NCBI GenBank assembly: GCA_947652735.1
Contig: CANTEG010000004.1
Location: 124,001 to 188,000, forward strand
Reading direction: 5' to 3'
DNA length: 64,000 nucleotides
Source of the DNA: an uncultured Lachnospiraceae bacterium
GTDB taxonomy: Bacteria > Bacillota > Clostridia > Lachnospirales > Lachnospiraceae
Shown here piece after piece: positions 1-64,000 of the stretch; positions within the stretch are counted from its first letter, which is position 1; every line of letters begins with the position of its first letter. The notes below the pieces were generated by a model, which was given only the letters and a program-made list of their open reading frames with translations, was not told the DNA's origin and made no database searches. Position numbers and translations under genes: made by a program.

Positions 1-395
1 TTCATGTAAATCTGCTTTACCAGTATTACCCACAGTGACGAAACACCTATCTGCACAAGGGATAACATCACCATCGGTACAAGCTCCATATACTCCGACC
101 ACATCATACATATAAAAAAATATCCCGCCACATTGGACAATAATTCTGAAAATCCGTGTGCCAAAATTAAATCAGGCACCCTCATATAACTTATTTTATA
201 TCCGTTAAAGGTTTTGGTCAGCATATAAATAAATATGGCATACATTGCTATAACAATGATATGTCCATGCCTGAAAAAAGGGCTGTCAGCCGAAATATCG
301 TAACAGCAAAACCAAACATATGAAAATGCAACAATCTCAAACAGCCATAACAAAAAGTTGGACACTACGCCAAGAAGTCTTTTTTGCTGTTCCAT
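1..395 (-). CDS. Polyprenyl-phosphate sugar-phosphate transferase, N-terminal part (runs off the window)
   Basis: The reverse strand is open from an ATG at 395 to the window edge, about 131 residues, after an AAGGG-type ribosome binding site. The visible part has about four hydrophobic segments (for example FLLWLFEIVAFSYVWF and HIIVIAMYAIFIYMLTKTF), the usual N-terminal membrane region of exopolysaccharide polyprenyl glycosylphosphotransferases. These enzymes load the first sugar phosphate on undecaprenyl phosphate. The catalytic bacterial sugar transferase domain would lie outside the window, so the call rests on the membrane pattern, the conserved YMRVPDLILAHG-type segment and the position 23 bp downstream of a GT2 gene. 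Any other polytopic protein of a polysaccharide cluster is possible. Confidence 0.6.
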   Translation of the reverse strand, partial: MEQQKRLLGVVSNFLLWLFEIVAFSYVWFCCYDISADSPFFRHGHIIVIAMYAIFIYMLTKTFNGYKISYMRVPDLILAHGFSELLSNVAGYFFICMMWSEYMELVPMVMLSLVQIGVSSLWVILVKQIYM

Positions 396-418
396 AACGA
401 ACACACCCTTTCGTTCAT

Positions 419-2218
419 CTATTGGGCTAATGTAAATGGAGGAAGTGACACGGGAAAATTAATATTGTAAAACGGATCCCCGTTTTCCAACACATCCTTC
501 CATCTCTTTTGAAAAAGACTTACTTCTCCTGCAAATCTTTCCGCTTTTTCCGGTGTATCCTCATAGCCTCTTGACTTTGATTCATAATGATGCCATTTTG
601 CTTCAGCACAATAAGTCACAAGTAATCCCTGTTCCCTGACCTTAAGACAATAGTCAACGTCATTACATGCAACGACAAACTCCTCTGAAAGTCCACCTAC
701 CGCATCAAAAACACTTTTCTTGGTAAGCAGACAGGCAGCAGTGACAGCACTAAAATTGCTGTTTATTTTTGCACGCATCATATATCCAAGTTCATTGTCC
801 TTCATACCGTTAAATACATGTCCTGCATAACCTCCAAAGCCTATGACAACGCCTGCATGCTGTATCGTATCATCCTCATAAAAAAGCTTTGCCCCCACAA
901 CACCTACATCGTCACGCATACATATTCCAAGCATACGGCTCAAAGCATTGGTTGACATAATCTCTGTGTCATTGTTTAGCAAAAGGATATAGTCCCCCTT
1001 CGCAAAGGTTACGCCATAATTGTTTATTGCGGAGTAATTAAACTCCTTTTTCCAGTAAACCACATGGAAGTTTTCGCGCTTTGCTTCCATTTCCCTATAA
1101 TAGTTAAATGTCTCATCCTCTGTGCTGTTGTTTTCCACTACGATAAATTCAAAATTTTTATAGTCACTTTTTTCATAGATTGAGCTTACACATTTATCCA
1201 AGTCATCAATATGATCCTTGTTTGGTATGATGATTGATATCAAAGGCGGCTCATCAATGATATATTTCACATCATAAAGCCCCCACATATCCGTATTTTC
1301 AACTGTAGCCTTAATGCCCAACCTGTCAAGATGTGCCTGAAGTGCCTTTCTTCCGTTTTCGTATGCATAAAGCTTACTCTCAGGATTTCCTGCTGTTGAT
1401 GCCTTGTGGACACGCCAGTGATAAAGCATTTTCGGAATATGCTTTATGCTGTCTGTCTGTTCCACGCATTTTAAAATAATATCATAATCCTGTGCACCGT
1501 CAAAGTTTTTGTCAAAGCCACCCACCTTGTGAAACAATTCCGTTCTCGCAACAAAAAAATGGGTAATATAGTTGTGCACCATAAGCAAATCCATGGAAAA
1601 ATCAGGCTTGAACTTCGGGTTCATCAGCTTCTTTCCCTTGGAATCCATCATATCCTCATCCGTGTAAAGGATATCATATTTTTCTTCATTCAGTGCCTTT
1701 GCAATGTGATAAAGTGCATCAGGCGTAAGCAAATCATCATGGTCAAAAAGTCCCACATACTCTCCCTTTGCAAGTGCTAACGCGGCATTTGTATTTTCGG
1801 ATATTCCACCATTTTTCTCCAAAAACCTGCATACTATCCTACTGTCCTTTTGCACATACTCCTTAATAATGCTGACTGCCAAAGCACCCGCCTTGTCACT
1901 CACATCACTCCCGTCCGCAATACAAAGCTGCCAGTTTTGATAGGACTGGCTCATCACTGACTCTATCATTTCACGCAAATACTTTTCCGGTGTATTGTAC
2001 GTTGGCACAACAACGCTGATAAGAGGATTATATGACAGTTTTTCTTCGCTCTGCCTGATAAGTTCGGCATCATCCGCCTTATGCTCCTCAAACCAGCCAG
2101 GATAATAATAATTGATACCATACAAAATAGCCTTGAGTTTTTCCTTAAAAGCCCCCACGCCGTTTTCGGCTATATAGTTAAACCCTTTTTTTATATATTT
2201 AGGTCTAAAAAAATTCAT
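419..2218 (-). CDS. Two-domain family 2 glycosyltransferase (rhamnosyltransferase-like)
   Basis: A 599-residue cytoplasmic or membrane-associated glycosyltransferase with two GT-A domains in tandem. The first starts near residue 65 (PLISVVVPTYNTP) and carries FDHDDLLTPDAL, the DxD-like metal/nucleotide-sugar site. The second starts near residue 325 (PLISIIIPNKDHID) and carries LLLNNDTEIM and a later ACNDVDYCLKV. This tandem GT2 layout is typical of rhamnan or O-antigen-like chain synthesis proteins. A ribosome binding site AAGAGGT lies 5 bases before the ATG. The partial sugar transferase follows 23 bp downstream, so both belong to a surface polysaccharide operon continuing to the left. Acceptor and donor sugar cannot be read from sequence. 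Confidence 0.85.
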   Translation of the reverse strand: MNFFRPKYIKKGFNYIAENGVGAFKEKLKAILYGINYYYPGWFEEHKADDAELIRQSEEKLSYNPLISVVVPTYNTPEKYLREMIESVMSQSYQNWQLCIADGSDVSDKAGALAVSIIKEYVQKDSRIVCRFLEKNGGISENTNAALALAKGEYVGLFDHDDLLTPDALYHIAKALNEEKYDILYTDEDMMDSKGKKLMNPKFKPDFSMDLLMVHNYITHFFVARTELFHKVGGFDKNFDGAQDYDIILKCVEQTDSIKHIPKMLYHWRVHKASTAGNPESKLYAYENGRKALQAHLDRLGIKATVENTDMWGLYDVKYIIDEPPLISIIIPNKDHIDDLDKCVSSIYEKSDYKNFEFIVVENNSTEDETFNYYREMEAKRENFHVVYWKKEFNYSAINNYGVTFAKGDYILLLNNDTEIMSTNALSRMLGICMRDDVGVVGAKLFYEDDTIQHAGVVIGFGGYAGHVFNGMKDNELGYMMRAKINSNFSAVTAACLLTKKSVFDAVGGLSEEFVVACNDVDYCLKVREQGLLVTYCAEAKWHHYESKSRGYEDTPEKAERFAGEVSLFQKRWKDVLENGDPFYNINFPVSLPPFTLAQ

Positions 2219-2529
2219 ACCATACCTCTTGTATTCTTTTTGAACATCAGCCCATTACTTAGCAGGTTCCTTTAGGAACGTGCCTACAGGAAACTTGACA
2301 CAAAAAATAAATAAAGCTGCCACATTAAGAGACAGCCACTTGTACAACCTTTTTTGCGTCCATCAATCCTTCAATGGCACTAATAATATAGTGATAAAAA
2401 TTTAACATATGCTTCCATAAATGTCAATGGTTGGGATATTTTCCTAAAAGTTCTTGCCCAAACACTATGAATCCTTTATTATATAAGATAGCTATTATAC
2501 AGATGATTATATCTGAAAGGAGAAGAATT
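2219..2529. promoter_or_regulatory. Divergent intergenic region between the polysaccharide genes and the beta-glucoside genes
   Basis: No gene is seen here. It must hold the leftward promoter of the glycosyltransferase and the rightward promoter of the ROK kinase. A small hairpin (GGTTCC-TTTA-GGAACG) lies near 2265-2281, and the stretch 2240-2265 resembles sequence just upstream of other leftward genes in the window (see findings). Confidence 0.4.
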
Positions 2530-3492
2530 ATGTATCTTGTCTTTGATATTGGCGGAACTTTTATCAAATATGCCATTATGGATGATGATGGCAACATATT
2601 CGAAAATGAAAAATATCCCACTCCCGTTGGTGCGGAGCATGGCGTAAATGATCTTTTAAACGGAATCGAAAACAAATACCGAAGTTTTAAAACACAATAT
2701 AATATAGAAGGGATTGCAGTTTCATTACCAGGGCAAATTGATATTGAAAACGGCATTGTCTACGGCGGCGGAATTTTAAAATACCTTGATAAGGTTCATC
2801 TTGGCGAACTTATCAGCGAGCGCTGCGATGAGCTTCGTGTATCTCTTGAAAACGACGGCAAATGTGCTGCACTTTGCGAGGCTTGGCTCGGCAATGCAAG
2901 TGATGTGGAAAATGCATATGTACTCGTTATAGGCACTGGCATTGGTGGCGGAATGATAATTGACCATCATGTACACCATGGAAACAGCTTTATGGCAGGT
3001 GAAGTTTCGTACGCTATTGACAACATGAACCGCAGTCAGGTTGACTCCATCCAAACTGCTGAAACTATTAAAGGACTTCGTGCAACATTAGACAGCATGC
3101 CTTACTCAATGTCTGCACGATGCTCTACCGGGGGTATATGCAACAAGGTGTCAAAGCTAAAAGACATGGATATACAAGATGTAAGCGGAGAGCTGATTTA
3201 CAAGTGGGCTTCCGAAGGAGACGCCCAAATAGCAGATGTCCTTGAGGACTGGTATTTTGAAATTGCCAAAGCTTGTGTGAACATATACTGCATTTTTAAC
3301 CCCGACATCATTTTAATCGGCGGCGGTATCAGTGCACAGCCTTTATTTATTGAAGGAATTAAAAAATATGTGGACAAGCTGAAAAATCTTACCTATGTAC
3401 TAAATAATTTAAAAGTGGATGTATGTAAATACCGAAACCGTTCTAATTTATTCGGAGCCGTAATGAATTTTAAACAGCTTTACAAGGAATAA
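2530..3492 (+). CDS. bglK: ROK family sugar kinase, probable beta-glucoside kinase
   Basis: A 320-residue ROK (repressor/ORF/kinase) protein. The ATG at 2530 is chosen because AAAGGAG lies 8 bases upstream and the protein then begins with the ATP phosphate-binding motif MYLVFDIGGTFIKYAI; an upstream in-frame ATG at 2431 would add an unrelated tail. Further ROK marks are the sugar-binding ENDGKCAALCEAW (catalytic Asp), GTGIGGGMI and FNPDIILIGGGIS. The zinc CxCGxxGC motif of classical ROK glucokinases is missing, as in beta-glucoside kinases. The next gene, 55 bp downstream, is a 6-phospho-beta-glucosidase, so the likely reaction is ATP-dependent 6-phosphorylation of imported cellobiose or gentiobiose. 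Substrate is inferred from context only; glucokinase or another hexose kinase remains possible. Confidence 0.75.
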   Translation: MYLVFDIGGTFIKYAIMDDDGNIFENEKYPTPVGAEHGVNDLLNGIENKYRSFKTQYNIEGIAVSLPGQIDIENGIVYGGGILKYLDKVHLGELISERCDELRVSLENDGKCAALCEAWLGNASDVENAYVLVIGTGIGGGMIIDHHVHHGNSFMAGEVSYAIDNMNRSQVDSIQTAETIKGLRATLDSMPYSMSARCSTGGICNKVSKLKDMDIQDVSGELIYKWASEGDAQIADVLEDWYFEIAKACVNIYCIFNPDIILIGGGISAQPLFIEGIKKYVDKLKNLTYVLNNLKVDVCKYRNRSNLFGAVMNFKQLYKE

Positions 3493-3544
3493 CACAAATG
3501 TTTAATTATTTCATCCAAATGAATATTTAATAATAGGAGGGTAA

Positions 3545-4954
<1,410 letters not shown>

Positions 4955-5007
4955 TACACATTTCATCTTGCAGGCTGTAAGAACAAATGACATGGACTGC
5001 GGTAATT

Positions 5008-5197
5008 AAGCTGCCTGCACAATAGGACATATGTAGTAATAAAAAAACCGTTATGAGAACGTCGGCACTTAAATTGCCGGTGTAAGATATCTATACTTTA
5101 AAGTATCTTAAACCGGCAATTTTTAGTACCGTTACGTTCTCATCGAGCGAAAGCGTGTTTTTGGTTACTGCATATGTTCTATTGTGAAGGCAGTTTA
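5008..5197. repeat. 190-bp imperfect palindrome (bidirectional terminator or MITE-like hairpin)
   Basis: The outer arms 5008-5048 and 5157-5197 are largely complementary, with further pairing of ATGAGAACGT (5053-5062) to ACGTTCTCAT (5133-5142) and an inner ATTGCCGGT...TAAGATA stem. It lies between convergent genes, which fits a bidirectional terminator, but it is far longer than one. The inner core resembles the hairpin at 32321-32370. Confidence 0.65.
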
Positions 5198-5211
5198 CGC
5201 ATGGTGTCCAC

Positions 5212-6240
5212 TTAGTGTACAAACGTCAAGATGAAATGTGTGTACTCTCCCAAGCGGCTGCGGACAGTTATTTTTCCTCCCATCCCCTCCACTATGGATT
5301 TTGTCAGAGATAGTCCGATTCCTACACTGTTAGGGTTTACTTCCTTATTTACCCTGTAAAAGCGTTTAAAAATGTTTGGCAAATCCTCGTCAGGAATGCC
5401 CATTCCGTTATCTTTAACGTATATTCTTGTGTACATGGACGTCTTTTCAACTTCTATTTCTATTTTCCCATTTTCCGGTGAATAATCAGATGCATTTTTC
5501 AATAAATTGATTATGCCCTCAACAAGCCAGTCGCCATCACATACAAGCTGTTCGTTATCGTCACAGCTTATGTGTATGCTCTGACCCCGTTCTTTTGTGA
5601 GATACGTGACACTCTCAACAGACTGGTAAAGCAGTGTCTTCAAATTACATGATACATTTTCAAATTGGATTGCACCCGCTTCAATTCTTGCAAGCTTAAG
5701 CATGGAAAGTACCATCCACTCCATTCGGGTAAGCTGATTTTTGGACTCATTTATGATTTCTTTTCTTTTTTCTGCCTCCATCACTCTGCCATCATAGAGC
5801 AAATCCATAAATACAACAAGCGCAGCAAGAGGTGTTTTTAGCTGATGGGATATATCAGACATAATATCCCTTAAGAATTTCTTTTCCTGCTGTTCCTTGT
5901 CCTTACTGTCCCTAAGCGCTCCCACAAGCTTATAAAGATTGGAATAAAGTTCTCCCAACTCGCCCTGTTCGTAAGGTTCCGGTGGTATATCATCATTGTC
6001 TACCATCTTTATCATAATATCAGTGGCCTGTCTCACATCCCTGCATATATGCCTAAGCTCCATGATTGCAATCACATATATCATTACTTCCACAAGGAAG
6101 CATGCCCCTATCATAATCCAAAGCCTTGCGGTAAACTCATGCAAAACAGCATACGCAGCCACAGAAAATCCCAGTAACAGCAAACTTCCCCAGACTATAT
6201 AATATTTGTTAAATTTTCTTAACTCGTAGCTATTTTTCAT
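5212..6240 (-). CDS. Sensor histidine kinase of the ABC exporter operon
   Basis: A 342-residue kinase with two N-terminal membrane helices (about residues 15-35 and 40-62) separated by only a few residues, then a linker, a HisKA domain with phosphorylated His in SDISHQLKTPLAAL, and a HATPase_c domain with N box LLKNASDYSP and G boxes DNGMGIPDE and GIGLSLTKS. The lack of an extracellular sensor domain suggests intramembrane sensing, often linked to ABC exporters that detect peptide antibiotics. The response regulator is 30 bp upstream and the ABC genes precede that, all on the same strand. The trigger is unknown. Confidence 0.9.
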   Translation of the reverse strand: MKNSYELRKFNKYYIVWGSLLLLGFSVAAYAVLHEFTARLWIMIGACFLVEVMIYVIAIMELRHICRDVRQATDIMIKMVDNDDIPPEPYEQGELGELYSNLYKLVGALRDSKDKEQQEKKFLRDIMSDISHQLKTPLAALVVFMDLLYDGRVMEAEKRKEIINESKNQLTRMEWMVLSMLKLARIEAGAIQFENVSCNLKTLLYQSVESVTYLTKERGQSIHISCDDNEQLVCDGDWLVEGIINLLKNASDYSPENGKIEIEVEKTSMYTRIYVKDNGMGIPDEDLPNIFKRFYRVNKEVNPNSVGIGLSLTKSIVEGMGGKITVRSRLGEYTHFILTFVH

Positions 6241-6270
6241 TCGAACCTCTTTTTTGAAACTACCTTAGCC

Positions 6271-6957
6271 TCATTGCGAAAGCTTTTTAAATCGATATCC
6301 AACACCACGTACTGTTTCTATGTAGTTGCTATCCTCCCCCAAACGGTCACGCAGACGCTTCATATAAACTGAAAGGGTGTTGTCATCTATGAACTCTCCG
6401 TCAATATCATAAAGCTTTTCCAGCATGGTCCGCCGTTCTAAAACATTTCCCGCATTCATCAGTAAAATCCTAAGCAGCTTAAGTTCACTTGTGGTACATT
6501 CTACCATCTTGCCGTCCTTAAAAAGTGTAAACGCATCCACATGGAATTTGTGACTTCCAAATGAGTATATATTTGAATCCTTATCTGTCATATAAGAATT
6601 TCGTCTTATATTTGCCGAGATACGTGACAGAAGCTCTTTGACACGATACGGCTTTGTCACGTAGTCATCTGCACCAAGCTCAAGCCCCTGAACAATATTT
6701 GCCTCCTCCGCCACGGCGGTGAGAAAAATGACAGGTACACGGCTTCCCTTACTCCTGATTTCCTCACAAAAGGAAAATCCTGTTCCATCAGGCAGCATGA
6801 CATCTAAAAGTATCAGGTCTATATTATTATCGTAGAGCTTTCGTGCCGTCTCAAGATTTCCCGCACGCACAACCTCATATCCATCCGATTGCAGTGCATA
6901 TTCCGTTCCCATGGCAAGGGCAAAATCATCCTCCACCATTAAAATTCTATGTGCCAT
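6271..6957 (-). CDS. OmpR-family response regulator of the ABC exporter operon
   Basis: A 228-residue regulator beginning MAHRILMVEDDFALAMG. The receiver domain has the acidic pair, phospho-acceptor Asp in LILLDVMLPDG and Lys in DDYVTKPYR; the C-terminal winged helix ends ETVRGVGYRFKK. The ATG at 6957 gives the usual receiver N-terminus; an in-frame GTG at 6972 would add five residues, and neither has a strong ribosome binding site. It is the likely partner of the following kinase, and probably controls the operon that starts at 12366, where a dyad operator candidate lies at 12493-12508. Confidence 0.9.
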   Translation of the reverse strand: MAHRILMVEDDFALAMGTEYALQSDGYEVVRAGNLETARKLYDNNIDLILLDVMLPDGTGFSFCEEIRSKGSRVPVIFLTAVAEEANIVQGLELGADDYVTKPYRVKELLSRISANIRRNSYMTDKDSNIYSFGSHKFHVDAFTLFKDGKMVECTTSELKLLRILLMNAGNVLERRTMLEKLYDIDGEFIDDNTLSVYMKRLRDRLGEDSNYIETVRGVGYRFKKLSQ

Positions 6958-7032
6958 ATTATAATCAACCACCCAACCACATTGTAATCAATCAGCTCCC
7001 TATATTGTAACCCATCACAGGAAAAAAGGCAC

Positions 7033-8313
7033 CTATTTTCTCAAAGCCTCCAGCGGATTTAACCTTGAAGCCCATCTTGCAGGTATATAGCCCGCCAAAA
7101 TTCCCAAAATGGTGGATAAAATAATAGCCGTAAACACAAGCCACAGTGGAATAACCGCAAGCACCACTCCCTTTTCAAAATCAAGCAATGCTACTGCAAC
7201 CTTGTTGATAATACCCTTTATGCCATATGACATGCCAACGCCAAACAGTCCTCCTGCAAATCCCAAAACGCCTGACTCAAACAAAAACATGCCAAGAAGT
7301 TCATCTGTATCACAGCCAATCACTTTAAGCATCCCTATCTCATTAATACGGTCATAAACAGAGGTTGTCATCGTATTACTGATTCCGATTACGGCAACAA
7401 CAAGTGCAATTGTTCCAATTCCTCCAAGCAGGAGTTGAATCATTTTCATCTGTTTTTTTGCACTTTCCAGATATTCCTTTGCATTGAATGTCTCAAAGCC
7501 CATGTCCTGAAGCTTTTTCACAACAAAATCCACATCCTTGATATCATCCACAACGACAACTGCGCTGGTATAAATCCATTCCTTGTATGAATTTCCGTTT
7601 GCATCTGTCGGTTGTATGGATAAATCGTTACTTTGACTGCTACGCTTTAAAAATCGTTCCAGCTTATCCAAATCGCAATAAATATTTTGTGACTGTTCAG
7701 AGTAATCATCCTCATCACCTTCAAGAACACCTGTCACTTTAAGCCTTGTTGAAAAAGATGTATCACCATAGCCAAAATCCACATTGACAGATGTATTCAC
7801 AAGTGCATCCAGTCTTTCACCTTCCCCCTTAGAATATGAAAGCCCTGTCTTACTATTATAGAAGAACATTCCCATAGAATTTCCAAAAATGAGTCCTGGT
7901 TTATTACTGTAGCCTTGGAGTGCTGAATTTTCTGAAAGCTTTAACTGTTCAAGCTGTTCCGTCGGTATACCGACAATATTGGTATATGTTGTGTATTTTC
8001 CAATGTTCACGACAGCACCGATTTCATATCGGGGATACACATAAGAAACCCGCTCGATTTCCCTGAATTTTTCCAGTGTCCGGTCAGTTAACAGCTTGCT
8101 TTTTTCCTTGTATGACTCTCCACCCGATCCAGTAATGGTTTTAACCGTATTTTCATTTTCAAACTCGGACAAAAGCTCTTTTTTTACACCAAAGCCAAGA
8201 GCAAGCAAAGATACGATGGATATAACACCAATCGTTACACCAAGCACAGTAAGAACCGTTCTTGCTTTTCTCCGTTTCATGTTCATAAGGCTTAACCGAA
8301 TCATCCAACCCAT
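7033..8313 (-). CDS. ABC transporter permease, MacB/FtsX type
   Basis: A 426-residue permease with the MacB topology: one N-terminal membrane helix (MKRRKARTVLTVLGVTIGVISIVSLLALG), a periplasm-facing MacB-PCD-like domain of about 250 residues, then three helices near residues 293-318, 340-365 and 385-412, including the NTMTTSVYDRINEIGMLKVIG coupling region (residues about 311-331). It should work with the ATPase at 9245-9910. Its start overlaps the stop of the preceding exported protein, which implies translational coupling. Such exporters move peptides or lipids, or act as mechanotransmitters; the substrate is unknown. Confidence 0.85.
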   Translation of the reverse strand: MGWMIRLSLMNMKRRKARTVLTVLGVTIGVISIVSLLALGFGVKKELLSEFENENTVKTITGSGGESYKEKSKLLTDRTLEKFREIERVSYVYPRYEIGAVVNIGKYTTYTNIVGIPTEQLEQLKLSENSALQGYSNKPGLIFGNSMGMFFYNSKTGLSYSKGEGERLDALVNTSVNVDFGYGDTSFSTRLKVTGVLEGDEDDYSEQSQNIYCDLDKLERFLKRSSQSNDLSIQPTDANGNSYKEWIYTSAVVVVDDIKDVDFVVKKLQDMGFETFNAKEYLESAKKQMKMIQLLLGGIGTIALVVAVIGISNTMTTSVYDRINEIGMLKVIGCDTDELLGMFLFESGVLGFAGGLFGVGMSYGIKGIINKVAVALLDFEKGVVLAVIPLWLVFTAIILSTILGILAGYIPARWASRLNPLEALRK

Positions 8314-9233
8314 CAGAACTCCTCCAATATTTTTTTCTTTCTTCTATGCTTCAACACAGAAAGTACAATGATAATAATCAGTAACACGACAACAGCAATT
8401 GTAATGATTACTGTTTTTGACAGTCCTGTTTCCTTTGTCTCCTTAAGGGTTGTCAGATTACTGTAGTCTATTGCCTCAACATTAATTGATATTTCTTCCT
8501 TTTTCTCATATTTTTTTCCCTGCTTATCCTCATATGTAATAGTCATGGAATTTTTTGACGACATTTCGTTGGAATGAGTAGTCTTTGTTATAATATCAAT
8601 ATTTCCACTCTTACCAGATTCTATATTTCCGATATAGCTTGTCTGTTCACTTACATTCTCCCCCTCAACCTTAACGGAAACATTGTAAAGCGTGCCCTCA
8701 CCTAAATTGTTTACCATTCCTGTTATCTCAACATCATCGCCAAGCTTTACCGCATCTTCACTTAAAACGTCCGTGATTGACAGCCTTTGCTCCAGAGAAA
8801 TTGGAATGAAAATGTTATCTTCCACCGTATAAGAATATCCGTTTACGTCCTCGTACTCTGACTTAATTGTAAGCTTATATGCCTTTTCCTCAAGACCTTT
8901 TGCCGCCATCATGTCAAATATAATATCCAGCTCCTGTTCTGCGGAAAGCTCGCTGATATATTCCGTGCCCGCTCCTTTTGCAGGCAATAGTTCTCCCGCC
9001 TCTGACAAAACCGTAAGCTTTAGGTTTTTCACCCTCTTAGATGCCGTATTTTTTAATGTCAGTGTAAGCTGAAAGTTCTCTCCCGAAACAACAGTTGTCG
9101 GATTTATTTTATAATCCGTCACCATTACCTTTGGCTCAGCAGCTTTCGTCTGTATACCCACAAATGAAACTATTGCAAGCACAAATATAAGTATAAATAT
9201 ATACACGTTTTTTATTTTTTTTACCGCATACAT
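8313..9233 (-). CDS. Exported, membrane-anchored Ig-like (COG1361/CARDB-like) accessory protein of ABC operon
   Basis: A 306-residue protein with an N-terminal hydrophobic signal segment (VYIFILIFVLAIVSFVGI), two beta-rich domains and a C-terminal anchor (VIITIAVVVLLIIIIVLSVL) followed by a basic tail RRKKK. The domains contain the CARDB-type pattern of extracellular Ig-like repeats (for example VVSGENFQLTLTLKNTASK and KLGDDVEITGMVNNLGEG). It therefore faces outside with a short cytoplasmic tail. It sits between the ATPase (11 bp upstream) and the MacB-like permease (overlap), so it probably assists or extends the exporter. No enzymatic motif is seen. Confidence 0.7.
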   Translation of the reverse strand: MYAVKKIKNVYIFILIFVLAIVSFVGIQTKAAEPKVMVTDYKINPTTVVSGENFQLTLTLKNTASKRVKNLKLTVLSEAGELLPAKGAGTEYISELSAEQELDIIFDMMAAKGLEEKAYKLTIKSEYEDVNGYSYTVEDNIFIPISLEQRLSITDVLSEDAVKLGDDVEITGMVNNLGEGTLYNVSVKVEGENVSEQTSYIGNIESGKSGNIDIITKTTHSNEMSSKNSMTITYEDKQGKKYEKKEEISINVEAIDYSNLTTLKETKETGLSKTVIITIAVVVLLIIIIVLSVLKHRRKKKILEEF

Positions 9234-9244
9234 AATTTCTCCTC

Positions 9245-9910
9245 CTACTCCACAATTTTTCCATCCGAGATTTTTATAATTCTATCCGATTCTCTTGCAA
9301 GGTCTATATTATGGGTAATCAGCACTAATGTCTGATTTAATTTTTTTACCGAGTCATGTAACAGTGCCATAACTTCATTACCATTTGTTGAGTCAAGGGC
9401 ACCTGTCGGCTCATCTGCCAGTATCAGCGATGGTCTGTTTGCCAGTGCCCTTGCAATTGCAACACGCTGTTGCTGTCCACCTGAAAGCTGATTTGGCAAA
9501 TGCTTTCTCCTGTCTTTCAGCCCCAGCATTTCTATTATGTTATTGATAAACTCCTTGTCGGGCTTTTTATGGTCCAGAAGTATCGGCATGCTTATATTTT
9601 CCTCAACCGTAAGCACTGGTATCAAATGGTATGCCTGAAAAACAAACCCTATTTTTCTTCTTCGAAATACGGACATTTCATCATCAGAAAGAGTGGTGAT
9701 ATCCTTTCCGTCAACGACTATATTTCCACTGGTCGGTGTATCCACACCGCCCATGACATGAAGCAGGGTTGATTTACCTGAGCCTGATGTTCCTACAACT
9801 GCAAGTGTTTCCCCTTTATTTATGCTAAGGTTCACATCATCGAGTGCCCACACTCTTGTATCTCCCGCTCCGTATATTTTCGTCACATGTTCCATTTTCA
9901 CGATTTCCAT
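9245..9910 (-). CDS. ABC transporter ATPase, MacB/LolD family
   Basis: A 221-residue ATPase with Walker [13 protein letters not shown]-loop [10 protein letters not shown], signature LSGGQQQR, Walker [13 protein letters not shown] and the switch His in VLITHN. This is the compact form that energises FtsX/MacB permeases. The start is preceded by GGAGG. The 113 bp upstream of it hold a possible intercistronic hairpin (GCAGAT/ATCTGC, about 9950-9995). It should pair with the permease at 7033 and, before that gene broke, with the 8-helix permease at 10024-12366. Confidence 0.93.
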
Positions 9911-10023
9911 ATGTTTTCCTCCAATTCTTTCAATATCAGTCTATTACTCAGCAGATTTCCATAAACCCATATTTGCTTTCAACAAATGATCTGCTACGTT
10001 ATATTTAGCATTTTTAAATCACA

Positions 10024-10653
10024 TCAATCTCCACTTGCATTTAAATCGTCCAGTACCCCATTACTCATCCGTATAATCGGAAAGTAAATTGAACCGCAAA
10101 GTATCAGGGTTGAAACGATAACTCCTATCACTGCCGCAGTAACAGGATATGTCATGTCAAGATGAAATAAATACAGCACTGTCGGCTTCAGCGGTATCAG
10201 TCCCACAAATCCTGCCACACATCCAATCAGGTTTGCCAGCAAAGAGGTAATAACTCCCTCCAGCATAACAATATAACAAAGCCTTTTCTTGGATACTCCT
10301 ATTACTCTTAACTGTGCGAGTTCGCCTCTTCTTAAATACAAATTGCTCGCACTTGTATTTATAATATTTACTGACGTCATTACAACTATAAATGCGATAA
10401 ACATACCAATATATCTCACAGATTTTCGCATGCTTGTCATTGCAGATACATCATATCCATATTCTGATGTAAATGCCTCCGTATTATCCCAATATTCGTC
10501 ACTGCGAAGCAAATCTGCCGTATCTGATGACAAACCGCTTTTCTTTACCTTATATTTAAGTCCGTTACTATCTTCCTCAGAAAGACCTGTCATTGCATAA
10601 TAATTTTCCAAAGGAACGATTGCCGATATACCGAATATATTAAGCTTTTCCAC
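10024..10653 (-). pseudogene. C-terminal part of the FtsX-type permease, cut off by an in-frame TAG
   Basis: This 209-codon open segment continues the preceding permease in exactly the same frame: the reading is VEGIV, TAG (10660-10662), YN, then VEKLNIFGISA. It carries the end of the extracytoplasmic domain and the last three membrane helices (near residues 70-92, 118-145 and 168-192), which by themselves lack a start helix and coupling region. A GTG at 10653 could restart translation, but no good ribosome binding site precedes it. Either the gene is inactivated, or the stop is read through or restarted to give two chains. See finding. Confidence 0.8.
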
Positions 10654-10659
10654 ATTATA

Positions 10660-12366
10660 CTACACGATTCCTTCAACCGTATAAGTTTCATAGGCCCCCT
10701 CCTTTACCAGCTCGTTCCAGCATTTCCAGTAAACACTTACATGGGTATCAGTCCCTTTTTCTTTCTCTGGAACTGCTTTCCACTTCTCATCAAACAGCTT
10801 GTTGAACTTTTCAAAATCAACGAGTTCAATCGTATCTCCCACCTCATAGTTATTTTCCTGCCAATACGCTCCAAATAATTCTTCTTTCGATGGCATTTCC
10901 GATGGATCCAACTCATCAAAATCAATCTTCGGGTAAGCCTTTTTTTGTCGTTCTATTATCAATCCCCTATCACTTACATCAAGTGTTCCGTCCACCAGGA
11001 GTGGCTCATGCTTTTTAAGCCCCACCTCATCATATCCTACAATACTAACCGTGCCTGAATATATTTTTTTGTATTCCTCACGTTTCGACATGCTCGATTT
11101 TATATGTGAACCAATTGCTGTTTCGTCCAAATACTTATCATTAAATTTATTATATAAGCTTTCATGGTCAGCAACGGAAAACTCTGCCACATACATAGGC
11201 TTAATATCCTCAATATTGGGGTCTCGGCTGATTTTTTGCAGCACTTCATATGACGGCATATTATTTTTTGCCGCATCAATGTCTACTCCACCCCCTACTG
11301 TAGCATAACAATAAAACTGGTATTCCCCGTAATCTTCTAAGGTTCTTTCAATCATGCCATTTACAGAATTTGACACTACCGAAATTATAATAAAAGCCGC
11401 AATTCCAAGTGTAAAGGTTGCCACTGATTTAAGAAACCTACTCTTATTTCCCATAAGACTTTTATAGGCATAATCACCCTCCACGCCAAAAATAAGCCCG
11501 AAGATGTTCTTTCCTCTCTTTTTCAGTTTCTTTTTCTTTATATTGAAGTTCCCACGAACTGCCTCTACAGGAGATATTTTTTTGACTATATTACCATTTT
11601 CCTTCATGACGAAGTACAAATCACCGATAAATGCCACAAGCACAAACAAAATTGGAGCAATATGAACTCCCACTTTTATATTTGAAAATGCTCCTATGAT
11701 GGCAGCAACCGGAAAGCCAATCAACATGCCAAGTGCCACCCCCAAAATTTCCTGCATGAATCCCATTAAAAATATAATAGTTTTAAGCTGTCCGTTCGTA
11801 GCACCGATGCATCTTAGTATTCCGTAATCCTTCACCTGTTCTAATGTGTTAAGCTGTATGGAATTTCGTATGATTCCAACGCCGATAATTGCAAATATCA
11901 CAGATAAAAATAAGAACAAAATAAATAAAATGTATACCGTATCACCTGCAAATCCCTGCAAATAATAAGAGGCAAGGGAGTCGTTTATTTTTCCCTCGAT
12001 TCCGTATTCTTCTGTAAGCACATCAAAATATTTGTTCAGTCTGTACGGATTTTTTGTATTAATAAACAGGGCATTGCTTATGTATGAGCCATTGCTGTAT
12101 GCCGCATAATAATCTCCCACGTACGCGTCCTTTACAAATTCCTGATTGACAATATCGGCTGCCTGCTCCTCCGTCTCAGGAAACATCACTATTTCATAAT
12201 TTGCATATTCACGCACCCTGTCCCTATTGTTTATGAAGTTACTAAAATACAAGGTTAAAATAACAAACAATGAACCTGCTGCCAAAGTGACTCCCAAAAT
12301 TGTGAGTAATGTACGTTTTTTCTGATACCTAAGATACAATTTTGAAAGCTGGTTATAACGTTCCAA
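10660..12366 (-). CDS. N-terminal part of 8-helix FtsX-type ABC permease, interrupted by an in-frame stop
   Basis: 568 codons up to TAG at 10660. The product has an N-terminal helix (TLLTILGVTLAAGSLFVILT), three helices around residues 145-260 forming the first FtsX unit, then a second unit starting at about residue 315 (FLKSVATFTLGIAAFIIISV) whose remaining helices lie after the stop. Together with the downstream segment it would make about 780 residues, the usual length for this permease class. It is first in a leftward operon with the ATPase, exported protein, second permease, regulator and kinase. Promoter and operator candidates lie at 12421-12508. Confidence 0.85.
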   Translation of the reverse strand: MERYNQLSKLYLRYQKKRTLLTILGVTLAAGSLFVILTLYFSNFINNRDRVREYANYEIVMFPETEEQAADIVNQEFVKDAYVGDYYAAYSNGSYISNALFINTKNPYRLNKYFDVLTEEYGIEGKINDSLASYYLQGFAGDTVYILFILFLFLSVIFAIIGVGIIRNSIQLNTLEQVKDYGILRCIGATNGQLKTIIFLMGFMQEILGVALGMLIGFPVAAIIGAFSNIKVGVHIAPILFVLVAFIGDLYFVMKENGNIVKKISPVEAVRGNFNIKKKKLKKRGKNIFGLIFGVEGDYAYKSLMGNKSRFLKSVATFTLGIAAFIIISVVSNSVNGMIERTLEDYGEYQFYCYATVGGGVDIDAAKNNMPSYEVLQKISRDPNIEDIKPMYVAEFSVADHESLYNKFNDKYLDETAIGSHIKSSMSKREEYKKIYSGTVSIVGYDEVGLKKHEPLLVDGTLDVSDRGLIIERQKKAYPKIDFDELDPSEMPSKEELFGAYWQENNYEVGDTIELVDFEKFNKLFDEKWKAVPEKEKGTDTHVSVYWKCWNELVKEGAYETYTVEGIV

Positions 12367-12420
12367 TAAAATCCCTCCCGTCTCCTCTAAAGCGTTTAAA
12401 TATCCTTTTTGAAAAACTAA

Positions 12421-12481
12421 TAACTAAAAACAAAACGCCTATGTAATATAACCAGTATACAGCGGCTATATTACACAGGCG
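12421..12481 (-). terminator. Rho-independent terminator candidate overlapping the ABC operon promoter region
   Basis: A 15-bp stem (arms 12436-12450 and 12466-12481) is followed on the minus strand by TTTTGTTTTT. It lies downstream of the lipoprotein gene ending at 12592. The same palindrome contains possible -10 boxes (12454-12459 and 12468-12473, minus strand) for the ABC operon, so it might have a regulatory role as well. Confidence 0.55.
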
Positions 12482-12492
12482 TGACAATGTTT

Positions 12493-12508
12493 CTTACAGT
12501 TTTGTAAG
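12493..12508 (-). promoter_or_regulatory. Operator candidate CTTACA-N4-TGTAAG upstream of ABC/two-component operon
   Basis: A perfect 6-bp inverted repeat with a 4-base spacer, about 125 bp before the first permease start. A nearly identical site (including the flanking AAACC) is found at 48248-48264 in front of the BceAB-like operon. OmpR-family regulators bind such dyads near -35; the binding protein would be one of the two local regulators. Confidence 0.5.
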
Positions 12509-12591
12509 GTTTAGATGTTTAGAGTATTTTTGCAGAAGTACGCAAAAGGCTGTAAATAGCGGAGGGTGAAACGGATTGGGGAATGTGTCAA

Positions 12592-13992
12592 TTAATACGG
12601 AATTCCACCCACATACAAGCCATCGCCTAGGACATTGTAAATGATTGAACCGTCTAAAGCACATATTGTTAAAACAGCTGTTTTCTTCGTTGTGTCTCTT
12701 TCACTTCTCAAATCATAATAACGCCATGCTGGTACAACAGCATATAAAATTTCATCATACGTGATATATACATATCCAAACTCTATACTGCCTATTGTAT
12801 AAGCTGCAAATTCCTGATTTATCATTCTTTCAAATTCTGCCTTAGCAATCTCATTTACTTGTTCAAAAGACAGCATTTGTGATTGTTCTGACACAACCTC
12901 AGGCTCTGCATAATTTCCATGAATGGTAATACCATACACACCGTTACTATTCACCCGTACCATCACATAGGGCTGTGTTGCAACAAAATTTTGCGTATCA
13001 GCTTCCGTAGCAGTTCGCATGGGACTGTATGCAAACAAAAGATGTGCACCATTTTCTGACATACCAAAAATCAGCGTATAACCATCCACGGTGCTTTCCG
13101 TCTCTGATATCCTTATGTTATTATGTACCGTATGCAAAAGCTCCATGTTGTCAAAACCAAGCCTTTCCAGAAATTGTTTTGCCTGTGCTTCAACGCTCTC
13201 ACGATTACAAGGATTGTTTACACCCGTTTCATCCATTCCCAAGACGCCTTCAATTACATATTCCTCATCTATACAATATGCATTCAAATATGCTATACCA
13301 TCATTGTGATATATTTCTTCACCTTCCACAATATCATTATAAGAATCAGAATAATCCATAACCCACAGTCTTCCATCCACATACCCTCTGAGCTTTGCCT
13401 TCTCATATGTGAAAACCCAGTCATCATCTCCATCGGTTGTTGTATAAACAATCGTTTCATCCGAATATTTTTCATGATTATCTTCATTATAATTTTCGAG
13501 CAGCCATTCCAAATACAACGTATTGCTATCTTCTCTTTCTGCATACCTTTCTTTGTAAAATTGGAGTTCTGCCTCAAGCTTCTCTTGGCTTAGTATCTCA
13601 TAAGGTCCAACATTGTCAAACGCACCATTATCAAACTCACCATTATCAAACAGCTTTTGGGCATATTTTAATACAAACTCATCTTTATTCTCATACTCCT
13701 CAACCGTAAAAGTAGGAACATTCCCATACCCTTCCGCATATATTTTGGCATCAACAGTTGTAATTCGCCCCCCTACCTCAACCATATAGGCAATCGTGTC
13801 GGGTATTTCATTAACTTTACCTTCCTCTGTCGCATTTCCGACACTTGCATCCATGCCTGCATTTCCCCACAAATCATTTGCTATATCGTCCTTTTTGGCC
13901 TTTCCACACGCAGAAAATAAAAACATAATACTCAAAATGGCAACTGTGATGCCCCCACGTATACCTTTTGCCGTTTTCACTATTTTCACCAA
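12592..13992 (-). CDS. Lipoprotein of unknown function, paralogue of the one at 19047
   Basis: About 466 residues with a hydrophobic leader ending in the lipobox LFSAC followed by GKAKKDD, so it is exported and lipid-anchored on the outer face of the membrane. The start is GTG at 13989 or TTG at 13992; AGGAGGGG lies upstream of both. The C-terminal half resembles the lipoprotein at 19047-20288: LSFEQVNEIAKAEF, SIEFGYVYI, VVPAWRYY, SER and ICALDGSIIYN align with similar segments there. The family is possibly the Lachnospiraceae DUF6034 group, from memory. No enzyme motif is seen. It stands alone, ending at the terminator at 12421-12481. Confidence 0.75.
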   Translation of the reverse strand: MVKIVKTAKGIRGGITVAILSIMFLFSACGKAKKDDIANDLWGNAGMDASVGNATEEGKVNEIPDTIAYMVEVGGRITTVDAKIYAEGYGNVPTFTVEEYENKDEFVLKYAQKLFDNGEFDNGAFDNVGPYEILSQEKLEAELQFYKERYAEREDSNTLYLEWLLENYNEDNHEKYSDETIVYTTTDGDDDWVFTYEKAKLRGYVDGRLWVMDYSDSYNDIVEGEEIYHNDGIAYLNAYCIDEEYVIEGVLGMDETGVNNPCNRESVEAQAKQFLERLGFDNMELLHTVHNNIRISETESTVDGYTLIFGMSENGAHLLFAYSPMRTATEADTQNFVATQPYVMVRVNSNGVYGITIHGNYAEPEVVSEQSQMLSFEQVNEIAKAEFERMINQEFAAYTIGSIEFGYVYITYDEILYAVVPAWRYYDLRSERDTTKKTAVLTICALDGSIIYNVLGDGLYVGGIPY

Positions 13993-14120
13993 TATCCCCT
14001 CCTAAATATTACTCGAACGAATATAAATTACATATGTATATTCATCATTATTATGTCACTATAATACATAAATGCATCATTTTTGCATCATCCTTTCAGC
14101 CACCTAATTCCTATTCAGCC

Positions 14121-14161
14121 AAAAAAGGAAAACACCCTCCTTGCGGGGCATTTCCCTTTTT
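14121..14161 (-). terminator. Rho-independent terminator of decayed ABC operon
   Basis: Stem GGAAATGCCC / GGGTGTTTTCC with a short loop, followed on the minus strand by TTTTTT. It lies just after the remnant of an ABC ATPase and is the surviving end of that transcription unit. Confidence 0.6.
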
Positions 14162-14181
14162 AAATACATTTATTTTTTATT

Positions 14182-14372
14182 CTATGCAAGCTTTGTAAAT
14201 CTCTCAGCGTCGCTGATTGCCACCCTTTGTTTTTACCCTCCTGACAGTTTTTTTACAGGTTTATCTTTAAACGCCTCCGTCCCAACAGATGCGAGTGCCT
14301 GTTCCGCAAGTTTCCTTCGGTTTAATGCCTTGGATTTTACGACATCAAGAGGCGGCAACACATTTCCCAATA
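14182..14372 (-). pseudogene. C-terminal fragment of an ABC transporter ATPase
   Basis: One reverse frame reads LPPLDVVKSKALNRRKLAEQ (about 14296-14355) and then KPVKKLSGG, a stop (TAA), KQRVAI. This is the helical region and the LSGGQ-KQRVAI signature of an FtsX-type transporter ATPase, with the signature Gln codon mutated to TAA and no Walker B after it. It ends at a TAG at 14182. It pairs with the N-terminal ATPase fragment at 15275-15430. Confidence 0.7.
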
Positions 14373-14441
14373 ATTGCAGTCATTTCCTGATTTTCAGTTA
14401 TATATTTTAATAAGTGATTGTGTATGGAATATAATTATTAT

Positions 14442-14668
14442 TTGAGCATAAGATGATGAATATAACAATATCAGAGCTATTTAGTATGTATCAACACATG
14501 TTTTGTCAATATTTTAAAAATACTCCCCAAGAATTGTAATAGCCCGTTCTTATTAACAGTAGCATTTCCAAACTCCCCTTAGAAATGTTCTGCCCAAAAC
14601 ATTTGACCGATTCATATTGGTACATAACCTCATAGTCCGACATGTACACCATCAATCTCATGCTCTCA
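14442..14668. repeat. Diverged direct duplication, copy 1
   Basis: Starts TTGAGCATAAGA and ends ATCAATCTCATGCTC. The best conserved core is CTCCCCAAGAATTGTAAT. The second copy is at 14861-15090. The two share no conserved reading frame that I can defend, so they are called as non-coding repeats inside a decayed region. Confidence 0.6.
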
Positions 14669-14860
14669 CTTTGTATTATAATACATTTTCATCTCAATGT
14701 CACTAGGCTCTTTGTCCTAGTCATAAAACGCAATAGGTATATTTGTCACATCCTAAAAAAAAGAACTCAATAATTCTGCATTCACCTAATAACTCCTAAT
14801 AATAATTTAATTGTCATTTTGGAAATCTGATAAGAATATTAGATATAATATGATTAATTT

Positions 14861-15090
14861 TTGAGCATGAGACGGATAGGACATAGCAATGTCAAAATTT
14901 TAATATGTACCAACATATATTCAATCAATATTTCACAATACTCCCCAAGAATTGTAATAATCCGTTCTTAATTTAACAGCAGTACTTCCGAACTCCCCTT
15001 TTGAAATGTACCACTTTTGTTTGTGCATTCACCGAAATAACACTTGTACATAAATTGACAGCTTGGTATGTCACCATCAATCTCATACTC
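14861..15090. repeat. Diverged direct duplication, copy 2
   Basis: Same orientation and order of blocks as 14442-14668: TTGAGCATGAGA, ACTCCCCAAGAATTGTAATA, CCGTTCTTA, CGAACTCCCCTT, ACCATCAATCTCAT. Several small indels separate the copies. A possible palindrome ACTAGG-N8-CCTAGT lies between them at 14702-14721. Confidence 0.6.
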
Positions 15091-15274
15091 TTTTAACAGC
15101 ATCATTTGATGCCAAATTTATGATATCACACTTTTCATATTATTTCCATTCTTTTCTTAAAAAATTGGGGGAATTTTTAAGGATTGAAAATCATGCAGTT
15201 TTACTTTCATTTTAAAAACTTAAAATACGATAGTATCGAGCTTTATATCAATGCAAAATAGCCTCATCATTCTC

Positions 15275-15430
15275 TTAAATCATGTTTATCAGCGTTGTTT
15301 TCCCACTACCGCTTTTTCCTGTAATTGCGATAAACTTTTTTTCCGGCAGCTCTAGGTTTATTTTGTTTAATACGATACATGCCGCACTATCTGTTCCGTA
15401 CTGTTTTTTCAGGTTTTTGATTTTTATCAT
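15275..15430 (-). pseudogene. N-terminal fragment of an ABC transporter ATPase
   Basis: From ATG at 15430, after AAAGGAAAGC, 51 codons encode MIKIKNLKKQYG at the start and the Walker A motif GKSGSGKTTLINMI at the end, where a TAA interrupts the gene. The 14182-14372 fragment holds the later signature region of the same protein type, with about 900 bp of unrelated repeated sequence between them. This is the start of a lost ABC exporter. Confidence 0.8.
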
Positions 15431-15502
15431 ACTTAGTTTCTGCTTTCCTTTCTTGTAATGTCATATTATATATACTTATTTTTCGACTTTTTATACACAT
15501 AT

Positions 15503-15571
15503 TGTATATTTGGCAATTTTGATTGTCAATAAGCTCATTGTCCTAGTACTTAGTGCATAGTACCAGTTGCA
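15503..15571 (-). promoter_or_regulatory. Promoter/operator repeat, copy 1, before the dead ABC ATPase
   Basis: 15521-15571 (51 bp) is identical to 17218-17268. On the minus strand it ends with the -35 box TTGACA (15524-15529), followed after 15 bases by TATACA (15503-15508). The upstream part has an imperfect dyad GGTACTATGCACTAAGTACT, like operators of GntR/YtrA-type regulators of ABC operons. Confidence 0.6.
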
Positions 15572-15784
15572 AAGCTATATTTTTATGTCTGGCAATTGTC
15601 TGTTTCTATATTTATTAGAATATCTCCTATTTCTGTTTCCTGTTAAAGGAAAAATAAACATACTACCGTTGAAATACCGCCCACATAATGTTAAAATAGT
15701 AAATCGTAACTGCGAGCGGAGCTTATTAGAACCGTTTTCAAAGAACTTTCTCATAAATTAAAGAAAAAGAAGGGATGGCTTTCC

Positions 15785-16486
15785 ATGAATACCGAAAGCT
15801 TCAAGAAGGGATTAAAAGACGGAATTCCTGTTGCACTTGGATATTTCGCCGTTTCGTTTACCTTTGGCATTGCCTCAATATTAGGGGGACTTACCACATG
15901 GCAGGCAGTGCTTATTTCAATTACAAATGTTACATCTGCCGGGCAATTTGCAGGTCTTTCCATCATTGCTGCAGGAGGTTCCTATCTGGAAATGGCACTC
16001 ACGCAGTTGATAATTAATCTACGCTACAGCCTAATGTCATTTTCACTGGCACAAAAACTCGAACCACAGGTTTCATGGTACCACCGATGCCTGATGTCAT
16101 ATGGTGTTACCGATGAAATATTCGGTTTAAGTGCGGCAAAGGAAGGCAAAATCAGTCCTTTTTACAATTATGGTTGTATGTGTATTGCCATTCCGGGCTG
16201 GGTAATGGGAACGTTAATTGGTGCCATATCTGGAAATATACTGCCTGACATTGTACTAAGTGCTCTTAATGTCGCAATTTACGGTATGTTTCTCGCCATC
16301 ATTATACCACCTGCAAAAAAGAACCTTACCATTTTAGCAGTGGTAGCCTCCGCTATGATAATAAGTGGGCTATTTCGCATAACACCATTACTTTCGAAGA
16401 TATCCTCAGGCTTCGTAATTATTATTGTAACACTGCTGGTTTCATGTGTAGCAGCATTACTGCGTCCGATTGAGGATGAAAAATAA
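15785..16486 (+). CDS. azlC: AzlC-family branched-chain amino acid exporter, large subunit
   Basis: A 233-residue membrane protein of the AzlC family with about six or more helices. Family features visible are FKKGLKDGIPVALGYFAVSF, ATTWQAV-like GLTTWQAVLIS, the NLRYSLMSFSLA segment and GVTDEIFGLS. With AzlD it forms a proton-driven exporter of branched-chain amino acids or analogues in the cytoplasmic membrane. GGGATGG lies 6 bases before the ATG. The azlD gene follows directly. About 350 bp upstream hold no other gene except the promoter repeat on the opposite strand. Confidence 0.9.
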   Translation: MNTESFKKGLKDGIPVALGYFAVSFTFGIASILGGLTTWQAVLISITNVTSAGQFAGLSIIAAGGSYLEMALTQLIINLRYSLMSFSLAQKLEPQVSWYHRCLMSYGVTDEIFGLSAAKEGKISPFYNYGCMCIAIPGWVMGTLIGAISGNILPDIVLSALNVAIYGMFLAIIIPPAKKNLTILAVVASAMIISGLFRITPLLSKISSGFVIIIVTLLVSCVAALLRPIEDEK

Positions 16487-16505
16487 ACAAAGGGAGATAC
16501 AGAAA

Positions 16506-16823
16506 TTGAAGTATAACATTTATGTATATATATTGGTTATGGCAGGAGTTACATACCTGATTCGTATGCTGCCATTACTCCTTTCAAAAAAGGAACTTAC
16601 CAACCGTTTTGTAAAATCATTTTTATATTATATGCCATATGCATGTCTGGCTGCGATGACATTTCCTGCCATACTCTCCTCCACGGCAAGTACGTTTTCT
16701 GCCGTGATAGGCTTCATTGTCGCTCTGATTGCAGCCTACCGTGAAAAAAGTCTGCTTACCGTAGCTTTGTTGGCATGTCTCGCTGTGTTTATCACAGAGC
16801 AATGTATGATTCTCTTGGGGTAG
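16506..16823 (+). CDS. azlD: AzlD-family branched-chain amino acid exporter, small subunit
   Basis: A small membrane protein (105 residues from TTG at 16506) with helices at about 4-22, 40-60, 62-80 and 85-103 and the AzlD segment TYLIRMLPLLL. The TTG is preferred because AAGGGAG sits 9 bases before it; an ATG at 16470 overlaps azlC and would add a charged 12-residue tail. It is the partner of AzlC. Its end is 7 bp from the end of the convergent XRE gene. Confidence 0.88.
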   Translation: MKYNIYVYILVMAGVTYLIRMLPLLLSKKELTNRFVKSFLYYMPYACLAAMTFPAILSSTASTFSAVIGFIVALIAAYREKSLLTVALLACLAVFITEQCMILLG

Positions 16824-16830
16824 GTGTTTA

Positions 16831-17124
16831 CTACACAATCAATTTCTTCACACATTCAACAACCGCTTCCACTATCTCCTGTTTATCCTTGCATAAAAAC
16901 CCATCCTGCCCCGCCGTAATGCCCGATATGATATAATCTGAAGACGTTTTGTAATACTCTCTCAGACGGTCAACAGTAATAATAGAAGGTATTCTCTTTG
17001 CTTGCTCCAGTTTACGGATTGTATCAACCGAAATTCCCATTTCTTTTGCCACCTCATGCTGCGTTTTTCCTTTTATCATACGAAGATGCTTCAGACGTTT
17101 TGCACATTCAATCTTATCATACAT
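16831..17124 (-). CDS. XRE-family helix-turn-helix regulator
   Basis: 97 residues from ATG at 17124, chosen for GGGGAGG 8 bases upstream. The N-terminal HTH_3 domain reads LKHLRMIKGKTQHEVAKEMG and ISVDTIRKLEQAKRIPSI, giving the two DNA-contact helices. The C-terminal 35 residues are a short helical tail without a recognised sensor. The promoter in front of it is the 51-bp repeat 17218-17268. It converges with azlD and could control azlCD or itself; no target is proven. Confidence 0.85.
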   Translation of the reverse strand: MYDKIECAKRLKHLRMIKGKTQHEVAKEMGISVDTIRKLEQAKRIPSIITVDRLREYYKTSSDYIISGITAGQDGFLCKDKQEIVEAVVECVKKLIV

Positions 17125-17198
17125 ACACTTATCCTCCCCTATCGTTTTCAATGCCATGTTTTAATTCGCTTGTTATTTGTAACTTTTCATATGTAAAT

Positions 17199-17268
17199 TG
17201 TATATTCGTATAAACCCGATTGTCAATAAGCTCATTGTCCTAGTACTTAGTGCATAGTACCAGTTGCA
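17199..17268 (-). promoter_or_regulatory. Promoter/operator repeat, copy 2, before the XRE regulator
   Basis: 17218-17268 is identical to 15521-15571. On the minus strand: -35 TTGACA at 17221-17226, 16-base spacer, -10 TATACA at 17199-17204, about 75 bp before the XRE start. The remaining bases of the 326-bp gap 17158-17483 hold nothing else I can support. Confidence 0.6.
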
Positions 17269-17483
17269 GGTCTTTTTATACGCAACTTACTTATTTTGTC
17301 TGAAAATCTTGTTTTTAATACAAATATATTTTTAAGCTAAAACGTTTCAAGGATTCACTTCCACCGATTTATTGATTGCTTACAAGCAAAAAGTTCATTG
17401 ATGATAAAAGAAATTTTGTTACCCATAAAAAATCATACAGATACAAATATTGTTGATAACTGAACTATAATAACGATTATATA

Positions 17484-18401
17484 TTATTCCAGTGTTTCCA
17501 ATTTGCGATAATTTATATAATAGATAAATGTCGTTAAACCCAATACAACTACCGTTATAATCATTACACTTGCCATCGTTATATTTACATTCAAAGACGA
17601 ATTTATAAAATACCCCGGTGTATAACGCAGCATTTCGTCAAACACATTTCCCAAGCCCTTTGTTGTATAATTATTTAAAATAAATGGGAAAATAGCTGCC
17701 ATAAACCTGTTTGCAAACCATTTTGAAACAGTCACGCATATAAGGGCAAAAATCCCTCCATATATAAAATTCAGAACAGTAAAGCACACTGCATATAAAA
17801 CAGGATGTTCATAAAACAGTCCATGCCACAATGCCGTGTTGCTTCCGCCTTTCATTGCAAGCAAATCAATGCCTACCGCCGGAAGATAGCAGGCGGCAGT
17901 CATTATACTGAGTATAAGTGGTGCAGCTACCACGATTCCACCTGAAATAAATGTAACGACATATTTTGACACAAGATAATCCTTGCGTGAACACTTTGCA
18001 AGAACAGAAGAAATATACCCTGAATTCATGTCATTATAAAGAGACATTCCGTAGGGTATAACCGAAATGATTGGAAATACAAAATAAAAAAGTGCATTAT
18101 ACAGTGAAAAACCATCATTCCCAAGCCACCCTAAAAGTATCCCGCATTCGAACCAGTCATCCAAAACTCCATACTCCTGTGACTGAAGTTTCACTTCCAA
18201 CAATTCTTGATTGGGCACATATAAATTAACGTAAACCCATCTTGTATGTAATAGTACGATAACAATTCCTAAAATTATGCTTATTAAAAAGCCCTTTGAT
18301 TTGAGCATTTTTTTTATTTCAATTTTAAATATATTTTTCACTACCCTGCCCGCCTTATCATCCCTTTGGAATTGTAAAACCGAATAACCAGACTTACTCA
18401 C
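17484..18401 (-). CDS. ABC-2 type membrane permease, no partner ATPase nearby
   Basis: About 305 residues with six hydrophobic segments (near 38-58, 105-130, 148-172, 200-225, 230-245 and 275-295) after a short basic amphipathic start (FKIEIKKMLKSKGFLIS), the usual plan of ABC-2 permeases such as those of antibiotic or peptide exporters. The GTG at 18401 overlaps the stop of the upstream gene by 4 bases; a GTG further in, before KNIFKIEIKK, is also possible. It is the last gene of the leftward locus 21878-17484. A matching ATPase is missing; the only local ATPase of another type is decayed. Confidence 0.65.
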   Translation of the reverse strand: MSKSGYSVLQFQRDDKAGRVVKNIFKIEIKKMLKSKGFLISIILGIVIVLLHTRWVYVNLYVPNQELLEVKLQSQEYGVLDDWFECGILLGWLGNDGFSLYNALFYFVFPIISVIPYGMSLYNDMNSGYISSVLAKCSRKDYLVSKYVVTFISGGIVVAAPLILSIMTAACYLPAVGIDLLAMKGGSNTALWHGLFYEHPVLYAVCFTVLNFIYGGIFALICVTVSKWFANRFMAAIFPFILNNYTTKGLGNVFDEMLRYTPGYFINSSLNVNITMASVMIITVVVLGLTTFIYYINYRKLETLE

Positions 18402-18973
18402 ATTCTGTTTATATCAGAAAGCACAATTTCCTTTCTCACGGGATATGCTCCAAAAATCAGTCTGTATTCGGTATTTTCTATATTTTTCCACTCTTTTTCG
18501 GATAAATTATTTTTATATATTTCGTAAACGATGGTAAATGTATCTCCCGATTTGAAGCTTCCATTTGCCAGCGAAGGGTTCATATCGTCAAACAGCATAG
18601 GGTCAAAGCTGTTAAAAACATAAAGATACTTTATTGGTATATATGTCTCAAGCCGTGCCCCATCGTCGACAAGTTCAGCTGAATATTCCACCACAATAAC
18701 TTTTCTTTCTCCATCATCAGGTATACTATAGTCAACATACTGGGGATTTTTCTTGAAAAATTCATTATAATTCATCATTGTTGCAGATTGAATCCCGTAG
18801 TTTATTCCCTTATATTCTACCTGTTCAGTTTGACTATACACTTGATATTCAGGCAGAAGTGCATTCTTATTTACATTATATACCCTTATTACATATAATA
18901 CTATTGCCGCCAACGCAATAAGAGATAATATAATCATCCAAAACTTGCTTTCTCTGATTTTCTTAAATTTCAC
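18398..18973 (-). CDS. Membrane-anchored extracytoplasmic protein of unknown function
   Basis: 191 residues, GTG start with GGAGGAATCTTGA upstream. One N-terminal helix (FWMIILSLIALAAIVLYVIRVY) anchors an external domain with a DUF4352/DUF5028-like beta-sandwich feel: KVIVVEYSAELVDDG, IPIKYLYVFNSFD and SGDTFTIVYEIYKNNLSEKEW. No catalytic motif is seen. It is translationally coupled to the permease downstream and follows the lipoprotein gene by 73 bp. The function is unknown. Confidence 0.7.
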   Translation of the reverse strand: MKFKKIRESKFWMIILSLIALAAIVLYVIRVYNVNKNALLPEYQVYSQTEQVEYKGINYGIQSATMMNYNEFFKKNPQYVDYSIPDDGERKVIVVEYSAELVDDGARLETYIPIKYLYVFNSFDPMLFDDMNPSLANGSFKSGDTFTIVYEIYKNNLSEKEWKNIENTEYRLIFGAYPVRKEIVLSDINRM

Positions 18974-19046
18974 TCAAGATTCCTCCGAATGTTTATTATG
19001 AGTTCTTCCCTTATTATGATATTTGCATGGTGCGATACACGTTCAT

Positions 19047-20288
19047 CTACAACAACTGTATAACACTGCCATCGATAGCATTTATAATGATAAACCTCTC
19101 GGATTGAGCATCCCCGTCACTTAAAATCCATACAGGAACAATAGTATGCACCGTTATATCATCCTCATTTGGAAGTGCAAAATACGCAAACTCAAGCTTT
19201 TTTAGGAGAACTATGCTTTCTCTATCTACTTCGCTGTTGGCTATAACATTTCTATAAACATCCTTCACCTGCTCAAAATTTAAAAGCTTAACATTTTCTG
19301 CTTTGACAGCTGAAATATAACGAGGATTATTATATTCCATGTATATAATTCCCTCGTCATTTATGTAAATTCTCACATATTCGTGAAAATATTCATCCAC
19401 ATACTTTATCTCAGGTGTATCCTTATCCTCTCTGAAATCAAAAATATTGTTAAAATATGAGTCTCTTTCAACGACATCAATCCCACCAATATTTCTAGAA
19501 AATAAAACACTATAACCATCAAGATAATTTTCTTCTGTTCCATCAGCCTCGGTAATATCCCAATGAAGTTGTGTTATTTCTGAGATACCCATATCTGATA
19601 TTCCGAGCTTATCAAGCTCGCCATAAAGAGTTTCTTCAAGCTTATCCTCTGGTATACTGCATCTGTTTACCGCACTATTACTTTTGTAATCGTCAAAGCC
19701 TATGCCGACCCCCTCTACCTCCCTGTCTCTTATAAACTCTCTGAATCTAAATGGTGCACATTCAAGGACTTCGTTATTTTTTTCTCCGTACGAAATTTTA
19801 TAGCAGCTTATAACATAGCGAACAGTATTTCTTGTTGCCAAATATCCGTCTCCTTTGTAAGCCAATTCTTCCAACTCATCTGAAGTAAACAGTTCCTCTG
19901 CCTTTTCAATATCATATGGATATGCCTCATCAAAACCCATTTTATTTATATATTCCTCCCAAAATTCTCCATTCACTTCCTTGGGTTTTGTTTCCATTAC
20001 ATTCACACCTGCCACGTCAGGCACAACTACCTCTGCATAAATCCTTACGGTTGCACCGCCTCCATCAGATGTTGTCAAATCCTCCTGCCATACATCAGGA
20101 ACCCCAAGACTTTCTTTTATGTGTCCCTTGTCAGTAGACACGTTATACTCTGCATCGCCTATGGTACTTGCTGTTCCCTCTGATGTAATATCAGACATAT
20201 CCACCTTTTCCCTTTTTGCACATCCTGACAATGTTATTAAAATGATACACAAACCAGTTGCAAATATTTTATGATATTTTATTTTCAT
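19047..20288 (-). CDS. Lipoprotein of unknown function (paralogue of the one at 12592)
   Basis: 413 residues from ATG at 20288, chosen because GGGGGGAAG lies 7 bases upstream and the protein then starts with a signal peptide ending in lipobox TLSGC-AKRE. The C-terminal region (LNFEQVKDVYRN, LEFAYFAL, IVPVWILSDGD, INAIDGSVIQ) matches the lipoprotein at 12592-13992 in order. It is exported and lipid-anchored, rich in Asp/Glu and without an enzyme signature. It is the third gene of the 21878-17484 locus, between two membrane-anchored proteins, so it may form a surface complex with them. Confidence 0.75.
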   Translation of the reverse strand: MKIKYHKIFATGLCIILITLSGCAKREKVDMSDITSEGTASTIGDAEYNVSTDKGHIKESLGVPDVWQEDLTTSDGGGATVRIYAEVVVPDVAGVNVMETKPKEVNGEFWEEYINKMGFDEAYPYDIEKAEELFTSDELEELAYKGDGYLATRNTVRYVISCYKISYGEKNNEVLECAPFRFREFIRDREVEGVGIGFDDYKSNSAVNRCSIPEDKLEETLYGELDKLGISDMGISEITQLHWDITEADGTEENYLDGYSVLFSRNIGGIDVVERDSYFNNIFDFREDKDTPEIKYVDEYFHEYVRIYINDEGIIYMEYNNPRYISAVKAENVKLLNFEQVKDVYRNVIANSEVDRESIVLLKKLEFAYFALPNEDDITVHTIVPVWILSDGDAQSERFIIINAIDGSVIQLL

Positions 20289-20434
20289 TTTAACTTCCCC
20301 CCATGTGCAATCTGCCAATATATATCTTTTTATTGCCAGTTCTTTCATGCAGCTTCCCCTGCTATTTTCATATTTGCACCTTAAAATATATTAACTAAAG
20401 ATTAAAAACAACTTTTTTTTCATGGTACCTTACC

Positions 20435-21316
20435 TTACATCTCTCCTTTTGTTCTGGAATACGTTGAAAATTCATTCAGACTTCCCCTAAAAATCTCAAA
20501 ATATCTTATTCCTGTTTTTTCCTGGATTATGTTTACATCATCTACTGCCTGTCCCATACTCGTCACATAGACATAAAACACGAGTTGGTCATCCCACGAC
20601 ACCTGTTGCCCCTCCTGTCCTTCCCACGCATCAGTAGTATCATCATACATACAAAACACAAGTTCCCTTGATTCACCTGGTTTCAGATTTATCTTGCTTG
20701 CAGAACTAGTATTTAATTTTTCATCATCACCATTCAAATAAAATTTTTCACTTACTCCGCCTACAATATAACCATTTTCATCTGTCACATCTAACATTAC
20801 AGTACAAAAAGGATTATATTCTATTTCCACACTCCCCGTATTTTCAACCTCAAAAACATAGCATATCATGACCAGCTTTCCTTCTTTTTCTCTTTCTGCT
20901 AATGGTCTGCTCATATGTAGCTCCGTATCAACTCTATATTTTTCGTTATAATCAGGTATAATATCAGGTATTGAATCCACATCACTTATACATCTTATAT
21001 CTATAAACGTATATTTTACACCGCCCTTTTCGAATGATTCGTACGGTGTCACTTCATTTCCATGTCCCGTTTCATATTCCTTGTCTTTTTCCTCATTGTC
21101 CTGTAAATTTGCAAAATATGATGCATCATCCACCTCTGTTGAAGCACTGCTATTGACTGAATCACCACTTAAACTTTCAATATTTTCATTTGTTGTTATA
21201 TTAGAGCTTGATTTGTCCTCACTTTTATTTTTATCAATATTCACGCTTATAATAACTGCACATAAAATACATGAAATTATTCCTGCAATCAGGTAAATAC
21301 CTTTTCTTTTATTCAT
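20435..21316 (-). CDS. Membrane-anchored extracytoplasmic protein with DUF4352-like domain
   Basis: 293 residues from ATG at 21316: basic start MNKRKGIY, one helix (LIAGIISCILCAVIISVNI), a Ser/Asn/Asp-rich linker of about 60 residues, and a beta-rich C-terminal domain with YVFEVENTGSVEIEYNPF and LKPGESRELVFCMYDD, the pattern of DUF4352/telokin-like extracellular domains. Other starts (GTG just upstream, ATG at 21385) remain open because no strong ribosome binding site exists. A hairpin (about 21347-21371) lies between this gene and the secreted protein upstream and may set the ratio of the two products. Confidence 0.7.
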   Translation of the reverse strand: MNKRKGIYLIAGIISCILCAVIISVNIDKNKSEDKSSSNITTNENIESLSGDSVNSSASTEVDDASYFANLQDNEEKDKEYETGHGNEVTPYESFEKGGVKYTFIDIRCISDVDSIPDIIPDYNEKYRVDTELHMSRPLAEREKEGKLVMICYVFEVENTGSVEIEYNPFCTVMLDVTDENGYIVGGVSEKFYLNGDDEKLNTSSASKINLKPGESRELVFCMYDDTTDAWEGQEGQQVSWDDQLVFYVYVTSMGQAVDDVNIIQEKTGIRYFEIFRGSLNEFSTYSRTKGEM

Positions 21317-21389
21317 AATTTTGCCACTCACTTTTTTATTATCAGACCGCCAGAGTCTTACTCCGACGGTTCTTTTAAATATCATTTCA

Positions 21390-21878
21390 CTACGGGATAA
21401 CAGGATAATTGGTCTGGGTATCCGGGCTCCAATCTCCCGTAACTGTTCCTGTCCCCACCAATGATCTTACCCCAAGATTTGCATAAGAATATCCATTTTC
21501 ATAAACATAATTTGTCACTCTGTACTGCCCCGTACCAGATACAGTAAATCTTGACGTACACGGAACACGATTTTTAGTGCTACTACCAGTCTCACCCACC
21601 GGTGAAATATATATACTTGATACCCCGTTAAGGCTTCGGTCCCATTTAAAGTAAAATTTACTGTTTGTATCTTTCTTGCGATTCTCAGAATATTGATAAC
21701 TGGTGTTACTTGGTGAAACATTATATGTCCAGTGGGTATCTTCAGCTGTCGCAAACGTATTATCTGTATTTGTCAAAATACAAAATGCCAGCATCATCGT
21801 TACAACACCAACCATGATTTTGTTGGATTTTCTTTTTGTATCATTTTTGTTGTATGTTTTGTTCTTTGTCATAAACAT
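21390..21878 (-). CDS. Small secreted protein of unknown function
   Basis: 162 residues with a long basic leader and a hydrophobic core (IMVGVVTMMLAFCILTNTDN) then a likely cleavage near FATAED. The mature part is about 115 residues, rich in Ser, Thr, Tyr and Asn, with one Cys, ending TGDWSPDTQTNYPVIP. This look is shared by small secreted DUF2712 or lactococcin-972-like proteins, but I cannot confirm a family. GGAG lies upstream of the start. It is first in the leftward locus that continues with two anchored proteins, a lipoprotein and an ABC-2 permease, so the secreted protein may be the reason for the locus. Confidence 0.65.
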   Translation of the reverse strand: MFMTKNKTYNKNDTKRKSNKIMVGVVTMMLAFCILTNTDNTFATAEDTHWTYNVSPSNTSYQYSENRKKDTNSKFYFKWDRSLNGVSSIYISPVGETGSSTKNRVPCTSRFTVSGTGQYRVTNYVYENGYSYANLGVRSLVGTGTVTGDWSPDTQTNYPVIP

Positions 21879-22106
21879 TTTCTCCTTACCTTTTAATTAA
21901 TTTTCCCTGCAACTACATTATTACATTATGGTGTAAAGCATCATCCCCTTTTTAATAAGATTTTGCCATTTACATCCCCCGTTTACTGCCATTACAAAAT
22001 AGCAAACTATATCTTGTCACAGCATTTTAAGAACATCTCAATACCGCTCTCTCTATCATGAAACAATTTTATAATTCAAATAAAATATATGTTATTAAAA
22101 TTATGA

Positions 22107-22135
22107 TTGACATATATGATTTTAAATTCTATATA
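22107..22135 (+). promoter_or_regulatory. Promoter-like sequence without a gene
   Basis: TTGACA (22107-22112), 17 bases, TATATA(AT) (22130-22135) on the plus strand. No convincing gene follows. A weak stem ATGCCC/GGGCGT followed by TTTTTG near 22151-22198 could end a very short RNA. Confidence 0.3.
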
Positions 22136-22196
22136 TAATTATAATGCATCATGCCCCCACTGTCACCTCCCCTCATTGTCCTACTTTTGGGCGTTT

Positions 22197-22217
22197 TTGT
22201 ACTACTCTCTAGTACAA
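22197..22217. promoter_or_regulatory. Perfect 21-bp palindromic operator candidate TTGTACTA-N5-TAGTACAA
   Basis: 8-bp perfect arms with a 5-base spacer. On the minus strand it is followed by AGGACAATGAGGGGAGGTGA, which shares AGGACAATGAG with the 51-bp promoter repeats. The GTACTA/TAGTAC arms are typical of GntR/YtrA-like operators. It lies about 320 bp upstream of the secreted-protein gene. Apart from this, the promoter-like sequence and the terminator, the gap 21879-22322 is empty. Confidence 0.5.
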
Positions 22218-22261
22218 TCACAACATTCCACCATATACTTTTTAATAAATCATCTGACAAT

Positions 22262-22296
22262 AATAAAAAATCCCCATCATTCCTGATAGGGATTTT
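22262..22296 (-). terminator. Rho-independent terminator of the lipase gene
   Basis: Stem AAAATCCC/GGGGATTTT with a 14-base loop followed by TTTTTATTA on the minus strand, 26 bp after the lipase stop codon. Confidence 0.75.
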
Positions 22297-22322
22297 CACA
22301 ATACAATCACCCACTTCTCCAT

Positions 22323-23687
22323 TTAAAACCCTTTTTCCTTAAGCCCATTTACAAGCTCCACATAAAATTCCCTTACATCAAAGCCCTTGAAGTTTTCTCT
22401 GTTCAGGTCAATGACATCGCCATGAGAAATTCCTCTTTTGCCCTCAACGGTTAAAAACTGATAGCTCTCGCCCCACTGAAATGATTTTTCTCCCACTAGA
22501 CCGTCATTCGGTCCATCAAAAGTTTCAACCAGTTTGTAGGAAAGATTGAGTGGAAATCTTCCGCCTCTTGCAACATTAAGCTTCGACCCTACACTTTGAT
22601 AATATACGCCCTCCGCATCGTGGATAAGCTCATTTCTCTTATTACACGCTGTTGCCGTCAAATCGCTGACCGCTGCCATAAAGTCAGGATTTGGGTCACC
22701 CAGCTTTTTTAGTGCTGTATTATATGTAGTGGCAATTACATCCTGTTGTGCCTTAGGTATCCTGGAAAGAAGATAATCTGCAAACTCACAGCCCCTGTGG
22801 GGCGTATTGATTGTTGTCAGCGATGCAACATATTTGCTGACTCCGCACTCCGAAAGGGCATACCTGATGTCAAGACCACCCTTAGAATGTGCAATGATAT
22901 TAACCTTTTCGGCACCTGTCTCTTTAATGATATATTTTATTCTCTCTGCCAGCTCCTCACCGCAGCTTTCTACAGAAGCGGCAGACTGATGATTTCCATA
23001 ATAGATAACTGCACCGTTATCCTCAAGCTCCTTTGGTATTCTGCCCCAGTAATTCAGATATTTAAAATCACGGAAAAACACCCCATGAACCATAAGTATC
23101 GGATACTTTGTTTCACACAGCTTTTGTTCTGCACGTTTTTCATTTAAAACTGCCTTTCTTTGCTCAACACTTACCTCTTTACTGACTGTGACAATAATAT
23201 TTCCAAGTGCAACCAAATGCGCGATTGGAATCCAACCTACCACAACACCGATTACCCTTTTCTTTACACCAAGCTGAACCGATGTTGCATATACTCTTAT
23301 AATTCCATTCCAAAAACATATGGCAAGCAGGGTAACAGCAATAACAGAATTTATAATCCAAAGCTTTGTTTCGTCCTTTACTCCTCCCACAGACAACTTT
23401 CCCATCATGCCAAGCAGGGAATATACTGCTGTTGCAGTTGTGGAAAGTACAAACATAATGAGCAGCTCACAGCCGTCACCTGCAATCCGCAGCCTTTTCC
23501 CCCTCAAGGAATGATTAAACGGTGACGGGTATACATTTAAAAAGATGCAAAATACCACAACAAGTGGTAATACCCACATGGAATGTCCCATCCTATGCAT
23601 GGAATAAAAGTTTGCAAGCTCAAACAACAATGTGGCAGCCAGCAACCGATATATATTTTTTAGAATTCCAATTGATACCTTTTTCAT
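22323..23687 (-). CDS. Membrane-anchored alpha/beta-hydrolase, triacylglycerol lipase-like
   Basis: 454 residues from ATG at 23687 (GGAGG 8 bases upstream). The first about 180 residues hold four to five membrane helices; the rest is a lipase-like alpha/beta hydrolase. Visible motifs: oxyanion HG in ILMVHGVFF, nucleophile elbow AHSKGGLD, catalytic Asp in FDGPNDGLVGEKS and catalytic His in GISHGDVIDL. The Ser-Lys elbow (GHSxG replaced by AHSKG) is common in Gram-positive lipases. The membrane domain suggests action on lipids at the cytoplasmic membrane. It has its own terminator and is not clearly linked to neighbours. Confidence 0.85.
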   Translation of the reverse strand: MKKVSIGILKNIYRLLAATLLFELANFYSMHRMGHSMWVLPLVVVFCIFLNVYPSPFNHSLRGKRLRIAGDGCELLIMFVLSTTATAVYSLLGMMGKLSVGGVKDETKLWIINSVIAVTLLAICFWNGIIRVYATSVQLGVKKRVIGVVVGWIPIAHLVALGNIIVTVSKEVSVEQRKAVLNEKRAEQKLCETKYPILMVHGVFFRDFKYLNYWGRIPKELEDNGAVIYYGNHQSAASVESCGEELAERIKYIIKETGAEKVNIIAHSKGGLDIRYALSECGVSKYVASLTTINTPHRGCEFADYLLSRIPKAQQDVIATTYNTALKKLGDPNPDFMAAVSDLTATACNKRNELIHDAEGVYYQSVGSKLNVARGGRFPLNLSYKLVETFDGPNDGLVGEKSFQWGESYQFLTVEGKRGISHGDVIDLNRENFKGFDVREFYVELVNGLKEKGF

Positions 23688-23836
23688 TTGCAAATCCTCC
23701 GAGCTTTAAAACCATTGGTTCTATCAACGCATTTCACAATATATCATATCACACACATTCTAAATTATAAAGCATTAGTACCTGCTCAAATTTTTATATA
23801 GTAATATTCTATATTTCCATTTCATTCCAAGCCATC

Positions 23837-24484
23837 TTAGCTTTTAAAGCATCTGTGTATGTTTTGCGGTTTCCCAAGCACCAGCAGTGTCGTGTCTTCT
23901 TCAATCATTGTTTCGTGGTTGACGGCAAGATTCATGTCCCCGTCAGTCTTTATTCCCATAATATTAATTTTATATTTTTTCCTCACATCAAGATTTCCTA
24001 CTGTCTTTCCTATCCAATGTCCAGGTGTTGGTATTTCATATATGCCATGCTCCTCATCAAGCTGTATATAATCCAAAATATGATCCGAAGTGTACCTGAT
24101 TGCCACCCATGAAGCGAGCTGACGTTCCGGATATACGATCTCATCTGCACCATTCCGCAACAAAAACTTTGCATGTATATCACGGGCTGCCCGTGACACA
24201 ACAAACAAAGCGCCAAGTTCCTTTAACAGCAGGGTAGTCTCCAGCGAGCTTTGAAAATCATCGCCTATTGCAACAATACAGACATCAAAATTTCCCACTC
24301 CCACAGAGCTCATAAATTCCTTGTTTGTACTGTCCCCAATCTGTGCGTTTGTCACATAGGGAAGCACTGCATCAATTCTGTTTTCAACCTTATCGATAGC
24401 CATAACCTGATGCTTTTTTCCATATAGTTTTTTTGCAATGTGGCGTCCAAATCTGCCCATTCCGATTAACAAAATACTTTTCAT
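23837..24484 (-). CDS. ktrA: Potassium uptake regulatory subunit KtrA/TrkA
   Basis: 215 residues from ATG at 24484 (AGAGGAG 7 bases upstream). The N-terminal RCK domain begins with the Rossmann glycine motif ILLIGMGRFGRHIAKKL and has the acidic end of strand beta-2 (AIDKVENR) for nucleotide binding. A C-terminal RCK_C domain follows (about 135-215). It forms a cytoplasmic ring gating the membrane subunit encoded directly upstream with 29 bp between them. RCK_C domains of this type may bind cyclic di-AMP in Firmicutes; that is family knowledge, not seen here. Confidence 0.92.
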   Translation of the reverse strand: MKSILLIGMGRFGRHIAKKLYGKKHQVMAIDKVENRIDAVLPYVTNAQIGDSTNKEFMSSVGVGNFDVCIVAIGDDFQSSLETTLLLKELGALFVVSRAARDIHAKFLLRNGADEIVYPERQLASWVAIRYTSDHILDYIQLDEEHGIYEIPTPGHWIGKTVGNLDVRKKYKINIMGIKTDGDMNLAVNHETMIEEDTTLLVLGKPQNIHRCFKS

Positions 24485-24513
24485 GTTATATTCTCCTCTA
24501 TCTCGTCGGAACA

Positions 24514-25866
24514 TCAGCCCACTACGATTGACTCCTTCGGAAGTCTGTAGCCTCCTGCATTTTTATTTGTAACAGCTGCAAACATAATCGTAAGACCTCC
24601 CACGCGGCCAAAAAACATCAATATAATTAATATTATTTTGGATGCCATACATAATCCTGATGTTATTCCCAGTGAAAGACCTACCGTCCCTATAGCTGAT
24701 GCTGTTTCAAACAGGCATGCCGATAATGCAAGTCCCTCCAATTCACTTATTATAATTCCGCCTGTTAAAAATAAAAGCAGATATATGATTAACACTGCTG
24801 CTGCATCCTTTACCGCATGCTCATCTATTCTTCTTCCAAAAAACTGCGAATCATCCCTTCGCCTGATTACTGATATTGCGGAAGCCAGAAGAACTGCTAC
24901 AGTTGTTATTTTCATTCCTCCCGCAGTTGAACCGGGGGCTGCACCTATCAGCATAAGAATAATTGTAATTGCCTGTCCGCTATCGCTCAAAAGCGATGTA
25001 TCTACCGTGTTAAATCCCGCAGTTCTCGGTGCCACCGACTGGAAAACAGCAGCGTATACTTTTTCTCCTTGTGATAAATATTCCCATTGTTCCTTACCAA
25101 ATTCAACAAAATAAAAATATAATGAAGGAACTATAATGAAACCTACTGTAAAACAAAGAATGACCTTGCAGGGCATTCGGTATTTTTTTATATGAATTCC
25201 GTTGGTTCTCACATCATCCCATGTAATAAAACCAATTCCTCCTATTACAATAAGTAACATAACGATAATGTTAATGAATGGCTTACCCACAAACGCCAAA
25301 AATGATGAACGGGGCTCAACAACGCCCATTAAATCAAATCCTGCGTTACAAAATGCTGATATGGAGTGAAATATTGCATAACCCACTCCTGCTTTCACTC
25401 CAAATAATCTTATAAAAACAGGTGCCATCAAAACGGCACCCAAAAGCTCAACGAAAAAAGTAAGCTTAAGGATAAAACCTATAAGCTTAACAATTCCACC
25501 CACCTTTGGTGCAGAAATAGCATACTGTAATGTGCTTCTCTGCATCAAACCTATTTTTCGTCCCATAAGCATAACAATTGCAACTGCAATTGTAACGACA
25601 CCTATCCCACCTATCTGTATCAAAACAGCGATAACCGACTGTCCGAAGAAAGACCAATATGTTGCTGTATCCTGCACAACAAGCCCTGTGACACAGACAG
25701 CGGACACAGATGTAAAAAGTGCGTCCATAAAGTCCGCACTTGTACCTGCTTTTGTTGCGGCAGGAACGGAAAGTAAAAGTGTTCCTGCAAAAATCACAAC
25801 CAAAAAGCCCAGTATTATAATTTGAAAAGCCGACAGCTTAATATTTCCTTTTTCAATATAAAACAT
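24514..25866 (-). CDS. ktrB: Potassium uptake membrane subunit KtrB/TrkH
   Basis: 450 residues from ATG at 25866 (AAGGTGATGAA upstream). It has the four-fold M1-P-M2 pattern of the Trk/Ktr superfamily; the selectivity loops can be read as SAVCVTGLVVQDTA, HSISAFCNAGFDLMG, VAPRTAGFNTVDTS and SAIGTVGLSLGI, each with the central Gly. It imports K+ (with Na+ coupling in relatives) together with KtrA. No cyclic-di-AMP riboswitch fold was recognised in the 150 bp upstream. Confidence 0.93.
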   Translation of the reverse strand: MFYIEKGNIKLSAFQIIILGFLVVIFAGTLLLSVPAATKAGTSADFMDALFTSVSAVCVTGLVVQDTATYWSFFGQSVIAVLIQIGGIGVVTIAVAIVMLMGRKIGLMQRSTLQYAISAPKVGGIVKLIGFILKLTFFVELLGAVLMAPVFIRLFGVKAGVGYAIFHSISAFCNAGFDLMGVVEPRSSFLAFVGKPFINIIVMLLIVIGGIGFITWDDVRTNGIHIKKYRMPCKVILCFTVGFIIVPSLYFYFVEFGKEQWEYLSQGEKVYAAVFQSVAPRTAGFNTVDTSLLSDSGQAITIILMLIGAAPGSTAGGMKITTVAVLLASAISVIRRRDDSQFFGRRIDEHAVKDAAAVLIIYLLLFLTGGIIISELEGLALSACLFETASAIGTVGLSLGITSGLCMASKIILIILMFFGRVGGLTIMFAAVTNKNAGGYRLPKESIVVG

Positions 25867-26017
25867 TTCATCACCTTGAAATATTTTACACACAAAATAA
25901 AAATATTATTCTGTTAATTCACTTACTGTCTCATATTCGTTCTCATCAATTTCATATTGTACCTGTTTACTTTTTGTGTCTCCATATCTTTATCCTTTTA
26001 TCTTGCAGACCTGTGTG

Positions 26018-26719
26018 TTAAAGCATTGTCTTGAACAAATTATTTCGAACCCTGCTAAGATTTGCAAGTGCCATCATTTTGCGACGTCTTATCCACCATG
26101 ATTCTTCGTCATCATCCTTTACTTTTCTTCTTCCCATACTGCCACCCATAGGACCAGACTGACCTAAATGCTCCTCAATGGACGCCCCAAATCTCTCGGT
26201 ATGATAGTTAGGGGAGTATCCCATCATGGATGCGAATGGATTATGTACTGACCTGTCTTCGGAAGTATATCCGAGCACCCATGCCTCATATAACGGGTCA
26301 TTTTTCATCTGCTCCCATCCCTTGTCCGATATGCTCCAAACGTTCACGTCATTTTTTTGGGATACGTCATATGGTATACTATCCATAAGCTTTGTAAAAA
26401 ACTGCTTATATTCATCCATCGTCATATCTTCCCTTGAAATACCTTCAGCATTATTTTTTGCAAGAACCCGCTGTCCTGCCCTGACCTGATTTTCAACGTG
26501 CCATGCATCCTTCGGATGATTCTTCTTGTATTCATCCACGACACTTTCTTTTTGCGAAGCTTTGTTTCTCAAAGTATCAGAAAACTTCACAGTATCCGTT
26601 GAAGAAGTTTGTGTTGCTGCTACGTTACCATTTGTTTGCACCTTTTTTGCGTTGTAGTTTTTTTGTATCATGGTCTGATACATCCCCAATTGGTACAGGC
26701 TTGTGTTAAAATAATTCAT
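26018..26719 (-). CDS. Unknown cytoplasmic-start protein, MQxDP-family member
   Basis: 233 residues with GGGAGG 8 bases before the ATG. No signal peptide or membrane helix. It begins MNYFNTSLYQLGMYQTMIQ, a Tyr/Ser-rich head, then a polar linker, and has SISDKGWEQMKNDPLYEAWV, which aligns with the motif I-x-P-x-x-L-x-K-M-Q-x-D-P of the proteins at 28069, 51801 and 53015. A basic C-terminus (WWIRRRKMMALANLSRVR) follows a Gly/Met patch. The group may correspond to the uncharacterised DUF6033-type proteins of Lachnospiraceae (memory only). Function unknown. It follows the aldolase gene but a terminator lies between them. Confidence 0.7.
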   Translation of the reverse strand: MNYFNTSLYQLGMYQTMIQKNYNAKKVQTNGNVAATQTSSTDTVKFSDTLRNKASQKESVVDEYKKNHPKDAWHVENQVRAGQRVLAKNNAEGISREDMTMDEYKQFFTKLMDSIPYDVSQKNDVNVWSISDKGWEQMKNDPLYEAWVLGYTSEDRSVHNPFASMMGYSPNYHTERFGASIEEHLGQSGPMGGSMGRRKVKDDDEESWWIRRRKMMALANLSRVRNNLFKTML

Positions 26720-26740
26720 ATTTGCTTCCTCCCATTTAAA

Positions 26741-26795
26741 TAAATAAAAATAGCGACATGCTCCCCTGTATATCCATCCGTGGAAACTGTCGCTA
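26741..26795 (-). terminator. Rho-independent terminator after the aldolase-like gene
   Basis: Arms TAGCGACA (26751-26758) and TGTCGCTA (26788-26795), long loop, followed by TTTTTATTTATTT on the minus strand. The stop of the aldolase-like gene is about 130 bp upstream. Confidence 0.65.
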
Positions 26796-26925
26796 TCCTT
26801 AGCTTCGATTTATAATTTATGTATGCCACAAGCAATGTGACATCTTTCATATAATATTTATCGGAAGCCTGACTATTTTATATAATATTATTTCACTGCC
26901 CTGTTACGGAACGCAAATGTAGCTT

Positions 26926-27891
26926 TTACTGATATATTTCGTTGTAAAACTCCGCATAATCCTTTCGCTTGTCCTTTGTAAACTGTATCGCTGTTCTAGG
27001 ATGCTGGTTTAACTGTCCTGTCATAAGGTACTGTAAATCGTAACCCCACACAATTCCATCCTCCTGAAGCTTAATCATATAATCCTCTATAAACCGGAAT
27101 ACAGGATACACATTGTATTTTGGATTTTTAAGGAAACCTAACAAAAGTTCCATTGCACAATTTCCTGCTCCCCTGCCCATTGCAAGATATGTCGCATCCA
27201 GCCAGTCAACGCCGTCTCCACATGCTTCAATGGTGTTAGCAAATGCAAGCTGCTGGTTATTATGTGCGTGAATGCCAACCTTTTTATTATATTTTGCCGC
27301 AAAATCAAGGTATAAATCGGCAATTCTTGCCATTTGCTCAGGATAAATGGAACCAAAGCTGTCCACGATATAGATAACATCCACAGGTGTCTTTCCAACC
27401 ATGTCGAGTGCAACCCTTATTTCCTCATCCTTGGCATGTGATATCGCCATAATATTACAGCTTGTCTCATAACCTTTTTTGGCTGCATCCTCAATCATGT
27501 CAATCGCCTCAGGCATCTGATGAATATATGCTGCAACCCTGACAAGATCAACAGGCGAATTTGCTTTTTGGTCAAAATCATTTTTATCGTGTCTTCCTAT
27601 ATCTGCCATAATCGCAAGCTTAAGGTCTGTGTCGTTATCGCCGACTATTTCTCTTATATGGTCATCATTACAAAACTTCCACTTGCCAAACTTTGACTCA
27701 TCAAACACCTTTTTTGATGCCCGATAGCCCATCTCCATATAATCAACACCGGCATCTATATTCGTCTGATACAATTTTTTAACAAACTCATCCGTAAAAT
27801 AAAAATCGTTGACAAGACCTCCGTCACGAAGTGTTGCATCAACAACCTTAATACTTTCCCTGTAGCCTAACAGCTCTGAAATCTCTTTCAT
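26926..27891 (-). CDS. DRE-TIM metallolyase-like aldolase (HMGL-like family)
   Basis: 321 residues from ATG at 27891 (AAAGGATG 7 bases upstream). The DRE-TIM barrel mark appears as VVDATLRDGGLVNDF, with the metal-binding HAHNN in KKVGIHAHNNQQLAFANT and the glycine-rich AMGRGAGNCAMELL. The family includes 4-hydroxy-2-oxovalerate aldolase, HMG-CoA lyase and isopropylmalate synthase; this single-domain form lacks the leucine regulatory domain and is closest to aldolase-type members often found in surface sugar or nucleotide loci. Substrate is not deducible. It is monocistronic between two terminators. Confidence 0.75.
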   Translation of the reverse strand: MKEISELLGYRESIKVVDATLRDGGLVNDFYFTDEFVKKLYQTNIDAGVDYMEMGYRASKKVFDESKFGKWKFCNDDHIREIVGDNDTDLKLAIMADIGRHDKNDFDQKANSPVDLVRVAAYIHQMPEAIDMIEDAAKKGYETSCNIMAISHAKDEEIRVALDMVGKTPVDVIYIVDSFGSIYPEQMARIADLYLDFAAKYNKKVGIHAHNNQQLAFANTIEACGDGVDWLDATYLAMGRGAGNCAMELLLGFLKNPKYNVYPVFRFIEDYMIKLQEDGIVWGYDLQYLMTGQLNQHPRTAIQFTKDKRKDYAEFYNEIYQ

Positions 27892-28012
27892 ACTATGCAT
27901 CCTTTCGCTCAAACTCTTTACCACGTTGAAGTGGCAAAACAACTATAACAAATAATATCCCATATGTCAACACAAGATGCCAATGAAATTGTTTCCTATT
28001 AAACAATAAAGC

Positions 28013-28044
28013 GACACCCATAGATACACAGACCTATGGGTGTC
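28013..28044 (-). terminator. Hairpin terminator after the unknown gene at 28069
   Basis: 11-bp perfect stem GACACCCATAG/CTATGGGTGTC. The downstream U-tract on the minus strand (GCTTTATTGTTT) is weak. Confidence 0.55.
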
Positions 28045-28068
28045 TTAATATGGTAATACAAAACGCTT

Positions 28069-29067
28069 TTACTCGGTTATCTGACCTTTTGATGCATAAT
28101 AATCATCAAACAGTTTATTTGCCGCATCCAGCGTTGCATTGCTGATATCAGGAAGCTTCCGTCCCCATGATTTCGTTGCCAGCTTAAAGCCCTTATGCAT
28201 TGCAGCCTGCATTTCTTTCATTTTTTCGACGTCATCCCCTGCAAGTGCACTAGCAAAATCAAATAATCTCTGGGAGGTCTGCTTTACGCCCCAATAACCA
28301 TCCTCGGAAATATCTTTCTGTGCCTGAGCCTTTGTTGCGGCATCCACTGTATAGTTTCCGCTTGCAATGAACTTCCACATTGCATCTCCACCCTTGGCAA
28401 TACCATAGGCTTTTGCCTGCTTACCCAGCATGTTCCTGACAAGGTTTGTAAGGCTCTGCTGCCTTGCCTCCTCGTCTGCCTTTAACTGCTGCACCAGCCT
28501 TGCCCTGTCCTCGGCACTCATTTTTGTTACGGAATAGGTTGCCTTTGGGGCAGTAGAATCAGATTTTTCATATGTATCTGTCTTTTTTGCTTTTTCTTCC
28601 TCTGCCTTCTTTTCCTTCTGCTTTTTAATCCGCTCCTGCTGCTCCTTAACGTCTACCTTCTTGTATGTCTTCTTCTTCTCCTTGCCGCACTGGCTAATGG
28701 ACCATCCGCCACAGGTACCGTCTGCATTAATAATCATTCCTCTTGCCACAGTTGTAAATTCGCCATGCTGCAAAGGCTCATTTTTCATTACCTGAACACA
28801 ATCATATATAAGTGCTTCGTACTCCATTCGTGCATCCGGATCCTCTTGCATCTTCCTTAAAATACTTGGTGAGATTGCGATGTTGTTTGTTCCGCCTGAA
28901 CTAAACGGCTGCGTATTTGTAGAAAAATTCATGTCCTTATACTGTTTTGACAAATCATCTAAAATACTGTCTGCTCCACTTCCTTGTGTTTGGGCATTGT
29001 CAACTCTGATTTTCGCATAATTATATGCTTCCTGTGATACCCAGCTGTCGCCTACCTTAACTGCCAT
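28069..29067 (-). CDS. Unknown MQxDP-family protein next to BlaI/M56 module 1
   Basis: 332 residues from ATG at 29067 (AAGGAGG 8 bases upstream). No signal peptide. A first domain contains SPSILRKMQEDPDARMEYEAL, matching NPKALEKMQSDPEFEKKMKEL in the two proteins at 51.8-53.8 kb, and MIINADGTCGGWSISQCGKE. A Lys/Glu-rich coiled coil (about residues 145-185) leads to a helical C-terminal domain without known motifs. It is 92 bp after the M56 gene, in the same order as the second module. A cytoplasmic or non-classically exported protein; function unknown. Confidence 0.7.
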   Translation of the reverse strand: MAVKVGDSWVSQEAYNYAKIRVDNAQTQGSGADSILDDLSKQYKDMNFSTNTQPFSSGGTNNIAISPSILRKMQEDPDARMEYEALIYDCVQVMKNEPLQHGEFTTVARGMIINADGTCGGWSISQCGKEKKKTYKKVDVKEQQERIKKQKEKKAEEEKAKKTDTYEKSDSTAPKATYSVTKMSAEDRARLVQQLKADEEARQQSLTNLVRNMLGKQAKAYGIAKGGDAMWKFIASGNYTVDAATKAQAQKDISEDGYWGVKQTSQRLFDFASALAGDDVEKMKEMQAAMHKGFKLATKSWGRKLPDISNATLDAANKLFDDYYASKGQITE

Positions 29068-29215
29068 ACTATCATCCTCCTTGATATGATACCTGCTATC
29101 GGCAAAAACCAATAACAGCCGCACGTTTTATGTGCTTGTTAATATTATATTATAATTATTTACATATGTAAACAATTATGGCCTGATTATTACATTATCT
29201 ATCTGAAAAATTCTT

Positions 29216-30553
29216 TTACATCAAATACTTAAGCCAGAATTCCATAACATCATTCAGTAAACAATCCTTGCTCAAATAATAAATATCATCATAATTGTCA
29301 AGGGAAACCACACCTACATTTCCACCTCCGCCCCAACCAGGCACTTTGGTAATGGTATCAAAGCCGATGTAAACACAATCTCCCGATATGCCATTTTTCT
29401 CTATCAGGCTGTCAAACTTATCATTGTCTATAATCAACCTGCCATCATAAACCTTTACTGCGTCTTGCAGTTCCTCCGTGTCACACTCACACGAATTAAC
29501 ATTTTCGTCATATAAAAACAACCCTTTTATAACAGAATATCTGGGATATGAGCCCTTCCATATTCCAACTGCCAAGGCAGCAAATACCAGCGTAAATGCC
29601 AACGTCTGGGTTCTAAGCTTTCTAAAAAAACACTTTCTTGTGCCCGCAAGCTCAATATATGAAATCCGCTTTTTAATCTTGTTATAATCCTTTCCGCCCA
29701 CAAAGGACACCATATCCGCTTCGGCATTTTTACACATGCTTCCTGCAACAAACAGCAGTACTGCCCCATAGCTGTAAGGTTCCGTATTTGTGTAACCGAT
29801 GCATTTTTCGTCACAAATCCGTTCCATATCATCCCGCAGCTTACTATTTAACCAAAACATAACGGGATTTATCCACCAATAAATCCAAAGCAGCCGAAAT
29901 GCGAAAAGCCAAACGATATGTCCCGACCTTACGTGCATCAGCTCATGGCTCAACATCATAAGCTGTTCTTCCTCCGAAGCATCATTAAATAAATGCTTTG
30001 GGATTACAATATAAGGGCTCCAAATTCCGCCCGAAAACGGACTTATCTCTTTATCAGTAACGTATATGCGAACTCTGTTTAAATATGGTCCTGCAATACA
30101 ATTTCTTCCAAACCAACATTTACCATCAGCCAAGTCATGCCCCAACGTCTTTTCCACTGCCTTTACACGCATAGGCTCATCATTAAAGCGTCCCAGTCCT
30201 CTGACCCAGCGTCTCAGTTTATTATTCTTATGTAGAAAGCCAATCAGCAATACAAACATTACGAAAAAATATATTACTCCTACGTTTGTTGCTGCTATTT
30301 TATATAGGGTGCCAGTCAAAAAATATATATGCGGGATATAAAAAAATTTGCCCATTCCCGTAAATGCCATTGGCAAAACAAGTAAAACGGCATAAAAATC
30401 TATGTTTGCATATTTATTCCTGTTGCACAGGCGGATAATCAATATAAACGGCACCATAACAAGCCCCATAATCAGGGTTTTCATACATTTAAGCATACCG
30501 TACTGACAAAAAAATGTCCCAAAATTAATAATCGTACCCAAAATATTATCCAT
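29216..30553 (-). CDS. M56-family membrane metallopeptidase (BlaR1-like), module 1
   Basis: 445 residues. Helices near 22-42, 50-72, 90-112 and 310-330 frame a cytoplasmic zinc protease with HELMH in MMLSHELMHVRSGH and the later zinc-side Glu in DDMERICDEKCIG. After the last helix comes a short outer domain of about 100 residues ending KVPGWGGGGNVGV...; it is not a penicillin-binding domain, so beta-lactams are unlikely signals. In the BlaR1 paradigm, signal activates the protease, which removes the repressor encoded upstream. The start overlaps the BlaI stop by 8 bases, implying coupling. Confidence 0.88.
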   Translation of the reverse strand: MDNILGTIINFGTFFCQYGMLKCMKTLIMGLVMVPFILIIRLCNRNKYANIDFYAVLLVLPMAFTGMGKFFYIPHIYFLTGTLYKIAATNVGVIYFFVMFVLLIGFLHKNNKLRRWVRGLGRFNDEPMRVKAVEKTLGHDLADGKCWFGRNCIAGPYLNRVRIYVTDKEISPFSGGIWSPYIVIPKHLFNDASEEEQLMMLSHELMHVRSGHIVWLFAFRLLWIYWWINPVMFWLNSKLRDDMERICDEKCIGYTNTEPYSYGAVLLFVAGSMCKNAEADMVSFVGGKDYNKIKKRISYIELAGTRKCFFRKLRTQTLAFTLVFAALAVGIWKGSYPRYSVIKGLFLYDENVNSCECDTEELQDAVKVYDGRLIIDNDKFDSLIEKNGISGDCVYIGFDTITKVPGWGGGGNVGVVSLDNYDDIYYLSKDCLLNDVMEFWLKYLM

Positions 30554-30944
30554 TCTTTTTCCTATCTTTCATATTGAGCAATATAGTGTTTAATTCCTCA
30601 AGCTGCTCCTCGGTGATATTAGCACCTGACAGAAAGCTTGCAATTGCAAGAGATGCATTTCCGCCAAAATAATGCTTCACAAATCTTTCGCTCTTTAAGT
30701 CCAGGCATTCCTCTTTGGAGCACGCTGCACTATAATGGTACACCCTTGCATCGTTGGCATCAACTGTATACGTCAAAACGCCCTTTGTAACAAGGCGGTT
30801 AATCATAACCCTGATTGTCTTTTTACTGATATCCGTAACACCCTCAAGCTCCTTAATTATCGTTGAAGCAGTCACTGGTCCTCTATGTTTCCACACAATC
30901 TCCATAATCATCCATTCATTTTCACTTGGTATACCCTCTGCCAT
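30546..30944 (-). CDS. BlaI/MecI-family repressor, module 1
   Basis: 132 residues from ATG at 30944 (GGAGG 6 bases upstream). The winged helix is NEWMIMEIVWKHRGPVTAST and the recognition part KKTIRVMINRLVTKGVL; the wing carries DANDARVYHYSA. The dimerisation tail includes FVKHYFGGNAS, the region where BlaI/MecI relatives are cleaved. It presumably represses its own operon (BlaI, M56, unknown protein). A dyad at 31020-31033 is an operator candidate. It is divergent from the HD-GYP gene. Confidence 0.9.
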   Translation of the reverse strand: MAEGIPSENEWMIMEIVWKHRGPVTASTIIKELEGVTDISKKTIRVMINRLVTKGVLTYTVDANDARVYHYSAACSKEECLDLKSERFVKHYFGGNASLAIASFLSGANITEEQLEELNTILLNMKDRKKNG

Positions 30945-31019
30945 ATTAACCTCCAAGAATAAAGTACCTTTAGCACTGTAGTTCCTATCAAAACATAAAT
31001 ATTTCATTTATTATATCGG

Positions 31020-31033
31020 TTTACACACGTAAA
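31020..31033 (-). promoter_or_regulatory. BlaI operator candidate TTTAC-N4-GTAAA
   Basis: A short inverted repeat of 5-bp arms, just upstream of a minus-strand -10-like TATAAT (CCGATATAAT). BlaI/MecI relatives bind TACA/TGTA-type dyads in this position. The second module has a similar CCGATATAT but no equally clear dyad, so confidence is low. Confidence 0.35.
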
Positions 31034-31172
31034 TATTTAACCCTGTAATTAATTACTTGAACGGTTTACGCTCATCCAAAATAAAATCCCTTTACAATTA
31101 CAAAACAATTATATATAATAGGAAATAACTAGGGTTTTGCGTACCGAGAAATTACGAAAGGAGCAATACGTC

Positions 31173-32297
31173 ATGGATGCAGAAAGAAAAACAATACTTA
31201 TTGCAGATGATGCGGAGATAAACCGCGAATTATTAAAAATGATTTTCGAAAGACAGTTTGATGTGTTGGAAGCAGCAAACGGTTTACAAACAATTGAGAT
31301 TCTTGATGAAAAACATGATGATATCTCAATGTTGTTTCTTGACTTGATTATGCCCGAAAAAACAGGTCTTGAGGTAATGGAACATATGATTGAGAAGGAT
31401 TACATGAATACCATTCCTGTTATTATGATTACCGGAGAATCTACGGCAGAGACCGATATGAAAGCATATGAGTACGGTGCCTCCGATATTATATACAAGC
31501 CATTTTCCGCAAAAGTTATACTCAGGCGTGCCATGAACATCATGGAGCTTTACGAAAACAGAATACATATGGAAAAGAAGCTTGAGAAACGTACAAAACA
31601 GCTTATGGAAAGTCGTGAAAAGCTTGAGAAAAATAATGAATTCCTGATAAACGCACTCAGCTCTGTTGTCGAGTTCAGAAGCCTTGAGTCGGGAGAACAC
31701 ATAAAGAGAGTTAAATTTTTTACACGTATTTTCCTTAATTATCTTAAAAAATATTATCCTGAATATGAGCTTACCAAGGATAAGATTGATTTGATAGTAA
31801 ATGCTTCAGCACTCCACGATATAGGCAAAATTGCAATTCCTGACAGTATATTGTTGAAGCCTGCAAAGCTTACCAAAGAAGAATTTGCTGAGATGAAAAA
31901 GCACACTGTTTATGGATGTGACATTCTTGAAAACTTCAGGCAGGATGACAGTGAATTTTACAAATATTGTTATGATATATGTAGATATCACCATGAGCGT
32001 TATGACGGAAATGGTTATCCTGACGGTCTTGTTGGTGAGGACATTCCGATTTGGGCACAGGTTGTTTCAATCGTAGACGTATATGATGCTCTTGTCAGCA
32101 AACGAGTTTACAAGACTCCTTATGCTGCTGATGTAGCTGTCAGAATGATTCACGACGGAGAATGTGGTGTATTTTCTCCAAAAATATTACACTGCTTCGA
32201 TATGGCACGTGACGTATTATTTGAATCATCGGAAGCATTTTCATACGCAGATGTAAATGTAGGAGAAAACACTATCGTTTTACCTGATGATAAGTAA
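31173..32297 (+). CDS. Response regulator with HD-GYP output, cyclic-di-GMP phosphodiesterase
   Basis: 374 residues from ATG at 31173 (AAAGGAG 9 bases upstream). The receiver domain has ILIADDAEINRELL, acceptor Asp in LFLDLIMPEKTG and Lys in IYKPF. A helical linker (about 130-180) leads to the HD-GYP domain with HDIGKIAIPD, KKHTVYG, YHHERYDGNGYPDGL and DVYDALVSKR, all metal ligands present. It would degrade cyclic di-GMP under control of an unknown kinase, possibly one of the hybrid kinases at 34.4-40.6 kb. Single-gene unit ending at a bidirectional terminator. Confidence 0.92.
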   Translation: MDAERKTILIADDAEINRELLKMIFERQFDVLEAANGLQTIEILDEKHDDISMLFLDLIMPEKTGLEVMEHMIEKDYMNTIPVIMITGESTAETDMKAYEYGASDIIYKPFSAKVILRRAMNIMELYENRIHMEKKLEKRTKQLMESREKLEKNNEFLINALSSVVEFRSLESGEHIKRVKFFTRIFLNYLKKYYPEYELTKDKIDLIVNASALHDIGKIAIPDSILLKPAKLTKEEFAEMKKHTVYGCDILENFRQDDSEFYKYCYDICRYHHERYDGNGYPDGLVGEDIPIWAQVVSIVDVYDALVSKRVYKTPYAADVAVRMIHDGECGVFSPKILHCFDMARDVLFESSEAFSYADVNVGENTIVLPDDK

Positions 32298-32320
32298 AAT
32301 TTCAAATATTATAGTATTAA

Positions 32321-32370
32321 AAATTGCCGGTTTAAGACAATCCCACGTAAGATATCTTAGACCGGCATTT
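32321..32370. terminator. Bidirectional terminator between HD-GYP and SDR genes
   Basis: Stem AAATTGCCGGTTTAAGA / TCTTAGACCGGCATTT between convergent genes, with T-rich flanks on both sides. The GCCGGT-TAAGA core matches the centre of the palindrome at 5008-5197. Confidence 0.7.
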
Positions 32371-32440
32371 TAAATGTCAACATTTTCAAAGCGTTTTTGA
32401 TGTAATTATATTGACCTATCTATATCTGCGATTTCGTTAC

Positions 32441-33184
32441 CTATGCTTTCGTTGCACCATCTACAGATAATATTTCACCTGTTACATATTTTGCCATATC
32501 ACTTGCAAGATATAAGAATGCATCTGCAACCTCCTCAGGCTCACCAGGACGTCCAAGTGGGATTTTTGCCGAAATTGACTGTACCACCTGCTCAGGTAAC
32601 GCTGCTACCATATCTGTCTTTGTGACACCCGGAGCAACTGCATTGACACGGATATTATCCTTTCCAAGCTCTCTTGCCAAAGAAATCGTAAGACCGTTTA
32701 CCGCAAACTTACTTGCCGGATATCCTACACCGGCAGGTTGTCCTGAAATACTTACCATAGAGCTTGTATTAATAATACATCCGCCGCCCTGCTCCTTCAT
32801 CATCTTTGCCGCTGGTAAGATTGCATAAAATACTGCCTTTACATTTAAGTCTATGACCTTGTCAAATTCCTCAGGCGTGTAATCATAAAGCGGTGTATTC
32901 TGTGATATTCCTGCATTATTCACAAGTATATCAATCCTGCCATACTTTTCCTTTACTTCGGAAAGTGCCTTTTCCACCTCTGCCGCGTCAGTAAGCTTTG
33001 GAAATTTACCATCTATCTCCCAAGCTGAATTTTCCTCCTTAAGCTTTGCAATTGCCTTATCAACCGTCTCCTGTCTTGAACCAAATAATACGACCTTTGC
33101 ATTGTTTGCCAAATACTTGCGTACAATCTCAAAACCGATTCCTCTTGTTCCCCCTGTTACTACTGCAACTTTTCCTTTTAACAT
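32441..33184 (-). CDS. Short-chain dehydrogenase/reductase, FabG-like
   Basis: 247 residues. Cofactor motif VVTGGTRGIGFEI, NNAGIS, catalytic Ser in INTSSMVSISGQ, YPASK (Tyr-x3-Lys) and the VNAVAPGVTKTDM segment give a complete classical SDR active site; Arg/Gly-Ser at the end of beta-2 (FGSRQE) suits NADP(H). Such proteins are annotated as 3-oxoacyl-ACP reductase, but without fatty acid genes nearby the substrate is open. GGGAGG lies 6 bases before the ATG. Probably monocistronic. Confidence 0.88.
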   Translation of the reverse strand: MLKGKVAVVTGGTRGIGFEIVRKYLANNAKVVLFGSRQETVDKAIAKLKEENSAWEIDGKFPKLTDAAEVEKALSEVKEKYGRIDILVNNAGISQNTPLYDYTPEEFDKVIDLNVKAVFYAILPAAKMMKEQGGGCIINTSSMVSISGQPAGVGYPASKFAVNGLTISLARELGKDNIRVNAVAPGVTKTDMVAALPEQVVQSISAKIPLGRPGEPEEVADAFLYLASDMAKYVTGEILSVDGATKA

Positions 33185-33254
33185 AATTTACCTCCCTTTT
33201 AAACTAAATTATGTTACTATTTTAACATTTATATAACATTAATTCCATTGCTTT

Positions 33255-33722
33255 TTAAAAATCAAGGATATTTTTATTTATCCAGCTTCTTATTTTAGAT
33301 GTTCTCTTATATGCATTAATATTGTATTCACCATCAACGTTATAGGTGGACTGTACACTTACGGATACCGCACCATTTTCTCCGTCCCACTCATACTGTT
33401 CTAATTTGTGCTCGCCCTTTTCAAATTCTATTTCTTTTATAGTCTTTCCATTCTGGTAATAAACTACCTTTGCCTTTCCGCCTTTTATATTTATACTTCC
33501 GTCTATGTAATATTCATACCCGTTTCTGCCTGTATCCGTAAAATTTATTTTCTGGGTATTGTTATCAATATTTTTATCAAGTTTCATTATATTTAACTCA
33601 CCTTTCGAGATAGAAAATTTTTCCCAATTTCCCTTTTTCAAAAAAGATACACACATCACTACAATGACTACCGACAGCAATGCTCCGATTGATAAAAGAA
33701 TAATTTTCTTACGTTTTTCCAT
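33255..33722 (-). CDS. Small membrane-anchored extracytoplasmic protein, unknown
   Basis: 155 residues from ATG at 33722 (GGAG 8 bases upstream). One N-terminal helix (IILLSIGALLSVVIVVMCVSFL) and a beta-rich external domain with YYIDGSINIKGGKAKVVYYQ and EYNINAYKRTSKIRSWINK. No lipobox, no catalytic motif and no family I can name. A promoter at 33842-33869 precedes it and the SDR follows upstream-to-downstream after 70 bp, so both could be co-transcribed. Confidence 0.65.
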   Translation of the reverse strand: MEKRKKIILLSIGALLSVVIVVMCVSFLKKGNWEKFSISKGELNIMKLDKNIDNNTQKINFTDTGRNGYEYYIDGSINIKGGKAKVVYYQNGKTIKEIEFEKGEHKLEQYEWDGENGAVSVSVQSTYNVDGEYNINAYKRTSKIRSWINKNILDF

Positions 33723-33841
33723 ATTCACTCCTCCATTATTTGAACTTTACCAAGCCATAATAATTATTTTTCCATATATACAAATTAACATGCAAATGTA
33801 TCTTTTTTGTATCATATGGTAAAATGTGGTTGTTTATATTT

Positions 33842-33869
33842 GTTATAACACTTCAAAAAACAGAGTCAA
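33842..33869 (-). promoter_or_regulatory. SigA-type promoter of the small membrane protein
   Basis: Minus strand: -35 TTGACT (33864-33869), 16-base spacer, -10 TATAAC (33842-33847), 120 bp before the ATG. With the terminator at 33981-34023 this accounts for the gap 33723-34062. Confidence 0.45.
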
Positions 33870-33980
33870 TATAGTTAAAATGATTATAAAAGTACCTTAA
33901 ATAAATCTTAAAAAAAATGCCTTAAAACACTTCTTACATATTTGACCAAGGGCAGCCAATCACCAACGAATTTTCCTAAA

Positions 33981-34023
33981 CAAAAAATAAGACCTTGAAA
34001 CGGTTGCCTCCATTTCAAGGTCT
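33981..34023 (-). terminator. Rho-independent terminator of the small gene at 34063
   Basis: Perfect stem AGACCTTGAAA/TTTCAAGGTCT followed by TATTTTTTG on the minus strand, 40 bp after the stop codon. Confidence 0.8.
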
Positions 34024-34062
34024 ATCTTGATGTTATTAAATTCATCCTTTGCCTCCAACATG

Positions 34063-34293
34063 TTATGCGTAATAAATTACTGTACTGTCTTCAGGTAATT
34101 CCCTATATTCTCTTTCCCGAAGCTCCTGCTCAAACGATAAGGTTCTCTTTTTCCGTCGCCTGCTGTCTTCTTCTTTTTTTTGTTTTGGATTCATGTAGAC
34201 CGGGGCAACGAACGCCACTCTCATGAATTCCCTAGCTCCGTAGTCTGCTTTAATCTCCTCCCTTCCGTCGTCTGTAGACATATATAAAAGCAC
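34063..34293 (-). CDS. Small basic/charged protein, unknown
   Basis: 64-68 codons: ATG at 34281 is preferred (a GTG at 34293 adds four residues; the reading with GTG is 76 residues). The product is highly charged: KQKKEEDSRRRKKRTLSFEQ then ELREREYRELPEDS, ending VIYYA. No membrane segment. No ribosome binding site precedes either start, but a -10-like TATAAT lies at 34303-34308, so the message may be leaderless or nearly so. A strong terminator follows, which supports it being a real gene. Function unknown. Confidence 0.5.
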   Translation of the reverse strand: MLLYMSTDDGREEIKADYGAREFMRVAFVAPVYMNPKQKKEEDSRRRKKRTLSFEQELREREYRELPEDSTVIYYA

Positions 34294-34399
34294 TACGTTT
34301 CTATTATATATATCGGACGGAAGGGTAGAAAATTACACCTTTTTTGTATGAAATTTCTAAAATAAAGCTTCTGAATTTTGATAAATTTTTATGGCATAT

Positions 34400-37300
34400 T
34401 TACACGTTAAGCCACTTGTTCAGCGTTGCTATAACCTGCTTTATATCTAACGGCTTTGCGATATGATGGTTCATACCTGCCCTCATCGCAAACCGTACAT
34501 CCTCTGCAAATGCGTTTGCAGTTAATGCTATAATCGGAATGTCCTTCAAATCCTCCCTGTCATCCGTAGCTCTGATTTGTTTTGCCGCCTCATAGCCATC
34601 CATAATCGGCATTTGGATATCCATAAACACAAGGTCATAATGGTTTGGCTCCGTCTCCATAAGCTCCGTTACCGCTTCCTTGCCATCCCAGACATGATTC
34701 ACAAGAAGCCCCATACTCTCTAATATTTCTTTGGCAATTTCTGCATTGATTTCATTGTCCTCCACAAGCAGAATTCTTTTACCGTCAAACCTTGATTCTC
34801 CGACAATCTCTTTATAACTGCTGCTGCCATCCCCATCCCCGTTAATCAACCGCTTAAACAGATACGAAAGTCTTGATTTAAACACAGGCTTACTGATAAA
34901 ACCACTGACTCCTGCCCGCTTTGCCTTTTCTTCAATTTCAGACCAGTCATATGCAGACTGAATGATAATTGCAATGTCATCACCAACAATTTCACGAATA
35001 GCATCTATCGTCTCAACGCCATCCATTTTAGGCATTTTCCAGTCAAGTATGGCAGCAAAATAATGCTTGTCCTTGTCACATGCCTCTTTTATCTTTTCAA
35101 CTGCCTCCTGGCCGCTCAACACCCACTCACTGTCAATTCCCATTTCATCCAAAATCATACAGGTACTCTCGCAGGCATCCTTATTGTCATCAACAACAAG
35201 AACAGGTGATTTAATATACTCCTTAAAGGATACCGTATGGTCATCCTGAATCTGGAGATAAATGGTCACAATAAACTTGGAACCCTTGCCCTGCTCACTT
35301 TCAACCTTGATATCTCCGCCCATCATGCGGACAATATTTAACACGATGGAAAGCCCAAGCCCTGTTCCCTGCACATTGTTATCTTTCGTATCATTTTCGC
35401 GGGAAAACGGGTCAAACACATGGTCAATAAACTCTTTTGACATGCCAATACCATTATCCTCAAAAATAAATTCATAGCATGCCACACTCTGTTGATTGGT
35501 TTCTTTTTCCGTCACATAAAGATTTAATTTTCCGCCCTGAGGCGTATATTTAATGGAATTTCCCATAATGTTAAGAAACACCTGCTCAATATGCAGACTG
35601 TCACCTATCACATCATCATGCTGTATATCCTTAATATACACTTTAAATTCGTGATTCTTTGCCTCAATCTGGGGCTGGACGATATTCAGCATATTATCAA
35701 CAAGCTCCTGAAGGCTGAATTCCTCCTCTGCAAGCTCCATCTTACCCGATTCGATTTTGCTCATGTCAAGCACCTCATTAATAAGAGTAAGCAGGTGCTT
35801 GCCTGATGATGTAATTTTTTCCAGACAATCTTTTACCCGTTCCTTATCATCCATGTGTGCTGCCGCAATCGATGTCATTCCTATAATTGCATTCATCGGA
35901 GTTCGTATATCATGGCTCATACGCGACAAAAAATTTGACTTTGCCTGATTCGCACTGCTTGCCGCTTCGTATGCCTCCCGAAGTGCAACTTGTGCCATCT
36001 TTTCCCGTTCATACGATTTTTGGAGCATTTCCCAATCCCGTTTCGCACGTATTCTATACATCACAAAAAATAAAATCAACAGCAGAATAAAACCTATTAC
36101 CAAAGCCAAAGCAAGCACAATATTGTCAAACAGAAAATCCCGTAATGTATAGTTTGCTTCAACATAAGAATTTCTGACAAGCGAATCTCTGATTAGGGCA
36201 TCATCAATATTGTTTACACCTTTATTTATAATAGAATATAGTGTATTGTTACTGCGGTTTACGGCAAAGCAGAAATCTATAATTTCCTCCATCTCCGCCA
36301 CATGCAAATCTGAAAACTCATCATGCTCATTTAAGTATCTGTGTATAACATCACTGTTTACAAGCATGCATCCCACATCGCCTTTTTGAATTGCCGAAAG
36401 GCATTCTTTCCAGCTTTTATATACATATTGCTCAGAGTCCGGATAATTTACAGACAGATAAAATGACTGCTGGGGGCTTCCGTTATAAACCGCAACACGC
36501 TCATAAATGTCCTTGCTGTAATCTCCCTTATATACTACACTTACATGTGTACTTACAATTGAAATTGTCTGTGTATAGCCCTGGATTTCTGAGTACCATA
36601 AATCACCAAAGGTCGGAAATATAAGATCAAGTTCTCCATCCTTTAATGCCTGTATCATAACATCATAATCATCATAGCTTCTACTCGTAAAGCTCGTTCC
36701 CATATATTCTGACAGATAATCTAAAAGCTCTGGAAGTATTCCTGTCATTTCACCACTTTGTTCATCTTTATCACAAAACGGCATATACTCATTTAAATAT
36801 CCTACTCTTATCTCATTGTGCTCCTCAAGCCATTTCTTTTCTTCCTCATTTAAGTCCCTTTGCACGGTGCTCCTGTTATAATACTTATCCTCAAGCCTTG
36901 AAATATAGAAAGGAAAATCAGACGATATTTCTCTTTGTGCCGCATTTAATTCCTGCAATATATCCTTTCGGTTCCTATTAACGGCAAAATAGTAATCATA
37001 CGTACCGATATTAAATACTTTACTGTACCCCTCCATTCCGTCATTTTCCACGGTGACGATACCGTCCAGCTCACCATTTTCCACTGCCTGCTTTCGCTCC
37101 TCAAGCCCCTCATAGGAAATGGTTTCACATGTAATGTCATTTTCCTTGGCAAACTTTTCTACCAGCTTGGACATATAAGTGTTATTCTTTACACCGATAC
37201 GTTTTCCGTCCAGCACCTCCGGGCTTCCCTCTAAACTTATCGGGCTGTCATTTGGCACATATATATAATATGTTTCACCGCCCATCGGATACTCAGAAAA

Positions 37301-37702
37301 CAGCATGGAAGACTCCCTGCCTGCGTCCTTTGTAACCATTGCCATAATATCTACATCACCATTTAAAAGCTTTTGGTATATCTCATCCCAGCTTCCGTAT
37401 TCATACTCATAAATCCAGCCTGTATATTTTGCAATTTCCTGATAATACTCATATGAATATCCCTGCTTTCTCTCATTATCACTTACAACCTGACCAACAT
37501 TATCATGGTAATATCCAACACGTACAACCTTTCCTTCCGTGCCTGACTCATCATCCTTGGCATCCTCTGTTGCTACACTTTCTGCCTGTACGTTTTTACA
37601 AGGATATGAACAAACCAGCAAACAAACAACCAAAAAGGTTACTATGCTTTTTATATATATGTTGTTACATATTTTTCTTTTTCCAGTCTTCAGCAGTCTC
37701 AT
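34400..37702 (-). CDS. Hybrid histidine kinase with two periplasmic-binding-type sensor domains
   Basis: 1100 residues from ATG at 37702 (AAAGGAGG 6 bases upstream). Order: signal/helix (about 14-38), two SBP_bac_3-like domains (about 55-285 and 290-525; VRVGYYHDNVGQV and IRVGYLNEYMPFCDK open them), helix FDNIVLALALVIGFILLLIL, coiled coil, HisKA (SRMSHDIRTPMNAI), HATPase (DNGIGMSKE, GTGLGLSIV), then two receiver domains (Asp in AILDWKMPKMDG and in VFMDIQMPIMDG). It should sense small ligands such as amino acids outside the cell. It has no DNA-binding output; partners could be the HD-GYP regulator or others. It follows the second hybrid kinase by 43 bp. Confidence 0.92.
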   Translation of the reverse strand: MRLLKTGKRKICNNIYIKSIVTFLVVCLLVCSYPCKNVQAESVATEDAKDDESGTEGKVVRVGYYHDNVGQVVSDNERKQGYSYEYYQEIAKYTGWIYEYEYGSWDEIYQKLLNGDVDIMAMVTKDAGRESSMLFSEYPMGGETYYIYVPNDSPISLEGSPEVLDGKRIGVKNNTYMSKLVEKFAKENDITCETISYEGLEERKQAVENGELDGIVTVENDGMEGYSKVFNIGTYDYYFAVNRNRKDILQELNAAQREISSDFPFYISRLEDKYYNRSTVQRDLNEEEKKWLEEHNEIRVGYLNEYMPFCDKDEQSGEMTGILPELLDYLSEYMGTSFTSRSYDDYDVMIQALKDGELDLIFPTFGDLWYSEIQGYTQTISIVSTHVSVVYKGDYSKDIYERVAVYNGSPQQSFYLSVNYPDSEQYVYKSWKECLSAIQKGDVGCMLVNSDVIHRYLNEHDEFSDLHVAEMEEIIDFCFAVNRSNNTLYSIINKGVNNIDDALIRDSLVRNSYVEANYTLRDFLFDNIVLALALVIGFILLLILFFVMYRIRAKRDWEMLQKSYEREKMAQVALREAYEAASSANQAKSNFLSRMSHDIRTPMNAIIGMTSIAAAHMDDKERVKDCLEKITSSGKHLLTLINEVLDMSKIESGKMELAEEEFSLQELVDNMLNIVQPQIEAKNHEFKVYIKDIQHDDVIGDSLHIEQVFLNIMGNSIKYTPQGGKLNLYVTEKETNQQSVACYEFIFEDNGIGMSKEFIDHVFDPFSRENDTKDNNVQGTGLGLSIVLNIVRMMGGDIKVESEQGKGSKFIVTIYLQIQDDHTVSFKEYIKSPVLVVDDNKDACESTCMILDEMGIDSEWVLSGQEAVEKIKEACDKDKHYFAAILDWKMPKMDGVETIDAIREIVGDDIAIIIQSAYDWSEIEEKAKRAGVSGFISKPVFKSRLSYLFKRLINGDGDGSSSYKEIVGESRFDGKRILLVEDNEINAEIAKEILESMGLLVNHVWDGKEAVTELMETEPNHYDLVFMDIQMPIMDGYEAAKQIRATDDREDLKDIPIIALTANAFAEDVRFAMRAGMNHHIAKPLDIKQVIATLNKWLNV

Positions 37703-37745
37703 GTAATCCTCCTTTATAAGTAAAATACAATATAAAGTCAATGAA

Positions 37746-40556
37746 TCAGCCAAGAATGTTCGCCAATGCCGCAAACAGCTTTTTCACGTCAATCGGCTTG
37801 GCAATATGTCCGTTCATTCCACTCTTTAATGCATTTTCCTTATCTTCTTCAAACGCATTCGCTGTCATTGCCAAAATTGGTATAGCCGCCAGACATTTAT
37901 TATTCAATGCACGGATTTCCCTTGTCGCATCATAACCATTTTTTACAGGCATCTGCACGTCCATAAGTACAAGCTTATACTGTCCTGGTTCTGATGCTTT
38001 TATCATATCAACTGCAATTTGTCCATTATTTGCAATATCAATCTCAAATCCTGCATTCTCCAAAATTTCCTTAGCAATTTCCTGATTCAGCTCATTATCC
38101 TCTGCCAGCAAAATTCTGATTCCCTTAAACCGTTCTACATCATTTTCAGCATTCGGTGCTTGATTTTCTGTTGCACTGACATCTGAATAAAAACAATTTG
38201 AAATGCCATGTGCAGATTGCTCCTCCCCTGCCATATCATTCAGTCGGAACGTAAATGATATGGTGGTTTTGGTGCCGACTCCCTGTTCACTTTCCACAAC
38301 AATGGAGCCATTCATCATATCCACAATATTTTTTGTGATAGCCATACCGAGTCCTGTTCCCTGAATTCCGCTTATGGTTGTATTTTTTTCACGCTCAAAC
38401 GGTTCGAAAATACGGTTCAAATATTCCCTGCTCATACCAATTCCAGTATCCTCAACACAAAATTGATAACCGGCATATCCTGCACTTGCCCCTGTTTTTT
38501 CTTCTATACGCAGATGTACTGTGCCGCCCTGATTTGTATATTTAATGGAATTACTAATTATATTCAACAGAACCTGATTCAGTCTTAATTTGTCGCAATA
38601 CACCTCTCCATCCGATACTGCCGCAGTATCCACAATAAAGTTGAGACGTTTTTCATTTATATTTGGCTGGACAATATCACTTAACTCCTGTGCAATATCG
38701 ATTATGTTGCAGGACACTTCCTCAATCTGCATCTTTCCGCTCTCAATACGGCTCATATCCAACACATCATTGATAAGCTCCAGCAAATGATTTCCTGATG
38801 AAGTGATTTTCTCTAAATATTCCTGCACCTTTTCCTTGTCCCCAATGTGGTTGAGTGCAAGTGAAGTAAAGCCCACAATTGCATTCATAGGTGTTCTTAT
38901 GTCATGTGACATATTTGACAAAAATGCACTTTTTGCCTTGTTCGCCATATTTGCCTGCGCCAAAGCATTTTCCAGAAGCTTTTTTTGCTCCATTTCATTT
39001 CGTATTTCCTCGTCAACATTACGGATACCAAGAACAATGCTGTGGCTATCCTCACCCTGTCCTGCACGAACCACCTTGATTTCATGGTATTTTATTTCAC
39101 CATTTACAAGTGCACGGTAATTTACACTGAATGTTTTTCGTCTTTCCAGTTCTTTTTTAATATTTTCCTTTGAACATACCTGCAAAAGCAATTCTCTGTC
39201 ATCCGCATGGACGAAGTTTTCAATATAACTGCCCATGCTTTCCTTTAATGAAATATCATCTGTAAAGTCACTTCCAAATGCGTATTTACTCTCCTCATCC
39301 ACTCTTAAAATCGTGCCCGCTTCCGTGTCAAGAGCGAAGTACAATACCAGTTTAAAATCTATACTAAGAGCCTTGACAAGCTCTCTCTGGTGTCGTTCAT
39401 TTTCTTCTTCTTTCAGCTTTTGTGCCGTTACATCCAAGAGAAAACGACGGTAAAACATTTCCCCATTTTCTTCCAGCAGTTCAATATTTCCCATAACATG
39501 AAGGATTTCTCCCGCCTTATGTAATACCCGATACTCTATGCTTACACTGTCCCCCGCCTTTTTAAGCTTACTCATACAGTCCCGAAGAATCGGTTTATCC
39601 TCATCCATAACTGTGGACGCTACCATTTGAAATCCATCGGACACAAGCTCACTCAAAGTTTCATATCCAAGAATGTTTAGTGCCGCCTGATTGATACTTA
39701 ATATACGCGAGCCATCTACCGTGTGATAAATAACGCCGCACTCCAATGTATTGAAAATCGTTTCCAGCGTATGGTTCTTTTTTACAATTTCTTCCTCATA
39801 AGCACGCTCCTGTGTAATATCGATACCGACCCCGGATGTTCCCATTACACTTCCGTCCCAATCATACAAAGGGGCCTTGTAGGTTGTCATAAGCCGCATA
39901 TCATCCCCTGTTTTCACAGTTTCTTCGGATACGCACACAGTTTGTTTTTCCATTACCTCCCTGTCCGACGCCATGCAGTCATTTCCTTCATTTTCAGGGT
40001 CATCCGGCTCCACATCCCAAATATAATAGTGGTCCCTGCCCTCTACCTGCTCCCTTGTTTTATTTACAGTCTTGCAGAAACTGTCATTGACCTTCTTATG
40101 TATTCCCTCTTTATCCTTATACCAAATCAAATTCGGCACACTGTTAATCGTTGCCTCCAAATATTGATTTGTCTGCCAAAAGTCCGTACTCATTTTATAA
40201 GTCTGCTGCCATCTTACAAAACGGAATTCTGCTTCTTCCCCTGTCATTGGAAGTGTCCATATATCCGTAACCGATGATATGCTGTCTGACAAATCATGAA
40301 TCATAGTTTTATCCGCCAATAAAATAAGCTGCGTGCTTTCGCTTTTATTTTTTATAAAACTTCGCACTGCATCACAATCAGTCATATTCTGCATATTTAC
40401 AAAAACAACGTCTGCATCCGCCAATAATTTTTCATCCAATATCCTGTTTTCAACAAAATTGTGGGTAAAATGTTCCAGTGGTTTAATTTTCTTAATAACA
40501 TCAAATGACGTACACGAATCACCTATTAAAAATATACAAAGCCGACAATTATACAT
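37746..40556 (-). CDS. Cytoplasmic PAS hybrid histidine kinase
   Basis: 936 residues without membrane helices. An N-terminal receiver-like domain (about 1-125) lacks a clear phospho-acceptor Asp. Three PAS-type domains follow (about 130-255 with NLIWYKDKEGIHKKVNDSF, 265-385, and 395-515), then HisKA (SNMSHDIRTPMNAI), HATPase (DTGIGMSREY, GTGLGMAITK) and one receiver (ILLAEDNELNQEIA, Asp in LVLMDVQMPVKNG, HIAKPID). AGGAGG lies 11 bases before the ATG and a good promoter is at 40641-40669. It is first in a two-gene operon with the transmembrane hybrid kinase, so the two may cross-talk. Confidence 0.92.
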   Translation of the reverse strand: MYNCRLCIFLIGDSCTSFDVIKKIKPLEHFTHNFVENRILDEKLLADADVVFVNMQNMTDCDAVRSFIKNKSESTQLILLADKTMIHDLSDSISSVTDIWTLPMTGEEAEFRFVRWQQTYKMSTDFWQTNQYLEATINSVPNLIWYKDKEGIHKKVNDSFCKTVNKTREQVEGRDHYYIWDVEPDDPENEGNDCMASDREVMEKQTVCVSEETVKTGDDMRLMTTYKAPLYDWDGSVMGTSGVGIDITQERAYEEEIVKKNHTLETIFNTLECGVIYHTVDGSRILSINQAALNILGYETLSELVSDGFQMVASTVMDEDKPILRDCMSKLKKAGDSVSIEYRVLHKAGEILHVMGNIELLEENGEMFYRRFLLDVTAQKLKEEENERHQRELVKALSIDFKLVLYFALDTEAGTILRVDEESKYAFGSDFTDDISLKESMGSYIENFVHADDRELLLQVCSKENIKKELERRKTFSVNYRALVNGEIKYHEIKVVRAGQGEDSHSIVLGIRNVDEEIRNEMEQKKLLENALAQANMANKAKSAFLSNMSHDIRTPMNAIVGFTSLALNHIGDKEKVQEYLEKITSSGNHLLELINDVLDMSRIESGKMQIEEVSCNIIDIAQELSDIVQPNINEKRLNFIVDTAAVSDGEVYCDKLRLNQVLLNIISNSIKYTNQGGTVHLRIEEKTGASAGYAGYQFCVEDTGIGMSREYLNRIFEPFEREKNTTISGIQGTGLGMAITKNIVDMMNGSIVVESEQGVGTKTTISFTFRLNDMAGEEQSAHGISNCFYSDVSATENQAPNAENDVERFKGIRILLAEDNELNQEIAKEILENAGFEIDIANNGQIAVDMIKASEPGQYKLVLMDVQMPVKNGYDATREIRALNNKCLAAIPILAMTANAFEEDKENALKSGMNGHIAKPIDVKKLFAALANILG

Positions 40557-40640
40557 AACCCCAAATGCCTCCTATATCTTACTGTAAATAACTCATATAT
40601 CTTAAATTTCTGTCTTTCAGATAAAAGAACCCATAATGAT

Positions 40641-40669
40641 ATATTAACAATTGGAAAAATCCCTGTCAA
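40641..40669 (-). promoter_or_regulatory. SigA-type promoter of the hybrid kinase operon
   Basis: Minus strand: -35 TTGACA (40664-40669), 17-base spacer, -10 TAATAT (40641-40646), about 85 bp before the ATG. Confidence 0.6.
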
Positions 40670-40712
40670 CAGTTTGATTAATGCAATGGGTATATTTTGG
40701 GGCTGAGTTGTG

Positions 40713-41291
40713 TCAAATATTTTGTTGCCTGCACAGCCTTATAAAATTTTCGTGAATTCTAGTGTCATCATTTAGTTCCGGATGAAAGGATAATGCAATC
40801 TGATTTTTATACTGCACAGCCACAATGCGGTCATCCACCGAAGCAAGAACCAAAGTGCCCGCACCTGCTACCGTCACAAAGGGAGCACGTATAAATGTCA
40901 TTGGAACATTGCCCAAAACATCATATGCACTTTCCGTGTAAAAGCTGCCAAGCTGCCTGCCATAGGCATTTCTTCTTACGGTGATTGGCATTGTTGCAAA
41001 ATATGTCTGCTCCTGTCCTTCAATTTTCCCAGCCAGCAAAATCATACCTGCACATGTTGCAAGAACAGGCATACCATCATTTATCATGCCAAGCATTGGT
41101 TCATACAAGCCAAGCTCCCTAAGCAGCTTTCCCTGAACGGTACTCTCCCCACCAGGGAGAATAAGACCGTCAAACGGTTCCTCTATATCCTCCTTGCAAC
41201 GGATTTCCTTACACACGACTCCAAGCCCCTTTAGTATCGCCTCATGTTCAACAAACGCACCCTGTACAGCTAAAATACCTATCTTCATCAT
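40713..41291 (-). CDS. pdxT: Pyridoxal 5'-phosphate synthase glutaminase subunit PdxT
   Basis: 192 residues, class-I glutaminase: [22 protein letters not shown], nucleophile Cys in [12 protein letters not shown], and His/Glu in [10 protein letters not shown]. It releases ammonia from glutamine and passes it to PdxS in the 12+12 synthase complex that makes vitamin B6 from ribose 5-phosphate, glyceraldehyde 3-phosphate and glutamine. The start overlaps the pdxS stop by 4 bases, so translation is coupled. Confidence 0.96.
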
Positions 41292-42160
41292 TTGCCCCTC
41301 TCTGCCATAAGAAGCTGGATTTCCTGTTCGTTGATGCCCACCATAGCCTCCCCAATATCCGCTGATAATTCTGCAATCATTTTGGCATCCCTGTAATTTG
41401 TAACCGCCTGGACAATTGCATTTGCCCGTTTTTCAGGATTTCCCGATTTGAAAATACCTGAACCGACAAATACCCCCTCCGCACCAAGCTGCATCATAAG
41501 TGCAGCATCAGCAGGTGTTGCAACTCCTCCTGCCGCAAAGTTCACAACAGGAAGCCTTCCGTTTTCATGTACATAGCTTACAAGCTCATATGGCACCTTA
41601 AGCTCCTTTGCCTCCTCAAACAGCTCATCCTCACGCATAGATGTAATTTTTTGTATGGCACTGTTCATCATTCTCATATGACGTACCGCCTGAACAATAT
41701 CTCCTGTTCCCGGCTCTCCCTTTGTACGAATCATAGCAGCACCCTCATTAATTCTGCGCAGCGCCTCTCCCAAATCCCTTGCACCACACACAAAAGGAAC
41801 CTGAAACTCCCTCTTATTTATGTGATATATATCATCAGCAGGCGACAGTACCTCGCTCTCATCAATGTAGTCAATTTCAATTGCCTGAAGCACCTGTGCC
41901 TCAACAAAATGTCCTATCCTGCATTTTGCCATAACAGGAATGGAAACTGCCTCCTGAATTCCACGTATCATTTTCGGGTCACTCATCCTTGATACCCCAC
42001 CTGCCGCACGTATATCGGCAGGAATACGCTCTAATGCCATAACCGCACAAGCTCCCGCATTTTCTGCAATTTTTGCCTGTTCAGGGGTTGTTACATCCAT
42101 AATTACCCCACCCTTTAACATTTGTGCAAGCTGTTTGTTTAATTCGTATCTGTTTTCCAT
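41288..42160 (-). CDS. pdxS: Pyridoxal 5'-phosphate synthase lyase subunit PdxS
   Basis: 290 residues, complete PdxS barrel: [52 protein letters not shown] (first catalytic Lys region), [38 protein letters not shown] (second Lys) and [14 protein letters not shown]. The ribosome binding site AGGAGG precedes ATG by about 10 bases. Forms the PLP synthase with PdxT directly downstream. No PdxR-type regulator is nearby. Confidence 0.97.
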
Positions 42161-42263
42161 AAAAAATCGGACCTCCTAGTCTCTTTATAATATAGTGAAA
42201 CCAGTATAGTCCGATTGTGGCATTATTAAAATATCCATTTTATATAATTTTATTATGGTCAGT

Positions 42264-43547
42264 TTACAAGACAGCTTTAAAACCGTTCTCCAAATCTGCT
42301 AATATATCATCAATGTGCTCTGTTCCTATGGACAGTCGTATGGTGTTAGGCTTAATTCCCTGATCCGCAAGTTCCTCTTCATTAAGCTGGGAATGGGTGG
42401 TTGTAGCAGGATGAATCACCAGACTCTTTACATCAGCCACATTTGCAAGCAGTGAGAAAATTTTCAAATTGTCAATAAATTTGTGAGCTTCCTCCTGACC
42501 GCCCTTAATTTCAAATGTAAATATGGATGCCCCACCGTTCGGGAAGTATTTTTCATATAATGCATGGTTCGGATGGGACGCAATCGATGGATGGTTGACA
42601 TGCTCCACCTGCGGATGCTTTTCCAAAAACTCCACAACCTTCTTTGTATTTTCTGCATGACGCTCCAATCTCAGTGAAAGTGTCTCCACGCCCTGAAGAA
42701 GCAAAAATGCATTAAATGGTGATATTGCCGCACCTGTATCCCGAAGCAGAATAGCACGAATATATGTAACAAATGCAGCAGGACCTGCCGCGTCCACAAA
42801 TGATACACCGTGGTAGCTTGGATTTGCCTCTGCTATTGGTCCATATTTTCCACTTGCTTTCCAGTCAAATTTTCCCGAATCAACAATAATTCCACCTAAT
42901 GTTGTGCCGTGTCCGCCAATAAACTTTGTGGCAGAATGCACAACAATATCTGCTCCATGCTCAATCGGACGGATTAAATACGGTGTTCCGAATGTATTGT
43001 CAATCACAAGCGGCAGTCCGTTTTGATGGGCAATTTCCGCAATTGCATCAATGTCAGGAATATCGCTGTTTGGATTTCCCAAAGTTTCCAGATAGATTGC
43101 CTTTGTATTTGGCAAAATTGCCGCCTTTACCGCCTCAAGGTCATGTACATCCACAAATGTGGTTGATACACCATACTGTGGCAGTGTGTGTGCAAGCAGA
43201 TTATAACTTCCACCGTAAATTGTTTTCTGTGATACAATGTGATCGCCTGCCTGTGCCAATGCCTGAATTGTATATGTAATGGCCGCTGCCCCTGAGGCAA
43301 GTGCCAGTGCTGCCACGCCGCCCTCAAGTGCCGCCAGTCTCTTTTCCAAAACATCCTGTGTAGAATTTGTAAGTCTTCCGTAAATATTTCCCGCATCAGA
43401 AAGATTAAATCTTGCTGCCGCGTGAGCAGAATTCTTAAATACATAGGAAGTGGTCTGGTAAATCGGTACTGCACGTGCGTCCGTTGCCGGATCCGGTTCT
43501 TCCTGTCCCACATGTAACTGAAGTGTCTCAAATTTGTAATTACTCAT
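42264..43547 (-). CDS. O-acetylhomoserine sulfhydrylase (Cys/Met metabolism PLP enzyme)
   Basis: 427 residues from ATG at 43547 (AAGAGG 9 bases upstream). Features: FETLQLHVGQEEPDPATDAR and TTSYVF, the hallmark N-terminus of O-acetylhomoserine sulfhydrylases; PLP-binding Lys in HSATKFIGGHGTTLGG; length and RLSIGTEHIDDILADL at the end. The enzyme makes homocysteine (or methionine) from O-acetylhomoserine and sulfide (or methanethiol). Cystathionine gamma-synthase-like relatives are shorter. No SAM riboswitch was seen in the 100-bp leader. Monocistronic; cysK lies 19 kb away. Confidence 0.92.
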   Translation of the reverse strand: MSNYKFETLQLHVGQEEPDPATDARAVPIYQTTSYVFKNSAHAAARFNLSDAGNIYGRLTNSTQDVLEKRLAALEGGVAALALASGAAAITYTIQALAQAGDHIVSQKTIYGGSYNLLAHTLPQYGVSTTFVDVHDLEAVKAAILPNTKAIYLETLGNPNSDIPDIDAIAEIAHQNGLPLVIDNTFGTPYLIRPIEHGADIVVHSATKFIGGHGTTLGGIIVDSGKFDWKASGKYGPIAEANPSYHGVSFVDAAGPAAFVTYIRAILLRDTGAAISPFNAFLLLQGVETLSLRLERHAENTKKVVEFLEKHPQVEHVNHPSIASHPNHALYEKYFPNGGASIFTFEIKGGQEEAHKFIDNLKIFSLLANVADVKSLVIHPATTTHSQLNEEELADQGIKPNTIRLSIGTEHIDDILADLENGFKAVL

Positions 43548-43687
43548 AACGGTTTCCTCTTTTCTTACAATATTTTCCTGTTGATTTCTAAAATCTATTT
43601 TCATACTATCATAATAGGTTTATAATGTCAACTAAAATATGACAATTATTGGTGAATACTTATGTCGTTACATTTCAACCTTTTTCT

Positions 43688-44683
43688 TTACAACGAAAAG
43701 ATAAGCTCTATCCCAAACCCGGTTTCGTATGGTATGTATTTATCCAAACCAAGCTGCACGCATATTTTTTCCGCATACTGACGAACCAGATAAAGCCCCA
43801 TTCCCGTAGCCTTTTGCCTGTTTGGGTGTCCGCCCGTAAAGCCCTTGTCAAATATAAACGGAGTATCCTCAGGCGGCACGCCCTCGCCGTTGTTGTAAAT
43901 GCCAAGGTGCACCTTATCTTCCACACCATTTAACGAGATAAACAGTTCCCCCTCTTTTTCATCAGCATATTTAACCGCGTTATCTATAAGCTGTGACAGC
44001 ATAAAGAAAACAATCTTTCTGTCAGATACTACCTCAATCGGAGCTATCCCCGTATTGACCTTTATTTTTTTCTCCTCAAAAAATGGCTGATATTCCTGCA
44101 ACACTTCCATTATGCATCCATCCAATGAAAATTTGGAAAATTTAATGTCTGTGTGGTCTGTCTGCAACCTTGCATAAAACAATATTCTTTCCACATCTTC
44201 ATTTAACTGATGCGAAATATAATTCATCCGTGCATACACATATGGTGACATTTCATCCATATGATTATCAAGAACAAGCGTAGACAAGGCTAAGGGAGTT
44301 TTTGCCTCATGTACCCATGACTCAATATATTCACGATAAGACGCAAGCTCCACCGTTTTTTCATTAATCATGGCCGACTGCTCCACAAGCTTTTTATAAG
44401 CCATATCAATTACTGAACTTTCTCCAAGTCTTGTCACAAGCTCGTCCCTTACCCGTTCAGTTGGCGTATCCAAAAACTGCATCAGAATACGTTCGGTCTT
44501 TTGTCTGCGGTAGTAGTCCATGAAAATACCCATAACACACACTAACAACGTAAACAAAATAATAAACGGCACCATGTATTTCATTGCCTCACGCCGCATA
44601 ATCCAGATAACGAAAATAAATCCTAAATCTGTCAGTAAAAGCAACCCTATCCAATTTCCTGCCTGTTTTAAGTATCTTTTCAT
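43688..44683 (-). CDS. BceS-like intramembrane-sensing histidine kinase
   Basis: 331 residues: two close membrane helices (about 12-30 and 37-58) with almost no outer loop, then HisKA with ESWVHEAKTPLALSTLVL, and HATPase with LIDNAVKYA and GMGLYLVRQYAEKI. This is the BceS/GraS class, which senses peptide antibiotics through the flux of the associated ABC transporter. It is last in a leftward operon ATPase-permease-regulator-kinase. Confidence 0.92.
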   Translation of the reverse strand: MKRYLKQAGNWIGLLLLTDLGFIFVIWIMRREAMKYMVPFIILFTLLVCVMGIFMDYYRRQKTERILMQFLDTPTERVRDELVTRLGESSVIDMAYKKLVEQSAMINEKTVELASYREYIESWVHEAKTPLALSTLVLDNHMDEMSPYVYARMNYISHQLNEDVERILFYARLQTDHTDIKFSKFSLDGCIMEVLQEYQPFFEEKKIKVNTGIAPIEVVSDRKIVFFMLSQLIDNAVKYADEKEGELFISLNGVEDKVHLGIYNNGEGVPPEDTPFIFDKGFTGGHPNRQKATGMGLYLVRQYAEKICVQLGLDKYIPYETGFGIELIFSL

Positions 44684-44701
44684 GTCCTGTTTTCCTTCTT
44701 C

Positions 44702-45370
44702 TTAAACATCTTTCAGGACATATCCCTGTCCCCGCTTATTTAATATGATATCGCCTAAGTTTATCTGTGACAGACTTTTTCTCAATCTGCTCATATTGAC
44801 CTGTAATATATTTTCATCAACAAATTCGTCCGTTCCCCATACAGCAGCAAATAGTTCTCCCTTGCCCACCACGGCAGGGTAACATTCCATCAGTATTTGC
44901 AGGATTTTCCCCTCCGTCTCCGCAAGAACCACATGCGCATCTTGGAACATAAGCTTGTATGTGTCCACATCAAGGGACAAAGAACCCACCTTGAGCATTC
45001 CCTTCAGATTATCGTATGTTTTCAGCAGCCGCTCCACCCTTGCCAACAAACGGTCAGGGTGGCACGGCTTTGTTAAAAAGTCATCGGCTCCAAGTCCAAG
45101 TGCAGTAAGCTCATCCGAAAGGGTATCTCTGGCCGTCAAAATCAGGATTGGAAAGGATGCCCTTGCCTTGAGATTTTTGCACAGCTCATACCCTGACTTA
45201 CCTGGCAAATTAACATCCAATATGACAAGCTGTGGTTTCCGTTCATATAGTTCTTCCTCCACATGCTCAAAGGATGTTATCCCATAAACTGGGTACCCCG
45301 CCTTTTTAAATACATGTATCAGTTCATCACGTAAATAACTATCATCCTCAACAACAACAATCTCAAACAC
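44702..45370 (-). CDS. BceR-like OmpR-family response regulator
   Basis: 222 residues: receiver with VVVEDDSYLRDEL, Asp in LVILDVNLPGKSG and Lys in DDFLTKPCHPD; C-terminal winged helix with NMSRLRKSLSQI and NKRGQGYVL. It is 18 bp upstream of the kinase and 14 bp downstream of the permease. It probably activates its own operon by binding the dyad at 48248-48264. Confidence 0.93.
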   Translation of the reverse strand: MFEIVVVEDDSYLRDELIHVFKKAGYPVYGITSFEHVEEELYERKPQLVILDVNLPGKSGYELCKNLKARASFPILILTARDTLSDELTALGLGADDFLTKPCHPDRLLARVERLLKTYDNLKGMLKVGSLSLDVDTYKLMFQDAHVVLAETEGKILQILMECYPAVVGKGELFAAVWGTDEFVDENILQVNMSRLRKSLSQINLGDIILNKRGQGYVLKDV

Positions 45371-45384
45371 AACATACCTCCTGT

Positions 45385-47418
45385 TTATCCGTCAATCGAA
45401 CGCAGCTCCCTGCCCGCAATACGCTTAACTACTGCGATATATATAAATTCTGTCAGTACAAAGACAGCCAGTACAACAGCCGAAGTGATGATAACCTTAT
45501 ACAAATCCGTTCCAAGCGGAAGCTTTGTAAAGCTCGTAAACATAGTATAGATTGCCGCCCCACTACTTACTACCGCAACGGTAAGGACCATCATAAAGAA
45601 TGTCTGTATCTGCTTTTTAACGGAAAGCTCCATTTCCTCCATATCTGAACCCAGCATGATAAGCGTCCTGTATCTGTGCTTGGTCTGACGCTGTTGGATA
45701 AGATACTTCAGTCCTATCACTGTATTTGCTATAATCAGGAACAAAATCCCAAGATATATGGTAAGGTAGCTTGCCGACACCGTATAAAACAGGTTTCTGC
45801 CAATACCTGAAAGAAAACTGTCATACTCAATTCCTGACTGTGCAATTTTTTCATCCATTTGTGAAACTGCCTGCATAAGACCCATTTCATCTACCACTTC
45901 ATCTTTAAGCCGGACATTATAACCATATACCCCAGTTTCCCTTGCCAGCTCCATAAAAATCTCGTCAGGCACAATAAATGCCAGATAAAGGGTAATCGAC
46001 CTGTCTGCTACAATATTATCATAATAAAGGGTAGATTCAATCCCATATTCTTTGCCGTTTATTCCAACAGATGCATGGTTCTGTAACGCTTGTTCCACTA
46101 CCAGCCCAAAATCTCCTTCCCTTGCCATAGAAGAATATACTGCCACCTTAGTACCGTCAAGACTGATTCCTTCCTTACCCATAGACTTTAGCAGTTGATT
46201 ATATGTGCTTTCGGCTATTAAATAATCGACATGAAGATTTTCCAGAATATTTTCCACCAAATCTTTCGGTTCTTCAACATTTGCAATTGCATCAGCAAAT
46301 TTTGACAGGTCAAATTCCTTTGCTTCTCCATCCCAATATTCCTCCCGTTTCATGGAAAGGTACACAGGGTAGGAAGTCTTCACCATTTCGCTTACGTCTT
46401 CCTTTGCCAAAATGTTTTCTATCTGCTGCCCATCACCAAACAGGGTAAAATCCGCCGAACGTTCACTTTTCGTTCCAAATCCCATGGCAATACCGTAGGA
46501 CACACAGGCGAGTGCCATCAGAAGCAAAAGCGATGCAACGGCAAGAGACTTGTGCTGGGAAAGTACATTTTCCTGCACCTGTCTTGACGTAAATGTCTCA
46601 AGTCCCACGGCACCTGGTGCTTTTCTTTTGATTATTTTTCCAATAAAACCCCCAAGTCCCTTGTAAAGGTAAAATGTTCCCATAGTCCCAAATACAAAAA
46701 TACCAAATAATACTCTGATATCATATGAATGCATACGAAAAATGCCGAGATAGTATGCCATAAGTAAAAACAAAATACCTGTTACAAACAATGCACTGCT
46801 CTTTCCAACAGATATGGATACCTGCTTTTCCTGTGCCCCGTCACTTAAAAAATCTGCGGGCTGCGTTTTCGCGAGCCCAATACAAATAATAAACATGGCG
46901 AGCATCTGGACAATTACAAAGCCACACACGGTCCAAATAATTGCACACATGGAAAAAGAAAATTTGTGGCCTATGATACCAAGACCTACTACTTTTGCCG
47001 TGGCAAGACTGATTCCCTCTGTGAGGAGCAGTGCAACGGGAATACCGATAAGCAATGAGACCAGACTGCTCAGCAATGTTTCAAAAAATAACATAAGAAA
47101 CATTCTGCTCCGTTTCATGCCAAGCATGAGGTACATTCCAAATTCACGTCTCCGACTGTCCGTCTGGTATTTACATGCAAAGTACACAAGAAAAAATACA
47201 AAGAACAGGGAAATGACATAAACCATCGGAAGCAGCTTAAGCAGCTTATTTACCGCGTCGCTTTCCACCTTTGCAAGATACAGCATAACATCCTGTTTAC
47301 TCAGTGAGAGCAGTGTGTAAAATGCGACTATGGCTATCACAAGAGAAGAAAAAAACAATCCGTTACCCTTTCTGTTTTTAGCGGCATTCCGCCATACCTG
47401 CTTAAAGAACATTTGCAC
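45385..47418 (-). CDS. BceB-like ABC permease of peptide-antibiotic resistance
   Basis: 677 residues with the ten-helix BceB layout: four FtsX-type helices in the first half, a large outer domain of about 200 residues between helices seven and eight (around 330-540; it starts GFGTKSERSADFTLFGDG), and three terminal helices. RRREFGMYLMLGMKRSRM is the coupling segment to the ATPase. Together with the ATPase it frees lipid II-cycle intermediates from bacitracin-like or lantibiotic compounds and signals to the kinase. Its start overlaps the ATPase end by 17 bases. Confidence 0.92.
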   Translation of the reverse strand: MQMFFKQVWRNAAKNRKGNGLFFSSLVIAIVAFYTLLSLSKQDVMLYLAKVESDAVNKLLKLLPMVYVISLFFVFFLVYFACKYQTDSRRREFGMYLMLGMKRSRMFLMLFFETLLSSLVSLLIGIPVALLLTEGISLATAKVVGLGIIGHKFSFSMCAIIWTVCGFVIVQMLAMFIICIGLAKTQPADFLSDGAQEKQVSISVGKSSALFVTGILFLLMAYYLGIFRMHSYDIRVLFGIFVFGTMGTFYLYKGLGGFIGKIIKRKAPGAVGLETFTSRQVQENVLSQHKSLAVASLLLLMALACVSYGIAMGFGTKSERSADFTLFGDGQQIENILAKEDVSEMVKTSYPVYLSMKREEYWDGEAKEFDLSKFADAIANVEEPKDLVENILENLHVDYLIAESTYNQLLKSMGKEGISLDGTKVAVYSSMAREGDFGLVVEQALQNHASVGINGKEYGIESTLYYDNIVADRSITLYLAFIVPDEIFMELARETGVYGYNVRLKDEVVDEMGLMQAVSQMDEKIAQSGIEYDSFLSGIGRNLFYTVSASYLTIYLGILFLIIANTVIGLKYLIQQRQTKHRYRTLIMLGSDMEEMELSVKKQIQTFFMMVLTVAVVSSGAAIYTMFTSFTKLPLGTDLYKVIITSAVVLAVFVLTEFIYIAVVKRIAGRELRSIDG

Positions 47419-48184
47419 TACCTCCTCCCAGTTGCGCCATAACGGCTACAATCCTGTCATAAAAGTCGGCAGTTGATTCCTTATTCACATTTCTGCGAAG
47501 CTCATGGAAAATACATCCGTCCTGTATAAACATGATACGGGAGCAATAGCTTGCTGCATTGGCATCATGGGTTACCATCATAATTGTTTTTTTCTGTTTC
47601 TCATTGATTGCCGAGAGTTTATCCATAAGCGTTTTTGAGTTCTTACTGTCAAGTGCTCCTGTCGGCTCATCCGCAAGCACGATGTCAGGGGATGAAATGA
47701 GTGCCCTTGCTGCCGCAACACGCTGCTTTTGTCCACCCGACATCTGGGACGGAAATTTATCTAATACCTCGGTAATGTCAAGTATGGCAGCAAGCTCCTG
47801 TATCTTTCCCTCCGCTTCCTTTGCAGTTACACCATGCAGTGAAAGGGGCAGCGTTATATTTTCTCTTGCAGTCAGATTGTCAAGAAGCTCAAACTCCTGA
47901 AACAGATATCCGATTACCTTTCCTCTGTAGTCTGCAAGCTTGGAGCCATTAAAGCCTGACATATCCAATCCGTTCAGTATAATTTTTCCTGATGTGGGGC
48001 GAAGCATTGTTGCAATGCAGTTTAAAAGCGTTGTCTTGCCCGAACCGCTGGCACCCATGATTCCCAAAAATTCGCCCTCCAGCACATCAAAGGTAATCCC
48101 CTTTAATGCTTCTGTTTTATTTTCTCCCTTTCCGTATGTCTTGGTAAGTTCTTCCACCTGTAAAATTCTATTTATTGTATCCAT
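47402..48184 (-). CDS. BceA-like ABC ATPase of peptide-antibiotic resistance
   Basis: 260 residues: Walker A GASGSGKTTLL, Q-loop YLFQEFELLDN, signature MSGGQKQR, Walker [16 protein letters not shown], His switch MMVTHD. First gene of the ATPase-permease-regulator-kinase operon; a dyad operator and -10 box lie 35-80 bp upstream. The inducing compound cannot be told from the sequence. Confidence 0.94.
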   Translation of the reverse strand: MDTINRILQVEELTKTYGKGENKTEALKGITFDVLEGEFLGIMGASGSGKTTLLNCIATMLRPTSGKIILNGLDMSGFNGSKLADYRGKVIGYLFQEFELLDNLTARENITLPLSLHGVTAKEAEGKIQELAAILDITEVLDKFPSQMSGGQKQRVAAARALISSPDIVLADEPTGALDSKNSKTLMDKLSAINEKQKKTIMMVTHDANAASYCSRIMFIQDGCIFHELRRNVNKESTADFYDRIVAVMAQLGGGSANVL

Positions 48185-48218
48185 AGAAATTCTCCTTTCC
48201 TATCTGCTTTCTGCTATC

Positions 48219-48264
48219 AGTATAACAGCAGGAAATTTTGAATACCACTTACAGATTTTGTAAG
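48219..48264 (-). promoter_or_regulatory. BceR-type operator and promoter of the BceAB-like operon
   Basis: 48248-48264 is CTTACA-N5-TGTAAG; 23 bases further on the minus strand is a -10 box TATACT (48219-48224), 35 bp before the ATG. The dyad thus occupies the -35 region, the normal place for an activating OmpR-type regulator. A sister site is at 12493-12508. Confidence 0.6.
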
Positions 48265-48298
48265 GTTTGTTGATGCAGCAAATGCTAAAGCTGTTTTG

Positions 48299-51200
48299 CT
48301 AAGCCTTCTCCTTTACGAACGGAATCAGTTTAAAACAAAATTCAAAGCGTTCATCATCAAATCTATACGCTTCCAATACTGTCGGTCCACAGCTATTTGA
48401 GCCAATTCCGTTTTGGGCGTAGTCAAGACACAGCACTACGCTATCGGATGGTTCCAATTCAAAGTTATGAGCCGCCCGTTCCAGTTCTTCCTGCGTATAC
48501 CATGATGCATTGAAAGAAAATGGCTTCGGCGACACTGCCGTTAACCCAAACCTTTCATTTCTAAGCTCCACATAATCACAATCATAATGACTTCCGTTTT
48601 CCTGCGGGCGGATATAATCCTCGTGAAGCTCTTCTATATCCGTGTGGTATATGCCATGGGCGGATGCCCTGTGCTTATCACAGTAGCTTTCATATGGTCC
48701 CATGCCATAGTAGCATACATTTATGAGCTCCCTGTTCAGGAATAACCGCACCCCAAATCTTGGCAGCACAGGAAATTCATTGTTTTTTTCTATTTTCATA
48801 TCTGACGTGATTCCACCTGCTGCATCAATGCTCCATATGATTTCCACGGATACAATTTTTTGAACCGTTGCAGCCACCACTGATGCCGTACTCCTCAGTT
48901 CAATCTTGTCCTTTTCATGGCAAACCACGGTATCATATGCTCTTATATATGCTTCGTTATAATGTGCTTTCATCCACTCGGATTTTATAACCATGTCATT
49001 ATCTGTAGGTGCTCTCCATATGTTTATCTCCATAGGGTGATTAAGGTAATCTATACCTGCAAAATTAATCTGCTTCAGCATTGCATTTTTCTTATCATAC
49101 GTGTAAGTGAATGTTTCACCCTTTACTATAATCAGACAATCTGTCTCCCGTACTTCAAGCCCTGTGCCATCTTCTGCCGATTCCAACAATTTTACGGCTG
49201 TCTGGTTTCTCGCATCTTCATTTTCAATGAAAAGCTCATCAAAGCCCAGTATATGCCCGATTGGAATAAGAGCCATGTTTTTCTTCAGATAATAGGTTAC
49301 CTTCAAATAAACCTTACCTGCCGTTGGAATGTTGATATCTAAAGCTATTTCTGCATCACTGTGCGGTGCCGCAAAGCATTCTGTTATCTTACCTGATTCC
49401 ACATATGCCCCGTCACAGGTCACTTCATACCCAATTTCCGCATAATCGGCAAGGTTGTCAAAATCCATATAATTATGAATTTTTAGTTTTCTGCCTGCCT
49501 TGTCATATGATAGTACCCTTGCAGGTCTGTATACATTTTTATATTCAAGCAGTCCCGTATGAGGCGCTTTGTCAGGATAAACAAGACCATCCATACAGAA
49601 ATTTCCATCGTGGATAAGTTCCCCATGGTCGCCGCCATAAAGATATTTTGTTTTTCCGTCCTCTGTGATTCCTGATGCAATGGCATGGTCACACCACTCC
49701 CAGACAAAACCTCCGCACATCAAATCATTTTTCTGTATAAGTTGAAAATAGTCCTCGAAATCACCTGGCCCGTTTCCCATGCTGTGGCAGTACTCAACCA
49801 GTAAAAATGGTTTGCTGGCATCTTTATCCAGATACTCTTTTATTTCTTCAAATGACGGGTACATTCTGCTGTACAAATCCAAATTTTCGTAATTGTATGT
49901 CACATCATAGTTGCGGTATCTTGCACTCTCATACTGTGTAAGACGTGACTTATCAAATGCCTTTGTCCATTCCAGTGCCTTTTCGAAGTTGCACCCGTAA
50001 GCACTTTCATTTCCCATGGACCACATAACAATACACGGTCTGTTTTTATCCCGCTCAACCATCAGCTTGACTCTGTCCAAAATCGGTGTTTCCCACTTTG
50101 GGTTATCCGCGATATACTCATTCCAGCGTTTGAAGCGGTTGTATTCCGTGTCATCCTGATAATAAAGAATAGATGGTCCATGCGCTTCCACATCTGCCTC
50201 GTTGATTACCATAAATCCAAATCTGTCACATAGCTGATAAAAGTATGGTGCATTCGGATAATGACTGGAACGGATGGCATTAAAGTTATGCCGTTTCATC
50301 ATTGTTAAATCAACCATAACTTGTTCAAGGCTGACTGCACAGCCTGTTCTTCCGTCCGAATCGTGGCGGTTTACACCCCTGAATTTTATGTTCTGACCGT
50401 TAAAATAAATAACATTTCCGATAATCTCTATTGTCCGAAAGCCCACATAATCTATAATCACCTCATGTTCCGTCTCAAGCACCAATGTATACAGATAGGG
50501 GTGTTCCGTATTCCATAGCTTAAGCTCAGGCACCGTAAGCAATACTTGTTCTGCTTTAGAGCACGGTGCATGTGCAACCACATTGCCCTCCCTGTCTTCC
50601 AAAGTTATGTTAACTTTTGTCATTTGGGAAAAGGTAAGCGTAAGCTTAAGTTCTGCTTTTCCATCTGCAATATTTGTCGTCACCCTGTAATCTCTGATTG
50701 CTTCCTTCGGTCTTTTCAAAATATACACATCCCGAAAGATACCACTCATCCGAAACTTATCCTGGTCTTCCAGATAAGAACCATCACACCATTTCAGTAC
50801 CAATATTGCAATAGTATTCGTTCCCTCCTTAATCACAGATGTTACATCAAATTCACTTGTAGCATGGGACACCTGACTGTACCCCACATACTTGCCGTTC
50901 AGCCATACATAAAAACAACTGTCCACACCTTCAAAATTCAGATATGCCATTGGTGCATTCCCATCGCTCTCATATTGAAAATCATACACATATGCCCCGC
51001 AGGGAATGTCCTGTGGGACATACGGCGGATCAAACGGAAACGGATACCGAAAATTTGTATACTGGTGGGAATCATAGCCTGACATCTGCCACGTGCCTGG
51101 CACTTCAATATCATCACACTGTGACGTGTCAAAGCCTGACGCATAAAATTCTTCCGTCACATCATAAATGCTCTCATAATATTTAAACTTCCATGTCCCG

Positions 51201-51343
51201 TTCAAAAGCTGTATACGGTCTGACAGCTCACGATGCATAACCAAATCATTCATTCTTCTTGAAGCAGGGATATAATATGCCCTTGCAGGCATTGTATTAT
51301 CATGCAGCACATTTAAATCTTCATAATATTTTGGCACAAGCAT
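48299..51343 (-). CDS. lacZ: Beta-galactosidase, glycoside hydrolase family 2 (LacZ type)
   Basis: 1014 residues from ATG at 51343 (GGAGGAG 9 bases upstream). The usual LacZ order is visible: sugar-binding domain, Ig-like domains, TIM barrel with RGVNRHDSDGRTGC, acid/base Glu in VMWSMGNESAYGC, nucleophile Glu in FLLVEYCHSMGNGPGDFEDY, then the Bgal_small_N domain (NIWRAPTDNDM) with RFGVRLFL and GMGPYESYCDKHRAS. It splits lactose or related beta-galactosides in the cytoplasm (no signal peptide). No permease is adjacent. Upstream lies a 200-bp palindrome. Confidence 0.95.
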   Translation of the reverse strand: MLVPKYYEDLNVLHDNTMPARAYYIPASRRMNDLVMHRELSDRIQLLNGTWKFKYYESIYDVTEEFYASGFDTSQCDDIEVPGTWQMSGYDSHQYTNFRYPFPFDPPYVPQDIPCGAYVYDFQYESDGNAPMAYLNFEGVDSCFYVWLNGKYVGYSQVSHATSEFDVTSVIKEGTNTIAILVLKWCDGSYLEDQDKFRMSGIFRDVYILKRPKEAIRDYRVTTNIADGKAELKLTLTFSQMTKVNITLEDREGNVVAHAPCSKAEQVLLTVPELKLWNTEHPYLYTLVLETEHEVIIDYVGFRTIEIIGNVIYFNGQNIKFRGVNRHDSDGRTGCAVSLEQVMVDLTMMKRHNFNAIRSSHYPNAPYFYQLCDRFGFMVINEADVEAHGPSILYYQDDTEYNRFKRWNEYIADNPKWETPILDRVKLMVERDKNRPCIVMWSMGNESAYGCNFEKALEWTKAFDKSRLTQYESARYRNYDVTYNYENLDLYSRMYPSFEEIKEYLDKDASKPFLLVEYCHSMGNGPGDFEDYFQLIQKNDLMCGGFVWEWCDHAIASGITEDGKTKYLYGGDHGELIHDGNFCMDGLVYPDKAPHTGLLEYKNVYRPARVLSYDKAGRKLKIHNYMDFDNLADYAEIGYEVTCDGAYVESGKITECFAAPHSDAEIALDINIPTAGKVYLKVTYYLKKNMALIPIGHILGFDELFIENEDARNQTAVKLLESAEDGTGLEVRETDCLIIVKGETFTYTYDKKNAMLKQINFAGIDYLNHPMEINIWRAPTDNDMVIKSEWMKAHYNEAYIRAYDTVVCHEKDKIELRSTASVVAATVQKIVSVEIIWSIDAAGGITSDMKIEKNNEFPVLPRFGVRLFLNRELINVCYYGMGPYESYCDKHRASAHGIYHTDIEELHEDYIRPQENGSHYDCDYVELRNERFGLTAVSPKPFSFNASWYTQEELERAAHNFELEPSDSVVLCLDYAQNGIGSNSCGPTVLEAYRFDDERFEFCFKLIPFVKEKA

Positions 51344-51382
51344 ATGGCAGTCTCCTCCATAATATAATAGTTTTAAAATAGG

Positions 51383-51582
51383 CAATTGCAAAATGTTGTT
51401 TTTTCGAACGTCCGTTGTACAATATAAACAATATCACCGCAAGGCACGCTTTCGCTGCTTGTCGCTCGCAACGGTGCTAAGCTCGAAAATACCTTGCTAA
51501 GCACCGGCGGCTCCAAAGCACCTTGCTTGCGATATTGTTTATATCGTACAACTACTTTTCAATAATATAACATTTCGCAATT
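51383..51582. repeat. 200-bp imperfect palindrome upstream of lacZ
   Basis: Left arm GTTGTACAATATAAACAATA (51414-51433) pairs with right arm 51532-51551, AAGGCACG/AGCACCTT-type inner parts also pair, and outer AATTGCAAAATGTT pairs with AACATTTCGCAATT (51569-51582). The central loop repeats GCTTTCGCT and CGGCGG-type sequence, richer in GC than its surroundings. Same architecture, and a shared CACGCTTTCGCT, as the element at 5008-5197. It fills most of the gap 51344-51753. Confidence 0.65.
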
Positions 51583-51753
51583 ATCTATATAGCTTTAAAT
51601 CCAATCCTGCAAAAGCATTGACGCGATTGCACTCTTTTATTCTTGCCGTACTGAATCTTCCATACTTATGATACCTTCTTATGTCAGATTTGTCTATTTA
51701 ATATTATGCTGCCACTGCCTTATAGAAAAGTACAGAGGACTTTCCCATAAAGT

Positions 51754-51787
51754 AAAAAAGGGACTGCCGCATCAATGCAACAGTCCC
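51754..51787 (-). terminator. Rho-independent terminator after the MQxDP protein at 51801
   Basis: Stem GGGACTG/CAGTCCC with 14-base loop followed by TTTTTTAC on the minus strand, 14 bp after the stop codon. Confidence 0.8.
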
Positions 51788-51800
51788 ATATATGTGTTCT

Positions 51801-52973
51801 TTATACAGTTAAATCCAGGTTTACGCCAACAGTGTTATGCTTTGTTTTATCTGTGCTTTGATTTGTCACAGTTCTTTTGCTTTCACTTTCTTCCTTTACC
51901 GTCTCCAGAAAGCTTCTAAATTCCGAGTCGTCCACATAAATCCTACCATCTCTTGAGCTTTCTATTTTTTCTGCAATTAACTGTTCCGCCTTAGTAAGAG
52001 GTTTAGGGGCAGCATTTTCTTCGCTTTCGTCAATCTTTTCTTCCTCCGCCTTTTCTGTTGCCTTTTCTGCTCTCTTTTCTTCCAGCACTTCCTCTAATTC
52101 TTCTTTTTTCTTTGCTGAATTTTCTCTTGTCTTTTTAATCAGTTCCTCCTGCTTTTTCCTGCTTTCTTCCCTTAGCTTTTTGTTCCATGTATTGTCTTTT
52201 TTGATATATGCGTAATGACAATAATTTCCGTTTTCATCTATGTAGCTATGCCGAAAGACACAGGTTGCACCTCTTTGCTTATCAAAAGCCTCTGCAATTT
52301 TTGTCATTTTTTCAACGCCGCCAATCAGCTCTTTCATCTTTTTTTCAAACTCAGGGTCACTTTGCATTTTTTCAAGTGCTTTTGGGTTGATAGTCAAAGT
52401 TTTTCCGCTTTTATCTGTGGCATGGGAATATCCCGTCCTGAATTCCACGCTTGGGGCAAGCTTTTTCAGTGTATTCATATAGCCTGTGGTGCTATTTAAT
52501 TTGCTGCGGTCTACCGTACTGCTTTCCGTCCTGTTGCTTCCTGCTTTCAATGACAGTCTGTTAAACTCATCCGTAATCATTTTCTTAATTCCTGACTTGT
52601 CTGCCGCCCTTTGAAATGCCTGTTTCAGTCCGTTTAATTCTTCCTCCATCGTCATTTTCCTATAACCCGTTTCAGAGGTTTTATCTTCTACATAACGCTC
52701 TCTTGTGCCATTTTTATAGCCCTGTACGATTTCGTCACGGAGCTTTTCATATGCCCTGACATAATCCTTTGCCTGCTTCGAAGATGTGTATGTGCTTCCT
52801 TTTTGTCCTTTGAGCTTTTCGGTTTCCTTTATCAATTCATTATCATAATTATTTGCAAGCAGAGCACTTGTCGCCTGCTTTGCCTGTAATACAGCTTTAT
52901 CCTTCTTCTGATAAGATTTATCTATCTGGGAATATTGATAAAACCATTCCCTATTGTTACTGCTTATATTCAT
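51801..52973 (-). CDS. Unknown MQxDP-family protein with coiled coil, module 2, second copy
   Basis: 390 residues, AGGAGG before the ATG, no signal peptide or helix through the membrane. Head MNISSNNREWFYQYSQ, then a helical region, the shared core (TLKKLAPSVEFRTG, LTINPKALEKMQSDPEF, IGGVEKM, FRHSYIDENGNYCHYAYI), a Lys/Glu coiled coil (ENSAKKKEELEEVLEEKRA) and a C-terminal segment IYVDDSEFRSFLETVKEESES. The last 230 residues are nearly the same as in the neighbour at 53015, with an extra 130-residue N-terminal region here. Function unknown; see findings. Confidence 0.75.
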   Translation of the reverse strand: MNISSNNREWFYQYSQIDKSYQKKDKAVLQAKQATSALLANNYDNELIKETEKLKGQKGSTYTSSKQAKDYVRAYEKLRDEIVQGYKNGTRERYVEDKTSETGYRKMTMEEELNGLKQAFQRAADKSGIKKMITDEFNRLSLKAGSNRTESSTVDRSKLNSTTGYMNTLKKLAPSVEFRTGYSHATDKSGKTLTINPKALEKMQSDPEFEKKMKELIGGVEKMTKIAEAFDKQRGATCVFRHSYIDENGNYCHYAYIKKDNTWNKKLREESRKKQEELIKKTRENSAKKKEELEEVLEEKRAEKATEKAEEEKIDESEENAAPKPLTKAEQLIAEKIESSRDGRIYVDDSEFRSFLETVKEESESKRTVTNQSTDKTKHNTVGVNLDLTV

Positions 52974-53014
52974 AACCTGACCTCCTTTACCTTTTGAACG
53001 AAAAACCTGCTATT

Positions 53015-53833
53015 TTATACTTTTAAGTCCAGATTTGTACCAATCATACTTTGCTCTGTCACAGTGCCTTTGCTTTCGCTTTCTTCCTTTACCGCCTCCA
53101 GAAAGATTCTAAATTCCGAGTCGTCCACATAAATCCTGCCGTCACTTGAGCTTTCTATTTTCTCTGCAATTAACTGTTCCGCCTTAGTAAGAGGTTTAGG
53201 GGCAGCATTTTCTTCGCTTTCGTCAACCTTTTCTTTCTCTGCCTTTTCTGCTCTCTTTTCTTCCAGCACTTCCTCTAATTCTTCTTTTTTCTTTGCTGAA
53301 TTTTCTTTCGTTTTCTCCATCAGCTCTTCAGCATTTTCACGTCGTTCTTCCCGAAGCTTATCACTCAAATTCAGCATATAATCATTTCGAGTCATGGCGA
53401 TGTGGCAATAATTGCCGTTTTCATCTATGTAGCTGTGCCGATATACTGTTGTCCAGCCAGTCGCTCTATTAAAACTTTCCGCTATCTTTTCCATTTTTTC
53501 AACGCCGCCAATCAGCTCTTTCATCTTTTTTTCAAACTCAGGGTCACTTTGCATTTTTTCAAGAGCTTTTGGGTTAATGGTCAAAGTTTTTCCGCTTTTA
53601 TCCGAGGCAGGGGTACACCCTGTCCTGAATTCAACGCTTGGGGCAAGCTTCTTCAGTGTATTCATATAGTCCGTAGTACTGCTTGGTTTACTGCTGCTTA
53701 CCGCACCAGTTTCCGCCTTATTGCTTTTCGACGGTTCTGATGATTCCTTTTTCCTTGTGTTCCCTGTCGTTTTGTTTTCCATCACGTACTGTGATGCATA
53801 ATTGTTATAGCTTCCTGAAATCTCCATTGTCAT
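53015..53833 (-). CDS. Unknown MQxDP-family protein with coiled coil, module 2, first copy
   Basis: 272 residues, AAGGAGG 8 bases before the ATG. Head MTMEISGSYNNYASQYVMEN is Tyr/Ser-rich, typical of a poorly known group of Lachnospiraceae proteins without signal peptide. Core and coiled coil are the same as in the 51801 protein (RHSYIDENGNYCHIAMTRND; KPLTKAEQLIAEKIESSSDG). It is directly after the M56 gene of module 2 (72 bp) and 41 bp before its tandem copy, so all four genes probably form one operon. Confidence 0.75.
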   Translation of the reverse strand: MTMEISGSYNNYASQYVMENKTTGNTRKKESSEPSKSNKAETGAVSSSKPSSTTDYMNTLKKLAPSVEFRTGCTPASDKSGKTLTINPKALEKMQSDPEFEKKMKELIGGVEKMEKIAESFNRATGWTTVYRHSYIDENGNYCHIAMTRNDYMLNLSDKLREERRENAEELMEKTKENSAKKKEELEEVLEEKRAEKAEKEKVDESEENAAPKPLTKAEQLIAEKIESSSDGRIYVDDSEFRIFLEAVKEESESKGTVTEQSMIGTNLDLKV

Positions 53834-53905
53834 AAAATCATCCTCCTTGATTATAAATTGTTAGAAATCCTTTTCATTTTCATACTTCTTTTGGAATGTT
53901 TCCCC

Positions 53906-55159
53906 TTACAGTAGTTTACATAATCTATGTGCCCAATTATCCATAATGCTTTCATATGGAATCCTCACTATCTTGTCTGTGGAACCTCGTTCATAAACAC
54001 AGCCCTCCGCCATGCCTCCCAAACCGGGCAGCTTGTAATATCCACCAAAAACAATGTAAATATCACCATTGGCATTGTTTCGGTATAAGAAATCCTCAAA
54101 AGCTTCCCTGTCCACGTACACATAGCTGTTATCATAGGAAATCATACTGCTTAGTTCTTCCGTGTCCGTTGAAACTATAGTCGCCTCACCATCGTAATTG
54201 CCAATCATAATGTCGTTGCTTTCACTGTAACGTGCATAAGAGTTGATATGTATCACGAACAATATAGCTACAACTGTCATAAATGTTACAATTGCTGTAA
54301 ACACACACAGCCTTTTTTTGTAGGGACGAAAATCCGCGATTTCCCCCATTCTTCTTTTCATATCTGCAAATTCCTTTTCTCCTGCATAAGTAGCCGTTGT
54401 CGGTATATTCTCCTGTCCGTCACTTAGAAGCTTCAGGCTTTTTAAAAGCACCAAACCATATTCGTGTGCCGTTCTCCCGCTTTTTTGTATGCATACCCTG
54501 TCACATATATCTTCTAAATCCGCCCACAAGTACTTTCTGCAAACTGCAAAAAACGGATTTACCCACAGCAGGCATTGCAGAATATCCCACACAAAGCCAT
54601 ACCATAAATGCCCCAGCCTGATATGTGTCTGCTCATGCAGCACAATGGCTCTTAACTCGTCCTTACCGTAACTTTCAAGCATTGCACGGGGCAAGATAAT
54701 TCTAGGTACAAACAGCCCTGACGTAAATGGTGTAATGTTCATATCCGTGACATAAATCTGCACATGTTCAAAAACAGACTGTTCCATTCCTGCAACAATT
54801 TTCCTAAGGTACAAACGCTTTCCCAACAAAAATAATGCGGTCACCAAAATACCTGCCATATAAATACGGTCAACCCAAATATATTTCATGGTCACATGTG
54901 TAATCTGCCACGTTTTCCTAACCACTGTTTCATTTTCATAAAACAGTTTTAATTTCCCAAGAAACGGAATGCATAAAAACAGGCTCCACAGCATTCCCCT
55001 TATAAATACCTGTTTAGAAAAAAGCAGCCTCCGAAGCAGCATCACAAACCCGATAAGCACAAACGAAAACGCTGCGCACCGCACGAGCTGAGTCGTAAAA
55101 TATACGACACAAAAATCAATTACGCCGCTAAATTGTGACCAGTCAATCATAGTAATCAC
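53906..55159 (-). CDS. M56-family membrane metallopeptidase (BlaR1-like), module 2
   Basis: 417 residues; helices near 12-45, 55-68, 92-112 and 288-310. Zinc motif HEQTH in IVLHEQTHIRLGH and the downstream ADLEDICDRVCI Glu. The outer C-terminal domain of about 105 residues (STDTEELSSMISYDNSYVYV, then YKLPGLGGMAEG) matches that of module 1 (CDTEELQDAVKVYDGRLIID, KVPGWGGGG), and has no penicillin-binding fold. Overlaps the BlaI stop by 17 bases; ATG at 55150 is an alternative start. Predicted to inactivate the BlaI-like repressor on sensing an unknown outside signal. Confidence 0.87.
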   Translation of the reverse strand: MITMIDWSQFSGVIDFCVVYFTTQLVRCAAFSFVLIGFVMLLRRLLFSKQVFIRGMLWSLFLCIPFLGKLKLFYENETVVRKTWQITHVTMKYIWVDRIYMAGILVTALFLLGKRLYLRKIVAGMEQSVFEHVQIYVTDMNITPFTSGLFVPRIILPRAMLESYGKDELRAIVLHEQTHIRLGHLWYGFVWDILQCLLWVNPFFAVCRKYLWADLEDICDRVCIQKSGRTAHEYGLVLLKSLKLLSDGQENIPTTATYAGEKEFADMKRRMGEIADFRPYKKRLCVFTAIVTFMTVVAILFVIHINSYARYSESNDIMIGNYDGEATIVSTDTEELSSMISYDNSYVYVDREAFEDFLYRNNANGDIYIVFGGYYKLPGLGGMAEGCVYERGSTDKIVRIPYESIMDNWAHRLCKLL

Positions 55160-55568
55160 CCTTTTTATCCGAAGCTCTGGTTCCCTGCTCCCTGCTCTTT
55201 TCCAAAATTTCTTCTAACTCCTTTATCTGCTCATCAGTTAGCACAAAGCTTTGCAACAATGCAGCCATCGCATTTGTTCCGCTGCCTGAAAAATAGCTGT
55301 CCACAAATTTCCTGCTTTTTTCCTTTACACATTCCTCTTTTGTTTTTCGTACATAGTAATGGTAAACCCTTGCATCATGCTCATCCACCTGATACCCCAA
55401 AATATCCTTGCTGCTTAAACGGTTCATCAACACGCGTACCATTCGCTGTGACATGTCAACGGACCCCTGCATCCTTTTGTAAACCTCAGAGGACGTCAAA
55501 GGCGATTCACTATTCCAAAGTATTTCCATAATCTGCCACTCACTTGGTGTAATTTCTTCCTTTTCCAT
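55143..55568 (-). CDS. BlaI/MecI-family repressor, module 2
   Basis: 141 residues. Winged helix SEWQIMEILWNSESPLTSSE, QRMVRVLMNRLSSKDIL, wing DEHDARVYHYYV, and tail FVDSYFSGSGTNAMAAL where BlaI relatives are cut. AAAGGAAAT-type site upstream of the ATG. Closely alike to the module 1 repressor (VRVLMNRL versus IRVMINRL; HDARVYHY versus NDARVYHY). Probably represses the operon running to 51801. Confidence 0.9.
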   Translation of the reverse strand: MEKEEITPSEWQIMEILWNSESPLTSSEVYKRMQGSVDMSQRMVRVLMNRLSSKDILGYQVDEHDARVYHYYVRKTKEECVKEKSRKFVDSYFSGSGTNAMAALLQSFVLTDEQIKELEEILEKSREQGTRASDKKGDYYD

Positions 55569-55727
55569 AGTTAAAATTTCCTTTCATTATTTACTTAACT
55601 GAATGCTTCTGTTTTTAATCTGCCTGTTATGTAATATATCGGTCAACAAGCATTAATCATTAACAGCCATTAACCATTTAGTTAAGCTTATTTGGGGGAT
55701 TAATTTATATATTGACTTCCGGTACTA

Positions 55728-56378
55728 CTAAAAGCAATTTGTCGGTTCCTTGATTAGGAAAGTGCTATAACCAAGTTCATCAGGAAGATTATCCCAAAGC
55801 TCTGTTCTTGTCTTGCTGTTTTCAAGCGTCTCCAATACCTTGATATCAGGCTTGGGATATACCATAAGGTTATCTTCTTCACCCCTGTTCGGTCGTACGG
55901 GGAACGCAAGCTGCTCCGTTTCTATTGAAAACTGTGCATTCACACCTGCTTTATTTCCTCTTGCGTCAAGCCTTATCCATTTCCTGTAATCTTTCATATA
56001 TATACCATTTAGTCCATGATATATCAAAACTGGTGCCGTTTCATCATCCAAAATCAACTTTTGATAACAAAAGCCTGTCGGAACCGATTTGCAGCGTAAT
56101 AGAGCAGCCAGTAAATGAGATTTTGCAAAGCAAATTCCATGACCTGCTTTTAACACCTCTGAAGCAGTACATGTAATTTCATCTTCGTTTATATCTGCCG
56201 AATGGTCAATGTTGTCCCTGACAAATTCGTATGCCAGTTTAATAAAATCAATCTCGCTATTTGCCTTTTGAAACAATGCATCAGCCAATTCCATAATATT
56301 TTCGTTTTTGTAATCAATCACATCGTCATGCTTTAAATATTCATCTATATGATTTGAATATGGTGTAATCTGTGTCAT
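55728..56378 (-). CDS. Transglutaminase-like (cysteine protease fold) protein
   Basis: 216 residues, GAGGAG before the ATG. The transglutaminase core is complete: Cys in AGHGICFAKSHLLAALLR, His in VLIYHGLNGIYM and Asp in KWIRLDARGNK. No signal peptide, so it works in the cytoplasm. Bacterial members are mostly proteases or amidases of unknown substrate. It lies 40 bp after the P-loop gene and may be co-transcribed with it and the GNAT gene. Confidence 0.85.
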   Translation of the reverse strand: MTQITPYSNHIDEYLKHDDVIDYKNENIMELADALFQKANSEIDFIKLAYEFVRDNIDHSADINEDEITCTASEVLKAGHGICFAKSHLLAALLRCKSVPTGFCYQKLILDDETAPVLIYHGLNGIYMKDYRKWIRLDARGNKAGVNAQFSIETEQLAFPVRPNRGEEDNLMVYPKPDIKVLETLENSKTRTELWDNLPDELGYSTFLIKEPTNCF

Positions 56379-56418
56379 TTATACATCTCCTCTAATATGA
56401 GTAAATTATACTATCCTT

Positions 56419-57240
56419 TTATTCATCGCATTTCTCTTTTTCAAACGGCCTTTTTATCAATGATTCAACCGCTTCAGGCTTCCACTTCCTTGCAGGAAGA
56501 ACAACAGCCCTGTCACCAATGATTTCCTCTATAATACGCAATTCTAATTGCTGCCTGTGTCTGAAATGTTTTACCATATCTTTAAAATCACTGTATCCAT
56601 ACTTCTCTCCATATGGGGAATGTGTCAGACACTTCAGCATCATGGGGTACCACATTTCATTTCCCATATTGTCAGAGCGTTCGCTTCTTATGAATTCTAT
56701 CGTTTCTTCCAGCTTATCACTATATAAATACAGCAATAAAAAATAATTCTTATCAACCATATCGTACAGTTCCCGATAAAACGCTACAATTTCTTCATCA
56801 CTTAGCTGTTGGAACAAAATCAATTCTTCTATAATATTTTGAAAAAAAGAGCATTCAAACAAATAACCATTTCCCGTAAAATTTCCGTACCTTGAAATGA
56901 TTACCTCTTTGAATGCCTGTAAGGATTTTTTTCCGTGGTATATCTCAAAGCTCTCTAACCGCTTATGAAAATTTGGAATATCCGTAATAATTTTTGTATA
57001 TGAAATGACAAAATTCCCATCTTCCCGAACTGTATTCTCCACTATTTCATTTTCAAGAGGTGCATAACGCTTCAGTATTTCCTCATATTCTTCCTGTGAC
57101 ATCCATGTACACCATGCCAAATCAACTGGTGAATAATCACCCTCACGGCAAATATACAGGTCTGGAAATGCCCCTGAAATTCTATTTAACAGCGTGGATT
57201 TCCCCATCCCCTGAATTCCTTCTATGAAAATGTTTTTCAT
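56419..57240 (-). CDS. P-loop NTPase/kinase-like protein
   Basis: 273 residues from ATG at 57240, so that it opens MKNIFIEGIQGMGKSTLLNR with a Walker A motif; a TTG at 57255 would add five residues. The rest is helical, with ECSFFQNIIEELILF as a possible second acidic site, like thymidylate/deoxynucleoside kinase-type P-loop proteins. No Walker B can be named with certainty. Substrate unknown. It lies between a toxin-like fragment and the transglutaminase gene. Confidence 0.7.
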   Translation of the reverse strand: MKNIFIEGIQGMGKSTLLNRISGAFPDLYICREGDYSPVDLAWCTWMSQEEYEEILKRYAPLENEIVENTVREDGNFVISYTKIITDIPNFHKRLESFEIYHGKKSLQAFKEVIISRYGNFTGNGYLFECSFFQNIIEELILFQQLSDEEIVAFYRELYDMVDKNYFLLLYLYSDKLEETIEFIRSERSDNMGNEMWYPMMLKCLTHSPYGEKYGYSDFKDMVKHFRHRQQLELRIIEEIIGDRAVVLPARKWKPEAVESLIKRPFEKEKCDE

Positions 57241-57275
57241 ACCTCTTGCCCCCAATCCATTTAGTGGCTTGATTT

Positions 57276-57413
57276 CTATTTTCTGTTGTAGTAAGCAATT
57301 CCATCATTTGGCTTAAAATAAGTCCTGATATAACCATCTGTGGATACAATCACAAGCTCATTACTACTCTCCAAATAATAAGCATCGTCACCTTCTCTGA
57401 GTTTTGCTTCTTG
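57276..57413 (-). pseudogene. Toxin-like C-terminal fragment, in frame after the GNAT stop
   Basis: Directly after the GNAT TGA the same frame stays open for 45 codons, ending YFKPNDGIAYYNRK and a TAG at 57276. The segment LVIVSTDGYIRTYFKPNDG looks like the end of BECR-fold nuclease toxins (Barnase/EndoU/RelE-like) found at polymorphic toxin C-termini. It has no start codon or ribosome binding site of its own, so it is a fragment. Identification is from pattern memory only. Confidence 0.45.
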
Positions 57414-57947
57414 TCATTTTGCATCTTTTAATACCGCATACATCAACATATCCTGCCATATTGGTTCGCCGTTTTCGTCCCTGTGCTTAAACGTATAGTT
57501 TTTCATTTTGCCCTCTTTGCTCATACCGAGTGCTTCAAGTAATTTCCATGACCGTTCATTTGCAGCATCTGCAAACGCGACTATCCTGCGGGCATCCATA
57601 TTTTCAAAAGCATAGTGCATAAGTGCCCTGCTGCTTTCCTTTGCATACCCATGTCCCTGATAGGAGGCATTAAACGTGTAACCAAGCTCATAAGTACCAT
57701 GGTTTCCCTCATGGTTGAAATAAAGCTTTCCGATTACCTTATCCTCAGACTTAAGCACAACCGCAAAAAAATTGTTGCTGTTGGCAAAATTCTCTGCCTC
57801 CGACTTACAGGCTTCCACAGTAAACGCATCGTATGGTTCAAAATAAACCACATTTTCATCCGTCAAAATCTCCGAAAGGTCTTTCCAGTCTGTTGCTTTA
57901 AACTTTCTTATGGTCAGGCGTTCCGTATTGATGCAAAAGTCACTCAT
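57414..57947 (-). CDS. GNAT acetyltransferase, RimJ/RimL type
   Basis: 177 residues, AGGAG 8 bases before the ATG. RLTIRKFKATDWKDL opens the domain; ELGYTFNASYQGHGYAKESS holds the acetyl-CoA pyrophosphate loop (QGHGYA), and ERSWKLLEALGMSKEGKMKNY is the typical end. Such enzymes acetylate ribosomal protein N-termini or small amines, and the substrate is unknown here. Separate promoter likely; it precedes the toxin-like fragment and P-loop gene. Confidence 0.9.
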   Translation of the reverse strand: MSDFCINTERLTIRKFKATDWKDLSEILTDENVVYFEPYDAFTVEACKSEAENFANSNNFFAVVLKSEDKVIGKLYFNHEGNHGTYELGYTFNASYQGHGYAKESSRALMHYAFENMDARRIVAFADAANERSWKLLEALGMSKEGKMKNYTFKHRDENGEPIWQDMLMYAVLKDAK

Positions 57948-58135
57948 ATTTATTTTCTCCTGTCAGATTATTTTTTCCTGTAACTATTATGAAGCTTAAT
58001 GCTTAATCTAAACAATTATACCACTAAACGAAATAAATAGCATTCTTTTTCACATTTTCAGCGTCATTTACCCAAAGCAATATTCAACACCTGAATAACA
58101 ATGGCTTACATATTTTCAAATATTCCTGCGGTTAA

Positions 58136-58963
58136 TCATGGCTTAAGTGCTCCGTAAAAATAAGCCGCAGTAGCTCCACCATCAATTAAAAAATCACTCC
58201 CTGTAATAAACGCTCCCTGAGGACTCATTAAAAGCTCTGCTACATTTGCCACCTCATCCGCCGTTCCCGGTCTTCCCGCGGGACACTTTGCAAACATATT
58301 TTTATAAAAATCTCCTCTTGGACCGTTGAGTTCATCGACGGCAAGCGGCGTGACAATAATGCCAGGAGAAATAGAATTCAACCTTGCTCCCCGTTCGCCC
58401 CACTTGACCGCTTCTGCCATAACACGTTTTTCATTGCAACGCTTCGCAAGCTGATAAGCATGGAGTGTATCATTTATATTTTGAGGCTGTAAAATCGAAA
58501 GTGACAAAATTTCTTCTGTTGGTGTTGTTGCAAGCTGCTCATCTTCCTCTGCCGTAAGCTGTTTCATGCGGTGCCCTGACTGACTGGAAATTGTCACACC
58601 TGTGCCACCTCTCGAAATCACCTTCCCAACCTCCTCCAAAAGTACCGCTGTTCCATACAAATCCACCTTGAGTATTGTCTCAATTGATGCCTGACTTGGT
58701 GATACACCTGCTGCATTTACAAGTTGGGTAATTTCTCCATACTCTTGTGCCTTTGTAAGCATCTCCCGTATAGACTCTCTGGATGTCAGGTCCATTTCCA
58801 AAGGCTCCGTATCAAACCCTGCCTCATTCATTATTGTTGAAATTGCTTTAGCATTTTCTAATTTTTTATCTCCAACCATAATCTTTTTTCCAAAACCCAT
58901 ACGTCTGGCAATCGCCATCCCTATTTGTCCTGCTCCCGTCCAGACCATAACCTCTTTTTTCAT
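58136..58963 (-). CDS. Short-chain dehydrogenase/reductase, atypical cofactor loop
   Basis: 275 residues from ATG at 58963 (AGGAGG 12 bases upstream). The nucleotide loop is WTGAGQIGMAIARRM instead of TGxxxGIG, and beta-2 ends in Asp (VGDKK), pointing to NAD(H). NAAGVSPSQ, TISSQSG (catalytic Ser) and YQLAK (Tyr-x3-Lys) complete the active site; SPGIIVTPLA and the FLIDGGATAAYF end are typical. Substrate unknown. Upstream is a flavodoxin pseudogene and a LysR regulator, all on the same strand. Confidence 0.83.
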   Translation of the reverse strand: MKKEVMVWTGAGQIGMAIARRMGFGKKIMVGDKKLENAKAISTIMNEAGFDTEPLEMDLTSRESIREMLTKAQEYGEITQLVNAAGVSPSQASIETILKVDLYGTAVLLEEVGKVISRGGTGVTISSQSGHRMKQLTAEEDEQLATTPTEEILSLSILQPQNINDTLHAYQLAKRCNEKRVMAEAVKWGERGARLNSISPGIIVTPLAVDELNGPRGDFYKNMFAKCPAGRPGTADEVANVAELLMSPQGAFITGSDFLIDGGATAAYFYGALKP

Positions 58964-59030
58964 AACCAAACATCCTCCTTTTGAACGTCAGTCCATTCCA
59001 AACCAACCTATTGAACATTTCATATCCAGC

Positions 59031-59229
59031 TTATTCACTCAACCATTTTTTTAACATATCATCACATCTTTGAACACTGCTTCCCTAAATTGCAAGTCCC
59101 TTTTTAATCACAGCACCATTGCAGCACTTTTTCAGCTACTACTGCTGTGTTTCCTTTGTCAATATACTTTAGTGAGCCACCAAAATAGTTTTCTGCTGCC
59201 CTTGAAAAATATAAAATTAATTCTGCCAT
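59031..59229 (-). pseudogene. Flavodoxin gene with large internal deletion
   Basis: From ATG at 59229 (GGAG upstream) the frame reads MAELILYFSRAAENYFGGSL and KYIDKGNTAVVAEKV, a clear flavodoxin start with the FMN phosphate region. It soon stops; in another frame the end of a flavodoxin can be read: VIKKGLAI, TAG, GSSVQ, DMLKKWLSE, stop at 59031. About 270 bp of the middle are missing (a typical flavodoxin gene is near 480 bp), plus one nonsense codon. Confidence 0.75.
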
Positions 59230-59375
59230 TGTCTTTCTCCTTCCATTTTTATTTCATATCTAGTCAATTGTTTTATACAATTATATGTACTATTTTCTTA
59301 TTAATCAATTCGACTTTTGGAGGTATTTGATAAGCTTTTCTTATATGAAAATCTGGATAATAAATTACCCTCATT

Positions 59376-59419
59376 ACAAAAACACCATTCTAAGCCCTCA
59401 CAACTTAAAATGGTGTTTT
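59376..59419 (-). terminator. Rho-independent terminator after the LysR gene
   Basis: Stem AAAACACCATT/AATGGTGTTTT followed by TTGTAATG on the minus strand, starting 2 bp after the stop codon. Between it and the flavodoxin pseudogene (59230-59375) nothing is seen but AT-rich promoter-like DNA. Confidence 0.75.
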
Positions 59420-59420
59420 C

Positions 59421-60299
59421 TTAAAACCTGCCTTTCAAAATTTCTGCAAATTCTTCCAAAAAAGCATTTGTATTTTCTTTTTTCCAAAATGCACAGTAAT
59501 TTCTCGTTACAGGGGTATTTCCACGATACAATGGTATCCGCTTTATATTTGTTCCGAGACTTCCCAAAATAGGTGTCCCCTCACAGGGTATAAAGCCTTT
59601 CCCACCTATGACGGCTATTCTTGCCTCCTCCATGTTGTCGGCAAAAATGATTTCCCCCTGAAAGCCTATAACATTTTGATAAAATTCCTGTTCCTTTTCC
59701 CGTTCCGCCTCGGAGGAAACAAGAATACACGGCATATTTTTTAACTCCTGCACGGTAACCCTGTCAAGACCCGCTAATGGATTTCTAGATGCAATTTCAA
59801 CATGACTTACCGATGTAGTGAGCAGAAGATTTACATATTCGTCCGAAAATGCCCTCCGCTGGTCATTAAAAACAATATCTGCAACCCCCTTGCGCAGCAT
59901 GTCGTACAGTTCATCGTGATTTCCATAATATATTTCCACAGGAATATCGGGATATGTTTGTGCAAAAATATCCAATGCAAGCTGAAATTCCTGCCCGCTG
60001 TAGCATCTCAGGTAACCGAGCCTTATTCCCTCATTTTCCTTGTGGGCAATTCTGCTTGTTTCCCTGCAAACCTGCTCAAAATCAGCAACCAAAACCAAGC
60101 TTTTCTTGTAAAAATGCTCCCCCGCAGGAGTTAACTTGAATTTCCTGTTTTTTCGTTCCAGCAATTCTATCCCTAATTCCTGCTCCAGTGATTTTATTTG
60201 TTGTGATATGGCAGACTGAGAAATATTACACTCTGCCGCAGCATTTGAAAAACTGTTATTTTTCACTACCGCCTGAAAATATTTTATCTGCCTTAACAT
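59421..60299 (-). CDS. LysR-family transcription regulator
   Basis: 292 residues. N-terminal HTH: MLRQIKYFQAVVKNNSFSNA, AECNISQSAISQQIKSLEQE, LGIELLERKNRKFKLT. The C-terminal half is the two-lobed effector domain (IRLGYLRCYSGQEF, then PVEIYYGNHDEL). It is 9 bp after the GDPD gene and has its own terminator. Likely targets are the flavodoxin/SDR transcription unit just downstream, a common LysR arrangement, but the gene is not divergent from it. Confidence 0.92.
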   Translation of the reverse strand: MLRQIKYFQAVVKNNSFSNAAAECNISQSAISQQIKSLEQELGIELLERKNRKFKLTPAGEHFYKKSLVLVADFEQVCRETSRIAHKENEGIRLGYLRCYSGQEFQLALDIFAQTYPDIPVEIYYGNHDELYDMLRKGVADIVFNDQRRAFSDEYVNLLLTTSVSHVEIASRNPLAGLDRVTVQELKNMPCILVSSEAEREKEQEFYQNVIGFQGEIIFADNMEEARIAVIGGKGFIPCEGTPILGSLGTNIKRIPLYRGNTPVTRNYCAFWKKENTNAFLEEFAEILKGRF

Positions 60300-60308
60300 A
60301 ATCTTCTC

Positions 60309-62123
60309 CTATTGAAACAGCTTCAGGTACTCCGTCAGCAAATCGCTGTATTTACTTTCATAAATGCATTGCTGTGCCAGTTCAACATCATCGGTAATGA
60401 TATTGTCAACATTTAGCTCCACCATTTTCATTATACCTTCTTTGGTGTTGACCGTCCATACATAAAGCTCTTTTCCCTCATTATGGACACGGGACACAAG
60501 GCTTATGGTGGCATTTGTAGCCTCCACGCTGAAATTATCTGCCGCTGTTAATTGGTTAATGTCACCATATGCAATACTCATTACATAAACGGTTGTAACC
60601 GTTTCATCATATGCCTTTACATGTTCCAAAACATCATATACCTGTGAAGTTATGACACATTTGTCCTCTATCTCATATTGTTTTATTATGTCAACTACAT
60701 TTTTCTCAAAATCCGTTTCATATCCTGTCGGCTTCAGCTCGATATTTAATTTTATGCCATTTTTTTTGGCAAAAACGGCAACCTCCGACAACAGCGGTAT
60801 TTTTTCCCCTGCGTAGTCTGCACTGAAAAAGCTGCCCGCATCCAGCTTTGCTATCTCCTCATAAGTCATTTCCCATGTGTTGGCATCCACACCCGTTGTC
60901 CGCTTTAAGTTCGTATCATGGAGTACAATGATTTCGCCATCCTTTGTCTGCTGGACGTCAAGCTCAATCCAATCCGCCCCAAGCTCTTTGGCTCCCTCAA
61001 AGGCAGCCATCGTATTTTCAGGATAAAAAGCAGATGCCCCACGGTGGGCGGTCACCTCCATCGTCCGCACATATTCAATCTGCGGCTTCGCCTTACCTGA
61101 ACTTAAAAAATACCCAACAACAAGACTGCCTGCCACAATCAGACAGCCAAACACAATATTGAACCTATGAATTCTGCGAATTTTCTTTTCATCCCTTATA
61201 TATTCAGGTGGCTTTGCATGAATGGTTTTCTCTCCTGCCGCTTCTTTTCTGACGTAATACAACACACTGACACAACTGTAGCTGATTGGCATGGAAAGTG
61301 CCACAATAACCGCCAGCGACAGTAGAAGCGTCAGCCATATTGCCGTTGAGGCAACCCAGCGGATAACGAACACCCCTGAAAAAATCTTGCTTACCCCACC
61401 TGCCAACGCAACGAGCAGCAAAATAAATGCAATATTTAAAAATGCGATTACAGTCTGCATCAAAAGCATAAAAAGAAAATCCCGCATTCTTTTTTTACGG
61501 CTTAGTTTACTGCTCCTTTTTCTTGCCTCCTTGAATGTACAATCCTCCAGTGTAAAGTAATGAAAGGCATACATCCACCGCAACATTAAAACGGATAAAA
61601 CCACAACCGCTATTGCAAACAATAACGATAAAACTGGACTGTTATTTATATAATCCATAATAAACTCAGGTACGGAAATGGTCGCTATAAAGCCTGATGC
61701 CATTCCCATATTTAAAAAAGGCATCAAAAGTAAAACAACAACAATCAAAAGAATATTTTTCGGATTCCATACATGACATGCATTTTTTGTTGAAAATTTA
61801 ATAATTTGCCATAAATGTACCTTTTCATTTTGAAATGATTGGTCCAAGGTAAATACAACAGCACTTATATCAATCATGGCATAAAAGGTTGCAAGAAAAA
61901 GCAACAGTACCAGCGCACCAATCGTAAACGGATTTGTAAGAAAGCTTCCGATATTTTCCACCGTCAGATAAGAATATCCGCTTATATTCATTACAACATC
62001 AAACAGTCCCCAAATAATTGGCACAAAAACAAGGGTTGATGCCGTCTTATAAATAAGCTGGAAGCCTACAAGGGGCTTCCAGTTACATGCTATTAATTTT
62101 CTGATTGTTTTTAATTTATTCAT
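60309..62123 (-). CDS. Glycerophosphodiester phosphodiesterase with N-terminal membrane domain
   Basis: 604 residues. About the first 330 hold a GPDPase membrane domain with seven or eight helices, followed by the GDPD barrel: EVTAHRGASAFYPENTMAAF, GADWIELDVQQTKDG, VLHDTNLKRTTG, LNIELKPTG. The metal ligands (Glu, Asp, His) and catalytic His pair are present. It cleaves glycerophosphodiesters, or glycerophosphate polymers such as teichoic acid, at the outer membrane face. GGAG lies 8 bases before the ATG. LysR follows by 9 bp. Confidence 0.93.
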   Translation of the reverse strand: MNKLKTIRKLIACNWKPLVGFQLIYKTASTLVFVPIIWGLFDVVMNISGYSYLTVENIGSFLTNPFTIGALVLLLFLATFYAMIDISAVVFTLDQSFQNEKVHLWQIIKFSTKNACHVWNPKNILLIVVVLLLMPFLNMGMASGFIATISVPEFIMDYINNSPVLSLLFAIAVVVLSVLMLRWMYAFHYFTLEDCTFKEARKRSSKLSRKKRMRDFLFMLLMQTVIAFLNIAFILLLVALAGGVSKIFSGVFVIRWVASTAIWLTLLLSLAVIVALSMPISYSCVSVLYYVRKEAAGEKTIHAKPPEYIRDEKKIRRIHRFNIVFGCLIVAGSLVVGYFLSSGKAKPQIEYVRTMEVTAHRGASAFYPENTMAAFEGAKELGADWIELDVQQTKDGEIIVLHDTNLKRTTGVDANTWEMTYEEIAKLDAGSFFSADYAGEKIPLLSEVAVFAKKNGIKLNIELKPTGYETDFEKNVVDIIKQYEIEDKCVITSQVYDVLEHVKAYDETVTTVYVMSIAYGDINQLTAADNFSVEATNATISLVSRVHNEGKELYVWTVNTKEGIMKMVELNVDNIITDDVELAQQCIYESKYSDLLTEYLKLFQ

Positions 62124-62168
62124 TATAGGTTCTCCGTGACATAATCATGCTTTATACTTTTTTGCATT

Positions 62169-63104
62169 CTAATCCGCAAATAACGGTGTAGACAAATATC
62201 TGTCTCCCGAATCAGGCAGTAAAACAGCAATATTTTTGCCCTTATTTTCAGGTCTTGCCGCCAAAATGGTTGCCGCTTTCAGTGCCGCTCCCGATGAAAT
62301 TCCAACCAATATACCCTCTGACATAGCAAACCGTTTTCCCTCGGCAAAAGCATCCTCATTTTCAATGGTAATAATCTCATCATATATCGTTGTGTTTAGC
62401 GTTTCAGGTACAAAGCCTGCACCAATTCCCTGTATTTTGTGTGCACCTGCCGTTCCCTTGGACAACACGGGACTTGTTGCTGGCTCAACAGCTACGACCT
62501 TAATGTCAGGATTTTGTTCCTTTAAATATTCGCCCACACCTGAAATCGTTCCGCCTGTTCCGACTCCTGCAACAAAAATATCCACATTACCATCAAGCTG
62601 TCTGTACAGCTCAGGTCCTGTCGTCCTCTTATGAACCGCAGGGTTTGCAGAATTTACAAACTGTCCCAAAATAACGGACCCATCAATCTCCTTTTGAAGC
62701 TCCTCTGCCCTTGCAATTGCTCCTGCCATTCCCTTAGTGCCATCTGTAAGTACAAGCTCTGCGCCGTATGCCTTAAGCAGTGTTCTCCTCTCTACACTCA
62801 TGGTCTCAGGCAAGGTAAGAATTGCCCTATACCCTTTTGCAGCAGCAACTGCCGCAAGTCCGATTCCCGTATTTCCGCTGGTTGGCTCAATAATCGTTGC
62901 ACCTGCTTTCAATATTCCCTTTTCTTCTGCATCCTCAATCATTGCAAGTGCAACACGGTCTTTCACAGAACCGGCAGGGTTCAAATATTCCAGCTTCGCT
63001 ATAATGGTTACTCCCTCCACACCTGCTGCCTTACCATAACGTGAAAGCTCTACCACAGGTGTTTCCCCGATTAATTCCAATGCACTTTTTTTTATTTCTG
63101 ACAT
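62169..63104 (-). CDS. cysK: Cysteine synthase A (O-acetylserine sulfhydrylase)
   Basis: 311 residues, AGGAGG 8 bases before the ATG. PLP Lys in [15 protein letters not shown], substrate loop [10 protein letters not shown], phosphate-binding [10 protein letters not shown], and [16 protein letters not shown] region (residues about 250-270) with [14 protein letters not shown] at the end. It makes cysteine from O-acetylserine and sulfide. No cysE nearby. A promoter and possible Rrf2/CymR-like dyad lie upstream. Confidence 0.97.
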
Positions 63105-63126
63105 ACTTTTTTCCTCCTTTTTATTT

Positions 63127-63189
63127 CCTAGTTGTTTGGTAGGTTTTTTATATTTGATATTAGTATATCAGCTTATTACTTAATGTCAA
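63127..63189 (-). promoter_or_regulatory. cysK promoter with CCTA-N9-TAGG dyad
   Basis: Minus strand: -35 TTGACA (63184-63189), 16-base spacer, -10 TATACT (63162-63167). Just downstream, at 63127-63143, is CCTA-N9-TAGG, a dyad of the spacing bound by Rrf2-type regulators such as CymR. The dyad is short and could be chance. Confidence 0.45.
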
Positions 63190-63212
63190 TGATTTTTTTC
63201 AGAAGTTTCCAA

Positions 63213-64000
63213 TTATAGTTTCACTCCAATATATATCAACTCAATTCCTTCATCCTTACCAAGGTTTCGGCTGTACTTCTTTTCTGTGGAATTATTCCAA
63301 TGCTCATGTACACCTAAGTTGCCAAGGGGGCTTCCATTTCCATTAGAATAGACAGTTCCTGACGGTGCATTACCAACAAGTCCTGCCTCGTGCAGATAGT
63401 TTTCATTACTTGAATCCCCCACAGAGCTGTTATTTTTTGTGACGGTCGGCTCATTTGTCAGGAAATCAGCCCCTACGGAATCTATCGCCACAGGGTCCTG
63501 TGAAACAAAAACGCTTGCAGTATAAGAGCCGTTAAACGGTGCCTGCTGCCATATGGAATTTTCCTTTGTTATAGAAGCTCCCTCCGATGGTGCACAAATC
63601 AAAGCGTCAAGCATATAAAGAACCGTTTTTTCTCCAAGCTGATAATTTCCCATCAGGTCTACAAGAGGACTGTAAATACCCATCTCACTTTTGGTCAGCC
63701 ATTGGTGCAAATTAGCACCTTCAGGCGGGCGCATTGCATTTCCATTAATAAAGGAGCCAAAATGATTTTTGCCACAGAGTGTAATACCATAGCTGTGTCC
63801 CTTTAAATTGGCGAGATTAATAACATATTTGCTTTCCGTCACACAGGTAGGCAGATAATTTACTGCCCCTTTAAAGGCATAGGACCAGTAAATCGGTGCA
63901 GTTTCATCTGCCACACCATTGTTTCTTCCGACAAACTGTATACCCCGCAATTCCCCTTTTGTACACAGCTCCACCATGTAATCAGGAAACAGGCGGGATA
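63213..64000 (-). CDS. DUF362-family protein, C-terminal part (starts outside the window)
   Basis: The frame is open to the window edge (SRLFPDYMVELCTKG at the edge), so the true start lies to the right. About 262 residues are visible. KYVINLANLKGHSYGITLCG, KNHFGSFI, LYMLDALICAPSEG and VFVSQDPVAIDSVGADFL are the DUF362 signature; the last is the conserved DPVAxD motif. DUF362 proteins are often linked to iron-sulfur or to surface proteins; function is not settled. It ends before the cysK promoter, with cysK as the next gene on the strand. Confidence 0.75.
   Translation of the reverse strand, partial: SRLFPDYMVELCTKGELRGIQFVGRNNGVADETAPIYWSYAFKGAVNYLPTCVTESKYVINLANLKGHSYGITLCGKNHFGSFINGNAMRPPEGANLHQWLTKSEMGIYSPLVDLMGNYQLGEKTVLYMLDALICAPSEGASITKENSIWQQAPFNGSYTASVFVSQDPVAIDSVGADFLTNEPTVTKNNSSVGDSSNENYLHEAGLVGNAPSGTVYSNGNGSPLGNLGVHEHWNNSTEKKYSRNLGKDEGIELIYIGVKL

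Follow-up and report, generated by a model that had tools for sequence, protein, structure and literature searches.

The window, a stretch of 64,000 nucleotides, contains two BlaI-M56 operons, module A at 51801-55568 and module B at 28069-30944, each followed by genes for proteins with a common LxKMQxDP core. All the open reading frames that the first-pass annotation had described are present, and they lie on the minus strand. In module A, the BlaI gene is followed by an overlapping M56 gene and by two DUF6033 genes. The features of both modules are collected in Table 1, where the start of repressor B relies on a ribosome site at 30955, and the start of DUF6033 protein B at 29067 was preferred over a GTG at 29124 because a clear ribosome-binding site and ATG lie downstream of that GTG.

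Table 1. Genes and regulatory features of the two modules and of a divergent neighbour
Feature	Position	Strand	Evidence or description
Module A promoter	55635..55674	-	sigma28-type, TTAA (55663-55660) N17 CCGATATA (55642-55635)
Predicted BlaI operator A GTTAATGGCTGTTAATGATTAATGCTTGTTGAC	55674-55642	-	overlaps module A promoter; homologue consensus
BlaI-type repressor A, 141 aa	55143..55568	-	PF03965, E 9e-22
M56 membrane metalloprotease A, 417 aa, HEQTH	53906..55159	-	Pfam Peptidase_M56
DUF6033 protein A1, 272 aa	53015..53833	-	PF19498, 27.8 bits, E 2.8e-6
DUF6033 protein A2, 390 aa	51801..52973	-	PF19498, 30.3 bits, E 4.7e-7
Module B promoter	31012..31039	-	TAAA (31039-31036) N16 CCGATATA (31019-31012)
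Module B palindrome TTTACGTGTGTAAA	31033-31020	-	inside -35/-10 spacer of module B promoter
BlaI-type repressor B	30546..30944	-	PF03965, E 2e-24; start set from ribosome-binding site
M56 membrane metalloprotease B, 445 aa, HELMH	29216..30553	-	PF05569, E 3.6e-26
Predicted BlaI operator/promoter of DUF6033 gene B	29144..29172	-	TTTACATATGTAAA (29172-29159) overlapping TTTACA-N17-TATAAT
DUF6033 protein B	28069..29067	-	PF19498, 54 bits, E 2.7e-14
Divergent DUF6033-superfamily protein	26018..26719	-	HMM built in this analysis with this protein among its seeds, E 7.7e-17

Both repressors match the BlaI/MecI family profile PF03965 (Penicillinase_R), with 78 bits for A and 86.6 bits for B at a cut-off of 22.6, and the two M56 proteins, which share 25-26% identity, match Peptidase_M56 with 84.8 and 92.5 bits, respectively. 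The zinc-protease motif HExxH is preserved, H175, E176 and H179 being invariant in an alignment of 63 sequences (the two window proteins and 61 of 70 locus rows). The last hydrophobic segment of M56 A (residues 285-303) is followed by a tail of about 110-114 amino acids that is predicted to lie outside the cell. The C-terminal penicillin-binding domain of the BlaR1/MecR1 beta-lactam sensors is absent: the profile match of M56 A to BlaR1 (8exp) ends at residue 353 of 417, and the NCBIfam BlaR1 model gives the M56 proteins only 57-62 bits at a cut-off of 400. The earlier proposal of a response not linked to beta-lactams is supported in that this is not a beta-lactam sensor. The end of DUF6033 (DGRIYVDDSEF, C-terminus) looks similar to the tail of M56 (YVYVDREAF), but profile comparison gave the similarity a probability of 0.3%, and it was rejected.

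The three LxKMQxDP proteins, first taken for an unknown family, belong to a named one, Pfam PF19498 (DUF6033), all of them above its 25-bit cut-off. Their cores read LEKMQSDPEF, LEKMQSDPEF and LRKMQEDPDA, and proteins A1 and A2 are 69% identical over their aligned part. Protein B is a fusion of an N-terminal DUF6033 with a second, unnamed flagella-linked domain (28536-28072). In an alignment of 55 DUF6033 sequences (two window proteins and 53 of 64 locus candidates), all of which match PF19498 at E<=0.01, the N-terminus is poorly charged once the starts are re-anchored by motif (charged fraction 0.10 at residues 5-22 versus 0.365 after residue 30). Hydropathy revealed no hydrophobic segment or signal in the window DUF6033 proteins, protein A1 included. 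The only solved-structure match for the family is weak (E 0.12), to a construct described with a coiled-coil domain. Pfam matches of the window proteins include no toxin or immunity domain, and PADLOC anti-phage defence models recognised none of seven proteins at E<=0.01. The name DUF6033 was not found in the open-access literature searched, nor was anything relevant to combinations of BlaI, M56 and flagella among the open-access matches listed. The divergent protein at 26719-26018 has no Pfam match, PF19498 included; its closest relative (55% identity) belongs to a LytTR-histidine kinase array, and its gene is preceded by a sigma28-like -10 (26864-26857) with a poor -35.

The neighbourhood is conserved in related genomes, a point on which the first-pass annotation had made its proposal depend. 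Of 80 loci retrieved with a module-M56 alignment, 79 contain BlaI and 69 a downstream DUF6033 gene; a Roseburia strain and Eubacterium plexicaudatum belong to the named loci. The script tally was 66 loci with both, 10 with BlaI only, two with DUF6033 only and two with neither, before L191, L218, L224 and L228 were corrected by hand because their frames overlap past the script limit (in L228, BlaI and M56 occupy one shared frame); an earlier count based on open reading frames gave 65/80. Four of the 11 loci lacking DUF6033 have at most 220 bases of contig left, and 7 of the 76 with more than 220 bases downstream lack it as well, which counts against the model. DUF6033 genes also occur as arrays of divergent paralogues, and the genome of the window contains four M56 genes and eight PF19498 matches. 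Two further BlaI-M56 pairs of this genome (on C2 and C13) have no adjoining DUF6033 on the stretches examined and, as an internal control, no CGATAW upstream.

Sigma28 RNA polymerase is active late in flagellar assembly. When compared with the sigma28 promoter TAAA-N15-17-CCGATAW, module B has TAAA-N16, and module A has TTAA-N17, one letter off. In homologues, the strict pattern TWAA-N14-18-CCGATAW is found upstream of 54/64 module BlaI genes versus 2/445 other genes of the same loci (30/38 versus 2/375 without redundancy), and on the reverse strand in 0/64 and 8/445, respectively. These promoter counts, and those of CCGATAW given next, exclude genes shorter than 100 aa, cut by the sequence end or with fewer than 200 bases upstream, so that the strict pattern was counted at 64 of the 80 loci; controls were also dropped if another gene on their strand lay no more than 60 bases away. 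More generally, CCGATAW precedes 16 of the 21 first genes of sensor-DUF modules versus 19/396 other genes (reverse strand, 3/21 and 19/396), but is found at only 27 of 69 DUF6033 genes with no directly preceding sensor gene (reverse strand, five), which counts against the model. Across the genome, TWAA-N14-17-CCGATAW has 59 sites versus 35 for a reversed control, and because of this low specificity only its position before module genes was used. The sigma28 consensus quoted for this bacterial group agrees with the module promoters, according to the accessible part of PMC3720852.

Conserved dyads on the module promoters are predicted to be BlaI operators. Since a pattern with a fixed GTTAAT start proved too strict (0 matches in 278 loci), the majority consensus of 32 aligned promoters was used instead, namely GtcAACanctaTTAATnATTAAcgAnnaTTGAC, which abuts the -10. 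About seven of the 32 carry another repeat, ACAAAA...TTTTGT, and the operators of modules A and B differ in sequence; both observations count against the model. The pattern of the module B palindrome, which at TTTACATATGTAAA resembles the bla/mec operator TACAnnTGTA, is not enriched genome-wide (12 sites versus 13 for a reversed-pattern control), which also counts against the model; its presence at both intergenic sites of module B, two of only 12 in 2.77 Mb, speaks in favour. The conserved operon, the promoter repeat and the second palindrome of module B make it very probable that BlaI-M56 regulates the adjoining genes, as initially proposed.

Elsewhere, DUF6033 genes follow pairs of a LytTR regulator and a histidine kinase. 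Promoters of this class with a sigma28-type -10 have a -35 in only 2/16 cases. Direct repeats 20-23 bases apart are typical of LytTR regulators, and such repeats are found upstream of the -10 in 9/15 promoters versus 3.5% of shuffles, the same test giving 2/68 on BlaI promoters. One LytTR row of 21 (L121) is really a kinase; it is among the 16 with the box and was left out of the repeat test. In 13 of the 15 rows tested, kinase and DUF6033 are located within nine open reading frames. The repeats are arranged as in AgrAC-like LytTR/GHKL-kinase pairs, although here they accompany a sigma28-type promoter and the pair precedes DUF6033. The box is missing from two LytTR modules, that of contig C9 in the genome of the window and that of G558, which counts against the model. 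A tree of 124 of 193 DUF rows (123 after domain trimming; thinned, short and X-holding rows excluded) requires six switches between BlaI-linked and LytTR-linked members. As the same output is wired elsewhere to a LytTR/GHKL-kinase pair, the sensor would be an exchangeable plug-in.

The family co-occurs with flagella. DUF6033 is present in 99 of 299 family genomes (E<=0.001), 97 of them with FlhA (E<=1e-20), versus 56 of the 200 genomes without DUF6033 (p 2.4e-35, a value that ignores phylogeny, with nearly every genome from a different genus, 298 in all). All 17 genomes with a module-type M56 (E<=1e-50) contain both FlhA and DUF6033, and the second domain of protein B coincides with FlhA in 124 of the 127 genomes carrying it. 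The two exceptions with DUF6033 and no FlhA are G235 and G606; in one of them FlhA survives only as two fragments, of which one contains a stop, and G606 has a LytTR-kinase-DUF6033 array with the box. Both genomes count against the model. A DUF6033 gene of G558, a genome from a different family within the class, has a sigma28-type promoter; it adjoins an FlxA-like gene and lies about 5 kb from flhB-flhA-sigma-cheC-MCP. A radical-SAM peptide (RiPP) cluster is flanked by DUF6033 genes in G462 and G323, and none of these genes (five and one, respectively) has CGATAW upstream, which again counts against the model.

We propose, with a probability of about 0.72, that the modules are operons of the late flagellar regulon, each gated by a signal. 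Sigma28 RNA polymerase would be able to transcribe blaI-M56-DUF6033, and BlaI bound to the inverted repeat over the -35 and spacer would keep the operon shut. The M56 protein is a membrane protease similar to BlaR1, but in place of the beta-lactam-sensor domain it has a short tail with a predicted outward orientation; it would sense an extracytoplasmic cue and cleave BlaI, with production of DUF6033 as the result, so that promoter and sensor would form an AND gate. In module B, BlaI would also act on a separate, housekeeping-type promoter before the DUF6033 gene. The LytTR/GHKL-kinase pair, in turn, would bring activator repeats to sigma28-type promoters, most of which have no -35. In motile gut bacteria, DUF6033 appears to be doubly locked, by a promoter specific to the flagellum and by a membrane sensor, either BlaI with a protease or a two-component pair, that would release it on a signal.

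What DUF6033 proteins do is a matter of guesswork, our guess being that they act at the flagellum or exit through it. They may be cytosolic accessories or regulators of flagellar assembly or motility whose sensors tune swimming, a reading we hold to be a real prospect, if short of even odds. It accords with the sigma28-like sites at DUF6033 genes outside sensor modules and with the gene near a flagellar/chemotaxis cluster, although eight divergent matches in one genome are unusual for a motor part and DUF6033 is missing from 56 of 153 genomes with FlhA. Export through the flagellum is plausible, and more tentatively these proteins could be secreted factors against competitors or hosts that leave by the flagellar type III apparatus and are produced as polymorphic tandem sets. 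The FlhA link, the poorly charged N-terminus, the absence of a hydrophobic signal from the proteins of the window, the divergent paralogue arrays and the RiPP neighbours in two genomes are compatible with this, as is the export of non-flagellar proteins by the flagellum, known in Campylobacter; the lack of toxin, immunity and defence matches speaks against it, and a cytosolic role fits equally well. The fuller version, in which polymorphic arrays of exported DUF6033 and second-domain proteins of motile Lachnospiraceae are each locked by an exchangeable outward sensor on a sigma28 promoter, is rather doubtful; if true, flagellar cargo would be deployed only with a finished flagellum and a specific cue.

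It is very unlikely that the modules constitute a BlaI-BlaR1-type circuit for cell-wall or antibiotic stress, with DUF6033 protecting the envelope and the flagellar link incidental. Both BlaI and M56 are genuine members of their families, and Clostridium thermocellum BlaI operons with hypothetical proteins have been read as beta-lactam responses (PMC8457756, in the part available), but the M56 proteins lack the penicillin-binding sensor domain, hydrophobic segments are missing from the DUF6033 proteins of the window, every module genome is flagellated and the promoter is of the sigma28 type. The surface-stress or competition response initially suggested is not supported, given the absence of defence matches and the promoter, phylogenetic and single gene-cluster signals, which point to the sigma28 regulon, a link that the initial proposal had not considered; DUF6033 itself may nonetheless serve in competition, as in the secretion reading above. 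There is equally little chance that CCGATAW belongs to the repressor site and that flagellar co-occurrence reflects shared ancestry, for although the box merges with the repeat in promoters of the module A type, this -10 is shared by the unrelated LytTR class, is also present where there is no sensor gene and accompanies a different palindrome in module B, and the co-occurrence holds across 298 genera.

Within the signal-gated operon that we favour, the modules resemble the BlaI-BlaR1 and MecI-MecR1 systems of Staphylococcus and Bacillus (PMC7593790, as far as its accessible text goes) in combining a winged-helix repressor with a membrane M56 protease that carries HExxH and is encoded by an overlapping gene, in a repeat on their own promoter and in the position of the target gene, which is part of the operon or adjoins it. 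They differ in the M56 protein, where a tail of about 110 aa takes the place of the class-D beta-lactamase-like sensor domain, in the sigma28-type promoter, and in the target, DUF6033 instead of beta-lactamase or PBP2a. With C. thermocellum BlaI they share nested inverted-repeat pairs, autoregulation and hypothetical-protein targets, although its repeat, GTCTAT, differs, and 'flagell' does not occur in the available text of that paper (PMC8457756). Non-flagellar members of sigma28 regulons include flxA and modA of Escherichia coli (PMC4183435) and tcdR of Clostridioides difficile (PMC3865298), likewise genes with no evident motility role under a flagellar sigma factor; the accessible portions of these sources do not describe a dedicated sensor acting on top of the sigma28 promoter, as the modules would have.

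If the model is true, BlaI-M56 pairs would gain a role outside antibiotic sensing, and the multi-copy DUF6033 family and the second unnamed domain would receive their first functional link. It would also reveal, in motile commensals of the gut, a branch of the flagellar regulon under sensor control; the flagellins of these bacteria are of interest to immunologists.

Both BlaI-M56 modules that the first-pass annotation had proposed for the window are present, and their repressor and protease genes are unambiguous members of the respective Pfam families. The LxKMQxDP proteins encoded behind them do form one common family, as had been claimed, although the label 'unknown' gives way to a named family, DUF6033 (PF19498), and the start of the module B protein has to be moved from 29124 to 29067, according to its ribosome site. 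The expected conservation of this neighbourhood in relatives is borne out. Nine module M56 proteins were aligned, and this alignment was used to scan 84,980 species genomes; among 148 confirmed relatives, the best 80 have BlaI in 79 cases and DUF6033 downstream in 69, by a six-frame recount in which four rows beyond the script's overlap limit were assigned by hand (65 of 80 by the ORF-based count), and four of the 11 loci with no downstream DUF6033 reach a contig end within at most 220 bases. Lineage-bearing titles among these best 80 of 148 are mostly Lachnospiraceae or other Clostridia, the exceptions being two MAGs titled Bacteroides and Bacillus (titles only). Some genomes carry multiple copies of the module (three in Roseburia sp. 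1XD42-69, two each in E. plexicaudatum ASF492 and Sporofaciens musculi).

Table. Positions of the modules and associated features (C, contig of the window genome; L, locus).
Feature	Position	Strand
Module A (BlaI, M56, DUF6033)	window 51801-55568	-
Module B (BlaI, M56, DUF6033)	window 28069-30944	-
Module B DUF6033 protein	window 29067-28069	-
C-terminal domain of this protein (YWGVKQTSQRLFDFA...)	window 28072-28536	
Divergent fourth DUF6033-type member	window 26719-26018	
Region of ~50-aa ORF (MRVAFVAPVYMNPKQ..., by-eye translation)	window 34063-34332	-
CCGATATA box ahead of this ORF	window 34316-34309	-
LytTR-histidine-kinase pair, three consecutive DUF6033-type genes	C9:1-6000	
LytTR-histidine-kinase pair, two DUF6033-type genes	C4:1-4000	
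LytTR-kinase pair with AgrB-like protein	L014:8686-11298	
TTACATATGTAA upstream of 1130-aa protein	L017:1555	
LytTR-kinase pair and run of small proteins	L245:2919-10983	

Their promoter sequences probably place the modules under σ28, a factor active late in flagellar assembly. The Butyrivibrio consensus quoted for this group in PMC3720852 is TAAA-N16-17-MCGATAa. In a first locus set, CCGATAW lies within 250 bases upstream of the first gene in 16 of 21 sensor-DUF6033 modules (reverse strand, 3), 27 of 69 DUF6033 genes with no preceding sensor gene (5), 2 of 46 inner DUF6033 genes (1) and 19 of 396 other genes (19). In a second set, the complete promoter pattern lies upstream of module BlaI genes in 54 of 64 cases (30/38 non-redundant; reverse strand 0/64) and of other genes in 2 of 445 (2/375 non-redundant; reverse strand 8/445). 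Such a site is absent upstream of the window genome's two BlaI-M56 pairs unlinked to DUF6033; at one DUF6033-free locus, on contig C2, TTACATATGTAA precedes a 1130-aa protein that is a possible alternative BlaI target. The ~50-aa ORF of the window is perhaps a further member of the σ28 regulon.

DUF6033 is nearly confined to genomes with FlhA, a marker for flagella. Among 299 genomes of the family, nearly every one from a different genus, DUF6033 occurs in 99, FlhA in 153 and both in 97; of the two exceptions, G272 has FlhA reduced to two fragments, one with a stop, and no FlhA match was found in G235. Seventeen of the 299 contain module-type M56 at E up to 1e-50, and all of these also have FlhA and DUF6033. 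Across the class, 18 of 391 genomes encode DUF6033, including five outside the family, four of these with FlhA. In genome G558, a DUF6033 gene with the promoter TAAA-N17-CCGATATA lies ~5 kb downstream of flhB-flhA-sigma factor, past cheC and MCP-domain genes, and adjoins an FlxA-like gene; E. coli flxA is described in PMC4183435 as FliA-dependent with no obvious flagellar role. The module B protein carries, C-terminal to its DUF6033 portion, a second domain that represents a family of its own, for which this protein gives no Pfam match. The domain occurs in 127 of the 299 genomes, 124 of them with FlhA; several copies elsewhere have σ28-like sites upstream.

The window genome (2.77 Mb) has eight PF19498 matches and four M56 genes. 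DUF6033-type genes lie behind BlaI-M56 twice, both inside the window, behind the LytTR-kinase pairs of C9 and C4, and with no sensor gene immediately ahead on C1 and at 72 kb of C9; the output family is thus constant and the sensor variable. Some 2-5 kb from the C1 gene, a LytTR-kinase pair accompanies a small membrane protein judged AgrB-like by eye only. In a tree built with FastTree from 123 DUF6033 domains, BlaI-linked rows entail 7 label changes, of which supported branches force at least 5 (6 changes for BlaI versus LytTR labels alone), and the module B protein clusters (support 98) with BlaI-linked L107 and a protein of the LytTR locus L113, in which kinase and DUF6033 are separated by three intervening ORFs; the deep branches are unsure because the family is very divergent. 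Loci L088 and L091 each have a histidine kinase with an array of DUF6033-superfamily paralogues next to it, six at L088 and five at L091, that are highly divergent. In the run of small proteins that follows the LytTR-kinase pair of L245, five are DUF6033-type by an HMM built here; that genome lacks FlhA, and its LytTR gene nonetheless has a CCGATAT box.

These patterns suggest, with a probability of roughly 70%, that the σ28 promoter is combined with a second condition: BlaI sitting on this promoter would prevent transcription until triggering of M56 lifted the block. The nested inverted repeat GtcAACanctaTTAATnATTAAcgAnnaTTGACCGATATATAa, which extends into the -10, is common to most module promoters; about 7 of 32 aligned ones have the alternative ACAAAA...TTTTGT at the same place. 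C. thermocellum BlaI proteins, too, are reported in PMC8457756 to need paired inverted repeats. Within the window, the module B palindrome TTTACNNNNGTAAA has exactly two sites (shuffle mean 0.13), one inside the σ28-type promoter's spacer and one on a TTTACA-N17-TATAAT promoter of the DUF6033 gene; with 12 such sites genome-wide and 13 for the reversed control, the pattern is meaningful by position only. Among LytTR genes that carry a CGATAW box, a -35 is present in 2 of 16; 9 of 15 show direct repeats spaced 20-23 bases apart (3.5% of shuffles; 2 of 68 BlaI promoters), and 13 of the 15 have kinase and DUF6033 genes within nine ORFs downstream. The BlaI layout is the one expected if a repressor acts on a complete promoter, and the LytTR layout the one expected if an activator acts on an incomplete one.

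Several findings count against this dual control. No box was found at the LytTR modules of C9 and G558, nor a recognisable one at 42 of the 69 DUF6033 genes outside sensor modules, and G606 has a boxed LytTR array and lacks FlhA. In G462 and G323, two Clostridia genomes that lie outside the family, a CLI_3235 bacteriocin-precursor/CcpM radical-SAM peptide cluster has DUF6033 genes on its flanks (L239, L240, L241), with no CGATAW box upstream of these genes (five in G462, one in G323).

Regarding the proteins themselves, the module M56 alignment matches BlaR1 structures at positions 128-353 only and, unlike BlaR1, has no penicillin-binding domain. Sequence searches returned no convincing solved relative of DUF6033. 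No hydrophobic segments were found in the window DUF6033 proteins, and in 55 sequences residues 5-22 are poorly charged (charged fraction 0.10 versus 0.365 after residue 30), features that would fit flagellar export. DUF6033 proteins may act in or on the flagellum or be exported through it as cargo, the two roles being about equally likely.
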